This document shows, piece by piece, positions 1 through 32,482 of a DNA stretch of 32,482 nucleotides. This DNA is from an uncultured Chthonomonas sp. GTDB taxonomy: Bacteria > Armatimonadota > Chthonomonadetes > Chthonomonadales > CAJBBX01. Each line of letters starts with the position of its first letter. Position 1 is the first letter of the stretch. A program made the translations under genes and the position numbers. Location: the NCBI GenBank assembly GCA_903885605.1, contig CAISJD010000206.1, forward strand, positions 1-32,482, given 5' to 3'. The notes beneath the pieces were generated by a model, which was not told the DNA's origin, did no database searches, and worked only from the letters and a program-made list of their open reading frames with translations.

Positions 1-215
1 GTGACCATCCCGACGCTGCCAAGCCACCGAACGCCCTTCGCCTCGGCCAGCGCCCTGGCGTCGGGCTTGCCGCCCCAGGCCAGCACGCCGGCGCCGTAGG
101 CCTCGTAGGTCGGCCGGTCAGCCTGGTACATGAAGACCACGTCGGACCGCGACAGCGCGGGGCGGGTCATGGGAGCGGCAAGAAGCAAGGCGCAGGTAAG
201 CAGTGCAGGACACAT
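1..215 (-). CDS. Secreted protein of unknown function, N-terminal fragment
   Basis: The gene runs off the left edge of the window, so only the first 71 residues are visible. Translation from the ATG at 215 begins MCPALLTCALLLAAPMTRPA, a short hydrophobic segment that looks like a signal peptide. The mature part begins with SDVVFMYQADRPTYEAYGAG and continues with WGGKPDARALAEAKGVRWLG. A GGAGG ribosome binding site lies seven bases before the ATG, which supports the start. The frame stays open to the edge. The visible part is too short to place in a family. Given the neighbours it is probably another extracellular enzyme, but that is inference from context only. Confidence 0.7.
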   Translation of the reverse strand, partial: MCPALLTCALLLAAPMTRPALSRSDVVFMYQADRPTYEAYGAGVLAWGGKPDARALAEAKGVRWLGSVGMV

Positions 216-563
216 GGCGGGCCTCCAGAGGCGTTATGGAATTGTGCGCGCAACGCGGCCCAGACCGGCAGCGCGCTCGGGCCTCAGTGCCCGAGTGAAG
301 CCTCGGTACGACGTGGGACGCCTTCTGACACCGTGCCAACAACGTCATTGACGTCATTGACCGTAATGACGCTGTTGTCGTGAGGGCCGTTGCGTACGGG
401 GGCTCCTTCAGCCCCTGAAGGGGCTTCAGGAAGACGGCCACGGCACGAGCCGGCGTCGCCGGCCGCCCGCCGCGCGACTGCCCCATGCAGGGCTCGCGGA
501 GCGCTGTGTCGAACCTTGGTCCGGGCCGCCAGGCGTGGCGGCGTCGGCATGGGAGGGTTGCAT
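216..563. other. Intergenic region between divergent genes
   Basis: This 348-bp gap separates the minus-strand gene starting at 215 from the plus-strand gene starting at 564. Long frames cross it on both strands but have no ribosome binding site or recognisable product and look like GC-rich shadows. It holds two tandem copies of GTCATTGAC followed by a partly inverted half (344-370). A small hairpin with arms AGCCCCT/AGGGGCT lies at 410-425. I could not identify a convincing sigma70 promoter for either flanking gene. Confidence 0.6.
344..370. repeat. Tandem 9-bp repeats with inverted half-site
   Basis: GTCATTGAC occurs twice back to back at 344-352 and 353-361 and is followed by GTAATGAC at 363-370. 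GTCATT (353-358) and AATGAC (365-370) form an inverted repeat around a 6-bp centre. The position between divergent genes fits an operator, but no regulator is assigned. Confidence 0.45.
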
Positions 564-3215
564 ATGCTTCGCGTAATGGTGGCGGCGCTCTGGCTTCTGG
601 CGGTGTCGGCTTCGGCGGCTCCGCCGCTCAGATGGGACTTCAGCGCCGGCGTCGATGGCTGGACCTCCGGACACGAGTGCAGCCTCTCGGCGCTGGACGG
701 CGCGTTGCGCATCACCTCCACAGGCGCGGACCCGTGGGCCTACTCGCCCGCCATGCGCGTGCAAGGCCCCGTGCAGGTGCGGATGCGGGCCCGGTTCGCC
801 ACGTCGGGCCAGGCGCGGCTCTACTGGACCGTGCTGCAGCCCTCGCTGGTCTCATCGGCCTGGGGCGAGGGGGCCGTGGTCTACTTCGACGTGGCGCACG
901 ACAACGCCTGGCGCGAGATCACCGTTCCTGTCGACGTGGACGGCGTCATCACCCAGCTTCGGCTGGACCCCGGCAAGTCGGCGGGCGTGGCCGAGATCGA
1001 CTGGGTCGTCGTCGAGCCGCTCCGTGTGGCCGAGCCGACCGGGCCCACAGGCGGCGCGGCCAAGGCCGTCACGGTGGCAGCAGGACCGATCACCGTGACG
1101 CTGGACCCGCGCGGCCGCACCCTCTCGGTCCGCGATGCGCGCACCCGCCGGCTGTGGCGCTCGGATCGGTTCCGCGGCCTGGCGGTCACGTCGGCGCGGA
1201 AGGCCGGGGCCTCGGACATGGATGTCGGCCTCCGCGAGCTCTCGTCCGGTCTGGCGGCCACATGCCGCATCCAGGCCGGCTCCGACGGCTCGGTGCGCTT
1301 CGCCCTGAAGGCCGCCGATCCGCGCGCCGCCTTCTCGCGCTTCTCCTTCCCGCCGGCGCTCCGGGCCAACCTGGCCGACGGGGCGCTCGTCTTCACCAAC
1401 CGCTCCTGCGGCCAGCTGATAGGCCAGGGCGTCACCGACTACCCGGCCGCCGCGCTGGGGAGCTACAGCAACCTGGGCCTCGACATGCCCTGGGTGGGCG
1501 TGGTGGACCGCAAGCGAGGCGACGGCGCCATGCTGCTGCTGGAGACGCCCTGCGACGCCTTCGTCTCCTTCGAGCGCGACCCGCGCGGGCGCATGTGGCC
1601 GCAGGCGCAATGGACGCCGGCGAAAGGCGCCTTCGCCTATGCCCGCGCTGCCTCGTACCGCTTCACGCCGTCGGGCGGCTACGCGGCACAGGCGCAGCTC
1701 TACCGGCGCTACGCCGACGCCACGGGCCTCACGCGGACGCTGGCGCAGAAGGCCGCCGCCCGCCCTCGCGTTCGCGAGTTGCTCGGTTCGGCCAGCGTCT
1801 GGGGCCTTCCCGGCGGCAAGGGCGAGCCCATCCCCGCCGTCCGCATGGCTGCCCAGATGAAGGCCCACGGGCTCTTCCCCGCCCTGCTGAACCTGGCCAT
1901 GGACGTGCCCGACGAGGCGGTGCCCGCGCTGAACGCCATGGGCTTCCTCACCGGCGAGTATGACAACTACGACGACGTGCGCGAGGGGCCCATCGGCATC
2001 ACGTCCGGCCCGGTGGAGAAGCATGCCCTGCGGCTCCAGGGCGGCGCCAAGGCCACGGGATGGGTGAACGAGGACGGCTCGCAGATGTACCGCCGATCGA
2101 CCTCGGTGGTGACCGGCGTGGCTCGCGAGGTGGTCCCGGCCATGCTCAAACGGCGCCCCTTCTCGGCCCGGTTCCTCGACGTCACCTCTTCGGTCGACCT
2201 GATGGAGGACTACGGTCCCACGCAGGGATACGACAGGCGCGGCGACCTGCGCAATCGCCTGCAGCTCTACGGTTACGTCAACTCCCTCGGGCTGGTGGTG
2301 GGCGGCGAACACGGCAAGGCCTGGAGCCTTCCGGTGGTCGACTACGCCGAGGGCAAGCTGAGCGGCCCCTTCTGGTGGGAGATGCCCGCCGGCTACCTGA
2401 AGGTTCCCAAGACCCGCGACGACATCAAGGCCAACTACCGGCGCTGGGGCGTGAACCCGGCGGCCCGCATCCCGCTCTGGGACCTGGCGTTCCACGACTG
2501 CATGGTCGACACGTGGTACTGGGGCGACTGCAGCGGCTACTACACCGACGTCGCGCCGGAGGTGGACGAGTTCCAGGACCTGAGCGCCATGCTCTACGGC
2601 GGCGTGCCGCTCTACTGGATGAACCACCTGGGCTACGGCTGGGACCGCCATCGCGCCCGCCTGCTGGAGAGCTACTGGCTCACTTCCAGCCTCCATAAGC
2701 AGATCGGCTTCGCCAAGATGATTTCGCACCGGTTCCTGACGCCGGACGGCATGGTTCAGGAGACCCGCTACGCGGGAGGCGGCCGCGTTACGGTGAACTA
2801 CGGCAAGGCGCCCTACCGGATGCCCGGCTCGGGCGCGCTCCTCGCGCCGTACGGCTTCGTGGCGGCCGCCCCCGGCGTCACGCAGTCGCGCACCATGGTC
2901 GAAGGCTCGCCGCTCACGGTCGTCCGGGCGACTGACCGCCTCTTCGTGCGCACCACACGGCTCCAGACCGTGAGCGGCGTCACCGTGAACGGCCGCGCCT
3001 TCATCTACCCCGGCGGCAACGGACGGACGCACCTCCTGGTGGGCTCCACCGACACCAGCCGCATCGACCTGGGCCCGGGCGCCCACCGCATCGCCAGGCT
3101 GGACGACGAGGGCAAGCCCACGGAGGCATTCCGCGAGGTGGCGGGCACGCTGGAGCTGCCCGGCGGCGAGGGGCTGAGGTTGTATGGGGTCGAGGGGACG
3201 GTGCGGTTGCGGTAG
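564..3215 (+). CDS. Secreted GH101/GH129-related glycoside-hydrolase-like protein
   Basis: An 883-aa protein. The ATG at 564 is preferred because GGGAGGG lies just upstream and the product then begins with a signal peptide (MLRVMVAALWLLAVSASAAP). Longer in-frame extensions to 390 have no ribosome binding site. Residues about 20-150 look like a carbohydrate-binding beta-sandwich (WDFSAGVDGW). The rest resembles the GH101/GH129-related group (endo-alpha-N-acetylgalactosaminidase and alpha-N-acetylgalactosaminidase relatives), with a barrel and a C-terminal beta domain. Candidate catalytic residues are D539 in RFLDVTSS and E582 in VVGGEHG, followed by a FHDC and WYWGD segment typical of these proteins. 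The D-to-E spacing of 43 is longer than in characterised members, so substrate specificity is uncertain. Secretion suggests action on glycoproteins or polysaccharides outside the cytoplasm. The gene stops 6 bp before the convergent gene at 3222. Confidence 0.7.
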   Translation: MLRVMVAALWLLAVSASAAPPLRWDFSAGVDGWTSGHECSLSALDGALRITSTGADPWAYSPAMRVQGPVQVRMRARFATSGQARLYWTVLQPSLVSSAWGEGAVVYFDVAHDNAWREITVPVDVDGVITQLRLDPGKSAGVAEIDWVVVEPLRVAEPTGPTGGAAKAVTVAAGPITVTLDPRGRTLSVRDARTRRLWRSDRFRGLAVTSARKAGASDMDVGLRELSSGLAATCRIQAGSDGSVRFALKAADPRAAFSRFSFPPALRANLADGALVFTNRSCGQLIGQGVTDYPAAALGSYSNLGLDMPWVGVVDRKRGDGAMLLLETPCDAFVSFERDPRGRMWPQAQWTPAKGAFAYARAASYRFTPSGGYAAQAQLYRRYADATGLTRTLAQKAAARPRVRELLGSASVWGLPGGKGEPIPAVRMAAQMKAHGLFPALLNLAMDVPDEAVPALNAMGFLTGEYDNYDDVREGPIGITSGPVEKHALRLQGGAKATGWVNEDGSQMYRRSTSVVTGVAREVVPAMLKRRPFSARFLDVTSSVDLMEDYGPTQGYDRRGDLRNRLQLYGYVNSLGLVVGGEHGKAWSLPVVDYAEGKLSGPFWWEMPAGYLKVPKTRDDIKANYRRWGVNPAARIPLWDLAFHDCMVDTWYWGDCSGYYTDVAPEVDEFQDLSAMLYGGVPLYWMNHLGYGWDRHRARLLESYWLTSSLHKQIGFAKMISHRFLTPDGMVQETRYAGGGRVTVNYGKAPYRMPGSGALLAPYGFVAAAPGVTQSRTMVEGSPLTVVRATDRLFVRTTRLQTVSGVTVNGRAFIYPGGNGRTHLLVGSTDTSRIDLGPGAHRIARLDDEGKPTEAFREVAGTLELPGGEGLRLYGVEGTVRLR

Positions 3216-3221
3216 GTTGGA

Positions 3222-4472
3222 TCAGCGCCGGGCGTGCGCCCGCAGCGTACAGGTCACGCTCACTTCGTCCGCGCCATACCTGGGCGGCGGGCAACCCGCC
3301 AGGCGCATCTGGTCCCGGATGGTGGCCAGGCCTTGCCCTTCGCCCTGGGCCAGGCCGAGCTTCATGAAGAACCACGCCAGCGTCTGGTTCCGCCAGCGGG
3401 GCGCCAGGCTACCCCTGCGAAGTCCGGCAAGCGTGCTGCCTGCCGGCAGGGCGCCGGGCGAGTAGAACTCGATCCGGTCGGCGAAGGCCGTGATGCGCGT
3501 GGGGTCATGCAGGCTGTAGTCGCGGTGGGCCAGCACATTGCCCAGCGCCTCCTGAAGGGCCCGCACGGGGTAGCGGGGGCTGTTGGGCTGGTCAAGGTCA
3601 GCCTTGTTCATCAAGAGGGACGCCTGCTCCGCCACAAGCCGCCGCAGCGTCTCGGCCTGCTGCATCAGCGGCCCGGTCAGCTCATGCCGCTCCGCGAAGT
3701 CGGTGGAGCGGTCCGTGCCGGGGTAGACCGACACGTAGGAGAAGCTGCCCGGAATGAAGCGCTGCGGGTTCCGGCCGAAGAGCAGCATGGCGAAGTGGCG
3801 CGGCCGGAGCGCCCCCGTCAGGGGTTCCCGGGCGCAGAGCGGAGGCACCAGCGCGTGGAGCTGCTCCACGTCGGAGAGGTACTCCTCCGCCCCGATGCGG
3901 CCTTGCAGGCCCATCCGCACCAAAGCCTCGCGCAGTACAAGCAGGTCGATGTCGTCCGTCGTGGCGGCGGCGCACGGCCGGCGATCCCAGGGCTCCAGTG
4001 CGCCCTTGCGGACCAGCAGGTCGCGCAGCAGGCCGTTGCGCGCCTCGATCGTGGAGCGGCCCACCCTGACGGTGTGCTTGGCGCCTTCGCTGCCGCGCCG
4101 GACGGTGTGCGCGGAGCCGGTGGCGGGCTGCACGAACACGAGGATGCGCCGGTCCGGTTCCGGCCCCGGCAGCTCCTCCACCAGCGGCGCGATGGGCGGC
4201 GAGACCCGCTCCCGGCACCGCGTCAGGACGGTCCCCTCGACCTCGCGGAGCCTCGCGGGCGTGAGGCCCAGGGGAACAGGTACCGGAAACCCGTCGGGGC
4301 CGGGCGCTTCGCGCACGCCGCAGACCACGTAACCGCCACCCAGGTTCTGGAGATCGTTGGCGAACGCGCAGAGCGTAGCCACCACGTCGTCAAGATCGGC
4401 TACGTTCTCCTTCCATTCGGTCTGCTCGCTCTCGCGCCGGGCGAGTTCGCGCAGGTCGATCCTGGGTGTCAT
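3222..4472 (-). CDS. AlbA_2-domain ATP-binding protein, putative transcriptional regulator
   Basis: A 416-aa cytoplasmic protein without signal peptide. The N-terminus carries an AlbA_2 (divergent AAA-4, Schlafen-like) domain, with ESEQTEWKENV at about 14-24 and LGGGYVVCGV at about 44-53. The C-terminus matches the HATPase_c_4 type fold, with ALQEALGNVLAHRDY around 305-319 and the glycine-rich GEGQG at 377-381. This architecture is that of the COG2865 putative regulators, which are widespread but poorly characterised. AAAGG lies about 10 bases before the ATG at 4472. It diverges from the MntA/HepT-like pair across 163 bp, so it could regulate that module, but nothing in the sequence proves this. 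It is convergent with the GH-like gene ending at 3215. Confidence 0.85.
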   Translation of the reverse strand: MTPRIDLRELARRESEQTEWKENVADLDDVVATLCAFANDLQNLGGGYVVCGVREAPGPDGFPVPVPLGLTPARLREVEGTVLTRCRERVSPPIAPLVEELPGPEPDRRILVFVQPATGSAHTVRRGSEGAKHTVRVGRSTIEARNGLLRDLLVRKGALEPWDRRPCAAATTDDIDLLVLREALVRMGLQGRIGAEEYLSDVEQLHALVPPLCAREPLTGALRPRHFAMLLFGRNPQRFIPGSFSYVSVYPGTDRSTDFAERHELTGPLMQQAETLRRLVAEQASLLMNKADLDQPNSPRYPVRALQEALGNVLAHRDYSLHDPTRITAFADRIEFYSPGALPAGSTLAGLRRGSLAPRWRNQTLAWFFMKLGLAQGEGQGLATIRDQMRLAGCPPPRYGADEVSVTCTLRAHARR

Positions 4473-4600
4473 GTCGAGGCTACCTTTCGCGCTCAGGGAG
4501 CGGACCCGGTCGTCGCGCCGCCTGCCGCAGGCTGTGTCCGGTTAGCATACCCAAGCAGGGGTGAAGCCGGCGGCGGGAGCGGAGCAAGGTGTCGGCCCCG

Positions 4601-4629
4601 TTGACGCCCGCCGCGTCCGGGCGCATAAT
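4601..4629 (+). promoter_or_regulatory. Sigma70-type promoter for the MntA/HepT-like module, apparently leaderless
   Basis: TTGACG at 4601-4606 and CATAAT at 4624-4629 are separated by exactly 17 bp, giving five of six consensus matches in each box. Transcription would begin about 4635-4636, which coincides with the A of the ATG at 4636. No Shine-Dalgarno sequence precedes that ATG. The arrangement therefore predicts a leaderless mRNA. Confidence 0.65.
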
Positions 4630-4635
4630 GTCGGC

Positions 4636-4953
4636 ATGATCGACCTGCCGCCCCACCTTGCCTCGGATACCTACCTCCTGCGCATCGTCGCCACAGTGCG
4701 GGAGGCCATGGGCGGCACGCCGTCGCGCGCCTACCTCTTCGGTTCGCGCGCCACCGGCCGGGCTCGGATCGGGTCGGACTACGATATCGCGCTGGATTCC
4801 GAGCAGGGCCTCGAAAGGCCGATCCGCCGCGCCATGGAGGCGCTTGAGGCATCGACCATCCCGTTCATGGTGGACCTGGTCGACCTGACGGTGGCAGACG
4901 CCGAGTTTCGCACCAAGGCCCTTCGGGAGGGCATCAAACTATGGACCGAGTAA
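4636..4953 (+). CDS. mntA: MNT-domain minimal nucleotidyltransferase (MntA-like antitoxin)
   Basis: A 105-aa protein with a minimal nucleotidyltransferase fold. The signature GSRATGRARIGSDYD at residues 36-50 fits the GSX10DXD motif exactly (G36, S37, D48, D50). D80 in FMVDLVDL is the likely third acidic residue. In characterised type VII toxin-antitoxin systems, MntA neutralises its HEPN partner by AMPylating a tyrosine near the HEPN active site. The ATG at 4636 is chosen because it begins the conserved fold and sits at the predicted transcription start; upstream extensions lack support. Its 3' end overlaps the next gene by 13 bp, implying translational coupling. The pair also resembles HI0073/HI0074, for which a toxin role is less certain. 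Confidence 0.85.
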   Translation: MIDLPPHLASDTYLLRIVATVREAMGGTPSRAYLFGSRATGRARIGSDYDIALDSEQGLERPIRRAMEALEASTIPFMVDLVDLTVADAEFRTKALREGIKLWTE

Positions 4954-5342
4954 CGGCTCAGCTGGCCTCGGCGGAGAAGGCCCTGGCCACCCTGCACGAA
5001 GCGCTTGCCATGCCCTCGAGCGTCGTGGTCCGCGACGCCTCGATCCAGCGGTTCGAGTACACCTACGAGGTGGCATGGAAGACGCTCAAGGCCTACCTCG
5101 CCGATGTGGAGGGGGTCGTCGCCGCCTCGCCGAACCAGTGCTTCCGCGATGCGCTGCGGGTGGGCCTCGTCTCGCCTGATGACGCCGAGCGCCTCCTGGA
5201 CCTGAGCCGCGACCGCAACCTGACGTCGCACACTTACGTGGAGGCCATCGCGGAGCAGATCGCCCGCCGCCTGCCGGCTCACGCCGCGCTCCTCCGCCAT
5301 CTGCTGGCGGCCCTGCGGGATCGGGTCGGGACGACCGTCTAG
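4941..5342 (+). CDS. hepT: HEPN-family nucleotidyltransferase partner, HI0074/HepT-like
   Basis: A 133-aa, mostly helical protein of the nucleotidyltransferase substrate-binding (HI0074) branch of the HEPN superfamily. Typical segments are FEYTYEVAWKTLKAYL near residues 38-53 and RNLTSHTY at 92-99. The latter matches the RX4HXY motif of HepT toxins: R92 and H97 would form the RNase site, and Y99 is the residue modified by MntA in characterised systems. The start ATG lies inside the end of the upstream gene, with GGGAGGG about 11 bases before it. The two genes form one unit. A toxin-antitoxin function is inferred from motif and pairing; family members can also be benign. The stop codon is followed immediately by the 78-bp hairpin array. 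Confidence 0.85.
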   Translation: MDRVTAQLASAEKALATLHEALAMPSSVVVRDASIQRFEYTYEVAWKTLKAYLADVEGVVAASPNQCFRDALRVGLVSPDDAERLLDLSRDRNLTSHTYVEAIAEQIARRLPAHAALLRHLLAALRDRVGTTV

Positions 5343-5627
5343 GGTTCAAGGGACTCACTTCTCTGCCATAGGAAAGTGAGTCCCTTGACCGGATCACGCC
5401 CCTCGGCCTGCACCGCCAGGGGTTCAAGGGACTCACTTCTCTGCCATAGGAAAGTGAGTCCCTTGACCGGATCAGGCCCCTCGGTCTGCACCGCCAGGGG
5501 TTCAAGGGACTCACTTCTCTACCATGGGAAAGTGAGTCCCTTGACCGGATCAGGCCCCTCGGCCTGCACCGCCAGGGGTTCAAGGGACTCACTTCTCTGC
5601 CATAGGAAAGTGAGTCCCTTGACCGGT
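5343..5627. repeat. Tandem array of 78-bp units, each with a perfect 15-bp stem-loop
   Basis: Three full 78-bp units (5343-5420, 5421-5498, 5499-5576) and a fourth partial unit (5577-5627) follow one another. Each contains arms TCAAGGGACTCACTT and AAGTGAGTCCCTTGA, perfect 15-bp complements around a 13-nt loop. Both arms are identical in all four copies. Differences fall in the loop (unit 3 has two changes, giving CCATGG) and in the spacer. The spacer can form a second small stem, CAGGCC-CCTC-GGCCTG, which is perfect in unit 3, has a G-T wobble in unit 2 and a mismatch in unit 1. Because 78 is a multiple of three, 26-residue repeats are open on both strands, but there is no ribosome binding site and I do not consider them coding. 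The array starts one base after the HepT-like stop codon. Confidence 0.9.
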
Positions 5628-5669
5628 CAATCACCTCCGCCGCGGCAGGCGTCCGGCCGGTCCTCGTAG

Positions 5670-5756
5670 GCCGTGCAGCGAGAAGACCGCCTCCTTGCCG
5701 GGCAGCCAGACGTAGTCCGGCAGGCGGCGCAGGTAGGCGCGGAGGTAGCAGGCCGA
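5670..5756 (-). pseudogene. Decayed Ig-like domain fragment
   Basis: On the minus strand a 29-residue stretch includes CYLRAYLRRLPDYVWLPG. It clearly resembles VYLRAYARSLPSYNWRPG in the last Ig-like domain of the adjacent WD40/Ig protein, with about half of the residues identical. It is in a different frame from that gene, has no start, degenerates after FSLHG and reaches a stop at 5631. It looks like the relic of a further Ig-like domain or of a duplicated gene end. It lies between the hairpin array and the terminator-like hairpin at 5809-5851. Confidence 0.55.
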
Positions 5757-5808
5757 TCCGGCGGCGATGGAGCGGGCGCCGGCCCGCGCGGGCCCTGGAG
5801 GCGGGGGT

Positions 5809-5851
5809 GCGGGCGAAGCATTGTCCGACGGCGTGCCAATGCTTCGCCCGC
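5809..5851 (-). terminator. Perfect 15-bp hairpin after the WD40/Ig gene
   Basis: Arms GCGGGCGAAGCATTG (5809-5823) and CAATGCTTCGCCCGC (5837-5851) are perfect complements around a 13-nt loop. The hairpin begins seven bases after the stop codon of the minus-strand gene ending at 5858. No T tract follows, so it may act as an mRNA-end or pausing structure rather than a classical intrinsic terminator. Confidence 0.6.
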
Positions 5852-5857
5852 TTCCGG

Positions 5858-7855
5858 CTACGGCGTTACGGTCAGGGCGCCGGTGCGCGCGGTGGGGCCG
5901 TAGAGCGCGTTGCCGTAGAAGGTGCAGGTGAACGTGTGGTCGCCCAGGCTTGAGTTCAGCGGCGCCACGTAGTACCAGTCGGAGCGGCCGTCGGCGTTGG
6001 TCCTGGCCATGCCCACGTCGGTGCCGTCCACGGCGAAGCCGATGGCCAGGCCGGGCCTCCAGTTGTAGGAGGGCAGGGACCGGGCGTAGGCGCGGAGGTA
6101 GACTGCGCCGCCCCGTGTGACGGTGCGCGGCTCCAGCAGCCAGAGGTAGATCGCCCCCTGCGTGACCGTCAGGTTCGCCGTCGCGCCGGCAGGCCCGTAG
6201 GCCTGATCGCCCGCCCAGGCCGAGGCCAGGGCCCGGGCTCCCGGCCCAGCGCCCTCCGGAATGACGTAGGGCAACACCGCCTGGCCGACCTCGTCGGTGG
6301 GTACGGAGCCCACAGCGACGCCGTCGACGGCAAACGCTATGGTCCGACCCACGGGCCGGCCATGGTCGTTGCGGCGGTAGAGATAGGCCTTGAGATAGCA
6401 CAACGCCTCGATCGGGCCGGTACGGTTGGGAAGGAAGATCCCGACGCCGGTCTGCGCCACGGTCAACCCGGCGGTGGCCCGTGCGGCGCTGTAGGTGGCG
6501 TCGCCGGCGAACTCGGCGGCGATCTCACGGGTGCCCGCGCCGGCGCCCTCCGGCACCGTGTAGGGCAGGGTGACATGGCCCGCGGCGTCGGTGGTTGCGG
6601 AGCCCAGCGCCACCCCGTCGATGGTCACCGACAGCGCTCGGTCGGCCACGGGCCGCCCGGAGCTCCAGAGGTTGGCGGTAATCGTGACGTTATCGCCGAT
6701 CCTGCCGTTGACGGTGGGCAGGTCGATCATGGTTGGCGCCGTTGGGCCGTAGGGGTTGCGCGCCAGGACGAGCGATGGGTTGGCCCCGCGCGTCGCGTAG
6801 GCGATGAGGGTCTCGTCGGGAGTGAGCTGGGCCGTCACCACAGACCTGTCCACATCGGCCGTGTCGTTCCATACCTGCAGGAGCTCGCCGTCCGAGACGC
6901 GCCAGAAGCGTACGCCCCCAGCCGCCGAGTTGGACACGTTTCCGGTGACGGCATAGGCGCCTGAAGCCGACACGAGAACGACTCCGTCCGACATGAAGGC
7001 GACGCTGTTGGCGGGAGCGGTGTGGCCCGCCAACGTCCGCACCAGTACTCCGTCCTGGAGGCTCCAGATCCGAACGTATTCATCGCTTGTGATCAGGGAT
7101 AGGGGCGAACCGGCCCCTACCGCCAGGAGGGCGCCATCGGGTGAGAACGCCAGGGCACTGTTGCGCTGGCTGTAGCCCGTTGCGTTCGGCAAGGGCACCC
7201 GGGTGTTGTCCGCCAACCGCCAGACGTACAGGTCGCCGTAGCAGCCGGCGGCTACTAGGGCCCCATCACGCGACACTGCGACGGAGTATGCAATAGACCA
7301 ACGGCCTGTATCGTAGTACCGCGCCATGGAGCGAGTGGCAGGGTCGTACAAACCGACGGTCCGGGCGTCCCAGGTGCTCATGGAAGTATCAGTCGCCACA
7401 GAGCCCCATACCACGTAGCGGCCGTCCGGCGTGCGTTCGAGACCGGTGGCATAGTGGCCGGGTATGAGCGGGTAGAGATCATGATCGACGGACCCGTCGG
7501 AGAGGCGCCAGATCGCCGTCGAGAGGCTGAACGTGAGGTTGCTCCCTCGCGCACCGACCGCCAGGCGCTGCCCATCCGCAAGGAACGCCAGTGCGGTGAT
7601 TCGCTCCGTCTGCACATTGAGCGTCCGCACGATGCCGCCGTCCAGCGCCCTGTGGATCGTGACCGTGCTATCGTCATGACCGCAGGCGATCAGCTTGCCG
7701 TCTGCCGAGACTGCCACCGCACTGGGCTGGCTGGTGAAGGCAGCGCGCCAGACGATGTCGGGCCGCGCTTGCTGCGCGAATGCCGGGCTCACACTCACGC
7801 CTAGGATGTAGGCGGCCAGCGCTCGTAGAGCACGGGTCCGCCCGTGATCTGCCAT
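5858..7855 (-). CDS. Secreted WD40-repeat protein with three C-terminal Ig-like domains
   Basis: A 665-aa protein. The ATG at 7855 is chosen because AAAGGAG lies eight bases upstream and the product starts with a signal peptide ending near SPAFAQQ. A GTG further upstream falls inside the preceding terminator hairpin. Residues about 30-370 form WD40-type beta-propeller repeats, with recurring phrases such as AVAVSADGKLIACGHDD and ALAFSPDGALLAVGAG and W-containing blades. Residues about 375-665 form three Ig-like repeats of roughly 95 residues, each with a VDGVAVGS-type strand, a TDEVGQAVLPY-type strand and an AGDATYSAA-type strand. Such proteins usually mediate binding rather than catalysis. 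It follows the LamG gene in the same direction, separated by a strong hairpin, so it may be expressed separately. A decayed fourth Ig-like piece lies just downstream. Confidence 0.85.
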   Translation of the reverse strand: MADHGRTRALRALAAYILGVSVSPAFAQQARPDIVWRAAFTSQPSAVAVSADGKLIACGHDDSTVTIHRALDGGIVRTLNVQTERITALAFLADGQRLAVGARGSNLTFSLSTAIWRLSDGSVDHDLYPLIPGHYATGLERTPDGRYVVWGSVATDTSMSTWDARTVGLYDPATRSMARYYDTGRWSIAYSVAVSRDGALVAAGCYGDLYVWRLADNTRVPLPNATGYSQRNSALAFSPDGALLAVGAGSPLSLITSDEYVRIWSLQDGVLVRTLAGHTAPANSVAFMSDGVVLVSASGAYAVTGNVSNSAAGGVRFWRVSDGELLQVWNDTADVDRSVVTAQLTPDETLIAYATRGANPSLVLARNPYGPTAPTMIDLPTVNGRIGDNVTITANLWSSGRPVADRALSVTIDGVALGSATTDAAGHVTLPYTVPEGAGAGTREIAAEFAGDATYSAARATAGLTVAQTGVGIFLPNRTGPIEALCYLKAYLYRRNDHGRPVGRTIAFAVDGVAVGSVPTDEVGQAVLPYVIPEGAGPGARALASAWAGDQAYGPAGATANLTVTQGAIYLWLLEPRTVTRGGAVYLRAYARSLPSYNWRPGLAIGFAVDGTDVGMARTNADGRSDWYYVAPLNSSLGDHTFTCTFYGNALYGPTARTGALTVTP

Positions 7856-7873
7856 CTTCTTTCTCCTTTGAAT

Positions 7874-7912
7874 GGCCTTCCCCGCCACCGTGGCACGGTG
7901 GCGGGGAAGGCC
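7874..7912 (-). terminator. Long perfect palindrome between the LamG and WD40/Ig genes
   Basis: Two perfect 19-nt arms (7874-7892 and 7894-7912) flank a single central base; the outer part reads GGCCTTCCCCGCCACC and the other arm is its complement. The structure begins seven bases after the stop of the minus-strand gene ending at 7920 and ends just before the ribosome binding site of the next gene. It is a likely terminator or RNA-end stabiliser. No clear T tract follows. Confidence 0.7.
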
Positions 7913-7919
7913 GACGAGG

Positions 7920-9890
7920 CTACGCGAGCCGAGCCGTGTGCTTGGCCCACTGCATGAGGTAGACGCGCTCCTCGTCGGTCACCAGTCTGGGTACCACGAT
8001 GAGGATGCCGATGTAGCCGTCAAACGGGTAAATGACGCTGGTGCCTGACCGTCTGACTGCGCCGAAGCTGAATCGATCAAACGTGATGGGATCGACCTCT
8101 ACGTAGCTGTCGTTAACGGTCTTGCCCGCCATATCGTGCGGTGGCTCGAACGGAGCGGTGGGATCATCCACATAGAGTGTCAGGGCGTATGTCAGGTCTC
8201 CGGCAGGCCCCCAGGTGGTGCAGAGGACGTGGGCGGAGGTGTCGAGCCCGCCATACGATGTCTGCGGACTCTCTTCCGGCGCCTGCGTCGGGTCGGCGTA
8301 GATCCACGCGCTGGCGTCGTGCGCCGGACTGCTGTTGTCGCGATGGTAGGCTGCGTTGGTCTCCCACATCCGGTAGGGCCATGAGCTGGAGCTGTTGCCC
8401 AGTCCGACCAACCCTTCCAATGCCTGCAGATACGTCTCCGGCTGGACCACCGCGATAAGGGTCATCAGGCGATGGGGGTGGTTGGGGCTCTGCGGGTCGA
8501 TCGAGTCGCTGAGTACCGCGCCGAGGTCGTCGCATGTGAAGTACTGCAGCGCCGTCGGCGTCGCGTCGCCGGTTCGGCGCAGCCTAGCAGCAGGGAAGGT
8601 CGCCGCTCCCGGCGCCGGGCCGGCGCCCTGCCACCAGAAGCCCCAGTGGAGGTTGTTAAGACCGCACTTGTCGTAGGCGTAGCCGCCGGAGGGCTCGTCG
8701 AGGGGCCAGCAGCCGACAAGATCGTCTCGGATGGCCCCTTCGTAGAGTGGGTTGGTCAGGATGTCGGAGTATGGGATCGGCTCCTCGACAGCCGCGCCGG
8801 CGAGGACATCCACATCGTCGGCATCGAGCCCGGAACTGAAGTAGTAGCCGGCAGTAATGCGCCCGGCAAAGCGATCGCCGTTGAGGCCGCCCCCTACGTA
8901 CAGGCCAGGGCCAGCCGTCTCAAAGAGGTCTGTGGCGTAAGCCGCGCTAGCCCAGGTCATATCCGACCCAAGGATCGCAACACCGATGCCGACGGTCGAG
9001 CCGTCGTAGCGCCCTGCCACGCGGTACCAACCGGCGGTGGCGGGTGCATTGGCAGCGGAGATGCTGGCGGCCACTGACTCACCATCGCTGCTTACCTTGT
9101 AGGTGAACTTGCCGTCGGTGGTGACGCCCAACCAGTAGCTGCGGGAGTCGTTCGCTGCGCCCCAGATGCTGCAAATGGTCATCGGAAGGGTAACCGCTGC
9201 TGGATCAAAGTATACCCAGAAGAGCAGTGTGTGCGTTTTGTCGTCGCCCATCTGCAGGTCATCCGAGACGCGATCCCAGCGGCGCATAAAGAACGACTCC
9301 GGGCCCGACAGGGCGGGCAGACGCCGGGCCCCATGACCGAAGACACCCTCCTCCCAGGTGGGCGGCGACGTGTCCGGCGGGCTGTCGGTGGTAGCTACTG
9401 CGGTGTATGCGCTCTCACCCTCAGGCCACCATGTGTCCCACCCCGTGATCTCGTCGTTCGTCAGCGTGACGCCCTGGTCGGCGCGCCAGATGATGGCGTC
9501 CGTTACCTCCTCTCGCGGGTCCCAGCCTGCCCGCGTGATGGTGTTACCAGAGTCAACCTCCACGAACCAACCGGTTTCAGCGTCCAGCTCGATCTCGGGC
9601 GCCAGATCCTGCGCATTCTGGATCTGGGAAGCCGCGCCGACCAGAACCGGGGAGCCCTGAGCTACAGGTAACTTTCCCATCGAGCTGTCGGCGGCGTCCA
9701 TCACACTCTGCAGTAACCTCTGTAGTTCCGTCAACGTGGTACCTCCGGACCGGTGCAGGACCTGAGCCAGAGCCGCGCCATTGACAGCCCGGCTCGCCGG
9801 CACCTTCAATGCTACAGACGCGGCGTGCGCGTCCGATGTTCCAGCCAAATCAGCAATCTCATGGGTCGTTTGACGAGGACCGGCTTCCAC
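7920..9890 (-). CDS. LamG-like (concanavalin A-like) domain protein, no signal peptide
   Basis: A 656-aa protein if read from the GTG at 9890. No Shine-Dalgarno sequence precedes it, and internal ATG codons (for example at residue 67 or 71) are possible starts. Two regions resemble LamG/concanavalin A-like jelly rolls: about 205-370 (HTLLFWVYFDP, GWYRVAGRYDGSTVGIG) and about 400-650 (DDLVGCWPLDEPSGG, MTLIAVVQPETY, FDGYIGILIVVPRLVTDEE). The N-terminal 200 residues match nothing I recognise. Unlike nearly every neighbour it has no visible signal peptide. Its codons look less GC-biased than those of flanking genes, suggesting separate ancestry. The style recalls phage structural or adhesion proteins, but no other phage gene is present. 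Function unknown. Confidence 0.75.
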   Translation of the reverse strand: MEAGPRQTTHEIADLAGTSDAHAASVALKVPASRAVNGAALAQVLHRSGGTTLTELQRLLQSVMDAADSSMGKLPVAQGSPVLVGAASQIQNAQDLAPEIELDAETGWFVEVDSGNTITRAGWDPREEVTDAIIWRADQGVTLTNDEITGWDTWWPEGESAYTAVATTDSPPDTSPPTWEEGVFGHGARRLPALSGPESFFMRRWDRVSDDLQMGDDKTHTLLFWVYFDPAAVTLPMTICSIWGAANDSRSYWLGVTTDGKFTYKVSSDGESVAASISAANAPATAGWYRVAGRYDGSTVGIGVAILGSDMTWASAAYATDLFETAGPGLYVGGGLNGDRFAGRITAGYYFSSGLDADDVDVLAGAAVEEPIPYSDILTNPLYEGAIRDDLVGCWPLDEPSGGYAYDKCGLNNLHWGFWWQGAGPAPGAATFPAARLRRTGDATPTALQYFTCDDLGAVLSDSIDPQSPNHPHRLMTLIAVVQPETYLQALEGLVGLGNSSSSWPYRMWETNAAYHRDNSSPAHDASAWIYADPTQAPEESPQTSYGGLDTSAHVLCTTWGPAGDLTYALTLYVDDPTAPFEPPHDMAGKTVNDSYVEVDPITFDRFSFGAVRRSGTSVIYPFDGYIGILIVVPRLVTDEERVYLMQWAKHTARLA

Positions 9891-9901
9891 TGACGTTATG
9901 G

Positions 9902-9907
9902 AATATA
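9902..9907 (-). promoter_or_regulatory. Candidate -10 box for the LamG gene
   Basis: The minus strand reads TATATT at 9907-9902, twelve bases before the GTG at 9890. No good -35 box is found at the usual distance. If used, transcription would start about 9895, leaving almost no leader. Confidence 0.25.
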
Positions 9908-10036
9908 GGCGGCACTCTCTTGCGTAAGTACTCGCGGTTGAAGGCCGGTTGCCGTGCTTCGCCGCTACGGGTCCGGCGGTGCGGTGCGGGCGTTCGACGA
10001 GCCTCGGCCTGCTCCCCAGGTCGGGCCGTGATACGG

Positions 10037-10056
10037 TTCGATCCGACCCGATCGAA
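10037..10056 (-). terminator. Short hairpin after the phosphatase gene
   Basis: TTCGATC (10037-10043) and GATCGAA (10050-10056) form a 7-bp stem with a 6-nt loop, 17 bases after the stop of the minus-strand gene ending at 10074. No T tract follows, so this is only a weak terminator candidate. Confidence 0.3.
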
Positions 10057-10073
10057 GCAGTCCCTGCGCACTC

Positions 10074-11294
10074 CTACCGCGCAGGGCGAATCTCGAACTT
10101 CTCGATGAGGCTGCCGTCCAGCCGGAGGGCCTCGGCGACCAGCGGCCCCTCCACCGGAACGCGCACTCGCAGGCGGCTGTAGGCCCTCTCGCGAACAGCG
10201 CAGACCGCCGGCTTCTTCGGCACGAAGTCGTACAGCGAGATGCCGCCGCCACCGGCGATCACGTAGAGCGTGCCCTCTCCCTGCCTGTAGTCGGTCAGGC
10301 TCGCGCTGACTGCCTTGCCTCCGCGCATGGGATACTGGCGCTCGTAGACGTGGTCATGGCCGCAGATCACCAGGTCCACCTTGTACCGGTCGAAGAGGGG
10401 CTGTTGCAGCTTGATGAGCTCGCCGTTGTCCCCTCGGCCGCGGGTGGAGCCGTAGAGCGGGTAGTGCTGGAAGACGATGAGCCACTTCACCTTCGGGTCG
10501 CGCCGAGCGCCCGCCAGGGTCTCCTCGAGCCACGCTTGCTGCTCCTTCTGCTCGAGGTGCACGGTGTCAACGCCCACGAAGCGCGCCCGGCCGTAGTCGA
10601 AGACGTAGTAGCTCTCAGCGCCGGGGAGGGCGTACCTGGCCAGGAAGGCGGCGTAGCCGATCGGCCGCTTGCCGCCCGGGAGCTTCTCGTTCTCATGGTT
10701 GCCGGGAACGGCCATGAAGGGCACTTCGCGGGTGAGCGGCTCGTTCAGCTGCAGGTAGTCGTCCCAGCGGGAATGCACCCCGTTGGCGTAGGAGAGGTCG
10801 CCGGGCAGCAGGTGGAAGGCGGGCCGGTCGATGAGCACGTTGGTCATGTTCATCTCGGCGGCAGGCGTGGAGCCCTGGTCGCCGAAGGCGGTGAAGGTGA
10901 AGTCTTCGGGCTTGTCAGGCGCGGTGCGGAACGAGGCCGGCTCACTGAAGCCGCCGACCGGGTCGCCCACGCGGTAGGTATAGACCGTGCCGGGCGTGAG
11001 GCCGGTAAGGGCCGCCTCCCAGATGGCGCCGGTCTCGTAGGCGTAGCTGGAGCGGCGCGCCGGAGCGCTGAGGGTCAGCTTGGCGCCGACGCCGTACTCG
11101 ACCACGGGTGCGTCAACGGCCTTGCGGGTCTGCCACGCCACGAGCATGGTGTGCTTCGCATCGTCGCCGAAGGCGATACGTCGCTGCGACGGCGCCGTAT
11201 CGGCAGCCGAGTTGGGGCCGTCAGCGTGGGCCGCGGGCAGTGCGACGGGCGACATCAGGAGGGCGCAGGCGAGCGCACGGAGCATCTTGATCAT
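10074..11294 (-). CDS. Secreted purple-acid-phosphatase-like metallophosphoesterase
   Basis: A 406-aa protein. The ATG at 11294 has GGAGG five bases upstream and opens a signal peptide (MIKMLRALACALLMSPVALP, then AAHA). Residues about 35-125 form the N-terminal fibronectin-like domain of purple acid phosphatases (TYRVGDPVGGFSEPASFRT). Residues 132-360 carry the metallophosphoesterase motifs in order: FGDQG (D139), PGDLSYANG (D166, Y169), PGNHENE (N199, H200), FQHYPLY (H277) and CGHDHVYER (H313, H315). All the usual metal ligands are visible. It should hydrolyse phosphate monoesters or related bonds outside the cytoplasm. The gene follows the GH-like gene ending at 11326 with a 31-bp gap and is probably co-transcribed. 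Confidence 0.9.
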   Translation of the reverse strand: MIKMLRALACALLMSPVALPAAHADGPNSAADTAPSQRRIAFGDDAKHTMLVAWQTRKAVDAPVVEYGVGAKLTLSAPARRSSYAYETGAIWEAALTGLTPGTVYTYRVGDPVGGFSEPASFRTAPDKPEDFTFTAFGDQGSTPAAEMNMTNVLIDRPAFHLLPGDLSYANGVHSRWDDYLQLNEPLTREVPFMAVPGNHENEKLPGGKRPIGYAAFLARYALPGAESYYVFDYGRARFVGVDTVHLEQKEQQAWLEETLAGARRDPKVKWLIVFQHYPLYGSTRGRGDNGELIKLQQPLFDRYKVDLVICGHDHVYERQYPMRGGKAVSASLTDYRQGEGTLYVIAGGGGISLYDFVPKKPAVCAVRERAYSRLRVRVPVEGPLVAEALRLDGSLIEKFEIRPAR

Positions 11295-11325
11295 AGGGAC
11301 CTCCAACGGACCGGACCGGCGCACG

Positions 11326-13782
11326 TCAGCGCGCCCGTCCCTTCCGGGTATGCGTGAAGGGTAGCACGTCTCGCGCGGTGTCGGGCTCGATCACAACGGA
11401 GGCGTAGAGCTCCACCGAGCCCAGCGTCACGACAGCCGACGCACCGGCGACGCGCAGGCGGGCCTCGGGAGCCGGGCTCTGGGGCGAGACCACGCGGGCG
11501 CGGAGCCGCTTGCCGCGCAGGCCGGGCGGGAGTTGCACGGTGAATGTAACGGGCGGCGCGGGGCGTACCTGGTCGGTGGCCAGATCGATATCCGTGTTGT
11601 TCAGGTCGACGAAGAGGCGCCCCGCCGACCGGTAGGGCGTGAGACCCACGGTCCAGGGAGCGTCGGCCGAGGAGACCGCGAGCCCGCTCGGGCGGCACCC
11701 CGCCCGGGCCAGCAACGCGGCCACCCCCGGAAGCAGGGCGGGCCTCGCCTTGTCCGCGGCGAAGAAGGGGCGGCCGGGATCATCGGCCACGCGCACCACC
11801 GAGCCCTTGCCCATGCTGCCGGCCGGCACCGCCGGCGTGCCGCCGGACTGCGCAGGAGCAAAGTCGGCGCTCTCGCCCAGCCGCGTGCCGCAGGGCCCGG
11901 CGATGATCAGCCGCCCGCCGCGCTTGACCCACCGAACGAGGGCAGGCACGTCCTCACGCGGGAAGACCTCGGCGCTGGGAATGACCAGGGCCTTCAGTCC
12001 GGCCAGGTCGCGATCGTTCACCTTCCACTCGGGCAGTGCGCGCCAGGGGACGTGCAACATGGTGAGTGCGGCGCCCCAACCGTAGAACGAGAAGCTGTGC
12101 GGCTGGTCGGCGTGATCGCGGAAGCCGCCGGGCACCATCTCCATGAGCTGCGACGAAGAGGAGTAGTAGAGCCCGACCTGCTCCACGGGCAGGCGGTCGC
12201 CGAAGAGGGGCGCGGTTCGGCGCACGAAGGCGAAGAAGGCTGCGTCGGCCTCGTCGGTCCCGATCGTGGAGCCGGGCAACGGCATGGGTAGCGCGTGCGA
12301 AGCCAGGCCCTGGTAGTAACAGACGCCGGCGATGCCCGGCCTCTTCTTCGCCTCGTCGGGGCCATACATCCAGAGGTTCACGAACCGGCTCTTCGCGTGT
12401 TCGCGGGCCAGGCGGTAGACGGGAACGTAGCTGCCCAGCGGCGGCGGCATCAGGCCGCGCGGGCCGCCGGTGAGCGACCAACCCCAGGTGAGTTCGGTGC
12501 TCACCATGTCCAGGTCGCCCCGCACCCATCCCAGCGAGTAGCCGGGGATGTCGTTGCCGCTGACCAGGAAGTCCGGCTTGCCGGCGGCCGCGGCCTCGCT
12601 CTTCAGCGTGCGGTACATGGCCGAGAGCGCCGAGGCGCCCGTGCGGCGCTTGTACACAAGGTAGGCGCGCCAGATGGGGTCGTCGCGCCAGCGCGGGTCC
12701 AGCCACTTCGGGTCGTCCAGATTGGTCGGGTCGCCGCCCCACTGCCGCACCCTCTGCTGCAGGTAGGTGCGGATGTCGAGGCCCTTCTGCTTGCGGAAGC
12801 CCTCCACCGACCAGTCGCCGAACGCCTTGAGTAGCGGCCTGGCGTTGAAGCTATCCCACGGCGACCAGTTGTCCACCCAGAGGCCGTCGATGCCTGCGTC
12901 CAGCGCGGCGCGGACCGAGCCGCGGGCATAGTCGATCCAACTCGGGCAGGCCGAGTCCTTGCCGGGGCAGACGGCTCCTGCGTAGCGCGGCCGCTTCATG
13001 GCGCGCCACTGCTCGGGAGTGAAGCCGGGGTCCGGCACGCCCGCCGGCGCCTCGGAGGCCTGCACGAGGCCGCGCAGGGGACCCAGGGGCTTACCTGTGG
13101 CCGGCTGGATGCGGTTCAGCGTGTCGTTGTACTCATACTCAAAGAAGACGCGGCCCAGCACATCCTTCGAGCATCCGGCATCGTAGACGCGGTGGGTGCG
13201 CGGGTCGGCGGGGTCGGCGGCGCCCGACGCGACACGGCCGTCGGGGTAGCGCATGGGCGGCATGCCGTAGCGCGGGTGGGTGCGCGTGTAGGGCCGGGCG
13301 AAGGCGTCATCGTCGAACGTGTTGTGGGCTCCCACCCAGACCACCTCACCCTCGCCGGCGGTGGTCTGCCAGTCCCAATGGAGGTGGAAGAGGCGGGTCA
13401 GGTTGGGGTCCTCCTGGGTCTTGACGTAGCGTCCCTGGGCGTCGCGGCGCACCTCGCCGATGTAGCAGAGCCCGGCCGTGCCGAACCCCTCAAACCATGA
13501 GAGGGCCTTGATGCCGCGCTGGTGTGCGTCCGTGATCTGCGCCCGGGAGGCGGCAACACGCTGCCGCTGGCCGAAGAGGCCCCAACTGGGGTCATCGGCG
13601 GCGCCGCAGAGCATGGCAGAGGCATGCGAGCGTGCGGCACGTGCCACGTCGCCTGTCTGGGTGAGCGTGGGGAAGCGGTCCCACCACGGGACGGCGGGCG
13701 CCTTGCCGGATCCGGCGCCAAGGGCGGGCACGGCCAGCGCGGCGAGGAGGCAACCGGCGTGAAAGGCGCGACGTACCGGCAT
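11326..13782 (-). CDS. Secreted glycoside-hydrolase-like protein with beta-galactosidase trimerisation-like region
   Basis: An 818-aa protein. The ATG at 13782 is preferred because GGATGGAG sits about six bases upstream and the product opens with a signal peptide (MPVRRAFHAGCLLAALAVPA). An alternative ATG lies at 13794. The N-terminal two thirds look like a TIM-barrel glycosidase: IKALSWFEGFG near 91-101, AALDAGIDGLWVDNWSPW near 292-309 (D304 is a candidate catalytic residue), and a substrate-side MVSTELTWGW segment. The region with LAGLKALVIPSAEVFPREDVP and LVRWVKRGGRLIIAGP resembles the glutamine-amidotransferase-like trimerisation domain of GH42 beta-galactosidases. The C-terminus is a beta domain. 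The exact GH family is not clear. It is probably extracellular and co-transcribed with the phosphatase gene. Confidence 0.75.
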   Translation of the reverse strand: MPVRRAFHAGCLLAALAVPALGAGSGKAPAVPWWDRFPTLTQTGDVARAARSHASAMLCGAADDPSWGLFGQRQRVAASRAQITDAHQRGIKALSWFEGFGTAGLCYIGEVRRDAQGRYVKTQEDPNLTRLFHLHWDWQTTAGEGEVVWVGAHNTFDDDAFARPYTRTHPRYGMPPMRYPDGRVASGAADPADPRTHRVYDAGCSKDVLGRVFFEYEYNDTLNRIQPATGKPLGPLRGLVQASEAPAGVPDPGFTPEQWRAMKRPRYAGAVCPGKDSACPSWIDYARGSVRAALDAGIDGLWVDNWSPWDSFNARPLLKAFGDWSVEGFRKQKGLDIRTYLQQRVRQWGGDPTNLDDPKWLDPRWRDDPIWRAYLVYKRRTGASALSAMYRTLKSEAAAAGKPDFLVSGNDIPGYSLGWVRGDLDMVSTELTWGWSLTGGPRGLMPPPLGSYVPVYRLAREHAKSRFVNLWMYGPDEAKKRPGIAGVCYYQGLASHALPMPLPGSTIGTDEADAAFFAFVRRTAPLFGDRLPVEQVGLYYSSSSQLMEMVPGGFRDHADQPHSFSFYGWGAALTMLHVPWRALPEWKVNDRDLAGLKALVIPSAEVFPREDVPALVRWVKRGGRLIIAGPCGTRLGESADFAPAQSGGTPAVPAGSMGKGSVVRVADDPGRPFFAADKARPALLPGVAALLARAGCRPSGLAVSSADAPWTVGLTPYRSAGRLFVDLNNTDIDLATDQVRPAPPVTFTVQLPPGLRGKRLRARVVSPQSPAPEARLRVAGASAVVTLGSVELYASVVIEPDTARDVLPFTHTRKGRAR

Positions 13783-13958
13783 GTGGGTCTCCATCCTTTG
13801 ACCATGATCGGGCGACGGGGCGACGCCCTGCCTGCTCATCTCGAAGTATGGCATGCGGGGGCGGCAGGCCGGTCGCTACGGGTTGCGGAGACGGATGGCC
13901 ACACGGTCGCCTGTACGCTTGGCGACCACCATGGTCAGGAAGCACGAATTGTTCAGGA

Positions 13959-14198
13959 TCAACAGACGGCCTCAGCCGTCAGTACCACGTCGTTCCGCAG
14001 GTTGGCCATCGCGTACCGCAGGGCCTGTTCCACATCGTCGCGAGAGATGTGCGGGTAGGCCCCTACGATGTCGTCGCGCGATGCACCGGAGGCAGCCAGC
14101 TCAAGCACGAACTCCACGCTGATGCGCGTGCCGCGGATGCACGGCTTGCCCGCCAGCACAGCGGGGTCCGACGTGATATGGCTGAACTCATTGTGCAT
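13959..14198 (-). CDS. DUF433 family protein (VapB45-like antitoxin)
   Basis: A 79-aa protein that is almost entirely a DUF433 domain. The diagnostic segment is GKPCIRGTRISVEFVLELAA at 17-36, followed by AYPHISRDDVEQALRYAM at 47-64. AGGAG lies seven bases before the ATG at 14198. DUF433 proteins are small winged-helix-type antitoxins usually followed by a DUF5615 PIN-like toxin gene. Here no such gene follows: the next complete gene on this strand is the glycosidase-like gene starting at 13782. It is therefore an orphan or the remainder of a decayed pair. Confidence 0.85.
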   Translation of the reverse strand: MHNEFSHITSDPAVLAGKPCIRGTRISVEFVLELAASGASRDDIVGAYPHISRDDVEQALRYAMANLRNDVVLTAEAVC

Positions 14199-14238
14199 CG
14201 TGTTCTCCTGCGCGATCCGCGTGGGATCGCCCGTCTGC

Positions 14239-14244
14239 ATTGTA
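14239..14244 (-). promoter_or_regulatory. Candidate -10 box for the DUF433 gene
   Basis: The minus strand reads TACAAT at 14244-14239, about 40 bases before the start codon at 14198. No recognisable -35 box is found 15 to 19 bp upstream, so the call is weak. Confidence 0.3.
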
Positions 14245-14297
14245 CTTCCGGCCGACGGCAGCGCCCGGCCTGCCCCCCGGCGCACCGTCCGCGGCCG

Positions 14298-14729
14298 TCA
14301 GAAGATCACAGTGATGGCGGCTCGCGTGGCCTTGCCTTGCTCGTCCAACAGCTGTATGGATGTCAGCTGTTTGGCGCCGTTGAGGCCCTTGATCTTGCAG
14401 CCGTCCGACGTGGCGGCGCGCACCACGTCGGTGAGCTGGCCGCTGAAGTGGCGCTCCATGTCGGCCATCGTGGTTGTGGCGCGGCACATGAGCGTACCGG
14501 CCTGCACGTCGTCGTGCACAAACCGCATGGAGGGCTGCTTGCCCCAGGGCTTGGAGCCGGGGAAAGGTTTCACCCCCAGCTCCGCATAGGTCACCGGGCC
14601 TTTGCGCGCCGGTCCGGCGCTCGCCTGCGCGTGGCCATGCTCGTCATGCGCGTCACGGGCCGGGCAGCCCCAGAGCCCGAACGTTGCCGCCAGGGCAACC
14701 GCCGCGAGCCTACCGGTACTCGCTCGCAT
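14298..14729 (-). CDS. Small lipoprotein of unknown function
   Basis: A 143-aa protein starting MRASTGRLAAVALAATFGLWGC. The LWGC lipobox predicts a lipoprotein with Cys22 as the lipidated residue. The mature N-terminus has a His-rich patch (DAHDEHGHAQ) that could bind metal, followed by VTYAELGVKPFPGSKPWG and a compact domain with FVHDDVQAGTLMCRATTTMADMER. I do not recognise the family. Its first 20 bases overlap the end of the WbsX-like gene, so the two are translationally coupled and probably work at the same cell surface. Confidence 0.7.
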   Translation of the reverse strand: MRASTGRLAAVALAATFGLWGCPARDAHDEHGHAQASAGPARKGPVTYAELGVKPFPGSKPWGKQPSMRFVHDDVQAGTLMCRATTTMADMERHFSGQLTDVVRAATSDGCKIKGLNGAKQLTSIQLLDEQGKATRAAITVIF

Positions 14730-16848
14730 GCTTGCGGACCTCCTCGGCAGCCAGGGCGCGGTTGTAGAGCTTCACCTCGTCGAGCAGGCCGCGGAAGAAG
14801 GCCTTGTGGTCCACCTCGTAGTTGCCCAGGCAGATGTGGAAGTCGTTGGCCTTGGCGGGACCGGGGCGCTCCATGGTCGCGGCCTCGATGCCGTCAACAT
14901 AGAGGCGCATCACGTTGCCGTCGAAGGTGCCCGCCAGGTGCGTCCAGCGGCCCGTGGGCAGGTCGACGGAGCCGCTCAGGTGGTGGCTGAAGCTGGTGAG
15001 GGGCACCTCGAAGCAGGGCTTGCCGTCCACCACGCCGAGCCGGTAGCCGGTGTCGGTGCCGCCGGAGTAGACGCGGTTCAGGACCCAGGTGTTGCCCTGC
15101 CCGGCCTCGGCCGACTTGACCCAGCAGCTCACCGTGAGCCCGGCGGTGAAGGAGAGCGACGGCGACGGCGGGATGAGGCCCCAGCCTCCCGAGCAGACCA
15201 TGGCGCTGCCGGCGATGCCCGGCGCCCGCTTGGCCTTGACCAGCTGGCCGCCCAGCCGGTGGCCGGAGGAGTCGAGCAGGGCGTCGGCGCCGGCGGGCTC
15301 GTCGAAGCTCCACCAGGCGGCGAGGCCGGGCTCGTCCCACCCGGGCTTGCGAACCAGCTTCGAGGCCGCCTTGCGAGCCGCTGCCTCCCGGATGGCGATG
15401 GCTTTGTAGGGCTTGTCGTAGGGGCCCATGCCGATGTCTTCGGGCAGCAGGTCCTGGTGCGGACCGGCGCCCGGCGCGAAGACGTCGCGGACGGCGTCCA
15501 GGTAGCCGAAGCCGTACTCACGATAGGGCGCTATGTAGTGCCCCTCACCCCACTCGTTCCAGTTGTCGAGCAGGAGCATACGGCTGCCCAGCTCCTCCTT
15601 CGGGAGCGTCCGGGCGAAGTCCTGCGCCTGCGTCAGGAGGCGGCCGAAGTCCTTCGGCGGGATCTTCCAGATGGTGCCCTCATCGGACCAGCCGCTCCAG
15701 GCCTGCGAGACGGTAAGCACCTGCGGAAGGATGCCGAGCTCCTGCGTCTTGCGGATGTAACCCATCTGCGTGTCGATGGACTGCTGCGGCGTGGGGTTGT
15801 TGGGCACGTACCAGCAGTAGGCGAAGACGTAGTCGAGGCCGAGCGACTTCAGCAGTGTCAGGTGCTTGGGGTCCAGGCCACGGTACTCGCCCAGGAGGTA
15901 GAGGCCGTCGAAGCCCGCCGCGCGGCAGGCGTCACGCATCTTGTCAAACGCGGCCCGAACCTGCCCGATGCCTCCCAGGTCGTCGATGAGGAACTCGGGC
16001 CGGTAGACGTAGAGGACCGGCTTGTTGTCCACCTTCAGGTAGCCGGGGTCCTTGAAGTAGTTCTCCATCCAGAAGGGGAGCAGGTTATCCATCAGGTCGC
16101 TCTCACTGGAGACGCCGGCCTGGCCACGTGCCTGGTTCTCCCACATGATCGTGTACTTCATCTTGCTGCGGAAGCGGGACTTGAAGAGCGAGTCGTGGAT
16201 GGCGGAGCCGAAGTTCATCTTGACGGGGCCGCCCTGGCCGTCGCGGTACCAGCAGTAGATGAAGAAGGAGACGCCGTGCTCCACGGCCCACTTGGTCTCC
16301 CAGTCGGCCACCTCCGGGCTCTCCTGGGCGTAGAAGCCCAGGGCAGGGGTGCGCTCGGGGTGCTTCAGGATGTTGGACCACATGCCGGGCCGGTCGGCCT
16401 CCCAGAGCGGGCAGTTGTGGGCGCCGACGAGCATGGTGGTCTTGACGGGGCTGGGCGCCGGGATGTACGGCAGCTTGCGCGCCGCCAGTGCGGGCAGGAA
16501 GAGGAGCTTCAGCTCGCCCCTGGCCGTGCCGGCCGCCGCCGTGAAGCGCTGCTCGCCGGGCCGCGAAGCGGAGACGCGCCAGACGACGCGTGCCGTGTCG
16601 GCCGCCGCGATGCGCACGGTCTGAGCCGCTGCGGGCGAAACCGTCACGCCGCGCGGGGCCGTGAGCGCGACGCGCACACTGGCCGCCGCCACCGAGGCGT
16701 TCTCAACCAGCGCCGTCAGCGTCACGGTGCGGCGGGCGCGGGCGACATTGGCATCCGGCAGCAGGCTACGGACGATCAGTTGCGCCCCTGCCCCCGGAGC
16801 GGCGCAGGCCGCCAGGCCCACGAGCAGACAGACGATCCATCGCGACAT
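14710..16848 (-). CDS. Secreted WbsX/GH99-like enzyme with LamG domain
   Basis: A 712-aa protein. The ATG at 16848 has GGAGG seven bases upstream and opens a signal peptide (MSRWIVCLLVGLAACAAP). Residues about 25-110 form a CARDB/NEW3-like beta-sandwich. Residues about 125-465 match the WbsX, or GH99-like, family: PVLYVYRPEFL, a YVFAYCWYVPN segment and the diagnostic NWNEWGEGHYIAPYREYGF, with E432 and E435 in the signature. GH99 enzymes are endo-alpha-mannanases/mannosidases; WbsX proteins were named from polysaccharide clusters and their activity is mostly unknown. Residues about 505-700 are a LamG carbohydrate-binding module (LAAWWSFDEP, GRWTHLAGTFDGNVMRLYVDG). The 3' end overlaps the small lipoprotein gene by 20 bp. 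Confidence 0.85.
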   Translation of the reverse strand: MSRWIVCLLVGLAACAAPGAGAQLIVRSLLPDANVARARRTVTLTALVENASVAAASVRVALTAPRGVTVSPAAAQTVRIAAADTARVVWRVSASRPGEQRFTAAAGTARGELKLLFLPALAARKLPYIPAPSPVKTTMLVGAHNCPLWEADRPGMWSNILKHPERTPALGFYAQESPEVADWETKWAVEHGVSFFIYCWYRDGQGGPVKMNFGSAIHDSLFKSRFRSKMKYTIMWENQARGQAGVSSESDLMDNLLPFWMENYFKDPGYLKVDNKPVLYVYRPEFLIDDLGGIGQVRAAFDKMRDACRAAGFDGLYLLGEYRGLDPKHLTLLKSLGLDYVFAYCWYVPNNPTPQQSIDTQMGYIRKTQELGILPQVLTVSQAWSGWSDEGTIWKIPPKDFGRLLTQAQDFARTLPKEELGSRMLLLDNWNEWGEGHYIAPYREYGFGYLDAVRDVFAPGAGPHQDLLPEDIGMGPYDKPYKAIAIREAAARKAASKLVRKPGWDEPGLAAWWSFDEPAGADALLDSSGHRLGGQLVKAKRAPGIAGSAMVCSGGWGLIPPSPSLSFTAGLTVSCWVKSAEAGQGNTWVLNRVYSGGTDTGYRLGVVDGKPCFEVPLTSFSHHLSGSVDLPTGRWTHLAGTFDGNVMRLYVDGIEAATMERPGPAKANDFHICLGNYEVDHKAFFRGLLDEVKLYNRALAAEEVRKHASEYR

Positions 16849-16950
16849 AGCGGCGCCTCCGGTCGGCAGTGCGGCATGACGCCGCGTGATGCCTAAGGAT
16901 AACCCGAAAACCGGCTCGGCGCCGCGTGTCGCACGGGGCTCAGGCAGCAC

Positions 16951-19272
16951 TCACCGCTCCTTCGGCCGCTCGGGGCCGCTGTAGGGGGCGGCGCCGCGTG
17001 GGGCGGGGTCGCGCGGCGGGAGAGTGGTGGCGGCCTTGTCACGGGTGGTGGGGGCCTGGAGCATGCCGTAGTAGCGGCCCATCCAGTAGCCCTCGAGCCA
17101 GCCCGTAGGCGGGAAGGCGCCGCGGCCGCCGGAGCCGCCGTCCATGCTCAGCGACGAGCCCGCGCCCAGCTCCGGCGAGCCCTCGCGGGGCGAGAGGCCG
17201 CGCGTGGGGCCGCCGAAGGAGGCGTGATCCTTGCCCGGCGCCAGGTCGAGGCGGTGGGAGTTGTGGTAGTTGTAGCTGACCACCTCCAGCGGGGTCTCGC
17301 GGAGGGTGGCCGCGGCCTCCTGCTCGTCGCAGTCGTTGCCTGTGAGGCCGCCGTAGTGGAAGTTGAAGAAGGGCAGGCGTTGCACCCTCAGGATCTCCCA
17401 GGTCCGGTCGAGGCTACGGCGGTAGATGGCCCGTAGCTCGGGGTCTGTGGCGTAGGTGAGCAGCGGCACGTAGCAGCGGAAGGCCAGCTCGTCGTCCCAG
17501 GGCGCGGGAAGGTCGGGCGGGAAGGTGACGCGCTGGCGCACGGTATAGGTGTGGTAGCGCCACTTCACGGTCTGCTGCAGGCCGTCGGCGAACTGCTTGC
17601 GGCCGGTCTGCGCCAGCGACGTGGTCATGTAGGTCTGCGCCTCCATGCCGTTGAGGCCCCGGGCGTCGGAGCCGTAGGGCTTGAGGAGGTAGTCCGGGTC
17701 CCAGCGGCCCCATCGCGTGGGCTTACCGTCCATATCCTGCAGCACCCAGCCGTGGTCGAGCAGGTGTTGCGAGATGCGGGCCAGATGCTCGGCGGCGCGC
17801 TCCTTCTCCTTGCCCCTGGCCACGAGGTCGTGGTAGAGGGTGACGCCGTAGTAGTGGCCGTTCACCTCGTCGCTGGAGGTGTCGCCCTTCCAGTACCACT
17901 TGCCGTCGGCGGTGGGGTACCACTTGGCGGGCAGGCCACCGGAGCCCCGGTTGGAGCGCTCGCCCTTGTCGCCTGCGACCGACCAGACGGACCGCGCGAT
18001 GAAGCCCGGCTTGCCGGTGATGTCGCCGAGCCAGACCAGCGCATCGAAGGTGTCGGCGGCAGCCTGCCGGGCCTTCTCATCGCCGGTGACGGCGACCTTG
18101 TAGCACATGGCGGCCAGGTAGGTGGCTGCATTGCCGCCGTCGTTGTCGCTGATCCCCCGGATCCACCCCTCTGCCTCGCCGGCCCAGCCCATGCTGTTGA
18201 CGAAGCCGAGCCGCTTGAAGCCCCAGTCGTCCAGTTCGCGCTCGAAGTGGGCGGCCTTCTTGGCCAGCGTGTAGGGCTCGTAGCGGATGAGCGCCACGCC
18301 GCCGTCGGTAGCGATGAGCACGCGGTTTGCATCGGCGCTGATGCCGTTCACCCGCTCTCCGGGCAGCCAGTTGCCCGCGCCGAAGTACTGGTGCTCGCGG
18401 CCCACCCGGCGGATGGCCCCGTGCGTGGTGCCGATCCATAGGTCGCCGTCGAAGCCGTCGGCCAGGCAGGTGGCGTCCTCCACCGGCAGGCCGTCGGAGC
18501 CGCGCAGCTGCACCAGGCTCATGCCGCGGAGGATGCCCAGGCCCTTGCCGGTGGCGAAGGTGAGGGAACTGCCGGTGGCCAGCATGTCGCGGGCGTCGGC
18601 GGGGAGCGAGCCCCAGTCGGCCACGCTGCGGATAAGCGTCTTGCCCTCGATGAGCGCCGGCGAGCCGCCCCGGAGCAGGTAGATGACGCCGGCGAAGGAG
18701 GCGATGCGGCTGATGGGGCCGATCTGCACCGGGTCGGCGATGACCTGGCTGAAGTCGTCCATCACCAGCGTGATGTCGTCGGAGAGGTAGCCGCCGGCGG
18801 GCGTGGCGCTGACCAGCTTGGAGCCGTCGAACCGGAAGAGCTCATCGCGGGTGGCGGCCAGCACGGCGCCCTCGTGCAGGCAGAAGTCGACGAAGGCGCC
18901 CTGCCCCACGCGCTGCCACGCCTTGCCCTGGAGCCGATAGGCCCCGTCGGACGCGGCGGCCCAGACGGCTCCGTCCAGCGCACCGAGCCGCGTGATGCCC
19001 GCCGGGGCCCCGGCCACATCCTTCAGGGCGGCGCCGTCCACGGTCTTGAGCGCGCCGTCCACCACCACATACGCTGTCCCGCCCGCACAGAGGGCCGCGC
19101 CGACGGGCCTGGCGGTGGGGATGCGCGTCACCGTCTCCTGCAGGTAGACCTCGTCGGCCACCGGCTTCCAGCGGTGCGGCTTGTCGGCCTTGCCCGGCGG
19201 AGCTGGGGCCGCCGTAGCCACTGCCGCCGCCGCCAGTGCGCCCACGCAGAGCGCCTGCATCCAGAACACCAT
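16951..19272 (-). CDS. Secreted beta-propeller plus alpha-helical-toroid protein
   Basis: A 773-aa protein with GAGGAGG placed correctly before the ATG at 19272 and a signal peptide (MQALCVGALAAAAVATAAPA from residue 5). Residues about 50-330 form a beta-propeller; one blade, DGFDGDLWIGTTHGAIRRVG, closely resembles two-component-regulator propeller repeats. Residues about 335-700 are helix-rich, with GGNAATYLAAMCYKVAVTGD and AEHLARISQHLLDHGWVLQD. This looks like the alpha/alpha-toroid used by polysaccharide lyases and related enzymes, but no catalytic motif can be assigned with confidence. The last 70 residues are Gly/Pro-rich and probably disordered. The combination is unusual. It sits between a GH5 gene and the WbsX-like gene and may process or sense the same glycan. 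Confidence 0.7.
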   Translation of the reverse strand: MVFWMQALCVGALAAAAVATAAPAPPGKADKPHRWKPVADEVYLQETVTRIPTARPVGAALCAGGTAYVVVDGALKTVDGAALKDVAGAPAGITRLGALDGAVWAAASDGAYRLQGKAWQRVGQGAFVDFCLHEGAVLAATRDELFRFDGSKLVSATPAGGYLSDDITLVMDDFSQVIADPVQIGPISRIASFAGVIYLLRGGSPALIEGKTLIRSVADWGSLPADARDMLATGSSLTFATGKGLGILRGMSLVQLRGSDGLPVEDATCLADGFDGDLWIGTTHGAIRRVGREHQYFGAGNWLPGERVNGISADANRVLIATDGGVALIRYEPYTLAKKAAHFERELDDWGFKRLGFVNSMGWAGEAEGWIRGISDNDGGNAATYLAAMCYKVAVTGDEKARQAAADTFDALVWLGDITGKPGFIARSVWSVAGDKGERSNRGSGGLPAKWYPTADGKWYWKGDTSSDEVNGHYYGVTLYHDLVARGKEKERAAEHLARISQHLLDHGWVLQDMDGKPTRWGRWDPDYLLKPYGSDARGLNGMEAQTYMTTSLAQTGRKQFADGLQQTVKWRYHTYTVRQRVTFPPDLPAPWDDELAFRCYVPLLTYATDPELRAIYRRSLDRTWEILRVQRLPFFNFHYGGLTGNDCDEQEAAATLRETPLEVVSYNYHNSHRLDLAPGKDHASFGGPTRGLSPREGSPELGAGSSLSMDGGSGGRGAFPPTGWLEGYWMGRYYGMLQAPTTRDKAATTLPPRDPAPRGAAPYSGPERPKER

Positions 19273-19354
19273 CGCAACCCTCCTCGGCGCCGATCATCCG
19301 CAAGCGCCCCACAGCCCTGCATACGATAGGAGTGGCGTGGGCGTATCCTGACGC

Positions 19355-20917
19355 CTAGGGCCCCGGCTTCTTGTTCTTCGCGTACCAGGAACGGAGGAGG
19401 GTCTGGCGGCTGGTCGGCGTCTTCGCGGACGTGTTGTCCTTGCGGTCGGCGCCGTGCTCCACGCTCCAGCCGTCCCACTCGCGGAAGGCGTGGTAGGTCC
19501 AGTCCCAGCCGTAGGCCTCGAAGAGGTCGGTCAGGTCGCGCAGGTAGCGGAAGGCGCTGTCGTCCGGCGCCCAGCGGATGGCGCTGAACTCGCCCGCGTA
19601 GATATGGACGCCGTACTTGCGCTGGAACTCCACCACGGGTCTGAGGGCCGTCGCCATCTGCGCCTTGTCCCACATCACGCCGTCGACCTTGCCGGGGTAG
19701 CGGATCTCGGGGCTCGCCCCGTACACGCCCTGGTGGGTGAAGGCGTGCGGCAGGTACATGTGGACGCTGTAGACGACGTTGGGCAGGTCCAGCGGCTCCA
19801 TGCCGTCGAAGCCGCCGGGGTTGCCGCCGGCCGCGCACTCGACGATCAGCGTCCGTGACGGGTCGACGGCGCGCACCGCCTTGCCCGCCCGCTCGGCGAG
19901 GTCGTGCCAGTCATCCACGCCCTCGGCCAGCGTCTCCTCGATGGGCTCGTTGGCGAGGTCGAACCCCCAGATGCCGGCGACGCCCTTGTAGCGCCGGGCG
20001 ATCCGCTCCCATACCGCCACGAACTGGTCCTGGCGCCGCTTGTCGGAGAAGAGGTCCGCGTCGGCAGCGGCATACCCGCCCGGGCTGGCGGCTCCGCCGG
20101 GCGGCGAGTGGAGGTCCACCACCACGAGGAGCCCGTTCTTGCGGCATTGGGGCAGCGCGGCGTCGAGGCCGGCCAGTGCGCCCTCGAGCCATTCGTCGTA
20201 GGTGGTCTGCGTGGCCGCCTGCGAGTTGGAGCGGATCAGCTGCCATCGGATAACGTTGGCGTTCCACTCCTTGCCGAACGTGCGGATGCCCTCGGCGTCG
20301 ATGCCGGGGCTCACCATGGCGCCGCGGAGGCGCGGGAGGCTGTGGCCGCGGAAGGGCTTGGCCGGCACGTTGCGCGGCGCGGGTGGAGCCGGCGGACGGA
20401 CCACGGTGACGCGAATGTCGTCGAACCAGACCTTGCCCGTGACCTCCTCCAGCCCGAGGTGCAGGATCGCCGTCGCCGCATCCGACGGGATACGGATGAT
20501 GAAGCTCACCGGCTTCCAGTCGAACGTGCCGGTACCGATCTTGGCCTGCGGGTAGAGCGTGCCGCCGGGCGAGGTGATCGGAAGCATGAGCTTCACGCCG
20601 TTCCAGGGCTGCGGGCGATCCGAGACGCCCTCGGCGCGGACGACGCCCGCCACGCGGATCACGCAGCCGCGCAGCCGCTCAACGGGCAGGCTGCGCCGGG
20701 CCATCGCAGAGCCTGCCGTGGCCCGCTCGACCCGAAGCGACTGCTTGCTCTGGAACCCCGCATCCAGCGCGCCGCCGGGCCAGTCCTGCAGCGAGCCGGC
20801 GGCCTCGAACCCATCGGTGAACACGACCTCGCCCCGAACCGGCGGCGGCTGGGCGCCCTGGAGGCCGGTGGCGGATGCGGCGAGGAGTACGAGCGCGGCC
20901 GGGAGAAGTGAGTTCAT
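19355..20917 (-). CDS. Secreted GH5-type cellulase-family glycoside hydrolase
   Basis: A 520-aa protein. The ATG at 20917 has AGAGGA seven bases upstream and opens a signal peptide (MNSLLPAALVLLAASATGLQ). Residues about 28-172 form a beta-sandwich carbohydrate-binding-like domain ending in VWFDDIRV. Residues about 190-515 are a clan GH-A TIM barrel of the GH5 type. Conserved positions are R224 in NVIRWQL, H270 in VVDLHSPPGG, the acid/base E324 in FDLANEP, H386 and Y388 in YSVHMYLP, and the nucleophile E443 in YAGEFSA. Activity on a beta-linked glucan or mannan is likely, but the subfamily cannot be told by eye. The gene starts 10 bp after the truncated hydrolase gene and is probably co-transcribed with it. 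Confidence 0.9.
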   Translation of the reverse strand: MNSLLPAALVLLAASATGLQGAQPPPVRGEVVFTDGFEAAGSLQDWPGGALDAGFQSKQSLRVERATAGSAMARRSLPVERLRGCVIRVAGVVRAEGVSDRPQPWNGVKLMLPITSPGGTLYPQAKIGTGTFDWKPVSFIIRIPSDAATAILHLGLEEVTGKVWFDDIRVTVVRPPAPPAPRNVPAKPFRGHSLPRLRGAMVSPGIDAEGIRTFGKEWNANVIRWQLIRSNSQAATQTTYDEWLEGALAGLDAALPQCRKNGLLVVVDLHSPPGGAASPGGYAAADADLFSDKRRQDQFVAVWERIARRYKGVAGIWGFDLANEPIEETLAEGVDDWHDLAERAGKAVRAVDPSRTLIVECAAGGNPGGFDGMEPLDLPNVVYSVHMYLPHAFTHQGVYGASPEIRYPGKVDGVMWDKAQMATALRPVVEFQRKYGVHIYAGEFSAIRWAPDDSAFRYLRDLTDLFEAYGWDWTYHAFREWDGWSVEHGADRKDNTSAKTPTSRQTLLRSWYAKNKKPGP

Positions 20918-20927
20918 GGGAGTTCCT

Positions 20928-21413
20928 CTACGTGCCGGGGACCGCTTCGACCTGCACGGCAGCACCCCGCAGGCGCTTGTCCAGGAAGTCCTGAACCAGC
21001 TTTCGCACCGCCGGCTGGTCGAACGCCGGGCCGCCGTGTCCGGAGCCTGTGAGCCGCTGCAGGATCGCATCAACCTTCACCTTGCGCAGGGCGTCGGCGA
21101 GCTCCACGCTCGCCACGGCGTAGCCCTTGCCCACGAGATCCAGGCCGTAGGGGCCGTCCTTGCTCCCGCCCGTCCAGCCGCCGCCGTGGATCCAGACAAA
21201 GAGCGGCAGAGGCTTGGCGGAGGCCTGCTCGGGCAGGTAGAGGTCGAGGACCTGCGCCGCGTCGCCGCCGGGTACGTACGCCAGGTCGCGTATCACCCTG
21301 ACGCCGGGAGGCGCCTGCGCGGGAAGGCCGGAGGCGACGCACCCGGTCGTCAGGGCGAATGTGGCAGCGATGGCGGAGAGGGCTGTCAGGCGGAGCCTGA
21401 GTGTGGAGGGCAT
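20928..21413 (-). pseudogene. Alpha/beta hydrolase (esterase-like lipoprotein) with internal in-frame deletion
   Basis: The reading frame is intact (161 aa from the ATG at 21413) but the protein is only about half the length of esterase/lipase (BD-FAE-type) relatives. It starts with a lipoprotein signal peptide (lipobox LTTGC). It keeps the N-terminal strands and oxyanion motif VWIHGGGW (73-80), GYAVASVE (97-104), then jumps to the C-terminal part with RLTGSGHGG (catalytic-type H126) and LVQDFLDKRLRG. The middle, with the GXSXG nucleophile and the catalytic Asp, is missing; the join is near residues 104-106. It is therefore probably catalytically dead, unless the remnant has a new role. A TTG at 21449 is an alternative start. 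It sits 10 bp upstream of the GH5 gene. Confidence 0.7.
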
Positions 21414-21463
21414 GGCGGTTGGGTATCTCCGGTTGGGTGGTGTCGGCAAGGCACCGCAGTACG

Positions 21464-21491
21464 GTTATAGTCTGCCATGCGGCATCATCAA
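21464..21491 (-). promoter_or_regulatory. Sigma70-type promoter for the minus-strand enzyme run
   Basis: On the minus strand TTGATG (21491-21486) and TATAAC (21469-21464) are separated by 16 bp, with four and five consensus matches. Transcription would start about 21458, upstream of the hydrolase remnant and the GH5 gene. Confidence 0.5.
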
Positions 21492-21656
21492 GTCGGTACG
21501 GTGCCCTCAGATCGGCGGGATCGGGTACAGATTTCCTGCCCGATGCGTCCGTCCGACCCATCTGCTCGTGCCTGCCGGCACACACCGGTGGCGGACCGCA
21601 CCATGCGGGTATGCTACTCGTACTCAGCCCAGCCCGTTCTAAAGTCGGAGGTGCCG

Positions 21657-22145
21657 ATGCCAACGATCACGGCAATTACGACCATTGATCTTTACCGAGA
21701 TCAAGTGGCCCGATTCCTCGCCGACATCCAGCGGACCGCCGAAGCCGACGGGTGGTCCGGCCGGCAGTCTACAATGGAGGTGACCGAGAGCCCGGTGGGG
21801 CTCGGCGCCCCCATCGTGTATAGCGCCCCAGTCCTGGCCCTCAGCCGGACTGCTCGCAAGGCCGATGCAGTCGAGCGGGTTGTTTTTGAGCCCCATCACC
21901 GGTTCACGATCGGTTCGGCCGGCAGAATCGACGTGACGTCCTTCCCCGCCATGCGCGAGGCGATGCTCCTCCGCAGACTGCATCATCCAGACCTCACTAG
22001 CATGACGGCCGACGAGCTAGAGGAGCTGATCGCGGAGGAGCCCTGGAAGGCGTACAGCCAGGAGCTCCTTCCTCTGAGCGTTGACCTCGCCGACCCGGAC
22101 AGCCTGTTGGCGTTTCTGGATGACTTAGTCGCGCCGGCGTGGTAG
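21657..22145 (+). CDS. Hypothetical protein, candidate partner of the adjacent HEPN-like protein
   Basis: A 162-aa protein. The ATG at 21657 is supported by GGAGG six bases upstream; the longer in-frame extension has no ribosome binding site. It is soluble, acidic towards the C-terminus (TADELEELIAEEP) and has no signal peptide or membrane segment. The first part, DLYRDQVARFLADIQRTAEA, is probably helical and the middle is beta-rich. I do not recognise a family. It ends 12 bp before the HEPN-like gene, so the two form one unit. Codons are less GC-biased than in surrounding enzyme genes, which suggests recent acquisition. An antitoxin or accessory role is inferred from position only. Confidence 0.65.
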   Translation: MPTITAITTIDLYRDQVARFLADIQRTAEADGWSGRQSTMEVTESPVGLGAPIVYSAPVLALSRTARKADAVERVVFEPHHRFTIGSAGRIDVTSFPAMREAMLLRRLHHPDLTSMTADELEELIAEEPWKAYSQELLPLSVDLADPDSLLAFLDDLVAPAW

Positions 22146-22157
22146 CGTCCTCTACAC

Positions 22158-22592
22158 ATGAGGAACCCATACACCGATTTACAGAAAGCATTTCAGTATC
22201 TAGAATGCTCGGCAAGGCAAAGAGGAGCGCAAGACTGCTGCGGGCCTCTACCTCACCTTCTGCGCGGAGGGGATTCCGACCGCGCCTTGCGTGACTACGT
22301 GTTCTGCCTGTTGCTCGTATCAGCGGTCGCCCAGTTTGAGCTGGACTTGGGGCAGATACGGGGCGTGCCGGGCTTTCAATCGACCTGGCGCCTCTCCGCG
22401 CGGCTCAAACTGCTTCGCGACCACTTCCGTGTGCCTCCCGCAGCGTTCGATGCGGTTGATCAGATTCGTCTGGCGCGAAACCAGTTTGTGCATGATGGAT
22501 CAACCAACGTTGAGGCGGGTTGCACCAAACGATTAGTACCGGGCATCCTCGTCACCTTCCTACACCACTGTCAACACCCCCAGTACAGGTAG
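22158..22592 (+). CDS. HEPN-like protein, putative RNase toxin
   Basis: A 144-aa, mostly helical protein. Its key feature is RLARNQFVHDG at 104-114, where R107, N108 and H112 form the RX4H (RNXXXH-type) catalytic signature of HEPN RNases. The context IRLARNQFVHDGS is like that of RiboL-PSP/MAE_28990-type HEPN proteins. Helices before it (DYVFCLLLVSAVAQFELDLG) fit the four-helix HEPN bundle. No Shine-Dalgarno sequence is seen before the ATG at 22158, so translation may be coupled to the upstream gene 12 bp away. HEPN proteins act in toxin-antitoxin, abortive infection and RNA processing; which applies here is not shown. The gene is convergent with the oxidoreductase ending at 22708. Confidence 0.65.
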   Translation: MRNPYTDLQKAFQYLECSARQRGAQDCCGPLPHLLRGGDSDRALRDYVFCLLLVSAVAQFELDLGQIRGVPGFQSTWRLSARLKLLRDHFRVPPAAFDAVDQIRLARNQFVHDGSTNVEAGCTKRLVPGILVTFLHHCQHPQYR

Positions 22593-22633
22593 GTCGGACC
22601 CCAGGCGGTATGCGGCGGATCGGGGGAGTCGAG

Positions 22634-22690
22634 GGCATTGACGGGCGCGGTGTGATCCACGCTTGTGACCGATTCAGTGCGCCCGATGCC
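22634..22690. other. Imperfect inverted repeat between convergent genes
   Basis: GGCAT (22634-22638) and GGGCGC (22643-22648) can pair with GCGCCC (22679-22684) and ATGCC (22686-22690), giving an interrupted stem in the 115-bp gap between the HEPN-like gene and the convergent oxidoreductase gene. It might end transcription from either side; evidence is weak. Confidence 0.25.
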
Positions 22691-22707
22691 ATTGTCGCCA
22701 CCGGCGC

Positions 22708-23706
22708 CTACACGGCGCCCTCCATAGCCAGGGCCACCGGATGGCCGTTGGTCATGAGGGAGCGCTGGGCCGCGTGGAGGACCCGGAGCACGCGGAGGCC
22801 GCTCTCGCCGTCTGTGATGGGCGGGCGGCGGGTGCGGACGGCCTCCAGGAAGGCGGCCATCTCCTGCCGAAGCGGCTCGTCCGTAGCATAGGCGACCAGT
22901 TCGCCGTCGCCCCTGATCGGCACAGGCATGCCCTCATGCAGCTCGACGCGCTGGTCGTAGAGCACCAGCTTCTTCGCCACGTCGTCGAAGCTGGCCATGC
23001 GCTTGCTTCCCACCACCACCAGGCGCTGCTCCTTGAACGGGTGGAGCCATGAGACGTGGATGTGGGCGCGGACGCCGTTGTCGAAGAGCAGGCTCGTCAG
23101 CGTGACGTCCGCGATGTTCGGCTGGACGTAGCTCCCGCCGGTGGCCGTCACCTGGATGGGCATCCCACCCATGAGGCGGACGATGACGGCGATATCGTGC
23201 GGGGCGAAGCTCCAGAGCGCGTTCTCCTCGCGGCGTATCTTCCCCAGGCTCAGCCGGTGCGAGTAGACGTACTGCACACGCCCCAGGCGGCCGGATTGCA
23301 CCATGTCGTCCAGGGCCACGATGCCAGGGTGGTACTCCAGCACATGGCCCACCATGAGGATGCGCCCCTTCGCCCGAGCCTCGCGCACCAGCCATGCGCC
23401 CTGCTCCAGGTCCAGGGTGATGGGCTTCTCCACGAAGACATCCTTGCCGGCCGCCAGCGCCGCCCGGGCGATCTCGAAGTGCGTCTCAGCCGGAGTGGCG
23501 ATGACCACGGCATCGATGCCGCACTCCAGCGCCTCGGCCACGCCGGGGACCACCGGCACGCCCGGAGCCAGTTGCCCGGCGTCTCGGCGGCCTGCGTCGG
23601 TGCTGTCGCACACGCAACGGAGCGCACCCAACTCCCGGCAGTTGCGCACCAGATTGCGGCCCCACCACCCGCATCCAACCACCGCCACGCCGATCGCCTC
23701 TGCCAT
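22708..23706 (-). CDS. Gfo/Idh/MocA family oxidoreductase (WlbA-like sugar dehydrogenase)
   Basis: A 332-aa NAD(P)-dependent oxidoreductase without signal peptide. The Rossmann motif VAVVGCGWWGRN at 7-18, IATPAETHFEIARAALAAGK at 69-88, and the family signature DVFVEKPITLD at 89-99 with catalytic K94 are all present. H170 and D171 in FAPHDIAV belong to the C-terminal substrate domain. GCGWWGRNLVRN and the EKPITLD context resemble WlbA/WbpB-type UDP-sugar 3-dehydrogenases and inositol/sugar dehydrogenases. The substrate is unknown. GGGGGA lies five bases before the ATG at 23706. It diverges from the second Gfo/Idh/MocA gene across 115 bp. Confidence 0.9.
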   Translation of the reverse strand: MAEAIGVAVVGCGWWGRNLVRNCRELGALRCVCDSTDAGRRDAGQLAPGVPVVPGVAEALECGIDAVVIATPAETHFEIARAALAAGKDVFVEKPITLDLEQGAWLVREARAKGRILMVGHVLEYHPGIVALDDMVQSGRLGRVQYVYSHRLSLGKIRREENALWSFAPHDIAVIVRLMGGMPIQVTATGGSYVQPNIADVTLTSLLFDNGVRAHIHVSWLHPFKEQRLVVVGSKRMASFDDVAKKLVLYDQRVELHEGMPVPIRGDGELVAYATDEPLRQEMAAFLEAVRTRRPPITDGESGLRVLRVLHAAQRSLMTNGHPVALAMEGAV

Positions 23707-23821
23707 TCATTCCCCCATGTGCCCCTGTCTGGTCAATCCCATCCCATTGTACGCAGGATTCGGCCGCCGCTTCCCGTAACCTTCATGATATCGTGCCGGT
23801 GTCATGCGGAAGGATGGGCCA

Positions 23822-24853
23822 ATGGGCGAAATCACGCGGCGAAGCGCGGTGGCTCTGGGAGCGGCGCTGGTTGCCGGAGCCGCGACACTGGAAGGAGAGG
23901 CCATGGAAGGGCGACACGAGGGCGAGGTCCTGCAGGTGGGCGTCATCGGATGCGGCGACCTGACGCACGGCAAGGCCTGGTCGGAGATCCTGGCTTCCGA
24001 CGGCGGCAAGCGCTACGGCATGCGGCCGACGCGCGTCTGGGACCGCGACCTGTCGGCGGCCAAGCGGCTCGCGGAGAAGGTCGGCGCCGTCGTAGTCGCC
24101 CGCCCGGAGGAGGCCGGCCAGGAGACGGCGGGCGTCATCGTCGCCGAGGAGACGCCCGGAGCCTATCTCGAACTGGCGCGCCCCATGCTACGTGCGGGGA
24201 AGCGGCTCTTCTTCAACCGGCCCTTCGCCGGCAGCGTGGCCGACGCCCAGGAGATCGTTCGCCTGGCAGCGGCGCACGGCGCCCGCGTCTACTCGGCATC
24301 GGCCCTCTTCCACACTCGGCAGGCGGCGCCGGCGCGAGAGAAGCTGGCCACGCTGGGCGGGTTGCGGCTCTTTACGGTCACGGGCGCGTCTAGCCACCTC
24401 GGCTTCTATCTGCCCCATGCCGTCGCCTCGATGGTCAGCGTGCTGGGCACCGGCGTGGAGTCAGTGCAGGCGCTCTCGCTGCACCGCTCGCCGCAGGATG
24501 CCGATAACGCCGACGCCCCGGTGGTGGCCTATGTGCAGTACGCGGCCAAGTCGGCCGTGGGCCCCGCGCGAGGTGTGGTGCAGATGATCGGACCCGGCGC
24601 GGAGTGGTACGCCTTCGTGGTCAAGATGTTCGGCGCCAAGGCCGACGCCGACGAGGTACGCCTCGAAGTGACCTACGAGCACCTGCTGGACGAGATGGCC
24701 GGGTTCTTCCGCACGGGGGTGGAGCCCATCCCCCATGCCGTCATGCTGGAGAAGACCGCCATCTACTACGCCGCGCTACGGTCCGCCGCGACGGGCGGCA
24801 AGCCGGTCCGCCTCTCCGACATGGGTCTTGCCGCGCCCCGCAAGGAGACCTGA
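23822..24853 (+). CDS. Gfo/Idh/MocA-like protein with Tat-type signal and altered catalytic motif
   Basis: A 343-aa protein. The ATG at 23822 follows GGAAGG at good spacing and gives an N-terminus with a twin-arginine-like signal (ITRRSAVALGAALVAGAA). Nucleotide-binding features are LQVGVIGCGDLTHG at 37-50 and GVIVAEETPGAYLELARPML near 104-123. At the place of the catalytic EKP signature it has FFNRPFAG, so the conserved Lys is replaced by R133. The C-terminal domain is recognisable (YLPHAVASMVSVLG, LDEMAGFFRTGVEP). It may be inactive, act by a different mechanism, or be a binding protein. A Tat signal on a Gfo/Idh/MocA protein implies export in folded form, as in glucose-fructose oxidoreductase and many Bacteroidota and Planctomycetota proteins. 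Confidence 0.85.
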   Translation: MGEITRRSAVALGAALVAGAATLEGEAMEGRHEGEVLQVGVIGCGDLTHGKAWSEILASDGGKRYGMRPTRVWDRDLSAAKRLAEKVGAVVVARPEEAGQETAGVIVAEETPGAYLELARPMLRAGKRLFFNRPFAGSVADAQEIVRLAAAHGARVYSASALFHTRQAAPAREKLATLGGLRLFTVTGASSHLGFYLPHAVASMVSVLGTGVESVQALSLHRSPQDADNADAPVVAYVQYAAKSAVGPARGVVQMIGPGAEWYAFVVKMFGAKADADEVRLEVTYEHLLDEMAGFFRTGVEPIPHAVMLEKTAIYYAALRSAATGGKPVRLSDMGLAAPRKET

Positions 24854-25009
24854 GCCATGCCGACGGGCGCATGGTGGGTTTGAACTCGGAGCGCGCCGGT
24901 CTGCCGCAGGCCTACCCGGCCCGTGTGAGCGGCGAGATACGTGAACTGACCGTCTCCGGGCGGCGAAGTGTGGAGGACCGCCGGCGATGAGCCCGGCCGG
25001 AGGAGCAGC

Positions 25010-28000
25010 ATGACCTGGTGGATCGTACTCGCGGGCCTGATCGCCGCATTGGCCTCGCTGGCCGGCGCCGCGCCCGCCGAAGCGGCAGAACCCCCGGCGG
25101 GCCGGGTGATCCTGCTCACGGAGCGTTTCGAAGGCTCCGTCGACGCCGTCGTTCCGGCGCTGCGCCGCGCCCTGGCCGCTGCCGGCCTGCAGTGCCGCGA
25201 CACGAGCGCACAGGGCCTGGCCGCCGCACTGGATGCCGAGGCCGGCCCCGGCGTCACGCTGGCCCTCCCCTACTCCGTCTCGTTCCCGGCGCCGGCACGG
25301 GAGCCCCTGCTGCGGTTCCTGAAGCGCGGCAACCACCTGCTGGCGCTCTCTGGTCCGCCCTTCCAGGAGATGCGCGTGCCCGTGGGCGGCCAGTGGGTGG
25401 GCCGTTCGGGCCTGCAAGCCAGGCTGGCGGAGGCGGCGGGTGCACCCGTGGTCCGGTTCGACCCGGCTGAACTGAAGCGCTGGACCCGCGTGACGGGAAC
25501 CACCGGCAGCCGGGCCACCTATGCCGCGGAGGAGGGCGGGCCCGGCGGCGCCACGGCGGTCCATGTCCGCGTGGCCAAGCTCGACACCTGGGACACGTTG
25601 GGCAGCCACGCGCTGGAGGCCCCGTTTGCCTGCGGCCGCACGCTGACGACCTTTTGGGCCAATGGCGGGCCGAAGACGCCCGAACTGCTCGTCGAGTGGA
25701 AAGAGGCCGACGGCACGCGTTGGATGTCCACCGTGAAGCTGACGCCGAAGTGGACGCGCTACGCCATCCGCGCCGAGGAGATGGCCTTCTGGCCGGACGG
25801 CGCCGCGCCGGGGCGAGGCGGCAACGTCGACCGCATGAACCCCGCCAGGGCCCGGCAGTTCACGTTCGGCCTCGCCAACGGGCTGTCGCGTCAGGAGATG
25901 GGCATCGCCCACGAGTACTGGTTGGCCGACCTCCAGACCGCCGTGGACCCGGTGGGCGCGGTGGACCTGAACCCGCCGCTGCTGGAGACCCTCTCGCCTG
26001 CCTACAAGACCTACCCGACCATGGCCGAGGCCGTCCTGCCCGTCGCGGGCGGCCGACGACTGCGTGCCGCCGGGCCCGTCATCTGCGCCATCTCGCGATC
26101 TCCGGGGCTGGGCCTCAAGCCGCCCGCAGCCCGGTTTGTGCCTCTGCTATGGGCCATGGACAAGGCGGCCGCCCATCGGCGTGGAGCGGCGGCCCACCTG
26201 TTGCTGAACCTCGACGGCCCGTACCGGGGTTCGGTCTGGGGCCTCCTGGGCGTGTCGCAGGCGGCCTTGGCGGCGGCCGGGTCGCCTTACCCCGCCGTGG
26301 CCGCCGACATGGCACGACGCATGGCTCGGGGGCTCTTCCTGGCATCGGCCGGAGCCGAGAGCTTCGCCGCGTTCGGCGGGGAGCAGGTCAAGGTCGGCGC
26401 GCGGCTGGTGAACTTCGGCCTTAAGCCCGCCGCTGTGACCATCGCGGCAACATCGACCGGGCCCGACGGCGCGGCGCTCCGCACCCAGCGCCGGGTCACG
26501 GTTCCCGCGCGTACACTGGAGCCGCCGGCCATCGACCTGCCGTCACCGGGCGCCCCCGCGCCGGGCGAGTACACCGTTGAGGTGGCTGTGCGCACCGGCG
26601 GCGCCGAGGCCGACCGCATCGCCATGCCCTTCCGCGTCGTCGCCGGGGCCCGATCCAATGCCGCCAACACGGTCACTGCGGCCGACGGCCGCTTCAGGCT
26701 CGGCGGCAAGCCATGGTTCGCGCTGGGCATCAACTACTGGCCGCTCTACTCCGCCGGGCAGGAGCCGGGCGAGTACTGGCTCCACTGGCTCTCGCCGGAC
26801 CAGTACGACCCCGCCGTGGTGGAACGCGACCTGGCGCAGATGCAACGGCTGGGCATGAACCTGGTGAGCATCCAGTACGGGCGCCTGGACCAGGCCCGAC
26901 CGCTAGCGGACTTCCTGGCCCGGTGCGAGAAGCGCGGCATCAAGGCGCACATCTTCATGCCCCACCTCGACCCCGTAACGCACCAGCCGGCGCGGGCGCA
27001 GGAGATGATCCGCGCCGCGCACCTCGGCGACGACCCGGCCGTCTTCGCCTACGACCTGGGGTGGGAGGTCCACGTGGGCCCCTACGCCGCGCGAAAGCCC
27101 CACGACGGCGAGTGGCGGCGCTGGGTGGCCGACCGGTACGGCAGCGTGGAGGCCGCCGAGAAGGACTGGCGGTACACGGCGCCCCGCACCGACGACGGCC
27201 TCCTGACCGGTCCGGCCGACGAGCTACTCACCACCGACGGGCCGTGGCGCATCTTCACCGCCGCCTACAGGCGCTTCTGGGACGACAAGTTCTCGCGGGG
27301 CTACCAGACCGTGCGGAGCGCCGTGCGCGAGGCCGACCCGAGGCACCTCATGGGCGCGCGGAGCGGCTGGGGCGGGCTGGGAGCGCTCTGGACCCAGGGC
27401 CACCTGCCCGTGGACCTGCGCAGCGGAGCCAAGCACCTGGACTTCACGTCGCCCGAGGGCTACAACATCGGCGGCGACCGCAAGGGCTTCCTTGCCGGCG
27501 GCTTCCTCAACGCCTACGGGCGCTACTTCAGCGGCGGCAAGCCGGTCTACTGGGCGGAGTTCGGCTCGGCGCTCTGCTATGGCGTGAGCCCCGAAGCCTA
27601 CACCCACGCCCGGCTGACCGAGAACCTGCGGCAGTCGGCTGACTACTATCGCAAGACGCTGGCCATGGTTCGCGAAACCGGGGCCGACGGCGCGGCGGGC
27701 TGGTGGTGGCCCGGCGGCCTGCGGGTCGACGAGAAGAGCGACTTCGGCGTCATCCAGCCCGACGGCACGCCCCGCCCCGCCGCGGAGACCTACCCGGCCG
27801 AGGCCGCCGCCCTGCGGAAGCTGGGGCCGGCGCCAAAGCCCGACGTGATGATCTCCGTAGATCGCGACAAGCACGCCACCGGCTTCGCCGGCCTCTACGC
27901 CGAGGCCGCTCCGGCCTGGGTGGAAGCCTTCCTGGCGGGCAAGCAGCCCGGCGTTCGCACCGAGGCAACCGGGACGACGTCGGCCGACGCGCCGAAGGTC

Positions 28001-28423
28001 GCCGTGGGCAACGTGCCCGCCACCGGCACGAACCCGCCCAAGTACCTGAACGCGGAGCTGAACCGGCTACGCGTCGGCGGGCGCGACACCCGCGACGGAG
28101 CCATGGTGGACGTGCGCGCCGGCGAGGCCGTGGAGATCGACGCCGAGATGGGCAACACCGCCGAGGCCGCGTGGCTCGCTCCCAGGGGCCCCGGCGAGGA
28201 GGCCGGGGCCGTCTACCTGGAGGCCGCCTGGGACGGAGGCAGGGCCCTGATCCCCCTGGCCGCCGACACGCCCTTCCTCTCCGACGGCCGCTTCAAGGGC
28301 GTCCTGCCGGCGGGCGAGGCCGGCGAGACACGCCTGACGCTGCGGCTGGTGGCTTCAGGTTGGACGCCCTTCGGCGAGGTGGTGCGGGTCACGCTCCGGC
28401 GCGGGGCTCAGGTGCGGCCGTAG
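25010..28423 (+). CDS. Secreted multidomain clan GH-A glycoside hydrolase (GH42-like)
   Basis: A 1137-aa protein. The ATG at 25010 follows GGAGGAGC and opens a signal peptide (MTWWIVLAGLIAALASLAGA). Residues about 36-135 (PAGRVILLTERFEG, LLRFLKRGNHLLALSGPP) resemble the amidotransferase-like fold that accompanies GH42 enzymes. Residues about 175-320 look like a carbohydrate-binding jelly roll, and about 445-555 like a beta-sandwich. A TIM barrel runs from about 562 (FRLGGKPWFALGINYWPL) to about 930. Candidate catalytic residues are the acid/base E686 in DLGWEVHVGP and the nucleophile E850 in VYWAEFGSA, 164 residues apart as expected for clan GH-A. A beta-rich C-terminus follows. Substrate is uncertain; galactosides are one possibility. 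It lies 156 bp after the exported oxidoreductase gene. Its last 16 bases overlap the convergent URO-D gene. Confidence 0.8.
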   Translation: MTWWIVLAGLIAALASLAGAAPAEAAEPPAGRVILLTERFEGSVDAVVPALRRALAAAGLQCRDTSAQGLAAALDAEAGPGVTLALPYSVSFPAPAREPLLRFLKRGNHLLALSGPPFQEMRVPVGGQWVGRSGLQARLAEAAGAPVVRFDPAELKRWTRVTGTTGSRATYAAEEGGPGGATAVHVRVAKLDTWDTLGSHALEAPFACGRTLTTFWANGGPKTPELLVEWKEADGTRWMSTVKLTPKWTRYAIRAEEMAFWPDGAAPGRGGNVDRMNPARARQFTFGLANGLSRQEMGIAHEYWLADLQTAVDPVGAVDLNPPLLETLSPAYKTYPTMAEAVLPVAGGRRLRAAGPVICAISRSPGLGLKPPAARFVPLLWAMDKAAAHRRGAAAHLLLNLDGPYRGSVWGLLGVSQAALAAAGSPYPAVAADMARRMARGLFLASAGAESFAAFGGEQVKVGARLVNFGLKPAAVTIAATSTGPDGAALRTQRRVTVPARTLEPPAIDLPSPGAPAPGEYTVEVAVRTGGAEADRIAMPFRVVAGARSNAANTVTAADGRFRLGGKPWFALGINYWPLYSAGQEPGEYWLHWLSPDQYDPAVVERDLAQMQRLGMNLVSIQYGRLDQARPLADFLARCEKRGIKAHIFMPHLDPVTHQPARAQEMIRAAHLGDDPAVFAYDLGWEVHVGPYAARKPHDGEWRRWVADRYGSVEAAEKDWRYTAPRTDDGLLTGPADELLTTDGPWRIFTAAYRRFWDDKFSRGYQTVRSAVREADPRHLMGARSGWGGLGALWTQGHLPVDLRSGAKHLDFTSPEGYNIGGDRKGFLAGGFLNAYGRYFSGGKPVYWAEFGSALCYGVSPEAYTHARLTENLRQSADYYRKTLAMVRETGADGAAGWWWPGGLRVDEKSDFGVIQPDGTPRPAAETYPAEAAALRKLGPAPKPDVMISVDRDKHATGFAGLYAEAAPAWVEAFLAGKQPGVRTEATGTTSADAPKVAVGNVPATGTNPPKYLNAELNRLRVGGRDTRDGAMVDVRAGEAVEIDAEMGNTAEAAWLAPRGPGEEAGAVYLEAAWDGGRALIPLAADTPFLSDGRFKGVLPAGEAGETRLTLRLVASGWTPFGEVVRVTLRRGAQVRP

Positions 28424-29538
28424 GTGCGGGCGGTTTCGATCATCGCCTCCAGGTTCGCGTCGGGGGTATCGCGCCCGCACTGGTCGCCGGTGGAGAGGAT
28501 GAACCGCCCGCCCTCGGCGGCGTCGTCGATCGCCTTGCGCGAGGCGCGGGCCACGTCCTCGGGGCTTCCCATGAGCATCACCTCGGTGGTGTGCAGGTTG
28601 CCCTTCAGCGTCAGGTTGCGCCCCCAGAGCCGCTTCAGTTCGGCCAGGTCGCAGTCGCCCATGGGCGGCGTCTCCAGCGGATCGATGACCGTCAGGTTCG
28701 TCTCCTCGGCCATGACGCGCACCAGCTCACGCTCCGGGCCGCAGGAGTGGATGTGGGTGGGCAGGCCCGCCTCCGTGGCCAGGTCGATGATCCGCTTCAC
28801 CGCCGGGAAGGCCAGCTGGCGGAAGATCTCCATCGTCTGGAAGACCAGCGTGCCGGAGCCGCCCACGCAGATGATGTCGGGCTTCTCGTCCATGGCCATC
28901 ACTCGGGCGAAGCGCTCCTCGGCGGCTTCCACGCGCTCCCGGGCCCACTTCTCGTGCTGATCGGGGTTATCGAGGTAGTGGTAGATCATGTCCGGGTTGC
29001 CGAGCGCCGCCGAGTAGGTGACGTAGACGCCCACCAGGCCCTGATCCCCGAGGCGCCGCTTTATCCTCTGGAAGCCCGCGGGCCCCGTATCGAAGGGCCG
29101 CACGCCCTCCACCGGCTCGAAACGCTCGGGGACAGGCGGCAGGTCGACCTTGGCGGGGTCCACGCCATAGGTGGGCGGATCGGCCACAGGGAAGACATCC
29201 ACGGTGGGGCTCCAGGTCCGCTTGCCGGCCTCCTTGCGGCATAGCTGCGTGGTGATGGCGCTCTCAGTGCGCCGGACGATGAAGCGCTCCCAGCCCGCGG
29301 CTCCGACGGCCTCTTCGGGGAAGGTGAGCGGGAAGAGGTCCATGAACGCGTCGAAGCCGTAGTGGCGGGCGGCATCGACGTAGGCGTCCATGAGCGGCGG
29401 GTCATTGTAGAGGTAGATGTCCCAGAAGGGCTTGCCGGTGCGGCGCACCGGGACCATGTTGGAGATGTCCGGGCAGACGGGCACGCAGTCGGGGATGCCT
29501 CCTCGAAGCACGCATTGCAGGCGTTCGCGGGATGTCAT
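28408..29538 (-). CDS. URO-D superfamily protein, methyltransferase-like
   Basis: A 376-aa protein of the uroporphyrinogen decarboxylase superfamily, beginning MTSRERLQCVLRGGIPDCVP. It is more like the MtaA/CmuA corrinoid methyltransferase branch than heme-pathway HemE. H264 and C266 in THIHSCGPE and C354 in GDQCGRDTP fit the His-X-Cys and distant Cys zinc triad of that branch. The family core LKGNLHTTEVMLMGSPEDV at 311-329 is present. Genes of this type are abundant in Armatimonadota and Planctomycetota next to DUF6785 membrane proteins, with no proven substrate. AGGAG lies about 10 bases before the ATG at 29538. It follows the membrane protein gene by 55 bp and is probably co-transcribed. 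The 3' end overlaps the convergent GH gene by 16 bp. Confidence 0.85.
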   Translation of the reverse strand: MTSRERLQCVLRGGIPDCVPVCPDISNMVPVRRTGKPFWDIYLYNDPPLMDAYVDAARHYGFDAFMDLFPLTFPEEAVGAAGWERFIVRRTESAITTQLCRKEAGKRTWSPTVDVFPVADPPTYGVDPAKVDLPPVPERFEPVEGVRPFDTGPAGFQRIKRRLGDQGLVGVYVTYSAALGNPDMIYHYLDNPDQHEKWARERVEAAEERFARVMAMDEKPDIICVGGSGTLVFQTMEIFRQLAFPAVKRIIDLATEAGLPTHIHSCGPERELVRVMAEETNLTVIDPLETPPMGDCDLAELKRLWGRNLTLKGNLHTTEVMLMGSPEDVARASRKAIDDAAEGGRFILSTGDQCGRDTPDANLEAMIETARTYGRT

Positions 29539-29593
29539 GGGGTTGGGTCTCCTGGGGGCGCCGGTCGACGCCGGTACGCCATGGGTAGGCGCG

Positions 29594-31609
29594 TCATTGG
29601 TTCCAGATGAGCCGTCCGTTGATGCTCACCGGATAGGTCGCCTGATGTGTCAGCATGGCAAGCCCCGACCAGATGGCCTCCGCCACGTACTCGCCGAGGA
29701 TGACGCCCAGCGCCGCCATGCGAAGCCGCTCGTACCCATTGAGGCCGTAGTAGCGCTGCACGTAGACCTTCAAGATCAAGACAAGGATCAGCCCGAACCA
29801 GATGTAGTCGATGCCGAAGTTCATGCCCAGCGCGTAGCCGGCGGGATGTAGCAGGAAGCCGGGCATGCGGAACCGGAGGTTGTCCATGGCCAGCACTCCG
29901 GCGAAACCCAGCGTCATGGCGCAGATCGCGGCCGGGTTGGGTGGCCTCGGCGTGTCGGTGAGCTGCTGGACGATGGCCGGCGTGTCCCACGCGGTATTGG
30001 ATGCGCCCAGCCGATATCCGATGGCCACATGGCACAGGCCGCCCATGGCGATGCCCAGCACCGAGGCCACGGCGATGGCAGTGAACATGGCCCGCTGGCT
30101 GACCCCATGCTGCTCGGCCAGCTTGATGCTCTCCAGCTGGTGCGGCATGGGATGCGTGCGGTGGATGCGGTTCATGAAGTTCAGCATGGTGACCCATCGC
30201 GCGACCATCGAATCCGGGATGCCGTGGGTGCCCCGGAAGTCCACGATGAGCTGGTTGGGGCCAAGCAGCGCCACCTCGTTGAGCGGCGGGCCGAGCTGCG
30301 CCCGGAGCTTCGTGAGCGCGACGCTGAAGACGAGGAAGGCGCCGCTGTAGCCGACGACGAACGCGAACGGCAGTCCGCACAGCGCCCCGAAGGCGCCCAG
30401 GCCGAAGATCGAAGCCACGAGCCCCGCGAACGCCAGGCGATGGGGCACAAGCCTGCGCTCAACCGGCGCTCCGCTCCGTATCTCGCCCCACACCTCGCGC
30501 AGGTAGCCGCGCGCCACCCAGACGGCCATCACAGCCAGGCCGATAAATGCCCCCCAGGACTGCTCGGTGGCGTACGGAGGAGTGGGCACCAGGCCTCCGC
30601 CGCCGAAGTAGCCCTGCTCGTAGCCCATGCTGGAGAGCAGCACCTGCTGGCCCTTACGCACAAAGAAGAAGACGATGCACGAGAGGAGCAGGTCGGTGGG
30701 CATGAACAACCCGATCGCGGACAGGTACGGGAAGATCGCGATGGGCGTCCAGCCGATATCACTCCACGGGCGGGAGGTGAACCAGGCGCCGACGTCGCCC
30801 ATGAACCGGACGTTGATGCTCGGGATCGATGGATAGAGGAACGAGAACCCATTCAGCATATCGATTGCGAACATGGCGGCGAAGGCGCCCCACATCCAGC
30901 GGCTCCGCCAGATGGGGCCGGCGCCCCCTGCCTGCGTGATGGCGATGGGAAGCTGGAGCGTCGGGAACGAGAGGCGCTCGCGGTTGGTCCACTGGTCCCG
31001 CATGAGCGAGTTGATGCAGAGCATGGCCAGGCAGACCAGGCCCATGAGCAGCGTCCACGCGGCGATCTTGGGCCACCAGAGCGGAAGCTGGGTCAGTGCA
31101 TAGGAGAGCGGCTTGCCGCCGCCGGTGTATGTCTCCAGACCGGCCTTGTCAAGGAAGAAGAGACGCCCGCTCGCGTAGGGGAGGATGCCCTTCTCCACGC
31201 TGCTGTTTCCGGCGCCGAAGAGCGCGCAGCTGTGTGCGTAGGCGACGGTGTTGTCTATCCACTCCGACGCCACGGCGCAGATGATGGCCTGCATGGCATA
31301 GAACAGGACCAGTTCGGTCTGGGTCAGCGCCGATCGGCGGCTGAGGCGGCGAAGCGGCACGTTGAGGGCCACCAGCAGCAGCGTCAGCACGACCGGCGGG
31401 ATCATGAGCGAGAAGATGCGGTCGACGCCCTGATCTCGGGCCCAGTAGACGCAGAGGGGAGCGAACAGCGCGCTGAGGACGAAGGCGCGAACGGTGAGCG
31501 GGCCGCCGGAGTGGTGCGGCGTCGCGCCGCTTGTCAGCGCGCCGCAGTTGGGGCGCGGCCTCGGGGCTCGCACCGGAGGACCGACGATCGGCTCGTCGCC
31601 AAGCGACAT
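29594..31609 (-). CDS. Polytopic membrane protein of the DUF6785/DUF6784 type
   Basis: A 671-aa integral membrane protein. The ATG at 31609 is chosen because GGGAGG lies eight bases upstream; the frame extends further but overlaps the divergent promoter region and regulator gene. More than ten hydrophobic segments are visible, for example IPPVVLTLLLVALNV, WTLLMGLVCLAMLCI, LLLSCIVFFFV, FVVGYSGAFLVFSVAL and FGLILVLILKVYV. The content fits DUF6785 (N-terminal) and DUF6784 (C-terminal) proteins, thought to be related to oligopeptide-type transporters. Substrate is unknown. The gene is divergent from a LacI-family regulator and precedes the URO-D-like gene, so the two probably import and process one compound under that regulator. 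Confidence 0.8.
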   Translation of the reverse strand: MSLGDEPIVGPPVRAPRPRPNCGALTSGATPHHSGGPLTVRAFVLSALFAPLCVYWARDQGVDRIFSLMIPPVVLTLLLVALNVPLRRLSRRSALTQTELVLFYAMQAIICAVASEWIDNTVAYAHSCALFGAGNSSVEKGILPYASGRLFFLDKAGLETYTGGGKPLSYALTQLPLWWPKIAAWTLLMGLVCLAMLCINSLMRDQWTNRERLSFPTLQLPIAITQAGGAGPIWRSRWMWGAFAAMFAIDMLNGFSFLYPSIPSINVRFMGDVGAWFTSRPWSDIGWTPIAIFPYLSAIGLFMPTDLLLSCIVFFFVRKGQQVLLSSMGYEQGYFGGGGLVPTPPYATEQSWGAFIGLAVMAVWVARGYLREVWGEIRSGAPVERRLVPHRLAFAGLVASIFGLGAFGALCGLPFAFVVGYSGAFLVFSVALTKLRAQLGPPLNEVALLGPNQLIVDFRGTHGIPDSMVARWVTMLNFMNRIHRTHPMPHQLESIKLAEQHGVSQRAMFTAIAVASVLGIAMGGLCHVAIGYRLGASNTAWDTPAIVQQLTDTPRPPNPAAICAMTLGFAGVLAMDNLRFRMPGFLLHPAGYALGMNFGIDYIWFGLILVLILKVYVQRYYGLNGYERLRMAALGVILGEYVAEAIWSGLAMLTHQATYPVSINGRLIWNQ

Positions 31610-31694
31610 CAGAGTGCCTCCCAATCGCGCAGCGGGTCCCTGACCGCCGCATCTCAGCTCTGCCGGACCCATCGACCGGACCCTCAGCGGCCTG

Positions 31695-31723
31695 TTGACA
31701 GATGCCTGCGCGACCAGTATACT
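31695..31723 (+). promoter_or_regulatory. Sigma70-type promoter for the LacI-family gene
   Basis: TTGACA (31695-31700) is a perfect -35 box and TATACT (31718-31723) matches five of six -10 positions, with exactly 17 bp between them. Predicted transcription start is about 31730. It overlaps a divergent promoter on the other strand. Confidence 0.8.
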
Positions 31724-31744
31724 TCGATCATGTAACCGTTTCAA
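31716..31744 (-). promoter_or_regulatory. Sigma70-type promoter for the membrane protein and URO-D genes
   Basis: On the minus strand TTGAAA (31744-31739) and TATACT (31721-31716) are separated by exactly 17 bp. Its -10 box shares the palindrome AGTATACT with the divergent promoter. Predicted start is about 31709, giving a leader of roughly 100 nt before the ATG at 31609. Confidence 0.7.
31731..31743. promoter_or_regulatory. LacI-type operator-like palindrome
   Basis: TGTAACCGTTTCA is a near-palindrome (five of six pairs around a central C) of the general TGNAA...TTNCA shape bound by LacI-family repressors. It covers the predicted transcription start of the LacI gene and most of the -35 box of the divergent promoter, so one bound dimer could block both. 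Confidence 0.55.
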
Positions 31745-31802
31745 GACCGTGCGGACAGGGGTTCGCCCTTGATCGCGCGAGGAGGCGAACGTTGAAGGTC
31801 CG

Positions 31803-32482
31803 ATGGCGTCCAAGCCGCCGAGCTCCGAGCCCGGCGGTCCCGGGCCTGAGCGCTCCATGAGGGCGCAGGGTTCCGCTACCATCCGGGATGTGGCCAAGCA
31901 CGCCGGCGTGTCGGTGGCCACGGTCTCGCACGTGCTCCAGGGCAAGTCCTCGCTGCACGCCCCGGCCACGGTCGAGCGCGTGCGCCGGAGCGCCGAGGAG
32001 CTGGCTTACAGACCCAACCGGACAGCCCAGAACCTGGCACGGCGGCAGACGCGGACGCTGGGCGTGGTCGTTGAGACGATGACCACCGGGCGCTTCACGG
32101 CCAACGCCTTCTGCGTAGAGGTGCTGGACGGCATCCTGGACTTCGCCGGTGAGGCCGACTATCAGGTCAAGATCGTGTCGCTGAAGTGCAACGATAGGCA
32201 GAGCGTCGCCCAGTGCGTCGACAATGGAAGCATGGACGCCGCCGCGCTCATCGCGCCTGACAGCGACGGCGCCCTGGTGGCATGGGCTCAGGCGGCCGCG
32301 CTACCGGTCGTGCTCGTGGGCGGCTTGCCCGATACGATGGCCATCCCGCGCGTCGACGTGGATGATGAGGCCGCGCTGTTCGGCGCCATCCGCTGGCTGA
32401 TCGATCTGGGCCATCAGCACATCGGCGTCATCACCGGGCCTCCGAGCCAATGGAGCGCCGTCCGACGAGAGAGGGCATACAC
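31803..32482 (+). CDS. LacI-family transcriptional regulator, 3' end cut by the window
   Basis: About 226 residues are visible before the window edge. The N-terminal helix-turn-helix is textbook: ATIRDVAKHAGVSVATVSHV followed by the hinge segment RRSAEELAYRPNRTAQNLAR. The periplasmic-binding-protein-like sensor domain then begins (TLGVVVETMTTGRF, VEVLDGILDFAGEADYQVKI, LIDLGHQHIGVITGP). The ATG at 31803 has AAGG five bases upstream; an ATG at 31857 would shorten the protein by 18 residues and is also possible. It is transcribed from the promoter at 31695-31723, which overlaps the promoter of the membrane protein/URO-D genes and an operator-like palindrome, so it is probably autoregulated and controls that pair. 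The inducer is unknown. Confidence 0.9.
   Translation, partial: MASKPPSSEPGGPGPERSMRAQGSATIRDVAKHAGVSVATVSHVLQGKSSLHAPATVERVRRSAEELAYRPNRTAQNLARRQTRTLGVVVETMTTGRFTANAFCVEVLDGILDFAGEADYQVKIVSLKCNDRQSVAQCVDNGSMDAAALIAPDSDGALVAWAQAAALPVVLVGGLPDTMAIPRVDVDDEAALFGAIRWLIDLGHQHIGVITGPPSQWSAVRRERAY

Follow-up and report, generated by a model that had tools for sequence, protein, structure and literature searches.

A genus-specific family of dispersed intergenic palindromes in lake Armatimonadota, with an array beside an MNT–HEPN gene pair

The array and its gene neighbourhood

The window, by which we mean the whole 32,482-nucleotide stretch of DNA analysed here from an uncultured Chthonomonas sp., carries an antitoxin-like nucleotidyltransferase gene of MNT type and a toxin-like HEPN gene, with a tandem array of hairpins immediately 3' of the HEPN-like stop and a convergent gene beyond it (Table 1). 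The motifs expected of MNT and HEPN proteins, GSRATGRARIGSDYD and RNLTSHTY, could be read from the sequence, and the pair fits the HEPN–MNT kind of predicted toxin–antitoxin system. It resembles the known type VII modules as a gene pair (PMC7641770, PMC11586414), but the array lies outside the module and orthologous pairs exist without it. A minus-strand gene at 3222–4472, next to the pair, encodes SLFN_AlbA_2 and RecG-like C-terminal domains.

Table 1. Features at the locus, in window coordinates
Feature	Position	Strand	Basis
MNT-type nucleotidyltransferase, antitoxin-like; outside the repeat	4636–4953	+	PF18765 (E 5.6e-12), PF01909 (E 8.4e-7)
HEPN-like NTase_sub_bind protein, toxin-like; outside the repeat	4941–5342	+	PF08780 (E 1.8e-27)
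Tandem array, four hairpins with 33-bp spacers	5342–5627	-	TRF; covariance model scores the minus strand better
Hairpin 1, 41 nt	5347–5387	-	Position of the hairpin within the array
Hairpin 2, 41 nt	5425–5465	-	Position of the hairpin within the array
Hairpin 3, 41 nt, two changes in the loop	5503–5543	-	Position of the hairpin within the array
Hairpin 4, 41 nt	5581–5621	-	Position of the hairpin within the array
Beta-propeller/Ig-like repeat protein, convergent neighbour beyond the array	5858–7888	-	Pfam matches, ORF

The array is the only one that TRF found in the window, at 5342–5626, with a period of 78 bp, 3.7 copies and 96% matches. The initial annotation had described four 78-bp tandem units with an invariant stem that start directly after the stop of the HEPN gene, and both points are real: the arms of 14–15 bp are identical in all four hairpins, and the upstream ORF ends at 5342. 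A hairpin stands at either end of the array, and the spacers separate model spans of 45 nt. An assembly mis-join at this place is unlikely, because querying the genome with the entire array revealed no other place with its spacer; the copy number may, however, be collapsed in the assembly.

The 285 nt of the array fold far more strongly than shuffled sequence (z −11.9), as perfect palindromes necessarily do. About four differences separate the units, and all of them fall in the loop and spacer, as the initial annotation had observed; with 30 of the 78 columns in the stem, about four changes would all miss it by chance with a probability of around 0.14. This is not significant, and the window array by itself is therefore little evidence of constraint. 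A second small stem per unit, also proposed there, can be drawn in the spacer, but the spacers of the family's other arrays differ.

Dispersal, arrays and genomic sites

A search of the same genome with the window array gave matches on several contigs, and the exact stem pattern recovered nine hairpins on contigs C206, C136 and C108. With a covariance model built from 16 copies, we found about 40 hairpins in the genome, the two strands of one palindrome being counted as one, and many in both congeneric species. In the fetched loci, a scanner limited to hairpins of exactly 41 nt counted 36 copies at 15 places in the window's own genome, and 14 at 12 and 29 at 19 places in the two congeneric species. 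Outside the genus, the covariance model gave no clear match in 58 more distant genomes, with one marginal hit (E 0.05). A scan for the loop motif in about 85,000 species genomes, from which the window's own genome is possibly absent, matched only the two congeners, which are lake Armatimonadota MAGs titled Armatimonadetes bacterium (LacPavin) and uncultured Chthonomonas sp. (Loc090907); no viral contig matched. Rfam returned no match at the gathering score, and weak matches to miRNAs and sRNAs all fell below the cut-off. These hairpins are a genus-specific, dispersed family of intergenic palindromes in lake Armatimonadota.

The family occurs both as singletons and as head-to-tail arrays, the commonest period being 53–54 bp with a short spacer, while the periods of the window array (78 bp) and of C136 (77 bp) come with their own spacers. 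The same hairpin is present in the window array, on C136 and C108 and on C160 of a sister species (G002), in otherwise unrelated surroundings. C136 and C108 share their first spacer, and the assembly has probably split one array into these two ends. Arms are matched and homogeneous inside any one array, while stem sequences vary from array to array and from one orthologous site to another. At such sites the number of units differs as well; an apparent hisG, judged from its sequence, is one example, with 2, 3 and 1 units behind it. CRISPR arrays were rejected as an identity, the spacers being the same or nearly so within each array rather than different.

Nearly all hairpin clusters (51 of 52, on gene calls from a simple codon score) are intergenic. 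Twenty-three of the 52 lie between tandem genes, 12 between convergent and four between divergent genes, and 13 were unclassified owing to contig ends or gene calls; some of the clusters are orthologous and hence non-independent. The genes that flank different hairpins are unrelated to each other, the sites show no strand preference, and the genes pointing into the hairpins do so about as often in one orientation (29) as in the other (26).

Two further observations concern the surroundings of the hairpins. Another dispersed repeat, some 160–200 bp long, adjoins many of them and is frequently present in multiple copies, for the most part in G002 (L112, L113, L145, L150, L155 and L158). In two cases (L010:243-283 and L116:1628-1668), an upstream ORF is read on through the hairpin, which supplies its C terminus (HFPMAEK), so hairpins may alter gene ends.

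Pairing in the hairpin stems

The hairpin is about 41 nt long and is conserved at its ends (CAAG...CTTG) as well as in its inner stem and its loop (CACTTTCC...AGAGAAGTG). The centre of the stem varies between loci and yet remains paired, with 23 left-arm sequences among 46 locus representatives. Among 41 distinct hairpins, 94.9% of cells pair as compared to 80.9% in shuffles, and 79 cells are changed on both sides as compared to 22.7. The covariation score is 0.380; shuffles give 0.115 and controls with slid pairing partners 0.116 at most, and sliding abolishes the signal. The scanner demanded at least 11 of 14 pairs and therefore yields a set biased for this test, so the pairing test was repeated on copies picked solely by the inner motif. 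In these, 190 of the 198 cells that make up the nine outer pairs are paired, while shuffling gives a mean of 159 and a maximum of 175. Relatedness of the sequences may inflate scores of this kind.

The initial annotation had suspected a structural constraint and had named a lack of compensatory substitutions as evidence against its proposal. Many two-sided, pair-keeping changes are in fact present in the stems of related hairpins, but template switching could yield the same pattern. Template switching during replication is able to create and repair hairpin arms (PMC8794818), and the matched arms may be explained by this process, by selection, or by both. The conserved inner stem, loop and ends could reflect a bound protein or an RNA function, which weighs against the reading preferred below.

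Origin and possible roles of the array

We consider it likely that the window array is one locus of this genus-specific dispersed intergenic family, behaving like REP/BIME repeats. REPs are short intergenic palindromes with tens of copies per genome, found mostly between tandem and convergent genes, and their tandem clusters are reiterated together with flanking DNA (Di Nocera et al. 2013, PMC3733652). The hairpins resemble them in each of these respects, with some 40 copies in the window's own genome and a single cluster that is not intergenic. They differ in having stems of 14–15 bp and a 13-nt loop region, as compared to REP stems of 5–13 bp, in commonly forming head-to-tail arrays, whereas head-tail dimers were rare in that survey (PMC3733652), and in a stem centre whose sequence changes from locus to locus while remaining paired. 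The conserved GTAG/CGTC tag is absent: CTTGACG (CGTC on the other strand) occurs in 27 of 79 copies and an upstream GTAG in 8 of 79. A GTAG REP flanking a RAYT gene was rejected, since Y1-transposase genes (PF01797) exist in the genus but the covariance model found no hairpin in their fetched flanks; no mobilising enzyme was found. For CGTC REPs the survey identified no dedicated transposase (PMC3733652), so the missing hairpins near RAYT genes do not by themselves exclude the CGTC type. Taken together, the lack of a conserved tag and of hairpins by RAYT-type genes indicates a REP-like new family rather than a tagged or classical REP, and the best reading is a new family of REP-like intergenic palindromes that forms head-to-tail arrays. 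The BOX elements of streptococci, which are intergenic and consist of tandem internal units of variable number between boxA and boxC boundaries, are similar in their variable-number tandem units and intergenic position; they differ in that no fixed boxA/boxC boundaries are established for the hairpin family, and they belong to an unrelated organism.

In such a REP-like family, new sites would arise by transposition or recombination through some enzyme. Arrays would then grow and shrink as a hairpin with its flanking spacer is gained or lost via unequal crossing-over or slippage, and template switching, selection or both would maintain the matching of the arms.

The neighbouring gene pair has its own history. 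Orthologous MNT–HEPN pairs in the sister species G001 and G002 share 89% DNA identity with it, the match ending at window position 5336, and the covariance model found no hairpin in the fetched regions around them. The segment (window 4595–5336) is located elsewhere in both sister species, and the counterpart of the sisters' site in the window's own genome, a gap on C67 (near 490–507), does not contain the pair, which was therefore relocated, or duplicated and then lost at one site. Across the three species, hairpins are directly adjacent at 1 of 13 HEPN-family loci, that of the window; at one orthologous locus pair (G001:C171 and G002:C168), a hairpin lies 1.6 and 2.4 kb off with a GFO_IDH_MocA-type gene between. 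The initial annotation had pointed to homologous arrays next to other HEPN/MNT genes as support; arrays do occur elsewhere in the genus, but the genes beside them are unrelated. With scattered hairpins, sister orthologues that lack the array and one adjacent locus in 13, the proposed HEPN/MNT link is unsupported, and both observations named in advance as counting against it, repeats dispersed across the genome and no association with HEPN genes, were made here. The position of the array beside a toxin-like gene looks like coincidence.

It is also conceivable, though improbable, that recombination or integration takes place at the palindromes, with gain and loss of small cassettes, among them defence and toxin–antitoxin genes. 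That the palindromes gather and move such cassettes, and that one process placed both the MNT–HEPN pair by the array and a GmrSD_N gene between hairpins, is an equally doubtful proposal. The GmrSD_N gene of G002:C160 (L110:1386-3221), which matches candidate defence models (PADLOC, best E 1.1e-29), is consistent with it: the neighbours are the same at the G001 locus L134, where a single hairpin is present and the gene is missing; this hairpin, however, is oriented opposite to those of L110 relative to the neighbours. At G002:C92 (L115:2108-4398), an insert of about 2 kb with an ankyrin-repeat ORF and a 381-aa ORF, absent in the window's own genome (G000), is bracketed by two copies of the hairpin plus 253 bp of the neighbour's 3' end. 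The MNT–HEPN pair itself is differently placed in the sisters and ends 6 bp before the array, but it has no hairpin on its other side, and the sisters' sites and the C67 gap are hairpin-free in the regions searched or read. The three cases are anecdotes with no control set.

Slightly less plausible still is that the hairpins are immobile and have been selected at the ends of genes to terminate transcription or stabilise mRNAs. The excess of tandem and convergent over divergent sites and the many hairpins that hold their site across species would suit this role, but divergent sites do occur, the same hairpin recurs in unrelated surroundings, and restriction to one genus is unexpected for a general terminator. 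An intrinsic terminator was also looked for at the window array, and none was found (no T tract, no terminator-like match).

Least probable is that the array yields a structured RNA, built of repeated hairpins, which acts together with the HEPN RNase, whether as substrate, decoy or antitoxin RNA, as the initial annotation had suggested: the array abutting the HEPN stop codon, its strong fold and the pair-keeping changes in related hairpins all speak for it, but we reject it, as the majority of copies lie elsewhere, the orthologous modules of both sisters lack the array, 12 of the 13 HEPN-family loci have no adjacent hairpin, and the roughly equal read-in from both sides argues against a strand-specific RNA. 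Type III toxin–antitoxin RNAs (ToxI-like) are tandem repeats upstream of a ToxN-type toxin gene, and the window array is comparable as a tandem repeat with RNA-forming potential near a toxin-like gene; however, it is downstream of the gene, on the opposite strand in the family's orientation and dispersed in the genome, and its neighbour is a PF08780 HEPN-like protein rather than ToxN-type, with no ToxN-type match among the Pfam-scanned neighbours.

As a member of a REP-like family, the window array, lying between the convergent HEPN and 5858–7888 genes, might act as a bidirectional mRNA 3'-end structure or insulator; any effect it has is most likely of this kind, rather than that of an RNA serving the HEPN gene.

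The hairpin family is covered by no Rfam model and was not found in a literature search on the phylum. It replaces the tempting account of a toxin-associated RNA. Its stems, which differ between arrays and between orthologous sites, together with the close species that carry them, provide a natural test of selection versus template switching as the source of pair-keeping changes.
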